From Methylotenera sp. (GTDB lineage Bacteria > Pseudomonadota > Gammaproteobacteria > Burkholderiales > Methylophilaceae), in the NCBI GenBank assembly GCA_028688575.1, contig JAQTXW010000003.1:1-64000 (forward strand): DNA of 64,000 nt. The letters are read 5' to 3'. Below are positions 1 to 64,000 of this stretch, piece by piece; the stretch's first letter is position 1, and the number at the start of each line of letters is the position of its first letter. Position numbers and translations under genes: made by a program. The notes under the pieces are model-generated. The model was given only the letters and a program-made list of their open reading frames with translations. It did not search any database and was not told where the DNA came from.

Positions 1-127
1 TTGTGAAATATTGGAAACAGGTAATGATTCTTACCGTTTTAAGCACCGCAAAAGCCGTGCTCAGCAGAGTGAAAAAGTGGAAACAATTGGACGCTGATTA
101 GTGGAAAGTTTTGGACGCTGTTTGACA
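1..127 (+). mobile_element. Right end of an IS21-family insertion sequence (truncated by window edge)
   Basis: The stretch ends in TTTGACA, which matches the TG...CA termini of IS21-family elements. Two 20-bp near-identical direct repeats (GTGGAAACAATTGGACGCTG at 77-96 and GTGGAAAGTTTTGGACGCTG at 101-120) sit just inside that end. Multiple subterminal repeats of this kind are known at IS21-family ends as transposase (IstA) binding sites. The tail of an istB-like ORF runs into the first repeat. The left part of the element, including istA, lies outside the window, so completeness and target duplication cannot be judged. Confidence 0.75.
2..97 (+). CDS. istB: IstB-like helper ATPase of an IS21-family transposon, C-terminal 31 residues only
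   Basis: This is an open frame entering from the left edge and ending with TGA at 95-97. The visible peptide begins CEILETGNDSYRFKHRKS. From memory, this resembles the C-terminus of IS21-type IstB proteins (pattern CxIxETGNxSxRFK). IstB is the AAA+ ATPase that assists the IstA transposase. The last codons overlap the first subterminal repeat of the element, which is normal for compact IS21 elements. The AAA+ core is not in the window, so the call rests on the tail and the IS end. This ORF is too short for the supplied track. Confidence 0.6.
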   Translation, partial: CEILETGNDSYRFKHRKSRAQQSEKVETIGR

Positions 128-250
128 GATATATGGCTATTGGTGCAACGCAGACGTATGCATGATTAAAAAATGACCCTGTAAATAATTCTGTGTAAAT
201 GCTTTTTAGAGTGCATTAATTAAACATCTGAGCTAAAGCGGTTGTATTAT

Positions 251-281
251 AAAAAACCCCCAAAGCTTGAGGCTTCGGGGG
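251..281 (-). terminator. Rho-independent terminator, minus strand
   Basis: Read on the minus strand, a GC-rich stem (CCCCCGAAGC pairing with GCTTTGGGGG around a short loop, one mismatch) is followed directly by TTTTTT. This is a textbook intrinsic terminator. No protein gene on the minus strand ends just before it. It fits best as the 3' end of the candidate small RNA upstream. Confidence 0.75.
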
Positions 282-408
282 AACTTGCAATATCACAACA
301 AGCTATCGCTGTGTGTAGGGTGGGAAAGCAACTGAACATGCTGTTTATTTGTAATAAACAGCATGGCCTAGGTTCAGCACCTCCCCATAAGCGCAATTAA
401 ACTTGCGC
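251..408 (-). ncRNA. Candidate sigma-54-dependent small RNA, about 158 nt
   Basis: No convincing protein is encoded here, yet the minus strand holds an ordered set of signals. A sigma-54 motif lies at 433-418 and predicts a start near 408. It is followed by a 6-7 bp hairpin (arms 408-403 and 396-391). A long hairpin comes next: a perfect 12-13 bp inverted repeat at 337-365 with additional outer pairing of CTGAAC and GTTCAG at 332-377. The intrinsic terminator at 281-251 ends the series. The promoter-hairpin-hairpin-terminator order on one strand is what a small regulatory RNA gene looks like. It does not match 6S, tmRNA, SRP or RNase P RNA as far as I can recognise. Function and targets are unknown. 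Confidence 0.4.
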
Positions 409-417
409 TGTATAGCT

Positions 418-433
418 TGCAATCCGTGTGCCA
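418..433 (-). promoter_or_regulatory. Sigma-54 (RpoN) -24/-12 promoter
   Basis: The minus strand reads TGGCAC-N5-TTGCA, with exactly 10 nt between the invariant GG and GC. This fits the RpoN consensus TGGCAC-N5-TTGCW at every specified base. It lies in non-coding DNA and points at the structured region 408-251. An AT-rich stretch with a 14-bp palindrome (ATATTTATAAATAT, 471-484) lies upstream, where a DNA bend or activator site could sit. No clear enhancer-binding-protein repeat was identified. Confidence 0.6.
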
Positions 434-666
434 GGTGTGGTTTTTTTTGATAGTGTGCTGTTTTTATTGAATATTTATAAATATCGTGAGTTTTTTGTAT
501 GGTTGAAATCAGCCATTGGTTGCTGTAAATAGCCAACACAACGATGGTGAGTCAGATAGACATGCGCCTACAGGCCAGACCGTAAGGCGGCTCACGCTTA
601 GATCAGTATTTTCTTTAATGCGGGATTTTGCGCAAGATGCTGGGTCAATCAGTGCATAGGTTATGC

Positions 667-1167
667 TTAGGCTGATGGGGTTTGATATTGGATGTGAATG
701 ATTTCAAACGAGGCGTCCCCTTGCGGGGTGCTGACACGAATGGTGTCGCCTGTGGTTTTGCCCATCATGGATTTTGCTAGTGGTGAAACCCAGCTGATAT
801 GGCCCTTGCTGGGTTCAAGTTCATCTTTGCCTACAATGCGGTAGGTGTGCTCAGTGTCATCGTCCAGATTGTACAAGGTGACCCATGCGCCAAAGTAGAC
901 TTTTTCCAGATGTTGTTGTTGGCTAGCATCCACAATTTCGGCTAAATCCATGCGCCGCATGAGATGGCGGCAACGGCTATCAATCTGGCGTAAGCGACGT
1001 TTGCCATAGATGTAGTCGCCATTTTCACTGCGGTCACCATTGCCCGCTGCCCACGAAACAGTGCGAACAACTTCTGGACGTTCTACTTTGTAAAGCTGAT
1101 GGAATTCTGCTTTGAGCGCAGCAAAGCCTTCAGGGGTGATGTAGTTTTTTTCGTCGGTAGCGGCCAT
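667..1167 (-). CDS. greB: Transcription elongation factor GreB
   Basis: The protein is 166 aa when started at the ATG giving MAATDEKNYITPEGF; the ORF-track start 35 codons upstream has no Gre similarity and lies inside the neighbouring gene. GreB enters the RNA polymerase secondary channel and stimulates cleavage of backtracked RNA. The coiled-coil tip GDRSENGDYIYGKRRL carries the acidic D/E residues that act at the active site, and the YIYGKRRLRQID signature separates GreB from GreA. The C-terminal FKBP-like domain follows. It sits 7 bp after the small membrane-protein gene, so the two are probably co-transcribed. No strong ribosome-binding site is seen. Confidence 0.93.
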   Translation of the reverse strand: MAATDEKNYITPEGFAALKAEFHQLYKVERPEVVRTVSWAAGNGDRSENGDYIYGKRRLRQIDSRCRHLMRRMDLAEIVDASQQQHLEKVYFGAWVTLYNLDDDTEHTYRIVGKDELEPSKGHISWVSPLAKSMMGKTTGDTIRVSTPQGDASFEIIHIQYQTPSA

Positions 1168-1174
1168 GAGGTGG

Positions 1175-1567
1175 TTACTGGCTGGCCTTGCTTTTGTCCA
1201 GCAGTTGTACATCCTTGATATAAAAGCTTGTATCGCCAAAACAGCTGGTTGGCACGCCTTTATGTTCTTCATAAATCAAGCGCACGCGTTCACCAACAGT
1301 CTGGTTAATTTTTTTTGCGACGTTTTCATCCCTGACGGTAAAAAAGAATTTTTCGGCCTGTGTGCCTGGCATGGACACTAAAATAAGCTCACCTTCATAG
1401 GTTTTACATAGCCAGCCTTTTTGCGAAAGTTTTTGCACATAGCCTGCGCGCTCACCCGAGGAGTAAACCCAGTTTAATGAAGCCCATGTGTAGAGCGCTA
1501 GCAGGCTGATGGGGAGTAGTAACAAAAGAATCGCATAAGTCAGTATTTTTTTTAGTCGAGCTATCAT
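1175..1567 (-). CDS. Small membrane-anchored protein of unknown function
   Basis: A 130-aa protein with a basic N-terminus (MIARLKKIL), one long hydrophobic segment at about residues 9-33, and a soluble region predicted to be periplasmic. That region holds two cysteines (GWLCKTYEGEL and PTSCFGDTSF) that could form a disulfide. I do not recognise an enzymatic motif. Short single-span proteins of this type occur next to greB in betaproteobacteria, sometimes under unrelated names, so a functional label would be unsafe. It is the likely first gene of a two-gene unit with greB. Confidence 0.6.
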   Translation of the reverse strand: MIARLKKILTYAILLLLLPISLLALYTWASLNWVYSSGERAGYVQKLSQKGWLCKTYEGELILVSMPGTQAEKFFFTVRDENVAKKINQTVGERVRLIYEEHKGVPTSCFGDTSFYIKDVQLLDKSKASQ

Positions 1568-1642
1568 GGTGGGGTTGGGGCTTTCGTTGGTGAATCTGCC
1601 TATTTTATTTGCCTATTACAAATAATCCAATAGAATTGTGAA

Positions 1643-4366
1643 ATGACTTTGAAGCCGATTATTCTTTGCCCTTCAGCCCGCCTCGCGCGCAGTATCCAAA
1701 ACGACATAGCACAGCAACAGCTTCTGTTAGCAAAAAGCCAATGGCTCAGTCCTGAAGTGCTGACTTTATCGCAATGGTTAGAGCGAGTGATAGAAGAGGG
1801 TTTGCTGACAGGTGAGATTGTAGCGCAGTCAACGCCTTATGTTTTAACTGCCTTTAACGAGCAGACAATGTGGCAAGAGGTGATTGCACAATCGCTAAAG
1901 AAACACGCATTGGGCGAGTTGTTTGATGTGGCTGGCCTGGCGAAAGCGGCGATGGAGGCCAACCGTTATGTGGTGGCTTGGCATTTAGACATAGCCAGCG
2001 AACATCAGGCAGAAGAATCGCGCCAGTTTATGTTGTGGCAGCAGGCTTTTCAGGTGCGCTGTGCTGAGTTAAATGTCCTGGAAAGCGTGCGTTATATTGA
2101 TTGGCAGCTGTCTTATTTGCGCAATACCCGTAGTGCGCTACCACCTCATGTTGAGTTTGCTGGGTTTGACCAGACGGCACCACAAGAAAAACGGCTGCGC
2201 GATATTTTAATGCAGCGTGGCGTAACGGTGGTTGATTATGCCACCACGGCAAACGCGGCTGGGCAGGCAGCTCAGGTGTGCTTGGAAAATGAAGAAGCTG
2301 AATGCAGGGCCGCAGTTGCGTGGGCCGCATCGTACCTGAATGAGCATCCACAAGCCACAATTGCCATCGTAACCCCCAAGTTAAGTGAGGTGAGAAACCA
2401 GCTTGCTGATTTACTGGATGATGTTTTTTATCCTGAGAGTGTGCGCCCCAGCTTGGTTGCCATATCGCGATGCTATAATTTTTCTTTAGGGACACCCCTT
2501 GCACAGCAGCCTGTGATTCAAGCTGCACTGAATTTATTAAGGTTAGTGACAGCGTATCAGCTAGCCTATGCCGATGTTTCTGCGATGCTGCTTTCTCCGT
2601 TTTGGTCGGCGAGCAGTGAAGAGGCGGATGCAAGGGCAATGCTGGATGTACGCATGCGTGAAAAGCTGCCGATGCAGTTTACATTGCCGCGCTTTATTGA
2701 ATTTGCGCAAAAGCAATATGATGATGGTTTGAAGATTGCGCAGCTCCTGCATGACCTTAAAGCGACGATCGCTGCAACTCCTGGCAGTTCAGCACCAGCT
2801 TCACACTGGAGTAGCTTATTGGATCGTTTGCTCAATCTTTTGCGCTGGCCAGGTGAGCGCAATATCACCAGCCTGGAATATCAGGCGCTGAACGCCTGGC
2901 AAAAAGCATTGCAGCAGCTGGCACAGCTCGATGTGTTGGGTAGGCGCCTCTCAGCAAGCCAGGCGGTTGCTTATTTACAGCAAATTTGTACTGAACAGGT
3001 GTTTCAGCCAGAAACCGAACAAACCCCAATGATTCAGATATTGGGTATGATGGAAGGGCTGAGTCAGCCTGTGGATGCGATTTGGTGTATGCATATGAAC
3101 GACCATCTCTGGCCACCTCCAGCACGTCCCAACCCGTTATTGCCTGCATTTATTCAGCGCTTGGCAGGCTTGCCAAATGCCGATGATCGTGTTCAGGCAG
3201 CCTTTGCAGCCGCTATACACCAGCGCATTGTGCATTCAGCACAGCAGGTGATATTTTCAAGCAGCCGTACCGAAGGCGAGAGCCAGTTGCGCGTTTCCCC
3301 CCTGATGCAAAGTATTTCTCCATTAAACACTTTGCCAAATTTAGCCAGCACTTTAGCTGAGCAATTAAGTGCTGGCGCACACCAGACCTTAGTGCATGTG
3401 GATGACCATATGGCACCGATTGTCAAAGAAGGGGAGCATGTTTCAGGTGGCACAGGTTTATTAAAAGCGCAGGCCATTTGTCCTGCATGGGCTTTTTACC
3501 AATATCGACTTGGTGCCAAAGCGCTTAAAACACCCACAAGTGGTTTGGATAGCATGGCGCGAGGTTCATTGGTGCACGATGTACTTGAACGGTTCTGGCG
3601 TAAACGGCATTTTGCTGATTTGCGCGATATGTCACTGGATGCTTTTAAGCAAGCCTTGACACAGGCTGTGGTACATAGTCTGGAGGCTTTTGCCGATGAT
3701 AATGAGGTGCTGACCCCTGCCATGCGTGAGTTAGAGCATGAGCGACTGTTACAGCTGGTCGGTGATTGGCTACAGTTTGAAAAGTCGCGTGGTGTTGCTT
3801 TTAAAATAGTGGGATGTGAAATCAGTAAAGTGGTGCAAATTTGCGGCATAGAAGTCACCTTGAAAATAGACCGTATTCATGAGTTGGAAAACGGTGGATT
3901 AGCCTTTGTAGACTATAAGACTGGGCAAATCCCAAAAACAAAAAACTGGGGTGAGGACCGTATTACAGAGCCGCAGTTGCCTATTTATGCCAGTTTCTAT
4001 GCAGATAAAGACCTGCCTGTGGCTGGTGTTTATTTTGGCATGGTGAAAACCGCGGAGCATGAATTCTCAGGCGTGGGTGAAGCGGATTTTGAGGTGGAGC
4101 AGGCCAAACGCGCTCCGGCTTATCTTCAGGACTTTACAGATTGGCCAGATTTATTAACGCATTGGAAAGCTTCGATAGAAGCCATCGCCATGGAAATTAG
4201 GGCTGGGCAGGCAGGTACATACTTTAGTGATGATGCGGATTTGATGTATTGTGAAGTGCTGCCCTTACTGAGGTTGCCTGAACGTAAATTACAGTTTGAG
4301 CGATTTCAACGTGCAGATGCACAAGCACAGGCACAGGTGCAACCTGGATCAGGCGGTGATGTATGA
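1643..4366 (+). CDS. AddB-like PD-(D/E)XK nuclease / inactive helicase (TIGR03623-type DNA repair protein)
   Basis: This 907-aa protein is one half of an AddAB-like double-strand-end processing pair. The N-terminal two thirds is a helicase-like fold without a Walker A motif, as in Gram-negative AddB proteins. The C-terminal nuclease has its elements in order: CPAWAFYQYRL and RGSLVHDVLERFW (His), LKIDRIHE (Asp), FVDYKTG (Asp-x-Lys), EPQLPIYA (Gln...Tyr). The iron-sulfur staple usual for AddB nucleases appears eroded. After the nuclease only one cysteine remains, in LMYCEVLPLL, where a CxxC-x5-C pattern is expected. The stop overlaps the start of the helicase partner in ATGA, implying translational coupling. 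Confidence 0.85.
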   Translation: MTLKPIILCPSARLARSIQNDIAQQQLLLAKSQWLSPEVLTLSQWLERVIEEGLLTGEIVAQSTPYVLTAFNEQTMWQEVIAQSLKKHALGELFDVAGLAKAAMEANRYVVAWHLDIASEHQAEESRQFMLWQQAFQVRCAELNVLESVRYIDWQLSYLRNTRSALPPHVEFAGFDQTAPQEKRLRDILMQRGVTVVDYATTANAAGQAAQVCLENEEAECRAAVAWAASYLNEHPQATIAIVTPKLSEVRNQLADLLDDVFYPESVRPSLVAISRCYNFSLGTPLAQQPVIQAALNLLRLVTAYQLAYADVSAMLLSPFWSASSEEADARAMLDVRMREKLPMQFTLPRFIEFAQKQYDDGLKIAQLLHDLKATIAATPGSSAPASHWSSLLDRLLNLLRWPGERNITSLEYQALNAWQKALQQLAQLDVLGRRLSASQAVAYLQQICTEQVFQPETEQTPMIQILGMMEGLSQPVDAIWCMHMNDHLWPPPARPNPLLPAFIQRLAGLPNADDRVQAAFAAAIHQRIVHSAQQVIFSSSRTEGESQLRVSPLMQSISPLNTLPNLASTLAEQLSAGAHQTLVHVDDHMAPIVKEGEHVSGGTGLLKAQAICPAWAFYQYRLGAKALKTPTSGLDSMARGSLVHDVLERFWRKRHFADLRDMSLDAFKQALTQAVVHSLEAFADDNEVLTPAMRELEHERLLQLVGDWLQFEKSRGVAFKIVGCEISKVVQICGIEVTLKIDRIHELENGGLAFVDYKTGQIPKTKNWGEDRITEPQLPIYASFYADKDLPVAGVYFGMVKTAEHEFSGVGEADFEVEQAKRAPAYLQDFTDWPDLLTHWKASIEAIAMEIRAGQAGTYFSDDADLMYCEVLPLLRLPERKLQFERFQRADAQAQAQVQPGSGGDV

Positions 4367-7300
4367 GTCAGGTTAACGCTAGCTACACACCGTCAGACAC
4401 ACTGGAGTCTGATGCACAAAATCGTTTGCGCGCACTAGATTTAAGCTCATTTATCGTAGAGGCGCCTGCTGGCGCGGGTAAAACTGAATTGCTCACGCAA
4501 CGCTATTTAAAGCTGTTGCAAACCGTGAGTGCACCAGAAGAAATTATTGCCATTACCTTTACCAATAAAGCCGCCGCAGAAATGCGGCTGCGTATTTTGG
4601 ATAGTTTATTAAGGGCAGCCAAGCAAGATAAGCCTGCCGAGCCACATAAGCAAGTGACTTATGCGCTGAGTGTGCAGGCTTTGCAGCAATCTGAGCAGCA
4701 TCATTGGCAGCTGATTGAAAACCCGTCTAGGCTACGTATTTTTACCATTGATAGCTTATGTGCGCATTTGGCAAGACAAATGCCGCTGATGAGTCGCTTT
4801 GGTGCGCAGCCTGGCGTCACAGCTGATGCAGGTGTTTTGTATGCGCAGGCGGCGGCGCAGACACTTGCCCTGATGGATAGTGCCGAGCATGGCCAACTGG
4901 TAAAGACCGCGTTGCGTTACGTGGATAATGATGCCAACCAGCTTAAGCTTCTGCTGGTCAATATGCTGGAGAAGCGGGACCAGTGGCTGCATCATGCCCA
5001 AGTGGAGGTCGATGCTGCAGCCTTGCAGTTGACTTTGCGCTATTTGGTCGAGCAGGAGATTGAAACTGCCGCACTCGCCCTGCCTATTAGATTGCAGCAC
5101 CTGCTTATGCCGATTGCGCGGTATGCTGCCGCCAACTCGCCTGATGAGCATGTGCTTGGCTTATTATCCGAGTGGGAAGTGCCTCTTGCACAAAATCAGG
5201 AAGCCTTGCCTATGTGGTGTGCCTTGGCAGAGTTGCTTTTAACGGCAAAAGGTGAGCCGCGCAAAGAAGGTGGCTTAAATGTGAAACTGGGTTTTCCTGC
5301 GAACGATGAGGGGCGCTCGCAAAAGGCAAAACTGGCAGCAATCATTGCTGAAATTTCTGATGCGGATGCCTTGCATCGGGTGCGCTCATTGCCTAATTTA
5401 AGTGACGAGCACACTGGCTGGCAAATAATTGCAGCACTCGCCAAATTGCTCACACTTGCTGTTGCCCAATTATGGTTAGTATTTCAACGGGCAGGTGAAG
5501 TGGATTTTGTAGAAATTGCGCAGCGTGCGACACGTGCACTCTCAGACCACCTGGGTGAGCCAACAGAGCTGGCGCTTAAACTTGATTACAAAATCCAGCA
5601 TTTGCTAGTGGATGAGTTTCAGGATACCAGCCCGAGTCAGGTGGCACTGATTGAGCAGCTCACACTTGGCTGGCAGGCGGATGACGGCCGTACTTTATTC
5701 ACGGTGGGTGACCCCATGCAGTCTATCTACCGTTTTCGCAAGGCCAATGTCGGTTTGTTTATCGATGCGGCCATTCATGGCATAGGGAGTATTCAGCTGG
5801 AGCGTTTGCAGCTTTACCGCAATAACCGCTCATGCCCTGCCATTGTGCATTGGATTAACCAGACCTTTACTCCGATTTTTCCGAAGCAAGATGTCGTAAC
5901 AGCGGGTGCGATTCATTACCGGCCATTTGTAGCGACCAAGCAGGGGCTGCTTGGTGAGGGGGTGGAAGTACACCCTGTTATTAAGCAAGCAGATGAGCGC
6001 TATGATACCGCAGTACGGAGAGAGGCCGAAGCGGTGATCCGCATTATTTTACGCGCACGGGAAAATAATCCTGATCAAAACATAGCGGTGCTGGTGCGCT
6101 CTAAAAAACATTTAGCGTACTTGGTCAGCCAGCTGCGCCGTGATTACCAGAATATTGCTTTTCAGGCGGTAGAGATTGAAGCGCTTGAAGGTCGTCAGGT
6201 TGTGCAGGATTTACTTGCACTCATGTATGCGCTGCATCATCGTGCGGACCGTGTACATTGGCTGGCAATGCTGCGTGCTCCTTGGTGCGGCTTAACTTTG
6301 CATGACCTATATGCCTTGGCTGGGCATGACCATCAGCGCACGATCTGGCAATTGATGCAGGATAAAGAGATTGTTGCTCGTTTGTCCAAAGATGGACAAG
6401 CGCGCTTAACTCATATGCGTGAAGTTTTGCTGGAGGCGTTTGCCAGTCAGGGACGAATGAACGTAAGCCGCTGGTTACGCGGTGTTTGGCTGATGCTGAG
6501 TGCGGCTGATTGTTTATGGGCACCATCGGACGTGGTGGATGTGCAGGCGTTTTTTGCTTGTCTGGATCGTCTTGACCGCACAAATCAGTTTTCACCCGAG
6601 CGTATGCAAAGCGAAATCACCCAATTGTTTGCCGCGCCAGATAGCCGTGGTGAGCAGCTGCAAATGATGACGATACACAAATCCAAAGGCTTGGAGTTTG
6701 ATACCGTGATTTTATTGGGCTTGGGTGCGGCAACTGGAGGCAATAATAATGATAAGCCGCTGGTGTTATGGGAAGAAGTCAAAACATCACAAGGCCATGC
6801 ACTGCTTGCCGCGCCTTTTATTCCCAAAGGTTTGCGCGATAATGACAAGGTGAGTCCTTATGATTATTTGGCTTCGCGTGAAAAAGTGCGCGATGCTAAT
6901 GAGTCAGCCCGGGTATTGTATGTTGCAGTCACGCGTGTGGTGCGTAAATTGCATTTGGTGGGGATTGCCAGCCAAAATGCCAAAGGCGAAATCAACCCGA
7001 CTAAAAATACCTATCTGGATTTACTATGGCCAACAATAGGCAGAGTATTTGAGGCTGATGAGCCAGATGTAGAGGCGAGAGTGGCAGTTGATGATATAGC
7101 TGAATTTACGCCACAGCTGGTTCGTTTGGCTCAGCCTGAGATTCCTGCGATATTGCAAAGTAATCCATCACGCCAGACACATGCTCAATTAAGCACCCAA
7201 GCGAACACCAAGCCAGTTTACCAGAGTAGTCTAGATGCGGATGTTGGTACATTGGCGCACCGATATCTTGAAATGATTGCGCAACAAGATGTTACTCAAT

Positions 7301-7737
7301 GGGCAGCTCATAGAATCGCAACACTTGAGCATGCAATGCATCACTGGCTGCGTCAGCAGGGGCACGAGGCGCGGGCGGCAAAATCGGCTGCGGCGACTGT
7401 GCAGGAGATGTTGGAGCAAACGGTTAATAGTGTGGATGGGCAGTGGGTACTCAAGGCAAGGCCAGATGCAGGAGCGGAGCTGGGCATCACATGTTATCAT
7501 CACGATGGCATAAAAAGCTATGTGATTGATCGCACGTTTATAGAAGACGGCGTGCGCTGGATTATTGATTATAAATCAGTGGCTTTAGAGAAAAACCTCG
7601 CTGATAGTGAATTAAGCGCGATTGCACAGCAATATAAACCTCAATTAGATAACTACGCCATGCTATTTGCAGATGAAATGCTACCTATCAAAAAAGCGAT
7701 TTTCTTCTTGAGCTTGGGCAGACTCTGTATGTTGTAA
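4363..7737 (+). CDS. addA: AddA-like UvrD-family helicase with C-terminal PD-(D/E)XK nuclease
   Basis: A 1124-aa SF1A helicase-nuclease. Motifs in order are EAPAGAGKTELL (Walker A), TFTNKAAAEMR (Ia), LLVDEFQDTSPSQ (Walker B), VGDPMQSIYRFR (III), LYRNNRSCP (IV), MMTIHKSKGLEFD (V) and RVLYVAVTR (VI). The C-terminal nuclease shows GTLAHRYLE, VIDRTF, WIIDYKS and QLDNYA, a complete RecB-type catalytic set. With the upstream AddB-like protein it should resect double-strand breaks and load RecA, replacing RecBCD. Its ATG overlaps the preceding stop by 4 bp. The protein ends with FFLSLGRLCML, the usual AddA C-terminal pattern, so it is full length. Confidence 0.92.
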   Translation: MSQVNASYTPSDTLESDAQNRLRALDLSSFIVEAPAGAGKTELLTQRYLKLLQTVSAPEEIIAITFTNKAAAEMRLRILDSLLRAAKQDKPAEPHKQVTYALSVQALQQSEQHHWQLIENPSRLRIFTIDSLCAHLARQMPLMSRFGAQPGVTADAGVLYAQAAAQTLALMDSAEHGQLVKTALRYVDNDANQLKLLLVNMLEKRDQWLHHAQVEVDAAALQLTLRYLVEQEIETAALALPIRLQHLLMPIARYAAANSPDEHVLGLLSEWEVPLAQNQEALPMWCALAELLLTAKGEPRKEGGLNVKLGFPANDEGRSQKAKLAAIIAEISDADALHRVRSLPNLSDEHTGWQIIAALAKLLTLAVAQLWLVFQRAGEVDFVEIAQRATRALSDHLGEPTELALKLDYKIQHLLVDEFQDTSPSQVALIEQLTLGWQADDGRTLFTVGDPMQSIYRFRKANVGLFIDAAIHGIGSIQLERLQLYRNNRSCPAIVHWINQTFTPIFPKQDVVTAGAIHYRPFVATKQGLLGEGVEVHPVIKQADERYDTAVRREAEAVIRIILRARENNPDQNIAVLVRSKKHLAYLVSQLRRDYQNIAFQAVEIEALEGRQVVQDLLALMYALHHRADRVHWLAMLRAPWCGLTLHDLYALAGHDHQRTIWQLMQDKEIVARLSKDGQARLTHMREVLLEAFASQGRMNVSRWLRGVWLMLSAADCLWAPSDVVDVQAFFACLDRLDRTNQFSPERMQSEITQLFAAPDSRGEQLQMMTIHKSKGLEFDTVILLGLGAATGGNNNDKPLVLWEEVKTSQGHALLAAPFIPKGLRDNDKVSPYDYLASREKVRDANESARVLYVAVTRVVRKLHLVGIASQNAKGEINPTKNTYLDLLWPTIGRVFEADEPDVEARVAVDDIAEFTPQLVRLAQPEIPAILQSNPSRQTHAQLSTQANTKPVYQSSLDADVGTLAHRYLEMIAQQDVTQWAAHRIATLEHAMHHWLRQQGHEARAAKSAAATVQEMLEQTVNSVDGQWVLKARPDAGAELGITCYHHDGIKSYVIDRTFIEDGVRWIIDYKSVALEKNLADSELSAIAQQYKPQLDNYAMLFADEMLPIKKAIFFLSLGRLCML

Positions 7738-7806
7738 CTATAGTCAGCATAAACTACAGGTGTATACCCTGTTAGAATGACATTATCTTTTATTAAAAGT
7801 TGATCA

Positions 7807-8382
7807 ATGAAATTTTTTTCGAATTTGTTTGAGCGAGCAATGCGGTGGGCGCGCCTACCCAAAGCGCCATGGTATTTAGGTGGATTGAGCTTTGCTGAAT
7901 CCTCTTTTTTTCCTATTCCACCCGATGTGATGTTGGCGCCGATGAGCTTGGCTAACCCGAAAAAAGCCTGGCATTTTGCACTCATCACCACGCTGGCTTC
8001 GGTGGCAGGCGGGTTGCTAGGTTATTTGATAGGAGCAAGTCTATTTGATTTGATCGCCCCCAGCTTGAGTAAAAGCCATTACTGGCAAGCCTATCAAACT
8101 GCGGTCAATTGGTTTGGAGAATGGGGATTCTGGGCAATATTTATTGCAGGTTTCTCGCCGATTCCTTATAAGGTATTTACCATTGCGGCTGGCTCGCTTT
8201 CTATGCCGCTACTGCCATTCGTGATTGCCTCAGTCATTGGCCGTGGCTTACGTTTTTTTATGGTGGCAGGGCTGATGAAATGGGGCGGTGCCCGCATGGA
8301 AGCAAGTTTGCATCGGTATGTGGATCGTATAGGCTGGGCTACTGTAGGTTTTGTGGTGCTTGCCGTGATTTTGACTCGTTAA
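7807..8382 (+). CDS. yqaA: YqaA-family (DedA/VTT-like) inner-membrane protein
   Basis: A 191-aa polytopic membrane protein. The motif SFAESSFFPIPPDVMLAPM, followed by GGLLGYLIGA and AGFSPIPYKVFTIAAG, is the VTT/SNARE-associated signature of the YqaA branch of DedA-like proteins. Members are proposed to handle lipid scrambling or transport and proton-motive-force homeostasis, but no specific substrate is established for this branch. It starts 69 bp after addA on the same strand, so read-through is possible, though the functions look unrelated. No clear terminator separates them. Confidence 0.85.
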   Translation: MKFFSNLFERAMRWARLPKAPWYLGGLSFAESSFFPIPPDVMLAPMSLANPKKAWHFALITTLASVAGGLLGYLIGASLFDLIAPSLSKSHYWQAYQTAVNWFGEWGFWAIFIAGFSPIPYKVFTIAAGSLSMPLLPFVIASVIGRGLRFFMVAGLMKWGGARMEASLHRYVDRIGWATVGFVVLAVILTR

Positions 8383-8686
8383 TATTTCGAATGCTTAGCT
8401 AGCAGGCCTTAGCTTGACGATTTTTTAACCCAGACTTTGCATTAGGCGATTTTGCATCTACTTGCAGTCAACTTGCCCATTTTGAGTCTTCTTTGCGCAT
8501 ACTTTTTGTCAATAGAATGACTATTGACCATAAAATCTGCACAAAAAATCCATCAAACTGTGCGGCATCGCCACTGCAAGTCATAATGGAATGTCTGGGA
8601 TGATTGATACTTAGTCCGTTGAATTTAGGTCATCAAGGGCTAACTTTAAACGGTGCAAAAAAACCCGTGATGAGTTTTACGTTTGA
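8383..8686. other. Intergenic region between convergent genes
   Basis: About 300 bp between yqaA and the oppositely oriented GGDEF-EAL gene. It holds one perfect 8-bp inverted repeat (GTCAATAG ... CTATTGAC, 8508-8528) with a 5-nt loop but no T-run on either side, so it is at best a weak terminator. I see no gene or RNA in the rest. Confidence 0.4.
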
Positions 8687-11600
8687 TTAATTGTCCTCGA
8701 GCATCGCAGAGAGCGATGTGATAGGCACTGGCTTGCTGAACAGGTAGCCTTGAAACACTGGGCAGCCATTTTTTTGCAAAAATGCACGCTGCGCTTCGGT
8801 TTCTACACCTTCGGCAATAATTTCCATGCCGAGGTGATGCCCCATGCCAATAATCGTTTGTACGATGACGGCATCGCTGTTTTTAATGCCGATGTTGCGT
8901 GTAAAAGACTGGTCAATCTTCAACTGGTCTAAAGGCAGTTGCGTGAGGTAAGCCAGTGAAGACTGGCCTGTGCCAAAGTCGTCCATAGAAAAGCGTACGC
9001 CGATAGATTGCAAGCGCTGCATTTTATGAATGGTGTCCTTAATGTCATCTAGCACCAGACTTTCAGTCAGTTCCAGTTTTAGCTTGTCCGGATTGATGCC
9101 TGTAAGATGAATGACCTCAATCACTGATTCGACAAAATCTGGCTTAAAGAACTGTTTTGCACTCACATTGACTGCCAATTGCAAATTTTGAGTATGGACA
9201 TTGTTTTCCCACGATTTAATTTGCATACATGCCGTTTTTAACACCCATTCACCGATGGGGATGATCAGCCCTGTTTCTTCTGCTAGAGGAATGAACTCAA
9301 GCGGTGGCACCAGCCCTAGTTTAGGATGCTGCCAGCGAATCAGCACTTCAGCCCCCGTGATTTTTTTGTTGTGATAAACCTGAGGCTGGTAATAGAGTAC
9401 AAATTGCTGCGCTTTGATTGCAAGCCGTAGATCATTTTCCATGGCAACGCGTGCATTAATGTTGGCTTGCATGATGGGGTCAAAAAAGCGTAAATTGTTT
9501 CTGCCAGATTTTTTAGCCTGATACATCGCAATGTCTGCATGCTTGAGCAGATCGTCCAGCGACTCTTGATGATTGCTAAACAATGCAACGCCGATACTCG
9601 CCCCAATTTGATATTCTTTGCCTGCCAGTAGGTAGGGCACATTGAGGGTGGCCAATATTTTTTCACCGATATCTTCGGTTTGCGTGGCGGCTTCAGCGCT
9701 ATTTTCACTCAAGCCTTCAATCATCACCACAAACTCATCACCACCCAGACGAGCGACGGTATCTCCCTCACGTATTGAGGCGGTTAAGCGCTTAGCTACT
9801 TCTTTCAGCAGGGTGTCGCCCACATCATGGCCTAATGTGTCGTTAATGGTTTTAAAGTGATCCAGATCCAGGAATAGTATAGCGCCGTCTTTACCGTGTC
9901 TGGCGCTGTATAGCAATGCTTGGTTTAATCTGTCGAGCAGCAATCTGCGATTAGGTAATGCTGTGAGGTGATCATAGAAAGCGAGATTTTCAATTTGTGC
10001 AGCAGCAGCTTTACTGTGGGTAATGTCGGTCGCACTGCCAACGAAATTAGTAATTTCGCCTTCTAAATTTTTAACTGCGGTAATAGTTAAAAACTCTGGG
10101 TAGAGTTCGCCATTTTTACGTTTATTCCATAGTTCACCCTGCCATTTGCCTTTGGCAAGCAGTGAGCGCCAAAGGTCCGCGTAAAAGTTTGTGTCATGTA
10201 CACCTGACTTAAGCAGCTTGGGCGTATGTCCGATGACCTCGTGTGCCGCATAGCCAGTCATTTCAGTGAAGGCGCGATTCACACGCAAGATGATATTATT
10301 GGCATCGGTAATCAGCATGGATTCATATGACTCAAACGCAACTGCCGCTATGCGCAGCTCGCTTTCTGCATTTTTTTGTTTTGTGATATCCACAAACGTC
10401 CATAGTGACTCTTCGCTCTCTTTGTTGAGTAATGTGCCACTTAGCGCCATCCAGATTAAACTGCCATCTTTGCGTACATACTGGTGCTGGGTGTGGCCAA
10501 TGCCATATTTTGAAATCTCGGCATAGGTGGCCTCAACAGATTGGAAAGCCTGCTCACTGGTATAAAAATGGCGGGTGGAAACGCCCACAAGCTCGCCTGG
10601 CTCGTACCCCAGCATGGTTTCAAATGCCTGATTAGCCCAAATAATTTTACGCTGCTTTAAAGCGAGCGCCCCTACAAGCTGGTTACCTAAAATGGCGCGT
10701 TTTTCGTTGAGGAGTTCGTTTCTAAGTGTCGTGACATCCTGAATGGTGCCATGCATACGCAAAGGTTTGCCCTGTGCATCCAGTACAAGCCTACCCAGAC
10801 CGTGAATGTAGCGCTGCTCGCCATCGCTTGGGCGGATAATCCTGTATTCGCGGTCAAATTCATTTGCTTTTTTGGCGAATTTGCGTCGTAAATAATGCTT
10901 GGCTGGCATTAAGTCGTCAGGATGTATTAGTGCATCCCAGCTGGCTTCAGTGCGTGGGTAACTATTGTCAATGCCGAGTATATGATCCAGCGTTTCAGAA
11001 CTGCTCCAGATTTGTTCTGGAATATAGAATACATAATTACCGAGTTCTGCGATTTTTTGTGACTCTTTTAACGTGGCTTCACTTTCAAGCAGTGCAAGCT
11101 CTGTCAGCTTGCTTTCAGTCACATCACGGGCAATGCCAAATAACCCTGTAATTTCACCTTGTGCGTTTTTAATCGGGAATTTTCTGTTATTCACCCAGCC
11201 TTTTTTGCCATCAGCCAATAACATTTCTTGAGTATCATGTGCGACTTCAGCACCTGCAAATATTTTTTTCTCTAAACTGTAATAAATATCTGCGTATGTC
11301 TCCTCATAAACATCGTAATCGGTCAGTCCTAAGAAGTTTTTCCAGTGTTCTAATTGAGGTGCTGTTTTGACGAGTGATGCACTCGCGCCTGTAAACACAT
11401 GATTGCGGTCTTTAAAATAAATAAAGTCATCAGTATTATCCATCATGGCTTTAAAGTTGCTGAGCGTGTGCTGCTCAGTTTGAGGCTGCCATAAGCTTTT
11501 TACATCCTGCAATAGCAGTTCTAGCACTTGATGATTGTCATGCCGCTCTTTGGTATAAACTCCTTTGACACAGCATATATAGCCATTTTTATGCCTAATA

Positions 11601-11833
11601 CGCAAATGAATGCTTTGCTGCTCCAAGCAGGGGGTGTCTGAAAACAGCACGTTGGCAATATCTTGGTCATCGTGATGTATGCGCTCATTCAGCACAACAC
11701 GGCCTGATAAAAAGTCTTGAGCAGTGAACCCTAGTAAACCCTCAATATCCCCATCGACTGATTGCACGAATACAGGCTGTGTTAAGTGAATGCGGATTTT
11801 CATCATCGATATTTCAGGCATCATTGTTACCAT
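8687..11833 (-). CDS. Multi-PAS GGDEF-EAL protein (cyclic-di-GMP synthesis/hydrolysis)
   Basis: A 1048-aa cytoplasmic protein without membrane segments. About five PAS/PAC modules fill the first 610 residues, with PAC-type ends such as GLFGIARDVTESK, HGTIQDVTTL and FVGSATDITHSK. A GGDEF domain follows (ARLGGDEFVVM) with a product-inhibition site RxxD (REGD) five residues upstream. The C-terminal EAL domain starts with EVLIRWQHP, an accepted variant. It keeps the catalytic NVSAKQF, ELTES, DDFGTG, KIDQSF and AEGVET motifs, so phosphodiesterase activity is likely. The start is uncertain among several early Met codons. It begins 24 bp after mfd on the same strand, so mfd transcripts may extend into it. 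Confidence 0.92.
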   Translation of the reverse strand: MVTMMPEISMMKIRIHLTQPVFVQSVDGDIEGLLGFTAQDFLSGRVVLNERIHHDDQDIANVLFSDTPCLEQQSIHLRIRHKNGYICCVKGVYTKERHDNHQVLELLLQDVKSLWQPQTEQHTLSNFKAMMDNTDDFIYFKDRNHVFTGASASLVKTAPQLEHWKNFLGLTDYDVYEETYADIYYSLEKKIFAGAEVAHDTQEMLLADGKKGWVNNRKFPIKNAQGEITGLFGIARDVTESKLTELALLESEATLKESQKIAELGNYVFYIPEQIWSSSETLDHILGIDNSYPRTEASWDALIHPDDLMPAKHYLRRKFAKKANEFDREYRIIRPSDGEQRYIHGLGRLVLDAQGKPLRMHGTIQDVTTLRNELLNEKRAILGNQLVGALALKQRKIIWANQAFETMLGYEPGELVGVSTRHFYTSEQAFQSVEATYAEISKYGIGHTQHQYVRKDGSLIWMALSGTLLNKESEESLWTFVDITKQKNAESELRIAAVAFESYESMLITDANNIILRVNRAFTEMTGYAAHEVIGHTPKLLKSGVHDTNFYADLWRSLLAKGKWQGELWNKRKNGELYPEFLTITAVKNLEGEITNFVGSATDITHSKAAAAQIENLAFYDHLTALPNRRLLLDRLNQALLYSARHGKDGAILFLDLDHFKTINDTLGHDVGDTLLKEVAKRLTASIREGDTVARLGGDEFVVMIEGLSENSAEAATQTEDIGEKILATLNVPYLLAGKEYQIGASIGVALFSNHQESLDDLLKHADIAMYQAKKSGRNNLRFFDPIMQANINARVAMENDLRLAIKAQQFVLYYQPQVYHNKKITGAEVLIRWQHPKLGLVPPLEFIPLAEETGLIIPIGEWVLKTACMQIKSWENNVHTQNLQLAVNVSAKQFFKPDFVESVIEVIHLTGINPDKLKLELTESLVLDDIKDTIHKMQRLQSIGVRFSMDDFGTGQSSLAYLTQLPLDQLKIDQSFTRNIGIKNSDAVIVQTIIGMGHHLGMEIIAEGVETEAQRAFLQKNGCPVFQGYLFSKPVPITSLSAMLEDN

Positions 11834-11857
11834 TGACGTTAAGCAGGGTAAACACTT

Positions 11858-14800
11858 TTATATAAACTCTTTGAGTAGTGATTTTACAAATTCAGATCTA
11901 AGGTTGATGTCTTCCAGGCCGACTGTCACTCTTAGTTTGTCTGGGCCATTCATGCGGCATCTTCTGTCACGCTGTAGCAGATTGATAAGCTTGAGTGGGT
12001 CTATATCAGCTTTGGGGTTAAATTGTAGTTGAATTGCACTGTCACTGGCATCTATTTTAATGACGCCCAGTGGTTTTGCCGCAATGCGCAAACGATGGCA
12101 AGCCATTAACGCCTCACCTTGCTCTGGCAACAGCCCAAAACGGTCAATCAGTTCCTCTTGCAGGTGGTCCAGCGCATCATCTTCATCGCAATTGGCAAGG
12201 CGCTTATAAATGACTAAACGCTCATGTACATCAGGGCAGTAGTCGTTAGTGAGCAAGGCTGGTGTGTGCAGATTGATTTCGGTGGTTACCCCTAAAGGTG
12301 CATTAAGATCAGGTTCTTTGCCAGCTTTGAGTTGTTTCACTGCATGATTGAGCATGTCTGCATATAAATTAAACCCAATTTCCTGCATTTCTCCGCTCTG
12401 AGAGTCGCCAAGCAACTCACCTGCGCCGCGAATTTCCAGATCGTGCATGGCCAGATGGAAGCCCGCGCCCAAGTCTTCCATCAATTGAATCGCATCCAGG
12501 CGTTTTTGTGCCTGTGGAGTGATTTTGCGCCCGGCTTCGGTTAATAAATAGGCATAAGCCTGATGATGTGAACGCCCGACGCGGCCACGCAGTTGATGCA
12601 TTTGTGCCAGGCCAAACATATCAGCCTTGTTCATGATGATGGTATTGGCCGTGGGCACGTCAATGCCTGTTTCAATAATGGTGGTGCACAGGAGTAAATT
12701 ATAGCGTTGGTGATAAAAGTCGCGCATCACTTGCTCTAGTTCACGCTCGCGTAATTGCCCGTGCGCCACAGCGATGCGGGCGTCTGGCAGAATGCGTTCG
12801 AGCTTTTCGCGCATGGAGTGGATGGTATCCACTTCGTTATGCAGAAAATATACCTGTCCGCCACGTTTGAATTCACGCAGGGCAGCCTCACGGATAATGC
12901 CTTCAGAATATTCGGTGTGGAAAGTCTTGATGCTCAGGCGTTTTTGCGGCGGCGTGGTAATTACGCTGAATTCACGCAACCCCTCCATGGCCATACTCAG
13001 TGTGCGAGGAATCGGCGTGGCGGTAAGCGTGAGCACATCCACCTCTGCGCGCAAGGCTTTTAATTGCTCTTTTTGACGCACGCCAAAACGGTGTTCTTCA
13101 TCCAGAATGACCAAACCTAGATTTTTAAACTTCACATCTTTTTGAATCAGACGGTGTGTGCCAATGATGATGTCAATTTCGCCCGCCTCAAGGCCGCGTA
13201 ATGCCTCGGCTTGCTCTTTTGCTGTTCTAAAACGTGAGATTTCAGCCACTTTGATCGGCCACTCTGCAAAGCGGTCACTAAAGTTGTTGTAATGCTGCTC
13301 GGCAAGCAGCGTGGTGGGCACAAGCACCGCCACCTGGCGGCCTCCCATCACGGCAACAAAGGCAGCGCGCAGGGCAACTTCGGTTTTGCCAAAGCCTACA
13401 TCACCGCAGACTAATCTATCCATCGGGCGGCCAGATTGCATGTCTTTAATGACGTTTTCAATCGCCTCAAGCTGGTCTGGCGTTTCCTCAAAAGGAAAGC
13501 CCTCAGCAAAGGTTTCGTAGTCATGCAAGCTTAGCGTGAAGGCATGGCCACGGCGGGCAGCACGCTGGGCATAAAGATTGAGCAGTTCAGCTGCGGTGTC
13601 GCGAATCTGTTTGAGAGCTTTCTTCTTGGCTTTTTCCCAACTGCCGCTACCCAAGCGATGCAGTGGTGCACTTTCTGGTGGGCCGCCAGAATAGCGTGAA
13701 ATCAGGAATAGCTGTGAAACAGGTACGTAGAGCTTATCATCCCCGTAGTATTCGAGGAGCAGAAACTCGGTTTCGCCTTCGCCAAAGTCTAAATTCACCA
13801 AGCCTTTGTAGCGCCCCACACCATGCTGTTCATGGACTACAGGGTCGTTGATGCGCAGTTCGGAAAGGTCCTTGAGCATGCCTTCCGTACTGCGCGCTTT
13901 TTCTTTTTCACGGCGGCGCTGTTGGCGCACGGTCGCAGCGTAGAGTTCAGCTTCGGTAATGATTGCGATGGTGGATGGTTCATCATTGAATGCTACGCCT
14001 GTATGCAGGGGGCTAACCCCCAGCATGACATGCGCATCGCTCGCCATAAATGCTGCCCATGATTCGCATATCTCTGGCTTTAAGCCATGCTCAATAAATA
14101 GCTGGAGCATGGTTTCACGGCGGCCTAGACTTTCAGCCACAATTAAAATACGCCCTGTAAACTGGCTGATAAAGTCTGTTAACTTATGGATTGGCTGTTC
14201 TGCTCGGCGTTCAATATCCAGTGCAGGTAGCTTGGTGCCAGCTTTGCCGATATTGAGTGAAATGCGTGCAAAGCTATGGGTTTTGCTAAAAAAATCTTCA
14301 GTTTTAATCAGCAGCGTTTCAGGTGTTAGCAGCGGGCGCTCTGCATCGTGCGCCAGTGTGCGGTAGCGCGATTGCGCCTCACGCCAGAATTGCTGCGCGC
14401 TATGGTCTAAATCGCCATGCAGGCAAATCAAGCTGCTATCGGAAATATAATCAAACAGCGTGGCCGATTGCTCAAAAAATAGAGGCAAATACCACTCAAT
14501 ACCCCCAGTCGCAACGCCTTTGCTGATATCTTTATAGATTTTTGCGCGTTGCGGGTCACCCTCGAATGCTTCACGAAACTGGCTGCGAAATAATGCAACA
14601 CCCGACTCATCCAGAGGAAATTCGCGCGCTGGCAGTAATCTGACCTCAGGTACAGGGTAGAGGCTGCGCTGTGTGTCTACATCAAAGGTGCGTATGCTTT
14701 CAATTTCATCATCAAACAAATCAATGCGATAAGGCAGTGCAGAACCCATGGGGAATAAGTCCACCAGACCGCCACGCACGCTGAACTCACCATGCGATAT

Positions 14801-15283
14801 CACTTGCGTCACATGGTGATAGCCCGCCTCAGCACATTGCCGACGCAAGGCCTCGATATCCAGCTTTTGTCCTTTTTTAAGCATAAAGGTATTGGCACTT
14901 AAATAAGCTTTAGGGCTCAGTCGTATGAGCGCAGTTGAAAGCGGTACAATGATGACATCACACGTATTCTGTGCAATGTGATACAGCGTTGTCAGACGTT
15001 CTGAAATAAGATCAGGATGCGGCGAGAACTGGTCGTATGGCAGTGTTTCCCAGTCGGGTAATAAATGCACACTTAAATGTGGTGCAAAGTAGGGGATTTC
15101 TTCCAGCAAGCGCTGCGCATCAAAGGCGGAAGCGGTAACAATCACCAATGGCTGTTGGCTTAAGTTGGCATGGCTGGCTAGTGTTGCGAGTGCCAATGCA
15201 TCTTCGCCAGTGTTCGAGAGCTCAAAGCGGCTATGCTGGCCAGATTGGGGCATAGGCCAAGGGTGTTGCAAGGAAAACTGCAT
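11858..15283 (-). CDS. mfd: Transcription-repair coupling factor Mfd
   Basis: The ORF-track version is 1148 aa from a TTG; the ATG seven codons later (MQFSLQHPWP) is preferred, giving 1141 aa. Mfd removes RNA polymerase stalled at lesions and recruits UvrA. Domains in order: UvrB-like N-terminal module, RNA-polymerase-interaction domain (HEQHGVGRYKGL), RecG-like motor with CGDVGFGKTEVALR (Walker A), VILDEEHRFG (DEEH box), LTLTATPIPRTL (motif III) and QLRGRVGRSHHQAYAYL (motif VI), then the C-terminal autoinhibitory TRCF domain. The length matches the family. It is followed closely on the same strand by the GGDEF-EAL gene. Confidence 0.97.
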   Translation of the reverse strand: MQFSLQHPWPMPQSGQHSRFELSNTGEDALALATLASHANLSQQPLVIVTASAFDAQRLLEEIPYFAPHLSVHLLPDWETLPYDQFSPHPDLISERLTTLYHIAQNTCDVIIVPLSTALIRLSPKAYLSANTFMLKKGQKLDIEALRRQCAEAGYHHVTQVISHGEFSVRGGLVDLFPMGSALPYRIDLFDDEIESIRTFDVDTQRSLYPVPEVRLLPAREFPLDESGVALFRSQFREAFEGDPQRAKIYKDISKGVATGGIEWYLPLFFEQSATLFDYISDSSLICLHGDLDHSAQQFWREAQSRYRTLAHDAERPLLTPETLLIKTEDFFSKTHSFARISLNIGKAGTKLPALDIERRAEQPIHKLTDFISQFTGRILIVAESLGRRETMLQLFIEHGLKPEICESWAAFMASDAHVMLGVSPLHTGVAFNDEPSTIAIITEAELYAATVRQQRRREKEKARSTEGMLKDLSELRINDPVVHEQHGVGRYKGLVNLDFGEGETEFLLLEYYGDDKLYVPVSQLFLISRYSGGPPESAPLHRLGSGSWEKAKKKALKQIRDTAAELLNLYAQRAARRGHAFTLSLHDYETFAEGFPFEETPDQLEAIENVIKDMQSGRPMDRLVCGDVGFGKTEVALRAAFVAVMGGRQVAVLVPTTLLAEQHYNNFSDRFAEWPIKVAEISRFRTAKEQAEALRGLEAGEIDIIIGTHRLIQKDVKFKNLGLVILDEEHRFGVRQKEQLKALRAEVDVLTLTATPIPRTLSMAMEGLREFSVITTPPQKRLSIKTFHTEYSEGIIREAALREFKRGGQVYFLHNEVDTIHSMREKLERILPDARIAVAHGQLRERELEQVMRDFYHQRYNLLLCTTIIETGIDVPTANTIIMNKADMFGLAQMHQLRGRVGRSHHQAYAYLLTEAGRKITPQAQKRLDAIQLMEDLGAGFHLAMHDLEIRGAGELLGDSQSGEMQEIGFNLYADMLNHAVKQLKAGKEPDLNAPLGVTTEINLHTPALLTNDYCPDVHERLVIYKRLANCDEDDALDHLQEELIDRFGLLPEQGEALMACHRLRIAAKPLGVIKIDASDSAIQLQFNPKADIDPLKLINLLQRDRRCRMNGPDKLRVTVGLEDINLRSEFVKSLLKEFI

Positions 15284-15429
15284 GGAATGAGGATGCCGTA
15301 TCAATGAAAATAAATACGGTATTATAGCCGTTAGACGCGTGTAACGTCCAAGTTCTGCTAGTGATTAAGTTTCGTCAGTTAGAGATGCCCGTACATTCAA
15401 CATGTGATTCCAGCAATAGGCAAAGCTTG

Positions 15430-16158
15430 TTATCTTGAATATTCGATAGCTGTATCTGCAATATCCGAGGCCGCCTTTAGGCGTGCTTCATTAAAGGCTT
15501 CTGCTACAGCCGCAAAGTTGCCTTTTTGCAATTGACGGCTTATTTCCTTTGTTTCAATCAGACCTAATGGATCAGCAATCCCCATGGTACCTTCGATACC
15601 TTTGTCTATGACGGCTGAACCTAACGTTTTGAGTTTTGATGTTTGAGCTTCTTCTCCGTTCAATACTTTTCCGCTTATATCAATGGCTTCACCTGCAAAA
15701 GATGCGCTGGAAGCGAGCAGCCCAGCAACTACAGCCACTTTTTTGCCAAGTACATGGGCTGTTTTCTCAATCACTTTTTCAATGTCTTTTCTAGCATGCT
15801 GATCAGCATCAAAAGGTAGTTTAGGTAAAATCTCATGGTGTATATTTCGTAAACCAGCCATTGCGGAGGCATAGCCTTCTTTAATTTCCTTTGAGATACC
15901 ACCTCCGTTGGCGTCAGCGACTTTTTTTGTCCATGTTTCAGCGTTTTTTCGTGCGCTATCCAGTGCTTCATTTCCAACATAACGGCTATCAGGAATTAAC
16001 GCCCCTGGCGTATTGGCATGCATTGTCAGTTTGTGGTCACCAAGTTCAGTGAACTGATGATTGTCAATCGCCTCTATGATTTTTTTATCAGTACCTAGAT
16101 AGGTTTTATGGGGGGCAGCTAATTGATGAGGGGTGTCGTATTTTGGCGCATTACTCAT
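15430..16158 (-). CDS. Orphan protein of unknown function, 242 aa
   Basis: I do not recognise this family. The protein starts MSNAPKYDTPHQLAAPHKTY and has a charged, helix-prone middle (about 85-135, many Lys/Glu/Ala). It has one short hydrophobic stretch, VAVVAGLLASSASFAGEA (about 142-160), then another helix-rich C-terminus. There is no N-terminal signal peptide; the hydrophobic stretch is internal and marginal for a membrane span. The gene stands alone between mfd and tldD with wide AT-rich spacers on both sides (about 125 and 275 bp), unlike the compact neighbours. Codon composition looks slightly more AT-rich. It could be lineage-specific or acquired; no toxin, nuclease or binding motif is visible. 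Confidence 0.6.
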   Translation of the reverse strand: MSNAPKYDTPHQLAAPHKTYLGTDKKIIEAIDNHQFTELGDHKLTMHANTPGALIPDSRYVGNEALDSARKNAETWTKKVADANGGGISKEIKEGYASAMAGLRNIHHEILPKLPFDADQHARKDIEKVIEKTAHVLGKKVAVVAGLLASSASFAGEAIDISGKVLNGEEAQTSKLKTLGSAVIDKGIEGTMGIADPLGLIETKEISRQLQKGNFAAVAEAFNEARLKAASDIADTAIEYSR

Positions 16159-16433
16159 TTTTATCGTCCAATAATCATTATTGTTAATTACCAGTGAGAG
16201 AGTGCCGATTTGGAGTATTGAGTTGTTGCGTGATTGCCTAGGCGAAAAAATCGGGCGCGTCGCTTCAGTGTCACGATCAATTACAATTATTCAAAAATCA
16301 CATTGCACACTGCTGAGATTATTGCACCAGTGATCATGTGTGAGTGTTAAGAATTGTAAAATGATCGTTGTTAGCGTAGTCGCAAAGTGTCAGAAGAGGG
16401 CATCTCTTATTGAATCAATACAGATTCTAATCA

Positions 16434-17909
16434 TCAGCCAGTGCCGCCAACGGTAAGCCCATCAATTTTAAGTGTAGGCTGCCCAACGCCCACAGGCACA
16501 CTCTGGCCTTCTTTACCGCAAGTGCCAACGCCAGAATCCAGCGACATGTCGTTGCCTATCATGGAAACGCGCTTGAGCACATCAGGGCCATTGCCGATCA
16601 GTGTTGCGCCTTTGACGGGGTAGGTGATTTGACCATCCTCAATCATATAGGCTTCAGCTGCGCTAAATACAAACTTGCCACTGGTAATGTCAACTTGCCC
16701 GCCGCCAAAGTTAGCTGCATAAAGCCCTTTTTTAACAGATTTAATGATCTCTTCAGGCGGTAATGTGCCATTGAGCATATAAGTGTTGGTCATGCGTGGC
16801 ATAGGGATGTGCGCGTAACTTTCACGGCGCGCATTGCCAGTCAGCGACATGTTCATGAGGCGCGCATTGAGGGTGTCCTGAATATAACCACGCAAAATGC
16901 CATCTTCAATAAGCACTGTTCTTTGGGTTGGGTTGCCTTCGTCATCCATGCTGAGCGAGCCGCGTCTATTGGCTATGGTGCCATCATCCACTATGGTAAT
17001 ACCTTTGGCAGCGACTTGCTGACCAATCATGTTGCTGAAAGCAGAGCTACCTTTGCGGTTAAAATCACCCTCAAGACCATGACCTATGGCCTCATGCAGT
17101 AAAATGCCCGGCCAGCCAGCCCCTAAAACTACCGTCATGCTACCTGCTGGGGCAGGGCGCGCTTCCAAATTAGTGATTGCCTGATGCACGGCTTTTTGTG
17201 CGTAATCATGCAGGACTTCATCGGTAAAGTAGCTGTAATCAAAGCGCCCACCACCCCCTGCGGAGCCTTGCTCACGGCGACCATTGCTCTCTGCGATTAC
17301 GTTAATGCCTACGCGCACCAGTGGTCGAACATCGGCCGCCATTACACCGTCGTGGCGAGCGATCATGATGACTTCATATTCGCCTGCAATCGAGGCCGTG
17401 ACCTGTGTGATGCGTGGATCCAGCTTTCTGGCGATGGACTCCAGATGCTCCAGTAGTTTCACTTTTGCCTCTGCTGAGAGTGATGCAATTGGGTCGTTGG
17501 GTAAATATAGTTGTGGCGCTTGAGGTTTGATAATGCTGCCTGCGGTTTGTTCACGCCCCAAGCTTGCAATCGACCTGGTGGCTTTTGCCGCTTGATTTAA
17601 GGCACTCAGTGAAATGTCGTCAGAGTAGGCGAATGCGGTTTTTTCACCACTCACCGCCCTCACGCCAACGCCTTGATCAATCGAGAAATTGCCTGATTTT
17701 ACCTGGCCTTCTTCTAACCCCCAGCTTTCACTGCGGCTATATTGAAAATACAAGTCTGCATAGTCAATTTGATGTGACATGATGTCACCCAGCACATTCT
17801 GCAAATGCGCGAGTTCTAAATTAGCAGGCGTTAACAATGCTTCAGTCGCTACGTCAAAATGTGACCCAGTGGCAGGGCTTGAGTGACTTGGGATTTCTTG
17901 CGTTTTCAT
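16434..17909 (-). CDS. tldD: Metalloprotease TldD
   Basis: The protein is 491 aa from the ATG giving MKTQEIPSHS; the ORF-track start nine codons upstream is a TTG. TldD works with TldE/PmbA as a zinc-dependent heterodimeric peptidase acting on unfolded peptides such as microcin B17 precursor and CcdA. The zinc-binding helix LLHEAIGHGLEGDF is present (HExxxH). Downstream conserved blocks include RRESYAHIPMPRMTNTYML, FGGGQVDITSGKFVFS and CGKEGQSVPVGVGQPTLK. It is the last gene of a yhdP-nit-tldD unit; the spacing from the nitrilase stop is about 40 bp. The TldE partner is not in this window. Confidence 0.96.
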   Translation of the reverse strand: MKTQEIPSHSSPATGSHFDVATEALLTPANLELAHLQNVLGDIMSHQIDYADLYFQYSRSESWGLEEGQVKSGNFSIDQGVGVRAVSGEKTAFAYSDDISLSALNQAAKATRSIASLGREQTAGSIIKPQAPQLYLPNDPIASLSAEAKVKLLEHLESIARKLDPRITQVTASIAGEYEVIMIARHDGVMAADVRPLVRVGINVIAESNGRREQGSAGGGGRFDYSYFTDEVLHDYAQKAVHQAITNLEARPAPAGSMTVVLGAGWPGILLHEAIGHGLEGDFNRKGSSAFSNMIGQQVAAKGITIVDDGTIANRRGSLSMDDEGNPTQRTVLIEDGILRGYIQDTLNARLMNMSLTGNARRESYAHIPMPRMTNTYMLNGTLPPEEIIKSVKKGLYAANFGGGQVDITSGKFVFSAAEAYMIEDGQITYPVKGATLIGNGPDVLKRVSMIGNDMSLDSGVGTCGKEGQSVPVGVGQPTLKIDGLTVGGTG

Positions 17910-17952
17910 GGCGTGATATTCAGTCAAAATTTTCAATCGATGGGGTGATGTA

Positions 17953-18828
17953 TTATCCGACAGTTTTAATTGTCCGATGTTTCAGTGCAGGTAGACTTTT
18001 TCTCAGGCTGTCCTGATATTTTGGGTTCATGTTTGCCATGACCACACCTGAACCGCGCGGTAGTCTATCCAAAATTACACCCCAAGGGTCTACAACCATG
18101 GTGTTGCCATGTGTTTCGCGGCCTGAAATATGGTAGCCACCTTGTGCGGGGGCGATGACATAACATAAGTTTTCAATTGCACGTGCACGAATCAGGCTTT
18201 CCCAATGTGCTTTGCCTGTGGTGTCGGTAAAAGCAGACGGCACCACGATAATGCTGACCTCACCCATTGCGCGATAAAGCTCTGGAAAGCGTAAATCGTA
18301 ACAGATGGAGAGCCCAATTTTGCCGAAAGGCGTATCCACCACTTTCACAGCGTCGCCTGGTTCTATGGTTTTTTCTTCATGGTAACGCTCGTTACCCAAA
18401 CTTAAACCAAACAGGTGAATTTTGTCATAACGGGCAGCCAGTTTGCCTTTGTCATCGTAGACTAAACAGCTGTTGCGAACCTTGTTGGGGAAATTGCTGG
18501 TGAGCGGCACAGAACCGCCTATCAGCCAGATTTTATGTTTTTTGGCTATCTTGCTCAGAAAATCCTGAATCTGCCCTTTGCCTTCTTCTTCACGTACCAA
18601 GACTTTGTCGGTGTCTTTCAAGCCCATAATAGCAAAATACTCGGGTAACACTACCAGTTTCGCGCCCTGATTTACCGCAACCTCTATTAAACGCTCAGCT
18701 TCGCTTAAGTTTGCACCTACGTGCGGCCCTGATGCCATCTGAATGGCGGCAATCTTGATGATGTCCTTATTGGTGTTTTGGTTGCTTAGTTTTGCTTTTG
18801 TGGTCTTTAAGCGTGAGGTAATAGCCAT
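17953..18828 (-). CDS. Carbon-nitrogen hydrolase (Nit1-type; probable deaminated-glutathione amidase)
   Basis: A 291-aa nitrilase-superfamily hydrolase. The Glu-Lys-Cys catalytic triad is visible in VVLPEYFAIMG, YDKIHLFGL and GLSICYDLRFPELYR. The closest functional class by motif is Nit1, which hydrolyses deaminated glutathione as metabolite repair; other omega-amidase-like substrates cannot be excluded. The first roughly 25 residues are a low-complexity Lys/Asn/Thr-rich extension, so a downstream start is possible but no better Met is seen before the core. It lies between yhdP and tldD on the same strand with short spacers, an arrangement common in betaproteobacteria. Confidence 0.88.
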   Translation of the reverse strand: MAITSRLKTTKAKLSNQNTNKDIIKIAAIQMASGPHVGANLSEAERLIEVAVNQGAKLVVLPEYFAIMGLKDTDKVLVREEEGKGQIQDFLSKIAKKHKIWLIGGSVPLTSNFPNKVRNSCLVYDDKGKLAARYDKIHLFGLSLGNERYHEEKTIEPGDAVKVVDTPFGKIGLSICYDLRFPELYRAMGEVSIIVVPSAFTDTTGKAHWESLIRARAIENLCYVIAPAQGGYHISGRETHGNTMVVDPWGVILDRLPRGSGVVMANMNPKYQDSLRKSLPALKHRTIKTVG

Positions 18829-18872
18829 AAATATTCCAATGCGTTTTTTCTGATGAGTCTTGTGATGCTAAA

Positions 18873-21800
18873 TTAATTAAGTGGAGATACAGTGTTTTTA
18901 GGTTCTGTTTTTTTCACTTCCTGCGGGTCATCCCAGGTGCCGGTAATTTCATATTCGCTCGAGGCGATTTTATTAAGCGGGTCTTTGAGTATTTTTTGCG
19001 CCAAAAATGCCACTGCTCCTGCCAGCGGCCCGCCAGCCAATGCCGCAAGTGAGATACTGTCGCTGATGCGCGGCATCACTTTAACATATAGATGTTGAGT
19101 TTCTTTCTGTAAGTTGGTTTCACCTTTGATGGATACATCTGCTGCGGGGCCTGACATCGCGAAATTATTACTGCGCATCACCCCTTGCTCGATTTTAACG
19201 TCTGCATTAATTTTGTCAAAAGCAAAGCCATTGCTGAATAAATCCCTGAAATCCAGCGTGAGGCGCCTAGGCAGGCTTTGTAAGCTTAATAACCCTAGCA
19301 GACGACCCACGCCTGGTTTTGCCTGTAAAATCTGGCCTTTGTCTATACTGAAAGCAAGCTCACCGTTCAGGCGCGTGGTGTTGAACTGATGAGGGCTGCC
19401 TGGCCAGTGTAGCATTCCATTGAGTGTGCCTGCGCCATCTTTAATGGTTTCTGGGTGGCCAAATGTCTTAAGTGTTTCGCCCAGGTCTTTGATATCCCAC
19501 TTGATATTAAGGTAGGTGTTTGGGTTTCTTATCCAGTTATTCCATTGCCCTTCCGCATGAATCGTGCTGTGTTCTGTGCTCAGCTGAAGTTTTTGTATAT
19601 CCCAATTATCATTGACAGGGTAGGCGGTGAGTTCAAATTTCCCCAGATTTTTTTTATTGAACCTGAAATTATCTGCTGTAATATCCAGAGCGGGGTAATC
19701 TTGCGGCAATTTTGTGAAATCTTTACTATCCGTTTGGTTGAGTTCAGCCGTATTACTCATTGCAGACAGCTGATCTGGGGCGGTTTCTGGAATAGTCAGA
19801 TTGCTGAGGCGCGCAATAAGTTTGCCATTGTGTTTCCATTGCACAAGCCCAGTAATTTCCTGGCTCCTGATCTGTGCCTGAATGGCGTCTTGGCTGACGA
19901 GCAACTCTGAAATATTCAACTGATTAATACGTCGGTTGTAAAAGTCGAGCGCTTTGATATCGAGTGCCATTTTTTGAATGGGCAGGCTGTTGTGCTGTGA
20001 GGCGCTACTGCCGCTTATGTCTTTAATTACATGAAGCCATGCGTCAGCGTTGATGTAGTCGAGATTGCCTGTTACGCTCAAGCCCTTTGCCGTTTCACTC
20101 GGTTCTGTGTTTGCTGTGTTAGCAAGGTTGCCAGCGCCGCTGATATGTATATGAGCGGCTTTTAAAGAGTTTTTTCCGTTGGAGATACTGCTATTAACTT
20201 TTGCGATGACTTTATTACCCAGGTTGATGTAGGTGTTATCGGTATTGATATCTTGTTTTTTGTCCACGCGCAAAGTGAGTGCTTGATCAGGATATTTATT
20301 AAAAGGTGCAGGTAGCCGCGAGGTGATGCCGACCAAGTCTGAACGGATGGCAATATTAACGCGTGGTTTTTGTATCAGGATATCTCCTACCCAGTTTGCG
20401 CTCCCGTTAATGTAATTGCTGGCTTTGGCAAAGTTTTGTTCTCTGAACAGCTGTTTAATGCTTTCGTCACTGAGTTTACCTCTGGTGGTAACGCGTATTG
20501 ATTTGTCTTTTGCTGTGTGAATATCAAGGGAAAATGGTGACTTAAATGCGAGCGCCTTGATTGCCTTTGCGCTCAAGCTGCTTTCAGTGAACTCTAATGC
20601 ACCATTGATTTGGGTGAGTGTGGGAATGCTGTCACTCTCCATTTTGCCGTTGGTGATTTGGTATTTTCCTTGATATTTTGAGGCATCTAAATCTTCCAAT
20701 GGGATCTTCAGGCTGAGGTTGAGCCTGCCACTGCCGCTGGTTTTGAGGTTTTCGGTGAAGCCTTGTGTGACTTCCAGCACAGGGCTGCGGTTTACGAAAT
20801 TAACACCTTCACTCACAGGCCCTGTCACGTCGGCCTCAATGCTCAGTATTGGGTAATCGGCATCGAGTTGCGCGATGCTGGTTTTGTTTTTAATGATCTG
20901 GTTTCCGAGAATGCGTCCGCTAGTGCTATTGAGTTCCATACGTTTGCCTTCAAACAACATGTCCAGGTCAAGTTTTTCAATTTTAGGCCAGCCTGCCCCA
21001 TATTCCAGTACGGCATCACTGACTTTTGCTGTGACTCTAAATAAGCCCTTGGCTGGGTCTAGATTATTTTGGCTGTTAACAAATGGAAAATCATCCAGCC
21101 TGCCTTTAATGGTTAAGTTGATATCTTCAGCATTGCCGGCCAATATGGAGGTGTCCAGCCAGCGTAATGTGGTTTCACCTAGTATCGTAGGGTAATAATA
21201 GTGGGCATATTTGGCATTGCCGTGATTAAATTTGCCTTTTAGATCCAGATATCCACCTTTGATGTGATCTAAAGTATAGCTCGCATCAACCATGCCTGAT
21301 ACATGGGGGTTGGTTATCTCTAATGCGTTGATGTTGATTTTGGTTTGCTGATTTTCTGTAACCCAAATAACTTTGCCATTAAGCTTGTCTGCGGGCACTG
21401 GCCAGCGTAACACGCCAGCAAAGTCTAATTGCGCATTGCTGGTGTTGAGCACCAATTTGCCTGTGTTTTCATCGGCTTTTATTGCGCCTGTCAAATTGCT
21501 AAAACCAGGCATTTTGTTGTGTGCATGAATGGATAAATTTTTAAAGTCAGACGCTATTTCATAATGTGCCACGGTTTTGTTGCGTGTTGACCATATAAGC
21601 TTCAGGTTTTCAAGTTTTCCCTTGGGCTTAAGCGCTTTAATTTGTTGCAGCACATCTTCTTTAACAGGCAGTAATGCGAGGTGCGACTCGATGTCGTTTA
21701 AGTTTAAGCTCGCAAGATTAACATTGATGATTTGCGCGCCATCGGTGGTTTGCGTGAAGTCAGCGGACAACTCTTTGATATTCAAGCCTTGGCTGGTGCT

Positions 21801-22802
21801 TGCAGAGAGATTTTGAATAGAGAGTTTTTGGCCAAAGTGCGTTGATTTCAACTGCTTGAGCTGGATTTTATTCAGGTTATTCCAGGCAATGTTGCCACTC
21901 AGTGTATCAAGCATTAACGGTGCAGTATTTGCTTGCACTAATAACTGCAGGTTGTTAAGCGAGACTTGACTGCTCAATGATTGCAACTGGTTATCGGAGA
22001 ACTCGACATTCAAGTCGGTGCTGCCTAAACCAGTTCTTAAATCCAGGGGATAATCTAGCCAGCTTTTAAATGCGGCGAGGTCTGCATTTTTAAGTTGCAA
22101 GTTGGCCTTGCCGCGCCACTCCTCTGTTTTGCTGACATCTTTGCCATAAAAGCTACCAGCAAAACGGATAGGCTCTGCTGTGCCAACAGAAGGAATGGTC
22201 GTGATGATGAAGCTATGGTTTCTGATCAGGCTTTTCCAGGGCGGGCTAAATATCTCGATGTTTAGTTGGGTTAAACTCAGCTCAGGTGCGTTGCGTAGCT
22301 CATCAATCCAAGTCACTTTTGCATTAGTGACGCCCAGTCTACTTTGTCTTAATAGCCAATTAGCCAGTTGCGGCTCTGCGTTACCACGTGTCGATATGCC
22401 AGCAATGAATATTTCGCCATCCGCGTTGCGTCTGATCGTGAGTGCTGGGGCGTGCACGGTGATTTCAGCCAGATGCGGCTCCAGCATGGGAATGCTCAAC
22501 CATGAAAACGCGGTTTCGATATTGCTGAGTTGTAAGGCGATGCGGTCTTGTGCATCAAAAATATCAACATTATCGAGTGATAAATGCGGGTTTATTCCCT
22601 GCCAGTCTGCCTTGATATTGCCAATGACTATTTTCTGATTCGCTAGTTGGCTTGCAAATTTTGCAACATCATCTTTGTAGCGGTCTATATTAGGCATTAA
22701 CCAGAAGTGAATAGCCAATGCTGTGACGACGATGATGCTGACAAGCAAGCCCAATAGCCAGAGTATTGTTTTGTAAAGCCAGAATAGAGATTTCTTTACC
22801 AT
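18873..22802 (-). CDS. yhdP: YhdP-family AsmA-like envelope protein (TIGR02099, DUF3971)
   Basis: A 1309-aa inner-membrane-anchored periplasmic protein. One N-terminal transmembrane helix (about residues 8-33, LFWLYKTILWLLGLLVSIIV) is followed by a very long beta-rich repeat region typical of bridge-like lipid transfer proteins. In E. coli, YhdP acts with TamB and YdbH to move phospholipids to the outer membrane. The C-terminal AsmA-like part has FNTTRLNGELAFSIDKGQIL, RLLGLLSLQSLPRRLTLDF and AGAVAFLAQKIL. Its length of about 1,300 aa agrees with the family. It is the first gene of the yhdP-nit-tldD unit and is divergent from the ABC-F gene across about 257 bp. Confidence 0.92.
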   Translation of the reverse strand: MVKKSLFWLYKTILWLLGLLVSIIVVTALAIHFWLMPNIDRYKDDVAKFASQLANQKIVIGNIKADWQGINPHLSLDNVDIFDAQDRIALQLSNIETAFSWLSIPMLEPHLAEITVHAPALTIRRNADGEIFIAGISTRGNAEPQLANWLLRQSRLGVTNAKVTWIDELRNAPELSLTQLNIEIFSPPWKSLIRNHSFIITTIPSVGTAEPIRFAGSFYGKDVSKTEEWRGKANLQLKNADLAAFKSWLDYPLDLRTGLGSTDLNVEFSDNQLQSLSSQVSLNNLQLLVQANTAPLMLDTLSGNIAWNNLNKIQLKQLKSTHFGQKLSIQNLSASTSQGLNIKELSADFTQTTDGAQIINVNLASLNLNDIESHLALLPVKEDVLQQIKALKPKGKLENLKLIWSTRNKTVAHYEIASDFKNLSIHAHNKMPGFSNLTGAIKADENTGKLVLNTSNAQLDFAGVLRWPVPADKLNGKVIWVTENQQTKININALEITNPHVSGMVDASYTLDHIKGGYLDLKGKFNHGNAKYAHYYYPTILGETTLRWLDTSILAGNAEDINLTIKGRLDDFPFVNSQNNLDPAKGLFRVTAKVSDAVLEYGAGWPKIEKLDLDMLFEGKRMELNSTSGRILGNQIIKNKTSIAQLDADYPILSIEADVTGPVSEGVNFVNRSPVLEVTQGFTENLKTSGSGRLNLSLKIPLEDLDASKYQGKYQITNGKMESDSIPTLTQINGALEFTESSLSAKAIKALAFKSPFSLDIHTAKDKSIRVTTRGKLSDESIKQLFREQNFAKASNYINGSANWVGDILIQKPRVNIAIRSDLVGITSRLPAPFNKYPDQALTLRVDKKQDINTDNTYINLGNKVIAKVNSSISNGKNSLKAAHIHISGAGNLANTANTEPSETAKGLSVTGNLDYINADAWLHVIKDISGSSASQHNSLPIQKMALDIKALDFYNRRINQLNISELLVSQDAIQAQIRSQEITGLVQWKHNGKLIARLSNLTIPETAPDQLSAMSNTAELNQTDSKDFTKLPQDYPALDITADNFRFNKKNLGKFELTAYPVNDNWDIQKLQLSTEHSTIHAEGQWNNWIRNPNTYLNIKWDIKDLGETLKTFGHPETIKDGAGTLNGMLHWPGSPHQFNTTRLNGELAFSIDKGQILQAKPGVGRLLGLLSLQSLPRRLTLDFRDLFSNGFAFDKINADVKIEQGVMRSNNFAMSGPAADVSIKGETNLQKETQHLYVKVMPRISDSISLAALAGGPLAGAVAFLAQKILKDPLNKIASSEYEITGTWDDPQEVKKTEPKNTVSPLN

Positions 22803-23059
22803 TGCCAGGAGCGTTTATGTCGACATCGTATATTTTTGTATAGATTTACATTTTACTGCAATTACATGACTTTCAGCCGATTTGACATGTAAAGCTTGGT
22901 AAAAATTACGTTGTATACATCAATATAACTAAAAAAATTGCAAGAACACGTGAGTGAATCATTTAGAATATTGCCTTCGCTAACAATAGGGCGTTTATTG
23001 TGTGTTACGACTAACGACCCTGGTTAGAAGATAGACCTATTTTTTAAGACAGTAATCTC

Positions 23060-24964
23060 TTGATTCAATTTAAACAGCTCACACTTACGCGCGGATTAAA
23101 AATTCTGGTAGAGAATGCCTCTATGCAGTTGCACCCTGGTCATAAGGTCGGCCTTACGGGTGCGAATGGTGCGGGTAAATCTTCTATTTTTGCCATGTTG
23201 CGCGGAGAATTACACCCTGAAAAAGGTGATTTGGAAATCCCCACAGGATGGGTGGTGGCGCATGTTGCGCAAGAAACGCCAGCATTGTCCATGCCCGCGA
23301 TTGAGTTTGTACTTGATGGTGATGTTGAGTTGCGTGAAATTGAAGCCAGTCTGGTAAAAGCTGAAACCAGCCATCAGGGAGAGCTGATTGCTGAACTGCA
23401 TCAGCGTTTAACGGATATCGATGGCTACAGTGCCAAAGCACGCGCCGCTGAGCTGTTAAATGGTTTAGGCTTCAGCCAGTCGGCTTTGCAGCAGCCTGTG
23501 GCTACGTTTTCTGGTGGCTGGCGTGTACGTTTGAATTTAGCACGCGCTTTGATGTGCCGCTCAGACCTGCTGCTACTGGATGAACCGACCAATCACCTGG
23601 ATCTGGACGCGGTAATCTGGTTGGAAAGCTGGTTACAGAGTTACCGTGGTACTTTGTTGTTGATTTCGCATGATCGAGATTTTTTAGATGCAATTGTGAA
23701 TCACATTGCGCATATTGAACAGCAAACCCTCACGCTCTACCGTGGTGGATATTCGGATTTTGAACGTCAGCGTGCAGAAAAATTAGCCCTGCAACAAGCG
23801 ATGTTTGAAAAGCAGCAACGTAAAGTTGCACATTTACAAAGTTATATTGATCGTTTTCGTGTACAGGCTACCAAGGCGCGTCAGGCACAAAGTCGTATTA
23901 AAGCCTTGGAACGTATGGAGATGATCTCTGCAGCCCATGTAGACTCACAATTTAGTTTTGAGTTCAGAGAACCTGCCGCAGCGCCTGATCCTTTGCTGGT
24001 GCTGGATGGCATGAGTGTCGGCTATGGTCATACGCCACTGATTAGTCATCTCGAACTCACAGTGCGCCCAAGTGAGCGTATCGGTTTGCTGGGTAAAAAT
24101 GGTGCGGGAAAAACCACACTGATTAAATTGCTGGCACACGAATTGGCGCCACTGTCAGGAAAGCGCGTTGAAGGTAAAGATCTCAAGGTCGGTTATTTTG
24201 CCCAGCATCAGCTTGAGCAGTTACGGCCAGATGAGTCGCCTTTACAGCATATGATGAAGCTAGACCCGCTCACGCGTGAGCAGGAGCATCTGAATTATCT
24301 CGGTGGCTTTGACTTCAGGGGAGATATGGCAAGGTCACCTTGTGCGAATTTCTCTGGGGGTGAAAAGTCACGGCTGGCACTGGCATTGCTGATATGGACT
24401 CGCCCCAACTTGCTGTTGCTGGATGAGCCGACCAATCATCTGGATCTGGAAATGCGTCATGCTTTAACACTGGCTTTGCAGGATTTTAAAGGCGGGGTAA
24501 TTTTAGTCTCTCATGACAGAGCCTTGTTACGCGCAAGCTGTGACCAGTTTGTGCTGGTGGCAGAAGGTAAAGCCACGCAGTTTGAGGGTGATTTAGAAGA
24601 TTATAGCCAGTGGCTTAATGAACAGCGCGTGAAAGAGAAGCAGGCGACACAATCGCAATTAAGCTCAAAACCGAATAAAAATGACCGCGCAACCAATAAA
24701 GCTGAACGTCAGGCGCGCATAGCCGAACGTCGACCACTGCTAAAAGAACTGGAGCAGTTAGAACAGCGCATGGCAAAAATACATGCCGATAAAACTGCTT
24801 GTGATGAGCAATTAAACGATGCTGCGCTTTATAGTGCAGCAGATAAAACCGCACTTCAGCAACTCTTGAAAACCCAGGCTGAGCTCAGCAGTCACTTGGA
24901 AATGGCTGAATATCGCTGGCTGGAGCTGCATGAGCAATTGGAAGCAATGCCAGCAATTGATTAA
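23060..24964 (+). CDS. yheS: ABC-F family ATPase (YheS-like)
   Basis: A 634-aa soluble protein with two ABC modules and no membrane segments. The first has GLTGANGAGKSSIF (Walker A), FSGGWRVRLNLARAL (signature) and LLLDEPTNHLDLDAVIW (Walker B). The second has GLLGKNGAGKTTLI, FSGGEKSRLALALL and LLLDEPTNHLDLEMRH. A linker at about 240-300 and a charged C-terminal coiled coil follow. ABC-F proteins act on ribosomes rather than as transporters; the N-terminus (MIQFKQLTLTRGLKILVENA) resembles YheS more than EttA or Uup. The only usable start is TTG: an in-frame TAA lies 15 bp upstream and no ATG intervenes. Confidence 0.92.
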   Translation: MIQFKQLTLTRGLKILVENASMQLHPGHKVGLTGANGAGKSSIFAMLRGELHPEKGDLEIPTGWVVAHVAQETPALSMPAIEFVLDGDVELREIEASLVKAETSHQGELIAELHQRLTDIDGYSAKARAAELLNGLGFSQSALQQPVATFSGGWRVRLNLARALMCRSDLLLLDEPTNHLDLDAVIWLESWLQSYRGTLLLISHDRDFLDAIVNHIAHIEQQTLTLYRGGYSDFERQRAEKLALQQAMFEKQQRKVAHLQSYIDRFRVQATKARQAQSRIKALERMEMISAAHVDSQFSFEFREPAAAPDPLLVLDGMSVGYGHTPLISHLELTVRPSERIGLLGKNGAGKTTLIKLLAHELAPLSGKRVEGKDLKVGYFAQHQLEQLRPDESPLQHMMKLDPLTREQEHLNYLGGFDFRGDMARSPCANFSGGEKSRLALALLIWTRPNLLLLDEPTNHLDLEMRHALTLALQDFKGGVILVSHDRALLRASCDQFVLVAEGKATQFEGDLEDYSQWLNEQRVKEKQATQSQLSSKPNKNDRATNKAERQARIAERRPLLKELEQLEQRMAKIHADKTACDEQLNDAALYSAADKTALQQLLKTQAELSSHLEMAEYRWLELHEQLEAMPAID

Positions 24965-25013
24965 ACAATCAAGATTGAATTTTAGAAAGATTAAATTTTA
25001 AATAGGACGCACG

Positions 25014-25577
25014 ATGCAAAACTCATATTCAGAACGATTAAAATTCATGCATGCCCTTTGTTTGGCAACGACCGCCCGTGATGGCGAAGCACCTAATACA
25101 GATCTGGATGCCTATGATGCGCTGAATGCTGCTGATTACCTGAGTAGCTATGTGACTTTTAAGGCAATACAGCTTGCCGATCGCTCGCCAGCAACTGAGC
25201 GCAGTGAAAACTTTGATATGTTGAGCGTGTATCAAGCCTATGCCTTGCTGGCTTATGCGTTTTTTACTTCACCCTTGGTGCAAGAAGGGGTTGAGCCGGA
25301 TTTTCACACTGCGCAAATTACCATGGCCAAAACACTCTTTGCAGGCTTGCCAGATGCTGAACTGGTTGAAGTGATCGAGTCAGGATTTAATAAGTTCAAA
25401 TTAATTGCAGAAGCAGAGGTTGAGCACTGGACTGAGTTTAGAGAGAACCTAGATAAAGTCGTGATTTCATACATTGTGGCAGGCACCGATGATGATAGCC
25501 CACACACCAGCGAAGAGATTTTGCCGATTTTTGGGCAGCTTTTGAGCCAGTTATGCGAGGCATTTGAGAGTGCGTAG
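25014..25577 (+). CDS. Conserved-looking protein of unknown function, 187 aa
   Basis: I do not recognise the family. It is an acidic, mostly helical soluble protein without signal peptide or membrane segment. Segments such as AADYLSSYVTFKAIQLADR and LLAYAFFTSPLVQEGVEPDF look like packed helices, and the end (SEEILPIFGQLLSQLCEAFE) is amphipathic. A purine-rich AGGACG lies about 5 bp before the ATG, supporting the start. It begins 49 bp after the ABC-F gene on the same strand and is followed by a hairpin, so the two may form a short operon. No metal or catalytic motif is evident. Confidence 0.7.
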   Translation: MQNSYSERLKFMHALCLATTARDGEAPNTDLDAYDALNAADYLSSYVTFKAIQLADRSPATERSENFDMLSVYQAYALLAYAFFTSPLVQEGVEPDFHTAQITMAKTLFAGLPDAELVEVIESGFNKFKLIAEAEVEHWTEFRENLDKVVISYIVAGTDDDSPHTSEEILPIFGQLLSQLCEAFESA

Positions 25578-25946
25578 TTGGATCTAGCCAATGGCTTTGA
25601 GCACTGAATGGTGATTTCAGTGCTTAATTTACCCTGAAATTTTTCTCGCGCAATCATTCGCGATAATACTCCTATTGTAAAAACCTCTCAGCACAATCCT
25701 GAACAGCCAGTCATGTGTTCAGCAGGTGATATTGCTCGCTTTATAAATCCTTCTTATTAATATCATTAACTTTCAATAAGTTACTGCAATCTTATTCGCT
25801 ATTTGTGTGCTTGCAGGCTGTGAGTCATTGTGCTGATGTATACTATAGTCTATAGCGCCTTAGGGTGAAAGCTCTTAGAATGTGATGCGCTTACATGCAT
25901 TGATTAGTCTTCAACATCATTCTTAAAAAAATAATCATCAAGCGAT
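25578..25946. other. Intergenic region upstream of the CBS-PAS-GGDEF gene
   Basis: About 370 bp. It begins with the hairpin described separately and is otherwise AT-rich. A dyad CTATAGTCTATAG (about 25843-25855) overlaps a TATACT that could serve as a -10 element for the downstream signalling gene, but no convincing -35 is spaced correctly. No ORF or RNA gene was recognised. Confidence 0.35.
25597..25630 (+). terminator. Stem-loop after the 187-aa gene, possible terminator
   Basis: AGCACTGAA and TTCAGTGCT form a perfect 9-bp stem with a 7-nt loop, extendable by a G-U and two A-T pairs. A short T-rich tail (TTAATTT) follows. It is 20 bp past the stop codon. The U-tract is weak, so termination is plausible rather than certain. 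Confidence 0.4.
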
Positions 25947-28028
25947 ATGAACGCCTCAATTTCCTTAAAAGAAATTTGCACCCCTAACCCCATCTGTGTG
26001 CCAACCCATGCTCTGCTTGCAGTCGTATTGGAGTTAATGGCTGCCAATCGTATTAGTTCAGTGGTCGTGGTTGAGGGTAAGCGGCCAGTCGGTATTTTTA
26101 CCGAGCGGGATGCTTTACGTATTATTCCTGAGCTATTGAATATACAAACTACATCAATTGGCAGTGTGATGACTGGTGCGCCTGTTGTTGCACCGTTACA
26201 TCTCGATTTTTTTGAGGCCTATCATCTTTGTGCACAAAAGAATTTACGCCACCTCATTGTCGTGGATACTGAAGGCGATGTATATGGCATTGCCACAGAT
26301 AGCGATTTCATCAAAATGCTTGGGTTTGATGTGTTGTCTGGCCATGAAATCGTTGAAAATATCATGCATAAGGATGTGCATACCCTCACCAAAAATCACA
26401 CGCTCAATGATGCGGTGGTGTTGATGCTGAAATCCAATGCAAACGGTATTGTGATTATCGAAGCAGATAAGCCGATTGGCATTATCACTGAGCGGGATTT
26501 GGTCCGGCTGGGGCAAGATCATGCGAGTGGCCAAACGTTATTAGCTGATATGATGTCTTCTCCTGTCGTAACTGTGGATAGTAAACGTTCCGTCTATTTT
26601 GCGATTGAGCACATGCGTAAGCAGAAAATACGCACCTTGGTTGTGGTGGACGAGCACGGTGTGTTAGCCGGGCTGATGGCCGAGCATGATGTAGTGAAAA
26701 GAATTGAGAGCCACTATGTGTATATGCTCAATACCATCATTCAAAGGCAAGCGGATGATATTGTACGCATACGCAAGGAGTTAGATGAGCGACATGTGCT
26801 TTCTGCGGTGCTGCATGAGTCGCTTGGTGTGAGTTTGATTATTGCTGACCCTGACAGAAAAGTACGTTATTTAAACCCTGCCGCCACAAGTTTATTTGGC
26901 ATCGCGCGTGAGAGCATCGATGGCGAAAAGCTTGAACGTTTATTCCGCAAGGCAAATATGCCTGTGGAACAGTTGCTGATTGCCTTGGATAAAGTGCAAA
27001 CTGGTGAGAGTTATGAATATGATTTAGCGCATCAGATTAAAGACGAAGTGTTTGAGCTACACGTACGCATGGCTCCTATCCAAGACCAAGATCATCATTT
27101 ATTAGGTTACGTGCAAACCATACAGGATGAAACCGAGAAAAAGCACTCGGAACGTAAGCTAAAGCAGGCGGCTTCTATTTTTGACAATACAATTGAAGGC
27201 ATTATCATCACTGATGCTCATGCGAATATACTCTCAGTGAACCCTGCCTTTATGAAAATCACAGGGTATGAAGAAGACGAGGTGCGTGGCAGCAACCCCA
27301 GAGTGCTTAGTTCAGGCAGGCAGGATCAAGCCTTTTATCAACGTATGTGGGGGGCACTCAACACCACGGGATATTGGCAGGGTGAACTGTGGAATCGGCG
27401 TAAAAATGGTGAGGCGTATGCTGAATGGTTAACGATCAGCGCTATTTTGGATGCCGACCAGCAGGTGAAAAATTATATTGCAGTGTTTGCCGATATTACC
27501 TCTTCTAAGTTGGCGCACGACGAATTTGAGTTTTTAGCGCATCATGACCCTTTAACAAAACTGCCCAATCGTCTTTTGTTTAACGCACGCTTAAGCCATG
27601 CTTTATCCCGTACAAAACGCACGGGTGATTTGATAGCGGTGCTGATGATTGATCTAGATGGCTTTAAGCTAATCAACGACCAATATGGGCATCAGTCAGG
27701 CGACCGCGTGCTTGAAATTGTGGCTGAGCGCCTGATAACTCATATTCGTGGTGAAGATACTGTGGCTCGTTTGGGAGGAGATGAGTTTGTAATCGTGCTG
27801 GAAGATGTGACAAGTTACGAGGGTGCCACTGATGTTGCTTACAAATTGATTGAGGCAATTGCTCACCCCATGATGCTTAATGATATTGCTGTGTCAGTAA
27901 CAGCCAGTATTGGCATTGCTTTTTCGACAATGGCCGACAACAACCCTAAAGTGCTGATAACGGGTGCTGATAATGCACTATATGAAGCAAAAAACGCGGG
28001 TAAAAACACCGTTGTATGTGCGCACTGA
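25947..28028 (+). CDS. Diguanylate cyclase with four CBS domains and two PAS domains
   Basis: A 693-aa cytoplasmic sensor. Residues 1-250 hold four CBS motifs in two Bateman pairs, ending in GIFTERDALRI, GIATDSDFIKML, GIITERDLVRL and GLMAEHDVVKRI; such modules bind adenine nucleotides. Two PAS modules follow (LGVSLIIADPDRKVRYLNPA; NTIEGIIITDAHANILSVNP). The C-terminal GGDEF domain (ARLGGDEFVIVL) keeps the catalytic motif and an RxxD inhibition site (RGED). There is no EAL domain. The architecture suggests cyclic-di-GMP synthesis tuned by energy charge and another PAS ligand. The XRE-PAS regulator follows after 35 bp on the same strand, so the two are probably co-transcribed. Confidence 0.92.
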   Translation: MNASISLKEICTPNPICVPTHALLAVVLELMAANRISSVVVVEGKRPVGIFTERDALRIIPELLNIQTTSIGSVMTGAPVVAPLHLDFFEAYHLCAQKNLRHLIVVDTEGDVYGIATDSDFIKMLGFDVLSGHEIVENIMHKDVHTLTKNHTLNDAVVLMLKSNANGIVIIEADKPIGIITERDLVRLGQDHASGQTLLADMMSSPVVTVDSKRSVYFAIEHMRKQKIRTLVVVDEHGVLAGLMAEHDVVKRIESHYVYMLNTIIQRQADDIVRIRKELDERHVLSAVLHESLGVSLIIADPDRKVRYLNPAATSLFGIARESIDGEKLERLFRKANMPVEQLLIALDKVQTGESYEYDLAHQIKDEVFELHVRMAPIQDQDHHLLGYVQTIQDETEKKHSERKLKQAASIFDNTIEGIIITDAHANILSVNPAFMKITGYEEDEVRGSNPRVLSSGRQDQAFYQRMWGALNTTGYWQGELWNRRKNGEAYAEWLTISAILDADQQVKNYIAVFADITSSKLAHDEFEFLAHHDPLTKLPNRLLFNARLSHALSRTKRTGDLIAVLMIDLDGFKLINDQYGHQSGDRVLEIVAERLITHIRGEDTVARLGGDEFVIVLEDVTSYEGATDVAYKLIEAIAHPMMLNDIAVSVTASIGIAFSTMADNNPKVLITGADNALYEAKNAGKNTVVCAH

Positions 28029-28063
28029 AACCCTGAATCATCTAGCTAATTTACTGGAAGCGC

Positions 28064-28729
28064 ATGCATAAGTCTTTATTTGGTTTAGTCATAAAAAAAT
28101 TGCGTCAGGATCTTGGACTTACGCAGGAGATGCTCGCTTCTCTTTCTGGTTTGGAGCGTACTTTTATTTCAATGTTAGAGCGCGGGGTTAAGCAGCCAAG
28201 TTTAAAAACGGTGAGTAGCCTTGCCCATGCCATGCAGCTTAAAAGCCATGAATTGCTGCATTTGATGGAAGCGCAGATGCATCATCTCACCGCAAAAAAT
28301 GGAGTAACCGATGTTGAATCTGAGCAGAAGCGTCTGGATGCTTTGGAGTCTGAACGTGAAAAATCACGCATAGGCGAGATTGTGAACACCATTCCCATCA
28401 TATTTTTTGCAAGAACGCCAATGCCAGAATACGCCATGACCTTTGTGAGCAAAAATATTAGCCAACTATTTGGCTATAGCAAAGATCACTTCATGGCACA
28501 CAGCGGTTTTTGGCACGCCCATATTCATGAGGATGATCTGCCCAAGGTAACCGCACGCTTGCAAAATATGAATGCAAAAGACTTACTGATTCACGAATAC
28601 AGATTTTTAACCGAAAACGCTGGCTGGCTGAAGGTTAGGGAGGAACTGAAATTGGTAGTAAGTGAATCTGGAACCCCAAAAGAAGTGATAGGCTCAATTG
28701 TGGGAGTGAGTGCAGCCCTCCTGGATTGA
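28064..28729 (+). CDS. XRE-family transcription regulator with C-terminal PAS domain
   Basis: A 221-aa protein. Residues 5-65 form a Cro/CI-type helix-turn-helix (IKKLRQDLGLTQEMLASLSG, then ERTFISMLERGVKQPSLKTV), a classic XRE motif. A short coiled linker leads to a PAS fold-3 domain at about 100-215 (FVSKNISQLFGYSKDHF, HIHEDDLPKV, EYRFLTENAGWLKVREE). The combination is a one-component sensor-regulator. A TGGAAG ribosome-binding site precedes the ATG. It directly follows the CBS-PAS-GGDEF gene, suggesting they respond to the same condition or that this protein controls the cluster. Target promoters are unknown. Confidence 0.88.
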   Translation: MHKSLFGLVIKKLRQDLGLTQEMLASLSGLERTFISMLERGVKQPSLKTVSSLAHAMQLKSHELLHLMEAQMHHLTAKNGVTDVESEQKRLDALESEREKSRIGEIVNTIPIIFFARTPMPEYAMTFVSKNISQLFGYSKDHFMAHSGFWHAHIHEDDLPKVTARLQNMNAKDLLIHEYRFLTENAGWLKVREELKLVVSESGTPKEVIGSIVGVSAALLD

Positions 28730-28759
28730 ATCCAGATTTTTCATTATCAGCGAGCGTAG

Positions 28760-28826
28760 CCTTGATGAAGCTTGGCGGAATCAAGGTTCCACATAGCAAC
28801 CTCGATTGCATTTCATTCCATCGAGG
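28760..28826. repeat. Two tandem 27-nt inverted-repeat units
   Basis: Two units of the same geometry lie side by side: CCTTGAT-N13-ATCAAGG (28760-28786) and CCTCGAT-N13-ATCGAGG (28800-28826), separated by 13 nt. The outer 7-bp arms are perfect in each. They lie between convergent genes, and the second overlaps the stop codon of the minus-strand gene. The layout resembles the short GC-skewed hairpin repeats found dispersed in many proteobacterial intergenic regions. A role as a bidirectional terminator or mRNA-end stabiliser is possible. Confidence 0.55.
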
Positions 28827-29379
28827 CTGACTCCATTTTTAGGGGCAAAATCCTTAACCGAGTGCCATGAGGGGAGTCTGATGTTTTATGGACAAGTGTT
28901 TGGTGAATCTGCTCCATTAAAAAACTGGCAGACTCACGTCCTAGCTTAGATTCACGCATGGCCATATGCCAGTTTGAAATACATGACTTTAAATCGATTT
29001 CATTCTCACAAGCTTCAATACGCGATTTTATATTGCGCCCGATAATTCCCAAATAATCATCGCATGCCTTGATTAATATTTCTTTCACCTCAGTCAGTTG
29101 ATTTTGACAAATTGGTGCTGTGGCAACCTGAGTGTTTATCACGGAATGTGTGATCTGCTTAGGTTGTAAGGGTTGTTGTTGGTTGGGGCGTATGATATAG
29201 CCAGTGGATTCCAGCTTGTGAATCGTGTCTATTAGCAGGTCTTTTTTAAAGAACTTGCCCAGATCATCTAAAGTCCGTTCACCATTTACTAGCAGCAGTA
29301 TTTGGCGTTCACGTACATTTAGTGTACGATTTTTTGCGATAAATTCATTAAACCCAATCGCAGATTTTTCATATACCAC
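28813..29379 (-). CDS. Protein with winged-helix-like N-terminal region, unknown function
   Basis: A 188-aa protein starting with GTG, supported by a strong GAGGAG ribosome-binding site 6 nt upstream. Residues 15-65 (LNVRERQILLLVNGERTLDDLGKFF then IHKLESTGYI) have the spacing of a winged helix-turn-helix domain as seen in bacterial regulators. The rest (about 90-170) is predicted helical with three cysteines and no recognised motif. It is convergent to the XRE-PAS gene and its stop lies inside the inverted-repeat pair. A regulatory role in the same cluster is an inference; the DNA-binding assignment is from pattern only. Confidence 0.6.
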   Translation of the reverse strand: MVYEKSAIGFNEFIAKNRTLNVRERQILLLVNGERTLDDLGKFFKKDLLIDTIHKLESTGYIIRPNQQQPLQPKQITHSVINTQVATAPICQNQLTEVKEILIKACDDYLGIIGRNIKSRIEACENEIDLKSCISNWHMAMRESKLGRESASFLMEQIHQTLVHKTSDSPHGTRLRILPLKMESASME

Positions 29380-29480
29380 AACATTCTCCTCAAGAGCGCG
29401 ACTTGAGAAAGTATGTTATTTAAATCGTGTGAATATAAAATGACCGTTTTATGATAAGTATATGAGCGTAAGATGAACGC

Positions 29481-29867
29481 CTAGTAATCACCATCCACAT
29501 AATACCAACGATCGTTTATTCGTTTGAATCTGCTGGTTTCATGTAATTTCTCAGCTTTTTCACCTAACTTATTTGCATATTTATAGCGTGCAACAAACTC
29601 GACGATTGCATTATCATCATTCACCACTTCATGACGCTTAATGCTTAATCCCAGCCATTTAATCGCGTCATCTCCAGATAGAGCAAGTTGCTGAGGCCGT
29701 GTATCGGGATGCCAGGTGTTGAGTAGGTAACTTTCTAAACCAAACACATAAGCGCTGTAGCGTGAGCGCATGAGTACCTCAGCGCTAGGTGCGGTAATCC
29801 CTAAATGAAAAACCTCACAGCATTGGCTGTACAGTTTAGCGCTTTCGCAGGGGCATGGTTTTTGCAT
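29481..29867 (-). CDS. ychJ: YchJ family protein (UPF0225) with SEC-C motif
   Basis: A 128-aa protein. The N-terminus CPCESAKLYSQCCEVFH is the SEC-C metal-binding motif (CxC...CC/H) shared with the SecA C-terminus. The rest is the NTF2-like YchJ domain (SAEVLMRSRYSAYVFGLESYL, FVARYK, SRFKRINDRWYYVDGD). It lacks the second C-terminal SEC-C motif present in longer homologs. The biochemical role is not established for this family. It lies 29 bp after prfC on the same strand and may be co-transcribed with it. Confidence 0.9.
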   Translation of the reverse strand: MQKPCPCESAKLYSQCCEVFHLGITAPSAEVLMRSRYSAYVFGLESYLLNTWHPDTRPQQLALSGDDAIKWLGLSIKRHEVVNDDNAIVEFVARYKYANKLGEKAEKLHETSRFKRINDRWYYVDGDY

Positions 29868-29896
29868 CGGTGTTTTTGTAGTAGTGCCAGGTGGTT

Positions 29897-31468
29897 TTAG
29901 GCTATTTCACGCGTTTCTTTAAATTCAATATCTGGATAACGTTCCTGCGCCATTTGCAGGTTTACCCGATTGGGCGCTAAATAGACGTAGTCGTCAGCGG
30001 CATCCAGCCCCACGTTAAAGCCATATTTATCAGCAATCGCTTTTAAATCAGCATCACTGCCTTTGAGCCAGCGGGCAGTATAGCAATCATAAGGTTCAAA
30101 AATCATGTCTACGCCGTATTCATGTTCTAAACGATGCGCCACTACATCAAACTGCAACATGCCAACAGCGCCTAAAATCAGGTCATTGGAAAGCAGGGGG
30201 CGAAACAACTGCGCTGCACCTTCTTCTGAAAGCTGCTTGAGGCCGATTTGCAGCTGCTTCATTTTCATAGGGTTTTTAATGCGCGCACGGCGGAAAAACT
30301 CAGGTGCAAATGAAGGAATGCCAGTGAATTTGAGGGTTTCACCTTCAGTAAAAGTGTCGCCCAGTTTCACCGTGCCATGATTTGGAATGCCGATAATGTC
30401 GCCAGAATAAGCCTCATCCATGGTGGTGCGGTCTTGCGCCATAAAGGTGATGGCGTTATTTACGCTCAAGGTTTTGCCTGTGGCTATCTGTTTGATTTTC
30501 ATGCCACGCTCAAAGCGTCCTGAACATACGCGCAAGAAGGCAATACGGTCACGGTGTTTCGGGTCCATATTCGCCTGAATTTTAAACACAAAGCCTGAGA
30601 ATTTATTTTCATCAGGGGCGATGACGCGACTTGCGGTATTACGCGCCTGTGGGGGAGGGGATAAATCCACCACCGCATCTAAAAGAGATTGCACACCAAA
30701 GTTGTTAATCGCAGAGCCGAAAAAAACTGGGGTTTGTTTGCCACTTAAATAACGTGTTTTATCAAAACTATGCGATGCCCCGCGAACAAGCTCAATATCG
30801 ATGCGTAAATCATCCGCCTGCTTGCCCAGCAACGCATCCAGACGCGGGTTATCCAAGCCTTTGATGATTTCAGAAGTGCCTTTTTCTGCACGTGGGTCAA
30901 AAAACGAAATTTCATCGTTATATAAGTGGTAAACACCACGGAAGGATTTACCCATGCCGATTGGCCAGGTCATCGGCGCACATTCCATATCGAGCGTGGT
31001 TTCAATTTCATCTAGCAACTCGATTGGCTCACGGCTCTCACGGTCTAATTTGTTGATAAAAGTAATGATTGGCGTGTCACGCATGCGGCACACATTGAGT
31101 AACTTGATGGTTTGCGCTTCAACGCCATTGACCGAGTCAATGACCATGACAGCAGAGTCCACCGCGGTCAGTGTGCGGTAAGTGTCTTCAGAAAAGTCAT
31201 CATGGCCTGGGGTATCCAACAGGTTAATCATGTGCTCACGGTAGGGAAACTGCATTACGCTTGACGTAACAGAAATGCCGCGTTGTTTCTCCAGTTCCAT
31301 CCAGTCTGATGTCGCATGGCGCGCTGCTTTACGGCCACGCACCTCACCTGCTACCTGAATAGCGCCACCAAACCATAACAGCTTTTCAGTCAGCGTGGTT
31401 TTACCCGCATCTGGGTGAGAGATAATGGCAAAAGTACGGCGGCGGGAGATTTCTTCTTGCAATGACAT
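29897..31468 (-). CDS. prfC: Peptide chain release factor 3 (RF3)
   Basis: A 523-aa translational GTPase that removes RF1/RF2 from the ribosome after termination. G motifs are visible: [16 protein letters not shown] (G1), [12 protein letters not shown] (G2 region), [17 protein letters not shown] (G3) and [14 protein letters not shown] (G4). Domains II and III follow with [17 protein letters not shown] and [13 protein letters not shown], which distinguish RF3 from EF-G. The length agrees with the family. It is followed by ychJ on the same strand. Confidence 0.97.
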
Positions 31469-31612
31469 GGAGAATGACCGAGTTTAAAAATACAAAGGCT
31501 ACATTTTACCTGAAATATCGCTCCGCTCGTAGGATGGTGCTGAGTCTGGAGAGGCCGAAAATTTTAGCGAAGCTAAAAATTTGAGCAGCCAAGCTTTGTT
31601 GGGGTTTATTAT

Positions 31613-31637
31613 AGTCAGCCCAAGCTGTGGGCTGACT
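31613..31637 (-). terminator. Perfect 9-bp stem-loop downstream of mrp
   Basis: AGTCAGCCC and GGGCTGACT pair perfectly around a 7-nt loop, 25 bp past the mrp stop on the minus strand. No U-tract follows, so it may protect the 3' end or act as a weak terminator. A second imperfect hairpin (AAATTTTAGC/GCTAAAAATTT, 31558-31582) lies between it and prfC. Confidence 0.4.
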
Positions 31638-31661
31638 GCTTAAGATTCTGGAATCGTAGCT

Positions 31662-32750
31662 TTAGGTATTTTGAATCACAATGTTCGGAAATTTCGTACT
31701 GTAATCCAGGCTGGCGTTGGCAATTTTAATGGCAGCTTTACGTGCAATTTCTTTGTAGATATGTGCAACACGGCTGTCTGGGTCTGCAATCACGGTTGGT
31801 TTTCCGCTATCTGCCTGTGTGCGGATGTTAATATCCAAAGGTAACGAGCCAAGCAGGTCTACACTGTAATCATGCGCCATTAACGCTCCGCCACCCGCGC
31901 CAAAAATAGGCTCTTCATGACCACATTGCGAGCAAATGTGCGTGCTCATGTTTTCTACAATGCCTAGAATTGGAATGTTCACTTTCTCAAACATTTTTAA
32001 GCCTTTACGCGCGTCCAGCAGGGCGATGTCTTGCGGTGTTGTCACAATGACGGCACCAGTGACGGGTATTTTTTGTGCCAAAGTGAGCTGGATGTCTCCA
32101 GTGCCAGGGGGGAGGTCAATAATCAGGTAATCCAGGTCATGCCAGTTGGTGTCTCGCAACAGTTGTTCCAAGGCGCCTGTGACCATAGGGCCGCGCCACA
32201 CCATCGGGGTGTCTGTGTCGATTAAAAAGCCAATCGACATTGCTTGTATGCCGTGTGCCAGCAGTGGTTCCATGCTTTTACCGTCGACACTTTCAGGGCG
32301 GCCACTAATGCCCAGCATCTGCGGTTGGCTGGGGCCGTAGATATCGGCATCGAGCAGGCCCACATTGGCGCCTTCAGCCGCCAATGCTAGCGCAAGATTG
32401 GCGGAGGTTGTTGATTTACCAACACCCCCTTTGCCTGAGGCAACAGCAATGATGTTTTTAACATTGGGCAACAATGTCACGCCTTGTTGCGCCTTGTGTG
32501 CGACGATTTTACTGCTGACATTGACGGTTACCCTGCCTATGCCTTCCAAATTTAATAATGCCTCTGCAACTTGTTTTTGTAAGCTGTCGAAGATAGATTT
32601 TGCTGGGTAACCCAGTACGATGTCTACGCTGACATCATTGCCGTTAATTTTAATGTTTCTTGCAGATTTACTGCTTACAAAGTCTTTGCCTGTATTGGGA
32701 TCTATACATACTTTGAGCGTGCTTTGAATGAGTAACTCTGTAATGGCCAT
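31662..32750 (-). CDS. apbC: Iron-sulfur cluster carrier P-loop ATPase (ApbC/Mrp)
   Basis: A 362-aa protein of the Mrp/NBP35 family that binds and transfers Fe-S clusters. The N-terminal MIP18/DUF59-like domain (about 1-90) is followed by the deviant Walker A AVASGKGGVGKSTTSANL, YLIIDLPPGTGD (Walker B region), and the cluster-binding CxxC in HICSQCGHEEPIFG. It is divergent from metG, the same arrangement as in E. coli, across about 220 bp. Confidence 0.95.
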   Translation of the reverse strand: MAITELLIQSTLKVCIDPNTGKDFVSSKSARNIKINGNDVSVDIVLGYPAKSIFDSLQKQVAEALLNLEGIGRVTVNVSSKIVAHKAQQGVTLLPNVKNIIAVASGKGGVGKSTTSANLALALAAEGANVGLLDADIYGPSQPQMLGISGRPESVDGKSMEPLLAHGIQAMSIGFLIDTDTPMVWRGPMVTGALEQLLRDTNWHDLDYLIIDLPPGTGDIQLTLAQKIPVTGAVIVTTPQDIALLDARKGLKMFEKVNIPILGIVENMSTHICSQCGHEEPIFGAGGGALMAHDYSVDLLGSLPLDINIRTQADSGKPTVIADPDSRVAHIYKEIARKAAIKIANASLDYSTKFPNIVIQNT

Positions 32751-32973
32751 GTTGTTAAATATCCTAATTAAATAACTTGAGTAAAAAGATAGGGTATTTT
32801 AACCGATTGTAGGATAGGTTTGTATCAGTGCGCGGTATTTTTTCATTTAATCGTAGTTGATAGCACCCTGTTGTAACAAAGGTATTGGGTATTTAAGAGC
32901 CGTCTAAATCGCTGGGTGAAGTGCTTAGTATTTGTTAAAATGGCGCTTTAGCTCAACTAGATTCATTTATCTT

Positions 32974-35049
32974 ATGTCTTCTGCAAATAATCCACGTAAA
33001 ATTTTAGTCACCTCTGCACTGCCTTACGCCAATGGCAGCATCCACTTAGGGCATCTGGTTGAATATATCCAGACCGATATCTGGGTGCGCTTTCAAAAGA
33101 TGCAGGGGCATGCTGTGCATTACGTGTGTGCAGACGATACGCATGGCACGCCTATTATGTTGCGTGCCGAGAAAGAGGGCATCACACCTGAGGCTTTGAT
33201 TGCCAAAGTGCATGAAGAGCATTTGGCTGATTTTTCTGAGTTTTTAGTAGCGTTTGATAATTACTACTCAACCAACGCGCCTGAGAATAAAGAACTCTCA
33301 CAAGGGATTTATAAAAAGCTTAAGGCGGCAGGAAAAATAGCCACTAAAACCATCGAGCAGTTTTATGACCCAGTAAAAAACATGTTTTTGCCTGACCGCT
33401 TCATTAAAGGTGAGTGCCCCAAGTGTCATGCAAAAGATCAATACGGCGATAGCTGCGAGGTGTGTGGAGCAACCTATAATCCAACCGAGTTGATTAACGC
33501 TTATTCAGCGGTGTCGGGTGCTGCGCCTGTGCGCAAGGAAACAGAGCATTATTTCTTTAAACTATCTGAGTGTGAGCCATTTTTAAAAGACTGGACGCGT
33601 TCTGGCACCCTGCAAGGTGAGGCTGCCAACAAGATGGGCGAATGGTTTGAAAATGGCCTCAATGACTGGGATATTTCTCGCGATGCGCCTTATTTCGGTT
33701 TTGAAATCCCCGATGCTCCTGGCAAGTACTTTTACGTATGGCTGGATGCGCCGATTGGTTATATGGCGAGCTTTAAAAACCTGTGTGAAAAGCAGGGCTT
33801 GGACTTTGATGAATACTGGAGTAAAGACAGCAGTACAGAGCTTTATCATTTTATCGGCAAAGATATTCTGTATTTCCATGCCTTATTCTGGCCTGCAACA
33901 CTGGAGTTTTCAGAGCATCGCAAGCCGACACAAATCTTCGCCCATGGGTTTCTAACCGTGAATGGCGAGAAGATGTCCAAATCACGCGGCACATTCATTA
34001 CCGCGCGCAGTTATCTGGAATACATCAAAAATCCTGAGTATCTGCGCTATTACTACGCGGCCAAGCTGAATAGTACGATGGAGGACATTGACCTCAATCT
34101 GGAAGATTTCGTAGCACGCGTAAATAGCGATCTGGTGGGTAAGTACATCAACATTGCCAGCAGAACGGCAGGCTTTATTAATAAGCGTTTTGCAGGCAAG
34201 TTAAACCCATCAGTAAACAGTCCTGTAGTGGCCGAGATTAAAGCTTCAGCACAGTTACTGGCAGGCAGTTACGCTGAGCGTGAATACGGCAAGGCGCTGC
34301 GTGAAATTATGCGTCTGGCCGATGTTGCCAACGGGTTTGTTGCGGAAAAAGCACCATGGGTAATGGCAAAACAGGAAGGACAGGACGCTGCATTGCAACA
34401 AGTCTGTTCAGACGCGCTGGAAATGTTCCGCCTGCTGACGCTGTACCTCAAGCCTGTGCTGCCAAAACTGGCCGCTGAGATTGAACAGTTCCTGAATATT
34501 GCACCATTAACGTGGGCAGGCGTGGATGCCTCTCTGGAGGCTAACCATATCATCAACGCTTATGAGCACTTGATTACTCGTATTGATATTAAGCAGATAG
34601 AAGCAATGACCGAAGCCAATAAAGAAAACCTGCAGGCAACCGCTGCACCACAATCTCACTCTGAGCAACGCCATGCGGCACATCAGCAGAATGAGACAAA
34701 TGCAGCCGCTACTGAAGCTGAATATATCAGTATTGATGATTTCACCAAGGTAGATTTGCGCATCGCTAAAATTGTCAATGCCGAGCATGTGGAAGGGGCG
34801 GAAAAACTGCTTAAACTTACACTGGATATAGGTGAGGAGAATCCGCGTCAGGTATTTGCTGGCATCAAATCAGCCTATGACCCTGCAACATTGGTGGGGC
34901 GCTTAACTGTCATGGTGGCCAATCTGGCACCACGCAAAATGAAATTCGGCATGAGTGAAGGCATGGTGCTCGCTGCGAGTGACGAACGCGGTGGTCCATT
35001 TATTTTGTCACCAGATGCTGGCGCACAGCCCGGTATGCGCGTTAAATAG
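32974..35049 (+). CDS. metG: Methionyl-tRNA synthetase
   Basis: The protein is 691 aa from the ATG giving [13 protein letters not shown]; the ORF-track start 14 codons earlier is not supported by family alignment. It charges tRNA(Met). Class I motifs are [15 protein letters not shown] (HIGH) and [11 protein letters not shown] (KMSKS). The knuckle [18 protein letters not shown] binds zinc. The C-terminal OB-fold tRNA-binding domain (about 590-691, [20 protein letters not shown]) is present, so it is the long dimeric form. An Ala/Gln/His-rich linker precedes that domain. Confidence 0.97.
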
Positions 35050-35105
35050 TGCGATGGTTGATGATATTTAAGAAGGCAGTTTGCTTAGATTAGAACAGGA
35101 GCTTT

Positions 35106-35468
35106 TTATTTTTGTGCACTGGGTTCTTTAGCTGGTCTGTCAGGTTTCTTAGCAGTGGACATTGCATCTGTCCTAACATGGTTCATGTTATTTTGAGCCT
35201 GAGGTTTTTTACGGTTGACGGTAATCTTGCTGCGAATTTTATCTAATGTCGATTTTCCAATGCCGTTCACTTGTTCGAGTTCATCCACTGATTTAAAAGC
35301 CCCATGCTTTTTACGGTAATCAATAATGGACTTTGCCTTGACAGCACCAATGCCAGAAAGGGTCTCGAGTTCAGCCTGATGCGCGGTATTGATGTCGATG
35401 GCGGCCCAGGCATTGAAGCTGAATGTGAGTAGTATGATTAAAAATATGTGCATATTTTTGATACTCAT
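35106..35468 (-). CDS. comEA: ComEA-like helix-hairpin-helix DNA-binding protein, periplasmic
   Basis: A 120-aa protein with a Sec signal peptide (MHIFLIILLTFSFNAWAA, cleavage after AWA). Two helix-hairpin-helix motifs follow (LETLSGIGAVKAKSIIDYR and LEQVNGIGKSTLDKIRSKI). ComEA proteins bind incoming DNA in the periplasm during natural transformation. The C-terminal tail is Lys/Pro/Gln-rich and disordered. It sits 28 bp after pyrF in the lapB-pyrF-comEA run. No other competence genes are in the window, so competence itself is not shown. Confidence 0.88.
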   Translation of the reverse strand: MSIKNMHIFLIILLTFSFNAWAAIDINTAHQAELETLSGIGAVKAKSIIDYRKKHGAFKSVDELEQVNGIGKSTLDKIRSKITVNRKKPQAQNNMNHVRTDAMSTAKKPDRPAKEPSAQK

Positions 35469-35496
35469 TTGATTACCTGAGATAAAAAAACATCAT

Positions 35497-36201
35497 TTAG
35501 CTGATGTAAGCCTGGCACTCGTTCACTATATGCGTTAAAGCTTTTGCCGGATCAGGCGCCTGTGTAATGGGTCTGCCAATCACAAGGTAGCTTGAGCCCA
35601 GCGCGAGTGCGTCGCCAGGCGTAACAATGCGTGATTGATCATCTTTGTTGGCGTTTGCTGGGCGAATACCAGGGGTCACCAAGCAGAATGGTTCGCCTAA
35701 TTCTGCGCGCAATGTTTTTGCTTCAAGGGCTGAGCATACGACGCCATCTAAACCAGCTAACTGTGTGAGCTTGGCTAAATTAAGTACATGTTGTGCAAGG
35801 TCGGTATGTATGCCTATTTGGTTAAGTGTTTGCTGATTCATGCTGGTGAGCACCGTCACTGCAATGAGTAAAGGCTTGGTTGAGCTGGCGTCAACCGCCT
35901 GCTTCGCAGCCTGCATCATCTCGCTGCCACCACTTGCGTGTACGTTAAGCATCCATACCCCTAAGTTGCTGGCGGCCGTGCATGCCTTAGCCACGGTGTT
36001 TGGAATATCGTGAAATTTCAAATCTAGAAAGACACCAAAATTTGAACGTGCAAGTTGCTCGACAAACTGAGGTCCTGTCGCGGTAAAAAGTTCTTTGCCT
36101 ACTTTCAGGCGACATAGGCTAGGGTCGAGCTGGCTCACCAACTTGTTAGCGCTGGCGGCATCTGCATAATCTAATGCAACGATAATTTTTGGGTCATTCA
36201 T
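35497..36201 (-). CDS. pyrF: Orotidine 5'-phosphate decarboxylase
   Basis: A 234-aa TIM-barrel enzyme that makes UMP from OMP in pyrimidine synthesis. The catalytic Lys/Asp array is in [17 protein letters not shown]. Substrate-binding motifs [20 protein letters not shown] and [14 protein letters not shown] are present. The length is standard. It follows lapB by 28 bp on the same strand, an order also found in E. coli. Confidence 0.97.
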
Positions 36202-36229
36202 ATAGTTTTTCAGTCATAGAAACAATGGG

Positions 36230-37408
36230 TTAAATGCTGACAGGTTCCGCAGGCAATGCCTCCCAGGCATTGCAGGCAGGGCACTGCCAATGATGATATT
36301 TGGCTTTAAACCCACATTGCTCACAATGATAGGCGGTTTTGTTGCCTATGGCATGACGTACCGCCTGCTGCATCAGTTGAATATCTGGCAGGTTGGCTTT
36401 TTGCGGCTGGTTGGTTACTACTATGGCACGCGCCTGTAATAATTGATCTAAGGTGTTCAGACTTGGTTTTTTAATCAGCTCATTACGTGCCAGTTTGGCT
36501 GCGCTTTCTGCACCTTCTTCGGCCAAAGTGGCATCATAAAGCACATTAAACACTGCACTCAACTGATAGGTTTGTAGATAGGTTCTGAGTAGATTCAGGC
36601 CTTGGGCAGTTTGATCAAGTGCACGATAGCTCGCCAGCAGTTTAGGGGCAATCAGCCCCAAATATTCAGGTGCCTGAAACTCAATGCGTTTCCACGTGGC
36701 AATGGCGATTCGATGTTCATTTGCCTCTGCTTCAAGATCGCCAAGCAAAACGTTGGCACGTACACAGTTTTTATTGGCATTCAGTGCCAAATCCAGGTCA
36801 AACCGGGCGGTGTGTGTGTCATTAGCGAGTTTGGATTTAACCGCCATTTCACAATAATAGTGTGAGATTTCCACGCGAAACGGGACGCCTGATAAACGTT
36901 CCAGCTCCGTTGCGGCTTTAATTGCACGCTCCCACTCTCGCTCTCGAACATAGATTTCCAGTAAGGCACGCAGTGCCGGCTGGCGATATCTGTCATCATT
37001 GAGTGACTCAAAAAGCTCTTCGGCGCGGTCAAGCAAGCCAGCTTTAAGATAATCCTGTGCCAATTCGGCAGTCACTGCCAGTGTTTGCTGTGGCTCAAGC
37101 TGCTGTTTTTCCAATAGGTTCAAATGTAAGTGAATGGCGCGATCAACTTCACCACGTCGCCTGAATAGGCTCCCCAGGGCAAAGTGAAGCTCTAAGGAAT
37201 CCGTGTTCGCTTGTACCGCTTCTGAAAATGCCTCAATCGCCTTGTCATGCTGATTGGTAATCAGAAAATTCAAGCCCTTAAAATAAGCGGCAGGCAACGC
37301 TGTGGATTCAGCGAGCAACTGTTTTAAGTCAACGCGGGCTGCAAGCCAACCTAAACTGAAAAATAGCGGTAACGCCAGTAACCACCAAAACTCGAATTCC
37401 ATGTTCAT
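36230..37408 (-). CDS. lapB: Lipopolysaccharide assembly protein B (LapB/YciM)
   Basis: A 392-aa protein with an N-terminal membrane anchor (FEFWWLLALPLFFSLGWLAA) and about nine TPR helices pairs through residue 330. It ends in a rubredoxin-like zinc ribbon, YHCEQCGFKAKYHHWQCPAC. LapB with FtsH controls LpxC turnover and thus LPS synthesis; both the TPR face and the zinc ribbon are needed in E. coli. The usual upstream neighbour lapA is absent. It heads the lapB-pyrF-comEA group. Either of two nearby Met codons (1 or 3) may be the start. Confidence 0.95.
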   Translation of the reverse strand: MNMEFEFWWLLALPLFFSLGWLAARVDLKQLLAESTALPAAYFKGLNFLITNQHDKAIEAFSEAVQANTDSLELHFALGSLFRRRGEVDRAIHLHLNLLEKQQLEPQQTLAVTAELAQDYLKAGLLDRAEELFESLNDDRYRQPALRALLEIYVREREWERAIKAATELERLSGVPFRVEISHYYCEMAVKSKLANDTHTARFDLDLALNANKNCVRANVLLGDLEAEANEHRIAIATWKRIEFQAPEYLGLIAPKLLASYRALDQTAQGLNLLRTYLQTYQLSAVFNVLYDATLAEEGAESAAKLARNELIKKPSLNTLDQLLQARAIVVTNQPQKANLPDIQLMQQAVRHAIGNKTAYHCEQCGFKAKYHHWQCPACNAWEALPAEPVSI

Positions 37409-37538
37409 TCACTTTGAAGTGTTTATTAGCCAGTATTTTACCTGATTTACGTTGAATTTTTCCCTGAAATACGTTTGAAAGTGCTGGATAGCATGTGCGC
37501 TGGTGTGTAGTCGTAAGGTTAGTATTTGTGAGCGGCAT

Positions 37539-37572
37539 AAAAAAACGGCAATCTATATATAGATTGCCGTTT
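37539..37572 (-). terminator. Terminator of the rpsA-ihfB transcript (perfect palindrome)
   Basis: A perfect 30-bp palindrome centred on 37557/37558 (arm CGGCAATCTATA) begins 23 bp past the ihfB stop. Read on the minus strand it is followed by seven T residues, so it is a strong intrinsic terminator. The plus-strand flank is less T-rich. Confidence 0.85.
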
Positions 37573-37595
37573 ATTAAGTATAGCAGAAGCAATAC

Positions 37596-37877
37596 CTAGC
37601 TTAAATCAACACGTTCGCGTAGCTCTTTACCCGCTTTAAAGTGAGGTACATGTTTTGCAGGTACCTGCACTTTACTGCCAGTTTTAGGGTTGCGACCTAA
37701 GCGAGGTGGGCGGTAATTTAAACTGAAACTGCCAAAGCCTCTAATTTCAATGCGCTCGCCAGCAGCAAGATTATCAGACATCGCGTCCAAAATTGCTTTA
37801 ACTGATAGCTCTGCATCTTTCATCACTAATTGCGGAAAACGCTCCGCAAGTAGTGTGATTAACTCAGATTTTGTCAT
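37596..37877 (-). CDS. ihfB: Integration host factor beta subunit
   Basis: A 93-aa DNA-bending protein. The HU/IHF fold is clear, with the beta-arm motif [20 protein letters not shown] carrying the proline that intercalates into DNA. The N-terminus [17 protein letters not shown] is typical of IhfB rather than IhfA or HU. It is 45 bp downstream of rpsA, a conserved proteobacterial pairing, and is followed by a strong terminator. IHF normally assists sigma-54 promoters, relevant to the motif at the left edge. Confidence 0.96.
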
Positions 37878-37922
37878 GCTGTGTGCCTTTTTTCTTAAGA
37901 CTAAAATAAAGCGCTAAAAAGC

Positions 37923-39422
37923 TTACTTTTTGTTATCTAGCTTAGCTTTTAACAGAGCACCAAGGTTGGTTGTGCCAGCAGTTGCACCATCATCTGGTAG
38001 CGCTGCTGTGTCTTTTGCCTTGGCTGCTTTTTTAGGTTTAGCTTCAGATTTTTCTTCAGAAGTCGCACCTGATGGATCAGCAGATAATTGTTTAACGCCC
38101 AATGAAATGCGCTCTTTTTCAACATCAATGGCCAGGATAACAGCTTGCAGCTCGTCACCTTTTTTGAAGTTACGAATTGCTTCTTCGCCAGATTGCGTCC
38201 ATGACAAATCAGACAAGTGAACTAAACCGTCAATACCGCCTGGCAAGCCGATAAACACGCCAAAGTCAGTGATAGATTTGATTTGACCTGAAACTTTATC
38301 GCCTTTAGCGTGCGTTGCAGAGAAGTCATCCCAAGGGTTAGCCTGGCATTGTTTCATACCTAATGATAAACGACGACGTGCTTCGTCTATTTCAAGAATC
38401 ATGACTTCAACTTCATCACCTAATTGAGCGATTTTGCCTGGATGAATGTTTTTGTTTGTCCAGTCCATTTCTGAAACGTGCACCAAACCTTCGATACCTG
38501 GTTCGATTTCAACAAATGCGCCGTAGTCAGTCAAGTTAGAAACTTTACCGAACAGACGTGTGCTCACTGGGTAACGGCGAGCCAAAGCAACCCATGGGTC
38601 ATCGCCCAATTGTTTGATACCTAATGAAACACGGTTTTTCTCTTGATCGAATTTCAATACTTTAGCTTCGACTTCTTCACCTACCGTCAGCACTTCAGAT
38701 GGGTGTTTCACACGACGCCAAGCCAAGTCTGTGATGTGCAGCAAGCCATCAATGCCGCCCAAATCAACGAATGCACCGTAATCGGTGATGTTTTTAACGA
38801 TACCTTTAACCACAGCACCTTCAGCCAGCGTGCCAAGCAGTGCCTCGCGGTCAGCACCCGCGCTAACTTCCATCACTGCACGACGTGAAACAACGATGTT
38901 GTTACGTTTGCGGTCAAGTTTGATTACTTTAAGGTCACACTCTTTGTTTTCAAATGGTGTGGTGTCTTTTACTGGGCGTACATCCACCAGTGAGCCAGGC
39001 AAGAATGCCATGATGCCGTTGACAGAAACACGTAAACCGCCTTTAACTTTGCCGCTGACAAAGCCTTTAATGATACGGCCTTCGTTCATTGCGTCTTCTA
39101 AATCCAGCCATGTTTCCATGCGTTTAGCTTTTTCGCGTGAAAGTTGTGTTGAGCCAAAGCCGTCTTCAAGCTTCTCAATCGCTACTTTTACGAAGTCGCC
39201 CACTTGAACTTCAAGTTCGCCTTGAGCATTGCGGAATTCATCAGCGTTGATTACGCTTTCAGATTTAAGACCTGCATTAACGATCACGTGGTCGTTATCA
39301 ACAGAAACAACTTCAGCAGTAATCACTTCGCCAGAGCGCATTTCCTGACGAGCTAAGCTTTCTTCAAAAAGCGCAGCAAAAGATTCCATGGGTGAAGCAG
39401 TAGATTTAGAGGTAGAAGCCAT
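37923..39422 (-). CDS. rpsA: 30S ribosomal protein S1, five-domain form
   Basis: A 499-aa protein that brings mRNA to the ribosome. Five S1 (OB-fold) domains are visible, starting near [62 protein letters not shown] and [17 protein letters not shown]. After the fifth ([14 protein letters not shown]), the sixth domain expected from the roughly 557-aa E. coli protein is missing. A Lys/Ala/Glu-rich linker leads directly to the tail [17 protein letters not shown]. Domains 1-2 (ribosome docking) and 3-5 (RNA binding) are intact. It is followed by ihfB in the same operon. Confidence 0.95.
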
Positions 39423-39559
39423 TAAATAAAATTACCTAAATAATCCCACCTAGCAGTGGGGTAGTTAAAAAACTGCGTATCGGTGCGATGCGCAGACCTT
39501 AAATATGAGTGTAAAAACTCAAAGATAGAATTATAACTAAAACATTGAAAAATAAAAGA

Positions 39560-40249
39560 CTATTTACACATTTTCTGCTGATAATTTAGCAAAATAAAAT
39601 CCACTGCCTCGGTAATCGTTAAATTGTCTGTTTCCAGCAGAATAGCGTCTTCTGCCATTATTAATGGCGCACTGGCTCTGCCTTTGTCCCTGGCATCACG
39701 CGTATGCAAGTCCTGCAATATGGCTTGATAGTCGGCTGGCTGGTGCTTGCCAAGCAGCTGCTGGTGGCGACGTTTGGCTCGGGTCTCAGTGGTGGCGGTG
39801 AGAAATATTTTGAGCACTGCATCAGGAAATATCACGGTGCCCATGTCGCGGCCATCTGCTAGCAAGCCAGGGGCTGTGCGAAAGCTGTGTTGTAAATCTA
39901 CTAATGCTGCCCGCAGCACTGCATGCACAGCAACACGTGAGGCACCTTTACCTATGGTTTCAGTTCTAATCTGGTCAGAAATGTCCGTGTCATTAAGGAA
40001 AACCTGGCCATGTTTAAATTGGATATGGAGTGTTTTTGCGCATGCAGCAACCGCTGTTGCATCATCCCAGTCAATGTTGTTTTGATGGGTGGCGTAAGCA
40101 ACTACGCGGTACAGTGCGCCAGAATCTAAATAATGAAAGCTTAGGGCGTCCGCCACAAGTTGTGCCACAGTTCCCTTGCCTGAAGCGGATGGGCCGTCAA
40201 TGGCAATGACAGGGACTAGGGGCTGAGGACTAGGGGCTGGGGTAATCAT
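39560..40249 (-). CDS. cmk: Cytidylate kinase
   Basis: A 229-aa kinase that phosphorylates CMP/dCMP. The P-loop is [17 protein letters not shown]; further conserved blocks are [28 protein letters not shown] and [14 protein letters not shown]. Its start overlaps the aroA stop by 4 bp (ATGA), so the two are translationally coupled, as in many proteobacteria. The first 14 residues ([14 protein letters not shown]) are a proline-rich extension encoded by a short tandem DNA repeat. Confidence 0.96.
40213..40239. repeat. Tandem 13-bp direct repeat inside the 5' end of cmk
   Basis: GGACTAGGGGCTG occurs at 40213-40225 and again at 40227-40239, a 14-bp period. It encodes part of the Pro/Ser/Gln-rich N-terminal extension of Cmk on the minus strand. 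The 14-bp period is not a multiple of three, so loss of one copy would shift the frame or require a downstream start. Confidence 0.7.
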
Positions 40250-41586
40250 GCTTTGGCGATTTTTTTAAATTCTTCAAAATAATTAGGGAAAGTCTTATTT
40301 ACACAATCAGGGTCGTTAATCGTGATTGGTACGCCACCCAAACTCACTAGTGAAAAACACATTGCCATGCGGTGGTCGTCATAGGTGTCAATCACGGCAT
40401 GGGATGTCAGTTGCTCAGGTGGTGTAATGGTGATGTAATCCGCACCTTCAATCACAGTAGCCCCCACTTTGCGCAGTTCGGTTGCCATGGCTGCAATGCG
40501 GTCTGTTTCTTTCACGCGCCAGCTGGCGATGTTGCGCAGGCTCGTTGTGCCATCAGCAAAGAGCGCCAGCACGGCCAATGTCATGGCGGCATCTGGGATA
40601 TGGTTGCAGTCCAGATCAAAGCCTTTGATTTTTTGTTTAGCTTTAATCGCCGTGATGGAGTCTAATTTGCTCGATAATTGTGAGTTAAAATCACCATATT
40701 GAATATCAGCACCCAGTTCTTTTAGTTCGTTAGCGAATTTAACATCACCTTGGATGCTATTTTCCCCAATGCCAATTACGGTGACGCCATTTTCACCAGC
40801 AATGGCTCCCGCAGCCAAGAAATAAGATGCACTTGATGCATCGCCTTCTACGGCAATCATTCTGATATTTTTATAGAGATTGTTTGCAGAAATTTGAAAT
40901 TTACTCCACCCATCACGCTGAACGTTTACCCCAAACCTTTGCATAAGGTTCAATGTAATTTCAATATAAGGTTTTGAGATCAGTTCACCCACCACTTCAA
41001 TGGTGGCATTTTGTTTTGTAAGCGGCAAGGCCATTAGCAGTGCAGTTAAGAACTGACTAGAAACATCACCACGAATTTTAATGGGCTGACTGCAATCCAG
41101 CTTGGCTGGCGATATTTTTAATGGAGGAAAGCCTTCGTTTTTCAGATATTCGATTTGGGCACCAGCCTGACGCAAAGCATCGACTAAATCACCAATCGGG
41201 CGTTCATGCATGCGCGGTACGCCATGCAAATAATAGTGACCATCTGAAAAAGCCAGTGCTGCGGTAAGCGGCCTGAAGGCAGTGCCTGCATTACCTAAAA
41301 ACAAATCAACTGGTTTTTGAACTGTGCCTTTGTTAGGAAAGTTGCCGTTTATGCCTTGTACTTTCCAGTTGAGCGAATCGTTTGGGTTTTGTTCTAAAGC
41401 CACGCCTAAATTCGCAAGTGCTTCAAGCATACGGTCTGTGTCATCAGACTTGAGTAAATCTAAAATTTCTGTTTCGCCGTTTGAAAGCGCGGCTAGCAAT
41501 AAAGTGCGATTAGAAATACTTTTTGAGCCTGGTAATTTAATGATGCCTTGCGCGCGGCTGTAAGCGGGTAAATGTAGTTGTTCCAT
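40246..41586 (-). CDS. aroA: 3-phosphoshikimate 1-carboxyvinyltransferase (EPSP synthase)
   Basis: The protein is 446 aa from the ATG giving [14 protein letters not shown], which lies 13 bp after the tyrA stop; the ORF-track start 17 codons earlier is inside tyrA. It makes EPSP in the shikimate pathway. Conserved motifs are [51 protein letters not shown] and [14 protein letters not shown]. The [12 protein letters not shown] loop is the class I type. It is slightly longer than the 427-aa E. coli enzyme. It belongs to a tyrA-aroA-cmk-rpsA run and overlaps cmk. Confidence 0.97.
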
Positions 41587-41599
41587 TTTTTCTATTTCA

Positions 41600-42505
41600 T
41601 TATTGTTGGTTTCTTGCCCAAGCGTTACGGGCAGCACTGGCGCGCTCGAATAATGCTTGTAAGTTTGCGCCGTCGTTACTTTCTAATAAGCTTTTAACTT
41701 GGGATAATGCAGCTTCAAATGCGGTAATCTCGTTAAGCAAAGCGGTACGGTTGGCCAGGCTGATGTCACGCCACATTTCAGGGTGGCTGCCAGCGATACG
41801 CGTAAAATCTCTAAAGCCACTCGCGGCAAAACCAAATAACTGCTGCGCGTTTGCGCGGGATGCAATCTCATCGACCAGTGCAAATGCGAGCAGGTGGGGT
41901 AAATGGCTCACGGCAGCAAAGATGCCGTCATGCGTTTGTGCTGACATTTCACTCACTCTGGCGCCGCAGGTTTCCCAAAATGAACGTATCAGATTGACGG
42001 CTTCTGGGTTTGTGTCGGATGTGGGCGTTAACACGACATTTTTATTGAGATATAAGTCAGGCATTGCTGCCGCTACTCCGCTTTTTTCAGCGCCAGCAAT
42101 CGGGTGACCACCCACAAACTGACTACATTGCTCTGCCAAAATCGTGTTAGCGCAGTTTAATACATCACCTTTAGTACTGCCGGCATCGGTAATGACTGTG
42201 GTATTGTTTAAATGCGGTTTAATTGCATTCAGAATAGCGGGGGTTTGGGCAACAGGAGCAGCGATGAGCACAATATCAGCATTGCTTAAAGCCTCGGCTA
42301 TGTCACTGGTAGCATGGTCAATGACGCCTAGGACTAGGGCGTTTTGCAGGCTGGAGGCAGAGCGTCCAACGCCAACAATCTGCGCAGAACAGCCTGCTTT
42401 TTTTAAAGCAAGTGCCACCGAGCCGCCAATGAGGCCCACCCCGAAAATAACAATTTTTTTCAATTGAACAGTGACTTGAAGTAACGTGAGCGTGAATTGT
42501 AACAT
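41600..42505 (-). CDS. tyrA: Prephenate dehydrogenase
   Basis: A 301-aa oxidoreductase for tyrosine synthesis. The Rossmann motif [17 protein letters not shown] is near the start. Downstream motifs are [25 protein letters not shown] (catalytic His region) and [15 protein letters not shown], all typical of the monofunctional TyrA family. There is no chorismate mutase domain. The first roughly 15 residues before the Rossmann fold are uncertain; a slightly later non-ATG start is possible. It is the first gene of the tyrA-aroA-cmk unit in the window and is divergent from the PstS-like gene. Confidence 0.95.
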
Positions 42506-42642
42506 TGTTGTTATTTGACAGATAAAACCTTGTCATTTTTTATACAAAGTAGTTGCAGTCAATAAAGATATAGTGCTATGTTTTAATCTAGCTTAACAAT
42601 TTGACTTTTAAGGGAAATCAGGCTGCGCGTTTAACAATAAAA

Positions 42643-43101
42643 ATGAAAATTTGGCAGATACTTATTTTTGTAGGTGTGGCCGCTTTAGCATGTTCTAACC
42701 TTCATGTTGCGGAGGCCGCCGGTGTGGGTGATTCGCCTGCACGCATGGTGGCTGTGACCGCGTCGTCCTATAATCCAGGTGAAGTTAGCCTGAATACGCT
42801 GCGTGCTATTTTTGTAATGCGCTACGCCAAATGGCCTGATGGCACCCCAGTTAAAGTTTTTGTCTACGCAGACAATGTGCCTGCGCATGAAGTATTCACT
42901 AAAGAAGTCCTTAAGTTTTTTCCACGTCAATTGCGCCAAGCCTGGGATAGGCAAGTGTTCGCAGGGCTTGGGCAATATCCAGAACAAGTCGCATCAGTTC
43001 AAGAAATGTTAGCAAAAGTCAGTGCCACGCCAGGCAGTGTTGGCTATCTATCGTTGCAAGAGGTAAATCAAGATGTTCGCATCCTTCAAATTCAGCCATA
43101 G
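42643..43101 (+). CDS. PstS-like periplasmic solute-binding domain protein
   Basis: The protein is 152 aa from the ATG giving MKIWQILIFVG; the longer ORF-track version starts at a TTG. A signal peptide ends near VAEAAG. The mature part (VAVTASSYNPGEVSLNTLRAIF, then WPDGTPVKVFV, and PGSVGYLSLQEV) has the pattern of the short PstS-like phosphate-binding superfamily, truncated relative to true PstS at over 300 aa. No ABC permease genes are nearby, so it is unlikely to serve import. Its end overlaps the outer-membrane protein gene by 29 bp, implying a coupled operon with a sensory role. Confidence 0.82.
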   Translation: MKIWQILIFVGVAALACSNLHVAEAAGVGDSPARMVAVTASSYNPGEVSLNTLRAIFVMRYAKWPDGTPVKVFVYADNVPAHEVFTKEVLKFFPRQLRQAWDRQVFAGLGQYPEQVASVQEMLAKVSATPGSVGYLSLQEVNQDVRILQIQP

Positions 43102-44290
43102 GGCTAGCCAACGCAAGTGGGTTTATTTTTTGCTAAGCCTGCTGCTTTGGCTGCCAGGAGCTGCTGGGGCGATTAGTCTGCTCGATGGCAATCTGCAGGT
43201 GCACGGCTTTGTTTCGCAGGGCATGGTCAATACAACAGGTAATAATTTCTTGGGAGATTCAGAGGATAGTATCAGTTACGACTTTAGAGAAATTGCGCTT
43301 AACGCCTCTTATTTGGTGCGTCCAGAATTGCAGTTCTCAGCACAAGTGATGTCACACCGCGCTGGAGAAAGTGATAACGGTGACCCCGACATTGACTATG
43401 CCTTTGTAGACTGGACAGCATTTACTGGAAATTGGGGCAGGGCTGGTATTCGTCTTGGGCGTGTTAAAAACGTATTTGGTCTATATAACACCACGCGTGA
43501 CGTGCCATTTACCAGACCTGGGATCATGCTGCCGCAATCTATTTATTTTGAGCGCACACGTAAACTCTCACTGTCATCCGATGGTGTTAATTTGTATGCG
43601 GATAAAAGCACGAACGTAGGCACCTTCAGTGTTCAGGCGGTGCTGGGAACCCCAGGCCTCGATAAATCGTCAGAGGCGGCGATTATCCCCAACACCAAAG
43701 GGCGTTTTGAAACTGATTTTACCCAGTTATATCAGCTGAAATATGAGAGCCCTACAGGGCAGTATGTGTTTGCGCTGACGCACGTGAATCTAGGTGTCAG
43801 TTACAAGCGGGCGGCTAATGACGCATTGCAATCAGGCAGCTTTCATTTTGACCCCACCATGCTTTCAGCCCAATACAATGCTGAAAACTGGAGTTTAACC
43901 AGTGAGTATGCACGTCGCAGTGTAAGGTTGCGCGGGTTTGGTTCAATTCCCAATGTGGGGCAGGTGGGCGAAAGTTACTATGTGCAGGGGACTTATCGCG
44001 TGATGCCCGATTGGGAGCTCATGTTGCGTTATGATGTGGCTTACAGTAACCGCGATGACCGTAATGGCCGTGGTTTTGCGAAAACGACGGGTAGGCCAGG
44101 GTTTACTCAGTACACCAAGGATTGGACCCTGGGCTTGCGTTACGATGTTACACCTGAATTTATGTTGCGGGCCGAGTACCACGCAATAGAGGGGACTTCA
44201 ATTCTACCGCCGCTGGATAATACGGCAGGCGTTGGCGCATTGGAAAAGCGCTGGGATATGTTAATGCTGCTTGGTTCTTATCGTTTTTAA
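43073..44290 (+). CDS. Outer-membrane beta-barrel (porin-like) protein
   Basis: A 405-aa protein with a signal peptide (WVYFLLSLLLWLPGAAGA) and then alternating beta-strand sequence through to a terminal aromatic residue (LMLLGSYRF), typical of outer-membrane barrels. The periplasmic start region is LLDGNLQVHGFVSQGMVNTT. Blocks such as WGRAGIRLGRVKNVFGLYN and ELMLRYDVAYSNRDDRNGR support a porin-like fold. An AAGAGGT ribosome-binding site lies 8 nt before the ATG, inside the preceding gene. Substrate is unknown. It is the middle gene of the PstS-like / barrel / GGDEF-EAL operon. Confidence 0.82.
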   Translation: MFASFKFSHRASQRKWVYFLLSLLLWLPGAAGAISLLDGNLQVHGFVSQGMVNTTGNNFLGDSEDSISYDFREIALNASYLVRPELQFSAQVMSHRAGESDNGDPDIDYAFVDWTAFTGNWGRAGIRLGRVKNVFGLYNTTRDVPFTRPGIMLPQSIYFERTRKLSLSSDGVNLYADKSTNVGTFSVQAVLGTPGLDKSSEAAIIPNTKGRFETDFTQLYQLKYESPTGQYVFALTHVNLGVSYKRAANDALQSGSFHFDPTMLSAQYNAENWSLTSEYARRSVRLRGFGSIPNVGQVGESYYVQGTYRVMPDWELMLRYDVAYSNRDDRNGRGFAKTTGRPGFTQYTKDWTLGLRYDVTPEFMLRAEYHAIEGTSILPPLDNTAGVGALEKRWDMLMLLGSYRF

Positions 44291-44306
44291 TCGCTAATTC
44301 ATCCAT

Positions 44307-47147
44307 ATGCCGCCATTTAAACTTACTCCTGACCGTTATTTAAGTCTCAAATGGAAGATTATGTCGTTGTTGGGGTTGATTCTTTTAACTCTGATGACTA
44401 TTTTGATTAGCTGGGCTTATGTTAATCAAATCAACCGCTTTGAACTGGAGCGGGATCAAATTAACCAGCGCTATCTGGCTCAATTGCAGGCCATGCTGGG
44501 TGAATTTTCGATTAAAATCAATCAAGTATCCTCTTTAGTTGCAACCATCGCAAGTGCTGATGAGCAAGCTGTGGATCAAGTGGAGCAGCACTCATGGCAG
44601 CGCACTAAAGATCGCGTGGATGTAGCATGGGTCGCGCTACAGGTAGATTATGGCCTGGAGTCCATGCGTATTTATGATCAACATAATCGTGTCATCGCTT
44701 TGTGGAATGACTCACAGCCCGCAAGCGCGCATGAGTTAACCTGGGTGCAGGAGTCCATTCGTCAGGAAGTGAGCTACTCATGGATAGACTGCCTTTATGT
44801 TTGTCAGCAATATTCTGTTGCGCCTATTCTGGCTTCTGGTCAAGTGGTCGGCGCCGTGGTGGTTTCTGCCAACATGGCGGATTTGATTTTGTCTTTTAAT
44901 CGCCTCACAGGCGCAGACTTGGGGTTTTTGCTCGACAATGTGAGGAGTAACGATACGTATGCATTGCCTCACTTAGGCATGCGGGTGGCAGGGTTATCTA
45001 ACGAGCAAATTAACCTGCCGTTATTAAAGCGTTTAACTGAGATTCCTAGTCAGCATGCGCAAAAGCTGTGGTTGCGTCAAAATCACGATAACGCGTCGCA
45101 TGAGCTGGCATTTACACCGATAAAAGATGCAAAAGGGCAGTTGTTATCGGTGGCGGTTGTATTTGATGACGTCAGTGAGTCAGTAGCGTTGATTCGTAAA
45201 GAGGCGATTGGGCGCTTGAATATCGGTCTTTTAGGTTCATTTTTAGTGATGCTGACCACTTATCTTTTATTAAATACACCGTTGCGGCGGGTCACCAAGG
45301 CGGTTTTGGCGATTCCGTTTATCGGGCAACGGGACTTTGATTCAGCACGGCGGCATATTGATTTACGCAAGAACCCAATACTTCGGGATGAGGTTGATAA
45401 GCTGGTAGAAGCAGCCTTGCAGTTGACCAACCGCCTGCAATGTCTCGAGCAGGATGCGAGCCGGCATCAAGCTGAAATTATGGCAATGCTGCATCGCATT
45501 TCACTGGCGAATGATTTTTCTGAGCGCATTTTGGATACCGCACAGGTGGTGATTATTACCCAGGATATGGATGGACATTTGCACAGCATTAATCACTATG
45601 GCGAACAGTTGCTGGGCTGGAGTAAAGATCACTTACAAGGCAAACTGTTGATGCAGTTATCCAAGCGGCCCGATGACGATAAGAAACTACTGGAAATTTA
45701 CCAGCAGATTATCTTAAATCAATTAGCGCACTATTATCATGAATCGACCATGATATGTCACGATGGCGTAGAGCGCGAAATTGCTTGGCATCATTCAAGA
45801 ATGGATGGTGAGGTTGTGCAGATATTGTCTGTTGGCGTTGATATTACGCTACGTAAGCGCAGTGAAGAAAAAAGCCTGTATCTAGCCGAACATGACCAGC
45901 TTACAGGGCTGATTAATCGCCAGCGTTTTGTACGCGATGTAGACGAGGTGTTGTCTAACACTGAGAATTTATCTAGGCATGATGTTTTGCTATATCTGGA
46001 CTTGGATGGTTTTAAATATATCAATGATATTTCAGGACATAACGCAGGTGATATCGTGCTACGCATGGTGGCTGAACTAATGACCAAAATATGCGGTGAG
46101 AAGGGGATTATTGCCAGGTTAGGTGGTGACGAGCTCGGTGCATTTTTATATGACTGCGATACTGCTGAGGCGATTCAGGTTGCAGAGCGCATAAATGCGG
46201 CTTTGGCCGAAATTAATTACCCGGGTTTGGTGGGTAATCATCATGTATCTGGCAGCATAGGAATTGTGGCTGTTTCTGTGGCTAACCGTGACGTAAGGCA
46301 TTTGCTCGCCAATGCGGATATTGCGATGAATCAGGCGAAATCTATCGGAAAATCACGTTGGCATGTATTCTCTGAAGGTGAGCATCTGCAGGAGAAATTA
46401 GAGCACTTCGTGCTTTGGGAGGACCGTATTAAACTCGCACTGCGTGATCATAAATTTGTGATGCAGTATCAGCCGATATTGGATATCCACACCAATAAGA
46501 TTAGCCATTATGAGGCACTGGTGCGTATGCTGGATGACGATGGGGAGATGATTCCGCCGATTGAGTTTATTGAAGTAGCAGAAAAAACAGGCTTAATCCG
46601 TCAGCTGGATCACAATGTAGTTGAGATGGTCCTGACGCATTGGGTCGCCTTGCAGTCGGAGGGTAAGCACCACAAGGTTGCCATCAATTTGTCTGGGCTG
46701 AGTATGAATGATCAGGATTTATTGCTTTGGTTACAGGCGTTCTTTTCGCAGCATCCTGAACTGGCATCGCAAGTGATATTTGAAATCACCGAAACCGCCG
46801 CCGTGGCAGATTTTGCATTGGCGCGTGCGTTTATTGAAGATGTACGTGCCATGGGGTGCGCTTTTTCATTGGATGATTTTGGTGTGGGCTTTTCATCTTT
46901 CTATTACCTTAAAAATCTGCCTGTTGATTACGTCAAAATTGATGGTTCGTTTATTCGCAATCTGGCAGATAGTCCTGATGATCAGGTGTTTGTACGCGCC
47001 CTTGCAGAAGTGGCCAGGGGTTTTGGCAAACGCACGGTGGCAGAATTTGTAGGGGATGAGCGGAGCTTAGGTTTTCTGCGTAGCTATGGCGTGGATTATG
47101 CGCAAGGCTATTATGTAGGTAAGCCTGCCAATGAAGTGATTAATTGA
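44307..47147 (+). CDS. Membrane sensor with PAS, GGDEF and EAL domains
   Basis: A 946-aa protein. A transmembrane helix at about residues 17-37 (MSLLGLILLTLMTILISWA) and another near 305-325 bracket a periplasmic region of roughly 265 residues, probably a CACHE-type ligand domain. A HAMP-like linker and a PAS domain (about 405-520) follow. The GGDEF motif is the variant ARLGGDELG (Phe to Leu) and has no RxxD inhibition site. The EAL domain is complete: HYEALVRM, INLSGLS, FEITETAA, DDFGVG, YVKIDGSF and VAEFVGDE. Net phosphodiesterase activity seems more likely than synthesis. It starts 16 bp after the barrel gene. Confidence 0.92.
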   Translation: MPPFKLTPDRYLSLKWKIMSLLGLILLTLMTILISWAYVNQINRFELERDQINQRYLAQLQAMLGEFSIKINQVSSLVATIASADEQAVDQVEQHSWQRTKDRVDVAWVALQVDYGLESMRIYDQHNRVIALWNDSQPASAHELTWVQESIRQEVSYSWIDCLYVCQQYSVAPILASGQVVGAVVVSANMADLILSFNRLTGADLGFLLDNVRSNDTYALPHLGMRVAGLSNEQINLPLLKRLTEIPSQHAQKLWLRQNHDNASHELAFTPIKDAKGQLLSVAVVFDDVSESVALIRKEAIGRLNIGLLGSFLVMLTTYLLLNTPLRRVTKAVLAIPFIGQRDFDSARRHIDLRKNPILRDEVDKLVEAALQLTNRLQCLEQDASRHQAEIMAMLHRISLANDFSERILDTAQVVIITQDMDGHLHSINHYGEQLLGWSKDHLQGKLLMQLSKRPDDDKKLLEIYQQIILNQLAHYYHESTMICHDGVEREIAWHHSRMDGEVVQILSVGVDITLRKRSEEKSLYLAEHDQLTGLINRQRFVRDVDEVLSNTENLSRHDVLLYLDLDGFKYINDISGHNAGDIVLRMVAELMTKICGEKGIIARLGGDELGAFLYDCDTAEAIQVAERINAALAEINYPGLVGNHHVSGSIGIVAVSVANRDVRHLLANADIAMNQAKSIGKSRWHVFSEGEHLQEKLEHFVLWEDRIKLALRDHKFVMQYQPILDIHTNKISHYEALVRMLDDDGEMIPPIEFIEVAEKTGLIRQLDHNVVEMVLTHWVALQSEGKHHKVAINLSGLSMNDQDLLLWLQAFFSQHPELASQVIFEITETAAVADFALARAFIEDVRAMGCAFSLDDFGVGFSSFYYLKNLPVDYVKIDGSFIRNLADSPDDQVFVRALAEVARGFGKRTVAEFVGDERSLGFLRSYGVDYAQGYYVGKPANEVIN

Positions 47148-47179
47148 TGGTGATTTTCAACTGGTAGGTGAAATCACCA
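47148..47179. terminator. Hairpin between convergent GGDEF-EAL gene and bpt
   Basis: TGGTGATTT and AAATCACCA form a perfect 9-bp stem with a 14-nt loop directly at the end of the GGDEF-EAL gene and 7 bp before the bpt stop. No clear U-tract follows on either strand, so a terminator role is tentative. Confidence 0.35.
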
Positions 47180-47185
47180 GACCTG

Positions 47186-47920
47186 TTATTTAATCCAATC
47201 ATGACCTATAAACTGTTCTAGTGGCTGGTAGTTTTGCTTATAGGCCATTTTTTTACTGTGTTCTATCCAGTAGCCTAAATAGACATAGGGCAATTTCAGA
47301 CTTTTGGCCCACTCGGTTTGCCATAGCACGTTATAGGTGCCGTAACTTGCTTTTTTGTCTGAGGTATCATAAAAAGTATAGACTGCCGAAATCCCATCCT
47401 GCACGATATCGATGACGCTCACCATCTTGAGGGTGTCATTTTCTTTAAATTCCACCATCACGCTCTCTACATTGCTTTGGCACAGAAAACTTTGATATTG
47501 TTCCACTGCATCTGCCTGCTCCTTGGGCTCTGTTTCGTTAAGGGTTTCATCATGGCGATTTTTTTGATAAGCGGCATACATCGTATAATGCGCTTCATAA
47601 AACCCTACAGGGATGATATTGGCGGTGAGGTTTTGGTGTTGCCTGAAAGCGCGTTTCTGACTGCGGCTGTGAAGAAAGTCGTTGACGACAATCCTTACAG
47701 GAATGCATGCCTTGCATGATTCACAATGTGGTCGATAGGCAAACTTTCCACTACGCCTGAAGCCTTGCTGTATCAGATGGCTATAGACATCTGCGTTAAT
47801 GAGGTGCTGGGGCGTGGCAATCAGGCTTTGTGCAAGCTGATGTGGCAAATAGCCGCAGTGGTAAGTTGTGGTGACATAAAATTGCAGTTTTTGCAACGCG
47901 CTGTCATTGGGTAAACTCAT
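47186..47920 (-). CDS. bpt: Aspartate/glutamate leucyltransferase (Bpt, ATE1-like)
   Basis: A 244-aa aminoacyl-tRNA-protein transferase that adds Leu to proteins starting with Asp or Glu, marking them for ClpS/ClpAP. The N-terminal FAYRPHCESCKACIPVRI block (CxxC-type cysteines) and the C-terminal YLGYWIEHSKKMAYKQNYQP block are diagnostic of the ATE_N/ATE_C family. The length is standard for bacterial Bpt. It is followed upstream on the same strand by aat with an 80-bp gap, so the two transferases probably share a transcript. Confidence 0.95.
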   Translation of the reverse strand: MSLPNDSALQKLQFYVTTTYHCGYLPHQLAQSLIATPQHLINADVYSHLIQQGFRRSGKFAYRPHCESCKACIPVRIVVNDFLHSRSQKRAFRQHQNLTANIIPVGFYEAHYTMYAAYQKNRHDETLNETEPKEQADAVEQYQSFLCQSNVESVMVEFKENDTLKMVSVIDIVQDGISAVYTFYDTSDKKASYGTYNVLWQTEWAKSLKLPYVYLGYWIEHSKKMAYKQNYQPLEQFIGHDWIK

Positions 47921-48000
47921 AATGGAAGTATAAACGCAAACTGGTTTTGTGCGCTACTGATGGCGATTGTTAGGCTGTGATTGTGACAGTTTTTTGAGTA

Positions 48001-48687
48001 TTACCGAATCAGGCGTGATAGCTCAGCAGTAAAGTCTTCTCTGCGCATTTCATGTGCGCCCAGGCTTGTGAGGTGTGCGGTTTTCATCTGGCAGTCAATC
48101 AGCGCGACATGCTGCGTTTTTAGATATTCTACCAAGCTGACAAAAGCGACTTTTGACGCGTCCGTGACATGGTGAAACATACTTTCGCCGTAAAACATGC
48201 GGCCAATTTTTACGCCATAGCAGCCACCCACCAATTGCCCATCCATCCAGCTTTCGGCAGAGATCGCATAGCCTGAGGCGTGTAGTCTGCAGTAGGCGTC
48301 TATGATGTCTTGCGTAATCCAGGTACCTGCTTGCTGGCTACGCGGTGTCTGGCTGCAGTGGGTGATGACATCCTTGAACGCTGAGTTAAAGCGCACTTCA
48401 AATTTTTGCTGTTTAATCGTTTTTTTGAGCGATTGACTTATTTTTAATGCATGAGGATAAAGCACCATGCGTGGGTTAGGGCTCCACCATAGAATAGGCT
48501 CGCCATGGCTAAACCAGGGGAAAATCCCACGCTGATAAGCATTGAGTAAACGTGCTAACGATAAATCGCCGCCAATGGCAATTAAACCGTTGGGCTCGAC
48601 AAGCGCTTCAGTGGTTGGCGGGAAGTCACAATTGCCATCCACGCAGGCAACCCGACCATTCGGTAATTGGTAATATCCGTTACTCAT
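48001..48687 (-). CDS. aat: Leucyl/phenylalanyl-tRNA-protein transferase
   Basis: A 228-aa enzyme that adds Leu or Phe to proteins with N-terminal Lys or Arg, creating ClpS/ClpAP N-degrons. Diagnostic blocks are GLIAIGGDLSLARLLNAY, GIFPWFSHGEPILWWSPNPR, AESWMDGQLVGGCYGVKIG and FYGESMFHH. The length agrees with E. coli Aat (234 aa). It is immediately upstream of bpt on the same strand. Confidence 0.97.
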   Translation of the reverse strand: MSNGYYQLPNGRVACVDGNCDFPPTTEALVEPNGLIAIGGDLSLARLLNAYQRGIFPWFSHGEPILWWSPNPRMVLYPHALKISQSLKKTIKQQKFEVRFNSAFKDVITHCSQTPRSQQAGTWITQDIIDAYCRLHASGYAISAESWMDGQLVGGCYGVKIGRMFYGESMFHHVTDASKVAFVSLVEYLKTQHVALIDCQMKTAHLTSLGAHEMRREDFTAELSRLIR

Positions 48688-48795
48688 CTACTTGATGTTT
48701 GATTTTTCTGTCTTATGCGTATTATGCAGGCAATTTATACTGTGGTTTCCACCTTTTTTGCATCAGGTGTGCAAAAAACTGCATGTGAGTGGCAG

Positions 48796-49425
48796 CTAAA
48801 GAAATTTGAAAAACGTAAATGCTTTTTCACCAAAATACCAAAGTGCAAAAAAGAACGCACTGAAATAGATGACAGTAACCATGAGCCAAAAGATCGCGAT
48901 AAAAACCATAAGCCCGTCTTCTTCAAGTTCGCCGATGCAGAAAAATAAAATCGCGAGTCCAGGCAGCATGTTATTCATGGGGAGCACACCAAAGGGGATG
49001 GCCATTAATGCGCCAGCAGCACATAAAATAAAGCCGCCTATTTTTTGTCCGCGATGCCCTTTTATCACAGAGAAATAGCGGGGTTTGGTGAATTTTCTGC
49101 AAAATCCCAGTATGTTGAGGCATACCTTAACTAGGATTTGCCAGGTTTTTTGGTTAAATTCAATCGCGGCAATTGATGCTGGCAACACAGGGGTTGTGTG
49201 CCCGCGCAAAAGCTGCCAGCCCAGCGTGGCAAAAGCAAGCCCGCCCAATATTGTAATAGGCCCAAGCGGCACTGGTTGCAAAAAAGGCAATACGAGTATG
49301 ATGCTGATGAATGCGTAACCCGCCCCATCAAGTGAGTTTAATGCTTCACCAAGTGTAAGGGGGCGTGTTTTAGACTGGGCAGCAAACTGCTGCAATGTTT
49401 TAACTAAATTTGCGTAATCGCACAT
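48796..49425 (-). CDS. ExoD-family membrane protein
   Basis: The protein is 209 aa from the ATG giving MCDYANLVKTLQQF, chosen because an AAAGG lies upstream; the ORF-track version adds 25 residues without family similarity. Core motifs RPLTLGEALNSLDGAGYAF, ILVLPFLQPVPLGPITILGG and AIPFGVLPMNNMLPGLAIL place it in the ExoD family of polytopic inner-membrane proteins. In rhizobia ExoD affects exopolysaccharide and nodule invasion; the biochemical role is unknown. No exopolysaccharide genes are nearby. Confidence 0.88.
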   Translation of the reverse strand: MCDYANLVKTLQQFAAQSKTRPLTLGEALNSLDGAGYAFISIILVLPFLQPVPLGPITILGGLAFATLGWQLLRGHTTPVLPASIAAIEFNQKTWQILVKVCLNILGFCRKFTKPRYFSVIKGHRGQKIGGFILCAAGALMAIPFGVLPMNNMLPGLAILFFCIGELEEDGLMVFIAIFWLMVTVIYFSAFFFALWYFGEKAFTFFKFL

Positions 49426-49641
49426 AAAGCGGATTGCCTTTGTAAAAACCAATATCCATAAAAAATAGTGGGATGAACGCGGATGTTGATTGAGCATCAC
49501 CAGGTTGATTTTAGCGCCGATTGCAGTTTTGTGGTGAATGAACTTTAAAAAAGCTTCTTAATCATACAACTAGCGCGTAAAATGCGCACACTTCTATAGA
49601 CTAATCAATAGACCAAACACACCTTGGAACATTACGCCACC

Positions 49642-51780
49642 ATGTCAGCTAAGCCTATCCACAGCTACCGTCCTTATTGGGCGAAGCGGTTTGGGCCTGC
49701 GCCAATTTTACCCATGTCACGCGCCGAAATGGACGCGCTGGGCTGGGATAGTTGCGACATTATTTTAATTTCAGGAGATGCTTATATTGATCATCCGAGT
49801 TTTGGCGTGTCTTTGGTGGGACGTCTGCTGGAGGCACAGGGCTTTCGTGTGGGGATTATCGCACAACCAGACTGGCAGAATGCACAGGCTTTTAAAGCGT
49901 TAGGCAAGCCTAACCTTTACTTTGGTGTAACAGCAGGCAATATGGACAGTATGGTGAATCGTTATACAGCGGATAGAAAAATCCGCAGTGATGATGCCTA
50001 TACCCCAGACGCCGCGCCTAACAAACGCCCGGATCGCGCCGTGCTGGTCTATAGTCAGCGTTGCCGTGAGGCTTATTCAGATGTGCCTTTGGTCATTGGC
50101 AGTATTGAAGCCAGTTTACGCCGTATTGCCCATTATGATTACTGGTCTGACAAGGTGCGCCGCAGTGTTTTAATCGACTCTAAAGCGGATATCTTGCTTT
50201 ATGGTAATGCAGAGCGTGCCTTGGTCGAACTGACACATCGCCTGGCAAAAGGTGAAAAAGTTGCGGATATACAAGATATTCGCGGTACTGCTTTTTTGCG
50301 TAAAAAAATTCCTGAAGACTTTAGTGAGATTGAGAGTGCAAAGCTGGATCGTCCAGGAGTCGTGGACAAGCCAGTTGACCCTTATGAAATGAAGATGGGC
50401 AAAGCCGATGCCAGTTGTGCTACTGAAGCATCATCTGACAAAGCTGCGTTACCAGATGGCACCAAACCCATAGAAATTTTACGTAAGCCCAAAACCGACA
50501 GAAGCAAACAAGTGGTGCGCTTGCCTTCTTATGAAGAGGTGTCAATTGACCCTGTGCTGTATGCACACGCATCACGCGTGCTACATTTGGAAGCTAACCC
50601 AGGCAATGCGCGTGCATTGGTACAAAAGCATGGTGACCGTGAAGTGTGGCTAAACCCTCCGCCGATTCCACTCACCACCAAGGAGATGGATTACGTGTAT
50701 GACATGCCGTATGCACGTAAACCGCATCCGGCTTATAAAAATGCCAAAATCCCCGCATGGGAGATGATCCGTTTTAGCGTGAATATCATGCGTGGCTGCT
50801 TTGGCGGTTGTACATTCTGCAGTATTACCGAACATGAAGGCCGCATTATTCAAAGCCGAAGTGAAGCCTCGATTTTGAAAGAGGTGGAAGAAATTCGCGA
50901 TAAAGTAGAAGGCTTTACAGGGGTCATATCCGATCTCGGTGGCCCCACGGCCAATATGTACCGCATTGCCTGTAAATCAGAATCTATTGAAAAAAACTGC
51001 CGTAAATTAAGCTGTGTATACCCAGGCGTTTGTGAGAATCTGAATACAGATCACAGCGCGCTGATACAGTTATATCGAAAAGCGCGTGCGCTAAAAGGTG
51101 TTAAGAAAATTTTAATTGGCAGTGGCGTGCGCTACGATTTAGCGGTGAAATCGCCTGAATATGTGAAAGAATTGGTGCAGCATCACGTAGGCGGCTATTT
51201 AAAAATCGCGCCTGAACACTCAGAAGAAAATGTGCTGAGTAAAATGATGAAGCCAGGCATGGATGCGTATGATGAGTTCAAAGCGATGTTTGAAAAGTTT
51301 AGTGCGGAAGCTGGTAAAAAGCAGTATTTGATACCGTACTTTATTGCCGCACATCCAGGCACCACGGATGACGATATGCTGAATTTAGCGCTTTGGCTTA
51401 AAAAATACGACTTCAAGCTGGATCAGGTGCAAACCTTTACACCTACACCGATGGCCATGGCAACGGCGATGTATCATTCAGGCAAAAATCCGTTGCGCAA
51501 AGTGACAGCGAGTTCGGAAGACGTGCCCATCCCTAAGGCAGGTAATGTGCGTAAATTGCATAAGGCATTTATACGCTATCATGACCCAAACAATTGGCCG
51601 ATGTTGCGTGAGGCTTTAAAAAAGATGGGGCGTGCAGACTTAATTGGCAGTGGCAAGCAGTGTTTGATTCCTGCATGGCAGCCACTTCCAAACAAGCCAG
51701 TGAAGACGGTGCGTGGTGAGCAGTTGGAGCGAACCGCTCGGCCTAGACGTGTGTCTGAGAAAAAGCGCAAATATTCCTAG
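49642..51780 (+). CDS. ygiQ: YgiQ-family radical SAM protein
   Basis: The protein is 712 aa from the ATG giving [16 protein letters not shown]; the ORF-track start six codons earlier is a TTG. The N-terminus has the YgiQ pattern [20 protein letters not shown] and [11 protein letters not shown]. The radical-SAM CxxxCxxC cluster motif is [17 protein letters not shown]. Further family blocks are [12 protein letters not shown] and [18 protein letters not shown]. The reaction is not established for this family. The C-terminus is Lys/Arg-rich. It is a single gene on the plus strand, divergent from exoD. Confidence 0.95.
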
Positions 51781-51941
51781 CCCGCAGTATTGCGAGTCCA
51801 TGTATTGGTGGCAAGTTTTTTGTAGAGGTGATAGTCACCGCATTTGTTTGCCGCTTAGCCCTGTTGTATACAATATGATGCACGGTTTGAGTTAATTATA
51901 GCTGGCGGCTAGTTGAGCCTATTGAGCATAGAGGATATTTA

Positions 51942-52805
51942 ATGCGATTGCTATCTTTTAGATTAGCGCTGCGATTTATTGCGCTGCTTATTTTTGCTGG
52001 CATTGCGCTGCCTGTATTTGCGGGAAAAAACCTGCTTTGGAAAGCCAGTTCACCTGAAGGTGGCCAGATTTACTTATTTGGCACGATACACACCGATGAT
52101 AACCGTGTCACGGCATTTTCGCCTGAAGTCATGCACGCAATTCAAGCTGTCGATTTGTTTATGATGGAAGCTGAAGCACCAGTAAACAACAAAATGTTGC
52201 TGATGCATGAGGCTAATTTGCAGGAAATGCTCACTGAGCACGAGCTTGAAAAAGTCTACCGCTTGGCAGAGTTTCATGTCATGCATCGCGATACTGTGCT
52301 TCGCACCAAGCCCTGGCTGCTGGCAGTCGTGTTTGATTCTCCCAGGCCGTTAACTCCGTTTGCACAAGACAACCTCCTTAAGACAAAGGCTGAAGACTTT
52401 GGCATTGCAGTGAAGGGGTTGGCGACCGCAGAAGAGCATTTTTCAGCACTTGATCACTTAAGTCTTGAAGAGCAGTTGGTTTTTTTACGGGCAGTACTTA
52501 AACGCAGCGATAAAACCAAGCAGCGTGATTACGAACGTCTGGTGCAGGCATATCTGCGCGGAGATGCAACTCAACTATTGGTGCTCAATGAGAAAATTAC
52601 GGGGGGCATGCTACCCCATGCTTTGTGGCAGCGGATGAAAACGCAATTGATGGACCATCGCAATGCAGTGATGGCCGAGCGCTTACTGAATGAAGCGCAA
52701 ACCAAGCAATTGTTTGTTGCAGTAGGTGCGTCACATCTGGCAGGTCAGCGTGGCTTATTAAATCGTCTAAAGCTCGCAGGTTATCGTGTTGAGCGTATGG
52801 ATTAA
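51942..52805 (+). CDS. TraB/GumN-family protein, secreted
   Basis: A 287-aa protein with a signal peptide ending at ALPVFAG. The TraB/GumN (Tiki-like metalloprotease fold) motifs are present: YLFGTIHTDDNRV (GxxH) near the start, a Glu-rich FMMEAEAP, and the C-terminal VAVGASHLAGQRGLLNRL (GxxH). Family members are putative metal-dependent peptidases; substrates in bacteria are unknown. A GAGGA ribosome-binding site precedes the ATG. The stop codon overlaps the stop of the convergent blc gene (TTAA). Confidence 0.88.
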   Translation: MRLLSFRLALRFIALLIFAGIALPVFAGKNLLWKASSPEGGQIYLFGTIHTDDNRVTAFSPEVMHAIQAVDLFMMEAEAPVNNKMLLMHEANLQEMLTEHELEKVYRLAEFHVMHRDTVLRTKPWLLAVVFDSPRPLTPFAQDNLLKTKAEDFGIAVKGLATAEEHFSALDHLSLEEQLVFLRAVLKRSDKTKQRDYERLVQAYLRGDATQLLVLNEKITGGMLPHALWQRMKTQLMDHRNAVMAERLLNEAQTKQLFVAVGASHLAGQRGLLNRLKLAGYRVERMD

Positions 52806-53392
52806 TGCACAACATGTCTTCCTGCCTCATAGTTCATCACTTCGGGGTTCTGATTAACATAAATCAGGTTTTCAGTGGCAAAGCCTAATTCTTTAGCTTG
52901 TGCAATCAAGTGTTGTTTGATTGGGTAAGAAAGTTGCGGCGTACGCGATAAAATCCAAAGATAAGATTTATCAGGGCCGCACAGCATGACGTAGTTATAG
53001 TAGGGCTGGTCGAGCGTGATAATGTTATATGCACCGTAAAACGGTCCAAAGAATGACACTTTCAGCTTCCCTGTACGCGAGCCGTCTGCATTGGCGGGGT
53101 CTACGAAATAGGCTTTGCCTACGGCTTCTTTCCATTCATTTTTTTTGCTGTTATACCCACGGTTGATGACTTTGATTCCACCGTCATCACGCAAGCTGTA
53201 TGAGGCCGTGACATTGTCCAAATCCCGTTCAAAGCTATGGTCCAAACGGGCAACTTCATACCAGGTGCCTAAGTATTGGTTAGGGTCAAAGTGCTCAATT
53301 ACTTTGACGTTATCAGGTACTCCCATGCACGAGGCGAGTAAAGCGCTGGTGCAAATAAGTAAATAACGTAGCATGTTGTTGATTTTTATCAT
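52802..53392 (-). CDS. blc: Outer-membrane lipoprotein lipocalin Blc
   Basis: The protein is 196 aa from the ATG giving MIKINNMLRYLL; the ORF-track version reaches far upstream without similarity. A lipoprotein signal with lipobox LASC at about residue 22 precedes the lipocalin signature YLGTWYEVARLDHSFERDL. Later blocks RGYNSKKNEWKEAVGKAYF, LKVSFFGPFYGAYNI and YLWILSRTP match bacterial Blc. It probably binds lysophospholipids or fatty acids at the outer membrane. It is convergent with and overlaps the TraB-like gene by 4 bp. Confidence 0.94.
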   Translation of the reverse strand: MIKINNMLRYLLICTSALLASCMGVPDNVKVIEHFDPNQYLGTWYEVARLDHSFERDLDNVTASYSLRDDGGIKVINRGYNSKKNEWKEAVGKAYFVDPANADGSRTGKLKVSFFGPFYGAYNIITLDQPYYNYVMLCGPDKSYLWILSRTPQLSYPIKQHLIAQAKELGFATENLIYVNQNPEVMNYEAGRHVVH

Positions 53393-53507
53393 GGTGGCAG
53401 GCGGTCTTCCTAGGTGATGTGTAGTCGTCAGACAGGGCATTGCGTTTAAAAATTCCATCAAATGGTGTGTTGCAGTCAGGCAAGATTCATGTAATGGAAA
53501 ATTTGCT

Positions 53508-54092
53508 TTAATCTGGTTTTGACATCCAGGCAAAGAGTGTGGCTCGCATGACTTCTTCTACAGGCATGTCAATCGGTGTTAGCCAGCTGCGTGGCACAAA
53601 AACGGTATAGCCCCCAATCATGTAGCCCATGGGCAAATAAACGGCAACGCGGTCACCCTGCATAAAGCCATCTGGTAACCGATGGGTGGTTTGCCTGGTG
53701 ATTAAGCCGACCATTTCGAGCTCGTATCCAGGAATCCTCAAGGTAACGGCCTGTTGTGAATCGCCTTTTTGATGTGGCGCAAAATAATCTGCAAAACTCT
53801 TTAGCGATGAATAAATACTCTTAACCACGGGCAGATTGGTGAATGGAAGTTCAATCAGCGAGAGCAGTTTGTAGATGTATTTGTGAGAAACGAGGTAGCC
53901 TAGCAGCACAATACCAGCCAGCCCTAGCATAAGTCCTAACCCAGGAACATAAAAATCACCAATAATCGGGCGCACCCACCACATGGCAATTTGCTCTGCC
54001 CATGTGAGAAACGTATAGAGCAGGTAAACGGTCAAACCTAAAGGCAAAGCCGTAAGCAGGCCGCGAAAAAAATACTGATAGATGCGTTTCAT
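53508..54092 (-). CDS. DUF502 family inner-membrane protein
   Basis: A 194-aa protein with two N-terminal transmembrane helices (FFRGLLTALPLGLTVYLLYTF and GLGLMLGLAGIVLLGYLV) and a cytoplasmic beta-rich domain. The YSSLKSFADYFA and GDRVAVYLPMGYMIGGYTVFV blocks are diagnostic of DUF502. The function is not known. It lies 7 bp after the RsuA-like gene on the same strand, so both are probably in one transcript with blc downstream. Confidence 0.88.
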   Translation of the reverse strand: MKRIYQYFFRGLLTALPLGLTVYLLYTFLTWAEQIAMWWVRPIIGDFYVPGLGLMLGLAGIVLLGYLVSHKYIYKLLSLIELPFTNLPVVKSIYSSLKSFADYFAPHQKGDSQQAVTLRIPGYELEMVGLITRQTTHRLPDGFMQGDRVAVYLPMGYMIGGYTVFVPRSWLTPIDMPVEEVMRATLFAWMSKPD

Positions 54093-54099
54093 GATTATC

Positions 54100-54810
54100 C
54101 TATTTCTGCAATGCGTTTAGATCCGAGGCGCTAAGCCAGCGCCACTCTCCCACTTTTAAATCTTGCGGCAAATCCAGTTGGCCGATTCTAATGCGTTTGA
54201 GTGCTTCAACACGGTTGCTGATTGCTGCAACCATGCGTTTTACCTGGTGGTATTTACCTTCGGCCAGCGTCATGTGTATGACTTGGTCGTTTATTTTTGT
54301 GCAAGCTAAGGCGGCAATAGGCATGTCTTCATCAATCAGTTGCACGCCTTTGAGTATGTGTGCAATCTGCTCGTCACTAATTGGGTGCTTGCAGGTCACC
54401 TCGTATACTTTAGGCACTTTGTGTTTTGGTGAGCTCATGCGGTGGATAAACTGCCCATCGTCTGAAATCAGAATCAGCCCCGTGGTGTCTTCATCCAGCC
54501 GACCAATGCACTGCACGCCACGCTCAACCAGTGGGTGAGGCAATAGACTGTAGATGGTAGGGTGGTGCTGGGTTTTGTGTGAGCACTCATAATCGCTGGG
54601 TTTGTGCATCATGAGATAAGACTTCTCATGGTAATCCCAAGCCTCACCCTTAACGGTGAAGTGCAGATTATCTAAATCAAACTGCGCGTCAGGGTCATCA
54701 CAAAGCTCACCATTCACGGTCACTTCTTGGTTAATAATCATGATGCGGCAAAGCTTGCGCGAGCCAAAGCCTTGTTTTTTTAAGATGCGTTCTAAGTCTA
54801 GTTTAGCCAT
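54100..54810 (-). CDS. rsuA: 16S rRNA pseudouridine synthase, RsuA type
   Basis: A 236-aa protein with an N-terminal S4 domain (LERILKKQGFGSRKLCRIMI) and the RsuA/RluB/E/F catalytic motif CIGRLDEDTTGLILISDDG with the essential Asp. Further conserved parts are YLMMHKPSDYECS and AEGKYHQVKRMVAAISNRV. RsuA modifies U516 of 16S rRNA; assignment to RsuA rather than RluE/F is by overall resemblance. It follows the aqpZ terminator and leads into the DUF502 gene. Confidence 0.9.
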   Translation of the reverse strand: MAKLDLERILKKQGFGSRKLCRIMIINQEVTVNGELCDDPDAQFDLDNLHFTVKGEAWDYHEKSYLMMHKPSDYECSHKTQHHPTIYSLLPHPLVERGVQCIGRLDEDTTGLILISDDGQFIHRMSSPKHKVPKVYEVTCKHPISDEQIAHILKGVQLIDEDMPIAALACTKINDQVIHMTLAEGKYHQVKRMVAAISNRVEALKRIRIGQLDLPQDLKVGEWRWLSASDLNALQK

Positions 54811-54832
54811 GCGCTATTATAGCGTCAGATAT

Positions 54833-54856
54833 AAAAACGCCCACAAAATGTGAGCG
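54833..54856 (-). terminator. Intrinsic terminator of aqpZ
   Basis: On the minus strand, CGCTCACA pairs with TGTGGGCG (one G-U) around a 3-nt loop, followed by TTTTT. It lies 29 bp past the aqpZ stop and before the rsuA start, so it should separate the two transcripts. Confidence 0.75.
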
Positions 54857-54885
54857 CTTTGTTCTGGCAGATGCAGCTTTTGGCC

Positions 54886-55572
54886 TTATTTTTCGCTGAC
54901 GGTTTTATAAGCCACCGCGCCAATCACAGCGCCAATGATGGGTGCAATCCAAAACAGCCAAAGCTGTTGCAAGGCAATGCCGCCTTCAATTAACGCTGGG
55001 CCAGTGCTGCGCGCAGGGTTAACTGAGGTGTTGGTCACAGGAATGCTAATCAAATGGATAAGCACCAAGGTGAAGCCAATCGCAATCGGCGCTAATCCTG
55101 CAGGTGCGCGTTTGTCGGTAGCACCCATGATAATAAACAAGAACATTGCTGTCATCACGATTTCTGTGACTAAACCAGCCACCATGCTGTAGCCATGCGG
55201 AGAGTGTTCTGCAAAACCGTTAGAAGCCAAACTGCCTGCAAAGCCTTCAGCACCACTGGCAATGGTTTTAATTAACAAGGCGGCCAATATTGCACCGATG
55301 ACTTGCGCCACAATGTAATGTGGTAATTCAGAAGCTTTAAATCGTCCGCCTGCTACTAAACCAATCGATACTGCTGGGTTTAAATGGCAACCCGAAATAT
55401 GGCCAATGGCATAAGCCATGGTCACAACTGTTAAGCCAAACGCAAATGAAACGCCTAAATACCCTAAGCCTAAATCAGGAATGCCCGCAGCCAGCACAGC
55501 ACTGCCGCAACCGCCTAATACTAGCCAAAATGTTCCAATTACTTCTGCTAATGAACGTTTTGTTAATGACAT
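54886..55572 (-). CDS. aqpZ: Aquaporin Z
   Basis: A 228-aa six-helix major intrinsic protein. Both pore NPA motifs are present: [12 protein letters not shown] and [15 protein letters not shown]. The N-terminus [20 protein letters not shown] and the Arg right after the second NPA are typical of water-selective AqpZ rather than GlpF. It forms tetrameric water channels in the inner membrane. It is a single gene with its own terminator. Confidence 0.96.
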
Positions 55573-55712
55573 TACACCCTCCGTATCTAAATGGTTTTTT
55601 AATGGACAGATACTGCACTGCCAATTTACTGCAAAGATAGCATGTACACAACCTTGTTTGGGTTAAACTAGCGTTAGATTTTGTAAACAATCTTTAATTT
55701 GATTAGGATGTT

Positions 55713-56504
55713 ATGAGTTTTAAGCACATTACCTCGCGCGATAATCCAGTATTCAAATACTATAAAAAGCTTTCTGAAAATGCGCGTGAGCGCCGTAGTG
55801 AAGCTAAAACACTGCTTGATGGCGTACATTTGATTGAAGCGTATGTGGCGGCTTTTGGTGAGCCAGAAGTGTTGATTATTCCAGAGGGCAAAAGCAGTGT
55901 AGAAGCAACGCGTTTAATTCAATCATTAGAGCATATAGCAACCGTGATGTTACCCACGCTGATGTTTGCTGAAATTACACCAGTGACTAGCAGCACAGGC
56001 GTGCTGGCCTTGGTGAATATTCCAGAAATTTCCGTGCCTGAAGCGCCAAGTTTTGCTTTAATGTTAGAAGATATTCAAGACCCTGGTAATTTGGGAAGTA
56101 TGTTGCGTACGGCAGCTGCCGCAGGTGTGGAGGTTGTATATTTAAGTATGGGCTGTACCGACGCATGGTCACCTAAGGCGTTACGTGGCGGACAGGGTGC
56201 CCAATTCGTAATGCCTATTATTGAGCGCGCAGACTTAATAAATGCGTTGCGCGCGTTTCATGGTGCGAGTTATGCCACGGCAATGACGGGTGAGTCAATT
56301 TATGCGCAGGATCTGAGTACACCTGCCGCTTTTGTGGTGGGAAATGAGGGGGCAGGTTTGCGTATGGAAACCATCGCTGCGTGCTCAAAACACGTCACCA
56401 TCCCCATGGCTAAAACTGCGCTTGGTTCGGTGGAATCTTTAAACGCAGGTGCTGCCGCTGCTATTTGCCTTTTTGAGCGCGTGCGCCAGTTCAAGTCAAG
56501 GTAG
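55713..56504 (+). CDS. SpoU/TrmH-family RNA 2'-O-methyltransferase
   Basis: A 263-aa SPOUT methyltransferase. An N-terminal substrate-binding domain (residues 1-100) precedes the knotted catalytic domain with motif 1 LMLEDIQDPGNLGSMLRTA, motif 2 FVVGNEGAGLRME and motif 3 TIPMAKTALGSVESLNAGAA. It resembles the rRNA methyltransferases of the TsnR/RlmB-like group, but the exact target cannot be set from motifs alone. An AGGA ribosome-binding site precedes the ATG. Confidence 0.92.
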   Translation: MSFKHITSRDNPVFKYYKKLSENARERRSEAKTLLDGVHLIEAYVAAFGEPEVLIIPEGKSSVEATRLIQSLEHIATVMLPTLMFAEITPVTSSTGVLALVNIPEISVPEAPSFALMLEDIQDPGNLGSMLRTAAAAGVEVVYLSMGCTDAWSPKALRGGQGAQFVMPIIERADLINALRAFHGASYATAMTGESIYAQDLSTPAAFVVGNEGAGLRMETIAACSKHVTIPMAKTALGSVESLNAGAAAAICLFERVRQFKSR

Positions 56505-56660
56505 ACTGGTGTAGCAAGCGCTTGGATTTTTTCTAAATTGCCACGTGATGTGATGCGGAATATACTGACGGTTCAATGTTGCACTTAATTTGTGCAATCA
56601 ACGTTACCAAGCTGTCAGTGTTAGCAGTTTTTAGCTGGGTTATAAAATAAAGGTATCTGG

Positions 56661-58886
56661 ATGATACGTACTTACTCAAGCAATCGCATGAAGGATGCGC
56701 TGTTAAATCTGGCGGTTGTTGCGCTATATCTCCTGCTGGCAAAAGCAGGTTTATTCTTCTCGCTTAAAAACACCACCATTACCATATTCTGGCCCGCAGG
56801 TGGCTTTGCGCTTGCAGTATTGCTTCTGGGTGGCTTGAAATATCTGCCAGGTATTTTATTAGGTGCAGTTTTTGCAGGATTCATGGCGGTCAGTCACCCA
56901 TTTCTGGCAATCCTGCTTGGTGTGGCTGATGCAGCGGAGTCTTATTTGGCTTACTGGCTGCTAACCCATAAACTAAAGTTCAATGTGGCTTTAGAAACGC
57001 GCCAGGATTTTTTTAAACTCACATTATTGGCAGCGGGTTTGGCCAGTGCCGCTAGTGCGCTGATTGCATCAACGGCAATGCTCTTGTTGGGGGAGATTCC
57101 AGCTAATTTGTTTCGTGAAATTGCGCTACGCTGGTGGATGGGGGATGTTTTAGGCATTGCTTTTATCACGCCGTTTATTCTGGTTTGGAAAAATCTGCCG
57201 CAAGGTTTTTTAAAGCCATCTCATCTCATTGAGTGCATGCTGGTCTTTGTCTGTGCTTTTCTGTTTGGGCAGAGTTTGTTCTTTGGCTGGTTGCATGGCT
57301 ATCAGTATGTGCCGCACAGTGTTTCGTGGATTATTCTCCTGATTGTATGGTCTGCCTTGCGTTTTGGGCGACACCATACCTCAGCCTTGCAATTACTGGT
57401 TTTCTTTCAGGCGCTGTGGAGCATCAGTGAAGGGGCTAATGCTTTTGTGCAGCAGCGTGCGCAGGGAGATCTTGCTGACTTCTGGCTCTTCGGCATGGCT
57501 ATTGCGGTGGGGGGGATGGCGCTCTCTATCATTGCAATGGAGAGTAAAAAAACGCAGAAACTTCTGAAAGAAGGTGAAGATCGCCTGCGTCTAGCATTGT
57601 CAGTGAGTAATCAGGGTTGGTTTGATGTCAATTTACGCAGTAGAGAGATGAAGCTGTGTGATGACTGCGCTAAACTGATGGGGAATCATCTGGAGGCAGC
57701 TTGTAGTGACTATGCGGTTTGGAAAATCTTTATTCACCCCGATGACTTAGACGCAGTGATCAATGCTTTTAATGAGTGTATCGCCACAGGTGAGTCTAAG
57801 GTTGTGGAGTATCGATTCCATGCTCACAAAGGTGATTGGATATGGATTAGCTCGGCAGCTAAGGTGACAGAGTGGGATGAAAGTGGGCAGGCACTAAGGC
57901 TGATTGGTACTCATACCAACATATCAGCGCGTAAGCAGATTGAGAATGAGCTGATTGAACAAAAAGAGTTTTTTCGCGTGATTACTGAAAACAGCCTGGA
58001 CTTTATAGCGGTGCTCGATTTGCAGGGGCGTCGTATTTATAACAACCAGGCTTACACCAGAATTTTTGGCGATGTAAAATCTCTGGAAGGCACTGATTCA
58101 TTTGCTGAAATTCACCCGGATGACCGTGAGCGTTTGCAGAATGTTTTTAAGAACACCATACAGTCAGGGCAAGGCCAAAAAGCTGAGTTCAGATTTTTAC
58201 TGGCAAACGGTGCAGTACGTTATATGGAGTCTTCGGGGGCGCTGATTAGAAACAGCAAAGGCGAACCTGCTTCTGTTATGGTGGTGTCGCATGATATTAC
58301 CGAGCGCAAACGTGTTGAGCAGGAGATCCAGCTTTTGGCTTTTTATGATCAATTAACACATTTGCCTAATCGCCGCTTACTAACGGACAGACTCACACAG
58401 ACCATGGCATCTAGCCGTCGTAGCGGTTGTTATTGTGCGTTAATGTTTCTTGATTTGGATAATTTTAAACCGCTGAATGATGTACATGGGCACCCAGTTG
58501 GCGATATGCTGCTGATTGAAGTTGCAGAGCGTTTGAAAAAATGTGTGCGAGAAGTGGATACGGTTTCACGCTTTGGCGGTGATGAGTTTGTCGTAGTTTT
58601 AAACGAACTGGATGAGGATTGGGCACGTTCTAAATCGCAGGCTGCCAGTGTGGCAGATAAAATCTGCACCAGCCTTGCTAAACCTTACTTGTTAACGATT
58701 AAGCATGAGGGGCGAGCCGATGCGGTGATTGAGCACCACTGCACGGCAAGCGTTGGTGTGGTTTTGTTTGTAAATCACGAGTTTGATCAAGAGGATATTA
58801 TTAAGCGGGCAGATGCCGCAATGTATGAGGCAAAAGCTTCAGGCAGAAATCAAGTGCGCTTCTTTCATGTGGAAGCTGCAAGTTAG
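56661..58886 (+). CDS. MASE1-PAS-PAS-GGDEF diguanylate cyclase
   Basis: A 741-aa inner-membrane protein. Residues about 10-300 contain eight or more hydrophobic segments with FWPAGGFALAVLLLGG and WWMGDVLGIAFITPFIL, the MASE1 sensory membrane domain. Two PAS/PAC modules follow (about 310-430 and 435-560; LIGTHTNISARK, VVSHDITERK). The C-terminal GGDEF domain (SRFGGDEFVVVL) has catalytic residues and the RxxD inhibition site (REVD). There is no EAL domain, so it should make cyclic-di-GMP in response to a membrane-sensed signal. An AAAGG ribosome-binding site is present. It stands alone, convergent with hslO. Confidence 0.93.
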   Translation: MIRTYSSNRMKDALLNLAVVALYLLLAKAGLFFSLKNTTITIFWPAGGFALAVLLLGGLKYLPGILLGAVFAGFMAVSHPFLAILLGVADAAESYLAYWLLTHKLKFNVALETRQDFFKLTLLAAGLASAASALIASTAMLLLGEIPANLFREIALRWWMGDVLGIAFITPFILVWKNLPQGFLKPSHLIECMLVFVCAFLFGQSLFFGWLHGYQYVPHSVSWIILLIVWSALRFGRHHTSALQLLVFFQALWSISEGANAFVQQRAQGDLADFWLFGMAIAVGGMALSIIAMESKKTQKLLKEGEDRLRLALSVSNQGWFDVNLRSREMKLCDDCAKLMGNHLEAACSDYAVWKIFIHPDDLDAVINAFNECIATGESKVVEYRFHAHKGDWIWISSAAKVTEWDESGQALRLIGTHTNISARKQIENELIEQKEFFRVITENSLDFIAVLDLQGRRIYNNQAYTRIFGDVKSLEGTDSFAEIHPDDRERLQNVFKNTIQSGQGQKAEFRFLLANGAVRYMESSGALIRNSKGEPASVMVVSHDITERKRVEQEIQLLAFYDQLTHLPNRRLLTDRLTQTMASSRRSGCYCALMFLDLDNFKPLNDVHGHPVGDMLLIEVAERLKKCVREVDTVSRFGGDEFVVVLNELDEDWARSKSQAASVADKICTSLAKPYLLTIKHEGRADAVIEHHCTASVGVVLFVNHEFDQEDIIKRADAAMYEAKASGRNQVRFFHVEAAS

Positions 58887-58963
58887 CGAGATGCTTAAGT
58901 CTTGGTCAGATTATTAACGCCAGATAACTTTACCAGCTAGCTTAAACAGTTTTTTTAACATGC

Positions 58964-59860
58964 CTAATGTATCTTTTTGCTAGATTGTGGTGTGATTTCA
59001 GATGCAAACAATTGTGTGGCATCTACAGCATCAAATTGGTAGTGTGCACCGCAAAAATCGCAATTGATGTCAATTTTTCCTTGTTCTTGCAGAATACTTT
59101 TTAGTTCCTCATCCCCTAGCATGCGCAGCATGCCCGCTACGTTTTTGCGTGAGCAGCTACAATAAAATTTTGTATGGCTCGCTTCAAACAAGCGCACGTT
59201 CTCCTCATGAAATAAGCGATGCAGCAGCGTTTCTGTTGGAAGCTGCAATAACTCCTCATCGGTGATGGTATCTGCCAGGTGCCCTACACGATTCCACGTA
59301 TCTATGTCATGCTCATGGGTGATTTGGTTCATGGTGTCAGGTAGTTTTTGCAGCAACATACCCGCGGCAGTATTGCCATCACAACTGAGCCAGATTTTTG
59401 TGTCAATTTGCTCTGAGCGTAGCATGTAGTTTTCCAGAATGGTGCTGATACTGTCACCCTCCAGCGCAACAATCCCCTGATAGGTTTGCCCGCCGTCTTT
59501 GGGGTCGAGTGTAATCATGAACTGCCCTTGCACTAACACATCAAAAAGAGTTTGCGTGTCTTGTATCTCGCCAGACCACTTGACGGTGGCGCGTATGCCA
59601 AATTCTGAGCTGCACTCCACTACCAGGAGTTTGAGTGGGCCTTTGGCCTGAATTTGTAGCACGAGTGCGCCATGCATTTTGAGGGTGGCGGTGAGCAGGG
59701 CGCTTGCTGCCATCAGTTCACCTAGCGCACGTTTTAAGCCCTGCGGCAGTTCTTGCTTGTTTAAGGCGAGTTGCAGTGTGTGGGTCAGGTTAACCAGGCT
59801 GCCTCGTACTGGGGTGTCTTCAAATATAAAGCGCTGTAGTGAATCGGTAAGTTTTTCCAT
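58964..59860 (-). CDS. hslO: Redox-regulated chaperone Hsp33
   Basis: A 298-aa holdase activated by oxidation. The four zinc cysteines are FYCSCSRKN (CxC) and NCDFCGAHYQF (CxxC) near the C-terminus. The N-terminal domain has RGSLVNLTHTLQ and the ALGELMAASALLTATLK block. The length agrees with E. coli HslO (292 aa). It protects proteins during oxidative stress. It is divergent from the TonB-dependent receptor gene. Confidence 0.96.
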   Translation of the reverse strand: MEKLTDSLQRFIFEDTPVRGSLVNLTHTLQLALNKQELPQGLKRALGELMAASALLTATLKMHGALVLQIQAKGPLKLLVVECSSEFGIRATVKWSGEIQDTQTLFDVLVQGQFMITLDPKDGGQTYQGIVALEGDSISTILENYMLRSEQIDTKIWLSCDGNTAAGMLLQKLPDTMNQITHEHDIDTWNRVGHLADTITDEELLQLPTETLLHRLFHEENVRLFEASHTKFYCSCSRKNVAGMLRMLGDEELKSILQEQGKIDINCDFCGAHYQFDAVDATQLFASEITPQSSKKIH

Positions 59861-59917
59861 TACAACATTTTAACATTGCTTGTTTTTTTAATTTAACTAA
59901 AAATCTATTTTTTAATT

Positions 59918-59936
59918 GCAAATGAGAATGGTTATC
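59918..59936 (+). promoter_or_regulatory. Fur box upstream of the TonB-dependent receptor
   Basis: GCAAATGAGAATGGTTATC matches the 19-bp Fur consensus GATAATGATAATCATTATC at 14 positions by hand count. It lies 45 bp before the receptor ATG and overlaps a probable sigma-70 promoter (TTGCAA at 59916-59921, 18-bp spacer, TAGAAT at 59940-59945). Iron-replete Fur would block that promoter. It is also about 58 bp from the divergent hslO start. Confidence 0.72.
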
Positions 59937-59980
59937 ATGTAGAATCTCATCATATTAATCAATATGTGCAAGGACATCAA

Positions 59981-62044
59981 ATGGCTCAACCTAACCTAAA
60001 ATATAAACGACACTTGCTGGTTGTAGCGGTTAGTTCCGCACTGACTTATCAATTCCCAGTGATGGCAGCCGAAATAACTTTGCCACGCATAGACGTCATT
60101 GGCGAATATGCCTTGGCAGTCTCTAAGCAGCCAGGCTCTATTGCTGTTATTGACGAAGAGCAGCTTGTGCTGTCACAGCCCTTATCAACACAAGATGCGC
60201 TTAAGTCAGTGCCAGGTATAGTAATACGCGAAGAAGAAGGTTTTGGCTTTATCCCTAATATAGGTATGCGTGGTTTAAATCCTAACCGAAGCCAGAAACT
60301 ACTGGTGCTGGAAGATGGTGTGCCAGTGGCACCAGGCTTGTTTTTGGCCAACGAGTCTTATTACAGCCCGCGGGTTGAGCGCATGCAGAGTATCGAGGTG
60401 TTAAAAGGTGCGGCAGGATTGCGCTATGGTCCAACTACCATAGGTGGTGTGATTAATTACAAAACAAAGGCGCCAGAAGATGGCGTAAAGCTCACAGCAA
60501 GAGTTGGCAGTAATGGCTTTAGGTTGCTGGGTGTGGACGCTGGGGGTGCTAGCCCGTCAAATGAGGCGGTTGCAGGGATTAGCGTGGTAACTTCACGCGG
60601 TGATGGATTTAGACATAATGGCTTTGATTTGAACGATGTGGTAGTCAAGGGAGGGTTACAAATAAATGACAACCAATGGTTGAGCGCAAAGTTTACTTAT
60701 TATGACAATGAGGTGAATACTTCATACGTGGGCTTGAGACCAAACGAATACAAAAATAACCCAGGTAAGAATCCAGCGCCAAACGATTACTTTATCACGG
60801 ATAGAAAATCGTTCGATATTAACCACGAGTGGGAGATTACGCATGGTGTCAAATTGAACACTTTGCTGTATTGGAGCAATCTAAATCGTGATTTCTGGCG
60901 CCGTGATATTGCAAGCAGAACGATTGATGGAACTACGTTTGTCGCATGTAATGGCGTAAGTAACTGTATGACTGGGCGTAATCGTGAGTTTGAAATGTTT
61001 GGCTTGGACTCACGTTTGTTCATCACGCATCAAAGTTTTGGTATCAAGAATGAAACGGAAATTGGCGTACGTCTACACCATGATGCTTTAAGCAATAAAA
61101 CCGTGCGTTCAAAAACCGACCCTAACGCAAGGTCAGGAGCGCTTACAGGTGACGACTCACAAAAAGCTGAAGGCTTGGCACTCTATGCACAAAACCGCTT
61201 TGTGTTGAATGGAAAATTTGCCTTGACTCCAGGCCTACGTGTTGAGTCTTATGACCAAAAACGAAAAAATGAGTTAACCAGTGTGGCTGGTAAAACCAAT
61301 AATACTGAGGTGATGCCAGGCGTGGGCGCGACATGGCAGGTCGCACCACAAGCACAGTTGTTTGCAGGAGCATTCAAGGGGTTTTCACCTGCGATGGTGG
61401 CCACTGCAATTTCAGGTGACGGTGTGGACCAACAGTTAGACGCAGAGCGCTCTACTAACTATGAAATTGGAGTGCGTGGCGTCATGCAGCGATTCACCTA
61501 TGAGGCAACATTGTTTCGCATGGACTTTGAAAACCAGATTGTAAACCAGAGTTTATCCAGTGGTATAACTCAAGCCAACGGTGGGGAAACTTTAAATCAG
61601 GGTGTCGAAGTGGCACTGGAATATGAGATAGGCAGTGGGTGGAGTGTGAATGGAAATGCCACTTATGTGCAGATTGCAGAGTTTAGAAATAATGCATTAG
61701 GCCCAGTGGGTAATCGGTTGCCGTATGCTCCCGAGCTCAGCAGTAATATGAATGTAAATTACAAAACTGGTGGTTTTAAAGCCAATCTAGGTGCATATTA
61801 TGTGTCAAGCCAGTTTGCTGATGCAGCAAATACCAAAGTAGAAAATGCCATTGGTACGCTAGGTGAAATACCAGGTTACACCACGTTCAACCTGAATGCA
61901 CATTATGATGTGGATAAGCAATGGTCGTTATTTGGTACTGTACGTAATTTGTTTGATAAAAAGTACATTGCAAGCCGCAATCCTGATGGCATTTTCCCTG
62001 GTGTGGGGCGTAATCTGGAGGTGGGGGCGAGTTATAAGTTTTAG
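59981..62044 (+). CDS. TonB-dependent outer-membrane receptor, FecA-like
   Basis: The protein is 687 aa from the ATG giving MAQPNLKYKR, which has AAGGA 6 nt upstream; the ORF-track start at a GTG five codons earlier lacks this. A signal peptide ends at FPVMAAE. The plug domain follows (PGSIAVIDEEQLVLSQPLS, LVLEDGVPVAPG, IEVLKGAAGLRYGPTTIGG), then the 22-strand barrel ending in GASYKF. Plug motifs resemble ferric-citrate/siderophore receptors of the FecA group. It has no N-terminal signalling domain. With the upstream Fur box it is probably an iron-regulated ferric-chelate importer; the ligand is not determinable. Confidence 0.92.
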   Translation: MAQPNLKYKRHLLVVAVSSALTYQFPVMAAEITLPRIDVIGEYALAVSKQPGSIAVIDEEQLVLSQPLSTQDALKSVPGIVIREEEGFGFIPNIGMRGLNPNRSQKLLVLEDGVPVAPGLFLANESYYSPRVERMQSIEVLKGAAGLRYGPTTIGGVINYKTKAPEDGVKLTARVGSNGFRLLGVDAGGASPSNEAVAGISVVTSRGDGFRHNGFDLNDVVVKGGLQINDNQWLSAKFTYYDNEVNTSYVGLRPNEYKNNPGKNPAPNDYFITDRKSFDINHEWEITHGVKLNTLLYWSNLNRDFWRRDIASRTIDGTTFVACNGVSNCMTGRNREFEMFGLDSRLFITHQSFGIKNETEIGVRLHHDALSNKTVRSKTDPNARSGALTGDDSQKAEGLALYAQNRFVLNGKFALTPGLRVESYDQKRKNELTSVAGKTNNTEVMPGVGATWQVAPQAQLFAGAFKGFSPAMVATAISGDGVDQQLDAERSTNYEIGVRGVMQRFTYEATLFRMDFENQIVNQSLSSGITQANGGETLNQGVEVALEYEIGSGWSVNGNATYVQIAEFRNNALGPVGNRLPYAPELSSNMNVNYKTGGFKANLGAYYVSSQFADAANTKVENAIGTLGEIPGYTTFNLNAHYDVDKQWSLFGTVRNLFDKKYIASRNPDGIFPGVGRNLEVGASYKF

Positions 62045-62100
62045 TCATACGTTACGGTGCACCTGCTTAGCTGAGGTACAGTATCAAGCGTTGCCATTGC

Positions 62101-62129
62101 AAAGCCGCAAATTAAATTGCGGCTTTTTT
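62101..62129 (+). terminator. Intrinsic terminator of the TonB-dependent receptor gene
   Basis: AAAGCCGCAA and TTGCGGCTTT form a perfect 10-bp stem with a 6-nt loop, followed by TTT. It lies 57 bp past the receptor stop and before the convergent gluQ stop. Since the arms begin with AAA, it may also work in the other direction for gluQ. Confidence 0.85.
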
Positions 62130-62144
62130 AGGCACTCTAGTTCA

Positions 62145-63053
62145 TTAGCTTGAAGTGACTTGAGTGGACGCTGCTATTTTTCTCACTTTTGGAATGTTGC
62201 TTAATTGCCAATGAGAATCACACCAGAGCCAAATTTCACTTAATGACGCACTTTTTAAGGCTAAAGGTGGTTGCTGTCCTAGAAAAGACAAAGCGGCATA
62301 CAGCAACTGATTGGTACTGCTCGACTCAATCGATTTTGCCAAGGTCTGCTTGCTTAACTTTTCCCCCGAGGCATTCGTTGCGATGGGTATGTGCGCATAT
62401 TCAGGCGTAGTATAGTCTAGGTGCCGTTGTAGGTAGATCTGGCGCGGGGTAGAGTCTAGTAAATCTGCACCGCGCACAATATGGGTGACGCCTTGTGCTG
62501 CATCATCTGCTACTACGGCTAATTGATAAGCAAATAAACCGTCGGCGCGTTTTAAAATAAAGTCACCTACTTGCTGGCTTAGATTCTGTTTGATACTGCC
62601 CTGAATCGCATCATTAAAACAGATGTCCACATCATCAGTTTTTATACGCCACGCTGCTGGTGCATTCCGTTTTAATGGCTGGTGCAGGCAGGTTTGCGGA
62701 TAAATAAGCCCATCAATTCCTGATTGATGGCTGGAGTCTGCGATTTCTTTACGTGTGCAGGTGCATGGGTAAATAAGATTTTTATCTTTTAATAGCTGAA
62801 GTACTTCGGCGTAAGCATCATTGCGTAAGCTTTGATAGATGACCTTGCCTTGCCACTCAAAGCCAAACGCTTCAAGCTGATGCAGGATGGTGTCGGCTGC
62901 CCCTTTAATTTCACGCGGTTTGTCTAAATCTTCCATGCGCACCAGCCAATGTCCGCGGTTTGCTTTGGCTTCACAAAAGCTGGCAACTGCCGCAACTAAC
63001 GAGCCAAAGTGTAACGGACCTGTGGGTGAGGGCGCAAAGCGGCCAATATACAT
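62145..63053 (-). CDS. gluQ: Glutamyl-Q tRNA(Asp) synthetase
   Basis: The protein is 302 aa from the ATG giving MYIGRFAPSPTGPLHF; the ORF-track start 28 codons upstream lies in the neighbouring gene. It attaches glutamate to queuosine in tRNA(Asp). Motifs are RFAPSPTGPLHFGSLVAA (HIGH-like) and GEKLSKQTLAKSI (KMSKS-like). A zinc site is formed by YPCTCTRKE and YPQTCLH. It lacks the anticodon-binding C-terminal half of GltX, as expected for GluQ. It directly follows the DUF3301 gene on the same strand. Confidence 0.95.
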   Translation of the reverse strand: MYIGRFAPSPTGPLHFGSLVAAVASFCEAKANRGHWLVRMEDLDKPREIKGAADTILHQLEAFGFEWQGKVIYQSLRNDAYAEVLQLLKDKNLIYPCTCTRKEIADSSHQSGIDGLIYPQTCLHQPLKRNAPAAWRIKTDDVDICFNDAIQGSIKQNLSQQVGDFILKRADGLFAYQLAVVADDAAQGVTHIVRGADLLDSTPRQIYLQRHLDYTTPEYAHIPIATNASGEKLSKQTLAKSIESSSTNQLLYAALSFLGQQPPLALKSASLSEIWLWCDSHWQLSNIPKVRKIAASTQVTSS

Positions 63054-63055
63054 GG

Positions 63056-63376
63056 TTAAATATAGTGAATGTCGGGTTGTAAATAAGGCGGAATATGCCA
63101 ACTGCTGAGTTGGTTGCCAAGTAAAATTAAATGGCATGGCAGGCGTTCACTGCCATTTGGACTTACCTCAAATGCATAAGTACGCAGCAACTGCACGTGC
63201 CCATGGCGGTTTCTCCCAAACCAGATTTTGCTACAGGCCACGCTTTCATCCAGAAGTTGCAGGTTAAGCTTAGTCGCGAGCTCTCTACCCAGTAAAATTG
63301 CACGTTCACGCTTACTTAAACTGTCCATCCAAAACCAGGTGATTGCTGCCAAAATTACAATTAACATGAGTTCCAT
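63056..63376 (-). CDS. DUF3301 family small membrane protein
   Basis: A 106-aa protein with an N-terminal hydrophobic segment (MLIVILAAITWFWMDSL) and a soluble C-terminal part. The ERAILLGRELATKLNLQLLDESVACSKIWF block is the DUF3301 pattern. Function is unknown. It precedes gluQ by 2 bp, so the two are almost certainly co-transcribed. Confidence 0.82.
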   Translation of the reverse strand: MELMLIVILAAITWFWMDSLSKRERAILLGRELATKLNLQLLDESVACSKIWFGRNRHGHVQLLRTYAFEVSPNGSERLPCHLILLGNQLSSWHIPPYLQPDIHYI

Positions 63377-63668
63377 TTGTAGTGATTCGATATTTAAGTT
63401 GATAAGTTTTATAAAACGCTAGATTAAGGGATTTCAAGGTAATATGTATCATTAAAATAACGCTACCCATTGGGGTTACAATTTAGCCTGATTTGCACCA
63501 TAATAACTAAAGCTTGGCAAACATGATATGCGCTTTTGCTTGGGTTGCCACGGCGAGCTTTAGCCCTTGCGTAATATTACGTGAATTTTAAGTTGAACAA
63601 AGTGTTTATTAAGTGATTGTAACGGTTCTCTTCAATCAGGCATCCCTAATCAAAGTTGAGTGAATGAA

Positions 63669-64000
63669 ATGCGTGAAAAACAGGCGATTAGTGCTTATTT
63701 AAAATTGTTACAGGGCAAGGGCGCCAATAGTGCACTCTTACACGCTAGATCATCTTTTTTAGATAAGCTTGGTCACGCGTTGTCAGGTAAACAGCATAAT
63801 GGCCATGACTATCGCACTGTGGTTGAAGAGGTCATGGACACTATCCCAGGGGATGACTGGCATGACTGCCTGACCGCTGCACGCGAGTTCTACCCATTTT
63901 GGCTGGGCGATATAAAAGCCATTGCTGCACTTAATCTTAACCCTGGTTTTGAAACTGAAGTTTTGCAATGGAAGCCAGATTTTGCCTCATTAAAGTCATT
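63669..64000 (+). CDS. Partial ORF of unknown function running off the right edge
   Basis: An open frame of at least 110 codons starts at an ATG giving MREKQAISAYLKLLQGKGAN and stays open to the window end, so it is missing from the ORF track. The visible part is soluble, helix-rich, with a His/Asp/Trp-rich middle (GDDWHDCLTAAREFYPFWLG). I do not recognise the family. An overlapping shorter ATG in another frame stops after 12 codons and can be ignored. Codon use looks like the rest of the window. Confidence 0.65.
   Translation, partial: MREKQAISAYLKLLQGKGANSALLHARSSFLDKLGHALSGKQHNGHDYRTVVEEVMDTIPGDDWHDCLTAAREFYPFWLGDIKAIAALNLNPGFETEVLQWKPDFASLKS

Follow-up and report, generated by a model that had tools for sequence, protein, structure and literature searches.

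The minus strand of the window at 408-251 (the window being the whole stretch of 64,000 nucleotides of Methylotenera sp. DNA that was analysed) almost certainly encodes a genuine sigma-54-dependent small RNA (sRNA), judging from its sequence and from those of its relatives. The candidate put forward in the initial annotation is borne out by a promoter kept in all seven known copies of the element, by a covarying stem, and by palindromes of the activator-site type in six of the seven. The sRNA represents a new family, of bacteria that grow on methanol and methylamine, that is supported by covariation and has no Rfam entry. Small RNAs that depend on sigma-54 have been described in a small number of bacterial groups, and the present family is an addition with covariation support. 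The promoter, the RNA and the family are all well supported; the identity of the activator and of the target, considered further below, is proposed with less assurance.

The sigma-54 promoter and the structure of the RNA

The features of the locus, in the coordinates of the window, are the following.

501-534, minus strand: two palindromic putative activator sites, GGCTATTTACAGCAACC (534-518) and GGCTGATTTCAACC (514-501); a similar site at a similar distance is found in five of the six other homologues
418-433, minus strand: sigma-54 -24/-12 promoter, TGGCAC-ACGGA-TTGCA; kept in all seven homologues
391-408, minus strand: first hairpin of the sRNA (predicted fold), at its 5' end, which begins at or close to the predicted +1; a similarly placed hairpin of divergent sequence is found in most or all homologues
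321-387, minus strand: long conserved hairpin (fold, covariation, covariance models R1 and R3)
366-372, minus strand: putative seed CCUAGGC, a bulge exposed on the 5' side; near-invariant across homologues
294-313, minus strand: small third hairpin (predicted fold), not conserved
251-281, minus strand: intrinsic terminator, a 10-bp stem followed by U6; its position varies among homologues
1-127, plus strand: tail of an IS21 istB gene and the element end (match to IS21 elements); a neighbour, outside the sRNA

The sequence at 433-418 of the minus strand, TGGCACACGGATTGCA, is a perfect match to the -24/-12 element, as originally read, and the only exact copy of TGGCAC-N5-TTGCA in the 64-kb window, where 0.027 copies are expected from the base composition. 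GGCA[CT]-N5-TTGC is common to all seven homologues, each of which has the GG-N10-GC element at the correct distance from the RNA 5' end, and loss of the promoter in relatives was not seen. The bulge is located at a distance of 57-60 nt from the GG of the -24 element in six homologues and of 79 nt in the divergent genome G126, in which the 5' hairpin is longer. Upstream sites, as expected for an enhancer-binding activator (bEBP), are present in six of the seven homologues in the form of GGYT...AACC palindromes located 64-111 bp upstream of the -24 element; these are arranged in tandem in five homologues, including the window, single in G126 and missing in G145. The DNA-bending partner suggested earlier fares less well: ihfB is indeed encoded in the window (37599-37913, minus strand), but the region 5' of the window promoter has no match to the IHF consensus, even with one mismatch allowed, exact sites being found upstream of the sRNA in four of the seven homologues (G110, G115, G147 and G126).

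The fold predicted for 408-240 has a free energy of -68.1 kcal/mol, against a mean of -41.55 for shuffled sequences (z -6.65; none of 200 shuffles was as good). It contains a 5' hairpin of 6 bp (408-403/396-391); the long hairpin (387-321), which consists of helices of 10 bp (387-378/330-321), 6 bp (377-372/337-332) and 12 bp (364-353/349-338) and carries a 7-nt one-sided bulge; a third hairpin of 8 bp (313-306/301-294); and the terminator, with a 10-bp helix (281-272/266-257) and U6 at 256-251. The initial annotation had described a +1 hairpin of 6-7 bp, a perfect hairpin of 12-13 bp with outer pairing and a strong intrinsic terminator, and all three are recovered, the second as the perfect 12-bp helix with the outer helices of 6 and 10 bp. 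The CUAGGC bulge is unpaired with a probability of ~0.9-1.0 in the folds of all seven homologues. In G121 and G126, a U run is located directly 3' of the long hairpin, which can itself act as a terminator; the other five homologues possess a separate terminator downstream of it.

The alignment of the seven sequences was fitted to the model structure, a bias in favour of pairing, and in this alignment 97.7% of the cells are paired and double-sided changes occur in six of the 19 pairs; none of 500 shuffles reached any of the five covariation measures, and sliding the partner columns by 1-3 lowered the pairing to 43-53%. The case for covariation stands despite the fitting because the G126 sequence by itself illustrates stem compensation: its long hairpin has GGGAAGAUU...UAAAAC with GUUUUA...AAUCUUCCC in place of GGGAGGGUG...CUGGAC with GUUCAG...UACCUUCCC, so that this divergent member rebuilds its stems yet retains CCUAGGCC. 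The compensatory changes that had been named as the test of the candidate are therefore present. No conserved open reading frame was detected among the homologues, in which the short frames vary in sequence and length and are absent from two; a coding role was accordingly rejected, in keeping with the original view that no credible protein is encoded.

Distribution of the family and comparison with known sRNAs

A DNA search of 187 genomes of the family Methylophilaceae identified five more genomes with the element, all in the window's own genus, and a covariance model built from the six sequences retrieved the seventh, divergent member, G126. When retrained on seven sequences, the model recovered exactly those seven among the genomes of the family, all of them in the window's genus; the first model, applied to 369 genomes across the class, matched in the window genome only. 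The promoter, the bulge and the long hairpin are thus kept in the window and in six other Methylotenera-type genomes. A weak match of the first model in G039 was discarded, being coding-like, devoid of a sigma-54 element and lost with the retrained model.

The Rfam scan of the window sRNA, which like the covariance search had been proposed at the outset, yielded no family at threshold, and cmscan of positions 1-3000 at E<=1 returned anti-hemB and rncO only. The former match (RF02837, Burkholderia RNA 7; 249-335, minus strand) is weak, at 25.8 bits below the gathering score of 49.5, and takes in the terminator. Among characterized systems, GlmY/GlmZ of enterobacteria (QseEF/RapZ) share with the window sRNA a structured RNA, a sigma-54 promoter and upstream sites for a response-regulator bEBP, but differ in sequence and structure, there being no Rfam match at E<=1. 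CrcZ/CrcY of Pseudomonas (CbrB-sigma-54) are likewise sigma-54 sRNA genes; CrcZ is the longer RNA and uses A-rich motifs to sequester Hfq/Crc, and no match to the window sRNA was obtained in Rfam at E<=1. The Qrr sRNAs of Vibrio (LuxO-sigma-54), multiple sRNAs under one activator (PMC10162802), resemble the present case as sigma-54 sRNAs controlled by a response-regulator bEBP but belong to a different host group and have different neighbours, again with no Rfam match to the window sRNA.

A candidate activator and a second sRNA type

A search of the genus for a palindrome half combined with a sigma-54 promoter led to a second type of sRNA, ~65 nt in length, with an invariant UCUCCAA, behind which most copies have a CU-rich, GCUCCC-like stretch, and with a terminator. 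The model of this sRNA matches 66 of the 187 Methylophilaceae genomes, including the window genome (C25:1150-1217, minus strand; model match). Among 29 copies inspected, the sigma-54 element is present in 28 and the palindrome in 23, and an Rfam scan of this sRNA gave nothing at threshold. In several genomes, it lies upstream of an iscX-like gene starting MKWTDSQAIAEALYDK.

Elsewhere in the family, the arrangement of palindrome and sigma-54 promoter is also found 5' of genes for TonB receptors or autotransporter-like proteins, and upstream of operons for a FecI-type ECF sigma factor and FecR in genera g14 and g15 (L135, L136, L138-L146). To judge by sequence, the latter operons would place an ECF sigma factor under sigma-54, an unusual type of cascade. 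A PepSY gene of G041 (genus g7) is followed by a palindrome, a sigma-54 promoter and a long hairpin without CUAGG (L183:1100-1300).

The small genome of G041, with its palindrome and sigma-54 locus, encodes three bEBPs only, namely NtrC, an AtoC-like regulator and one directly behind the gene for a TonB-dependent receptor. The receptor and the sigma-54 response regulator stand side by side in the three genomes examined (L207:2431-6772, L208:10990-14936 and L209:4426-8276). Palindromes and a GG-N10-GC promoter precede the pair in the window genome, G115 and G041, and a receptor of the same kind in G128 has the same arrangement upstream. The receptor-linked bEBP, which consists of a receiver, a sigma-54 AAA+ domain and a Fis-type HTH, is found in all seven sRNA genomes. 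It is also found in 58 of the 66 genomes with the second sRNA versus 45 of the 121 without it, a correlation that is confounded by phylogeny and for part of which shared ancestry accounts. This response regulator, picked by synteny, is the best candidate for the activator of the sRNA and probably is the activator. GlrR/QseF-like activators were set aside, none having been detected in G115 and G126; a further difference from GlmY/GlmZ is that the HTH of the candidate does not resemble that of QseF/GlrR. A weaker alternative is the AtoC-like response regulator (L184 group), which all four genomes checked possess, at loci devoid of palindromes.

The window sRNA looks like one of two sRNA types apparently controlled by a single sigma-54 activator with a link to metal uptake. 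Counting the sister family, present in 66 Methylophilaceae genomes, an entire regulon of sRNAs would emerge, for which a candidate activator can be named.

The PepSY leader and the function of the sRNA

The explanation that best accounts for the observations as a whole, and that appears reasonably likely, involves a trans-acting sigma-54 sRNA, an activator linked to the TonB-dependent receptor, and a bulge that acts as a seed on the leader of a lanpepsy-like mRNA; its computed basis consists of the promoter, the fold, the covariation, the conservation of the bulge and the co-occurrence of activator sites. Under this model, a non-coding sRNA of ~155 nt would be transcribed from the sigma-54 promoter, with an enhancer-binding activator bound at the GGYTG-N4-CAACC-type palindromes some 70-100 bp upstream of the -24 element. 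The activator would most likely be the response regulator behind the TonB-dependent receptor, whose operon likewise has a sigma-54 promoter and these palindromes. The rigid long hairpin would display CCUAGGC as a lateral bulge, and this bulge would serve as the seed for target mRNAs, putatively in the first place the leader of the lanpepsy-like periplasmic protein. When the regulon of receptor and activator is on, the sRNA would presumably adjust this protein post-transcriptionally.

In five of the seven genomes (G110, G115, G145, G121 and G126), the sRNA is located directly behind a gene whose product has two PepSY domains; the other flank of the sRNA in G110 is occupied by a PQQ/cytochrome gene cluster, and in the window genome the PepSY gene is unlinked to the sRNA. 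The protein consists of 173 aa (171 in G126), with a signal-peptide-like start and two PepSY stretches. In size and in its two PepSY domains, it agrees with lanpepsy (LanP), described as periplasmic and ~19 kDa (PMC12482762); LanP of Methylobacillus flagellatus is reported to bind lanthanides (PMC12482762; PMC11845868, citing Hemmann et al. 2023). The sRNA-linked protein may do so too.

The PepSY mRNA leader contains CCUAGG just behind a -10-like element in all seven genomes. Its complementarity to the bulge spans 7 nt (8 nt in G126), within which complementarity and plain identity are indistinguishable in the core, CCUAGG being palindromic. The 195 kb examined contain 24 copies of CCTAGG, those of the sRNA and the leader included, and from this frequency its chance occurrence in one short leader is estimated at ~1%. 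Half of the leader site is predicted to be paired, and predictions of whole-transcript sRNA-leader duplexes, which opened both molecules, were left out of the evidence. Several PepSY promoters have palindromes alongside a TATAAT-type -10, so that the sRNA and its target may share a regulator. The leader as a target of the bulge is a lead, quite possible if short of probable.

The leader has a second hairpin, ACUGGUU-GCCAAA-AAUCAGU (L025-L031, upstream of the start codon), replaced in G126 by GUUGGUU-GCCUAA-AACCAAC, which suggests that the leader is structured. In genus g15, a sigma-54 sRNA candidate of three genomes (L147, L149, L182) has a long hairpin of similar type from which CUAGG bulges out laterally; at 10-11 bits with the model of the window sRNA, it is not claimed as a homologue. 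Many PepSY leaders of this genus contain CCUAG, and the CUAGG-type sRNA is found in only 3 of its 22 genomes, one of which lacks a CCUAG leader.

The recurrence of the CUAGG bulge on this unrelated-looking RNA would fit a different, unlikely scheme in which the sigma-54 sRNA binds a protein at the bulge (compare GlmY with RapZ, or CsrB-type sponges with CsrA) and the CCUAGG hairpin of the leader is a second site of the same protein. No unpaired element is better conserved than the bulge, and the CCUAGG sequences of the sRNA and the leader are identical, not merely complementary, both as protein binding would have it. However, in G126 the leader sequence GCCUAGGU is the exact 8-nt complement of ACCUAGGC in the sRNA, whereas identity extends over only 6 nt, and the RNA-binding domain of RapZ for GlmY/GlmZ is reported to be restricted to Enterobacteriaceae (PMC7073468). 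Quite unlikely, too, is that a sigma-54 sRNA of the same regulon has its main targets among other mRNAs, via the 3' arm, whose C/U-rich sequence UUCCCACCC is the complement of the Shine-Dalgarno-like GGGUGGGAA, the PepSY adjacency being incidental. Although this arm is conserved, and CUCC and CUCCC motifs, as is typical for Shine-Dalgarno blockers, occur in the sister family, the arm is locked in a strong helix in all homologues and its sequence changes in step with the opposite strand.

If the bulge does act as a seed on the PepSY leader, a more inclusive but doubtful proposition is that a single sigma-54 regulon, composed of the sRNA, the sister sRNA, the operon of TonB receptor and activator and the lanpepsy-like gene, manages the uptake of a scarce metal, possibly lanthanides, in methylotrophic betaproteobacteria, with the window sRNA tuning lanpepsy via the CCUAGGC bulge on a leader loop. 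A lanthanide signal for the regulon is speculative; should this reading be true, no earlier example of a small RNA in lanthanide biology is known to us. Through its links to a TonB receptor and to lanpepsy-type proteins, the regulon would offer a testable entry into metal sensing and handling in these methylotrophs.

The proximity of the sRNA to an IS21 end, pointed out in the initial annotation, is real, but a meaningful connection is not: in five other genomes the sRNA resides behind the PepSY gene with no IS there, and the IS21 end is a chance neighbour, unrelated to the sRNA. That no independent sRNA exists, and that a fortuitous promoter-like site and hairpin, or the IS21 element end, mimic one, is hardly credible: the locus is situated 124 bp from the IS21 end, at a contig edge, but the promoter, the spacing and the covarying stem are kept in seven genomes, five of the seven copies occupy another locus, and the IS match ends at 127. 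In the window, greB (667-1272, minus strand) is located upstream of the sRNA; none of the other genomes examined has it next to the sRNA, which indicates that the sRNA locus has been rearranged.
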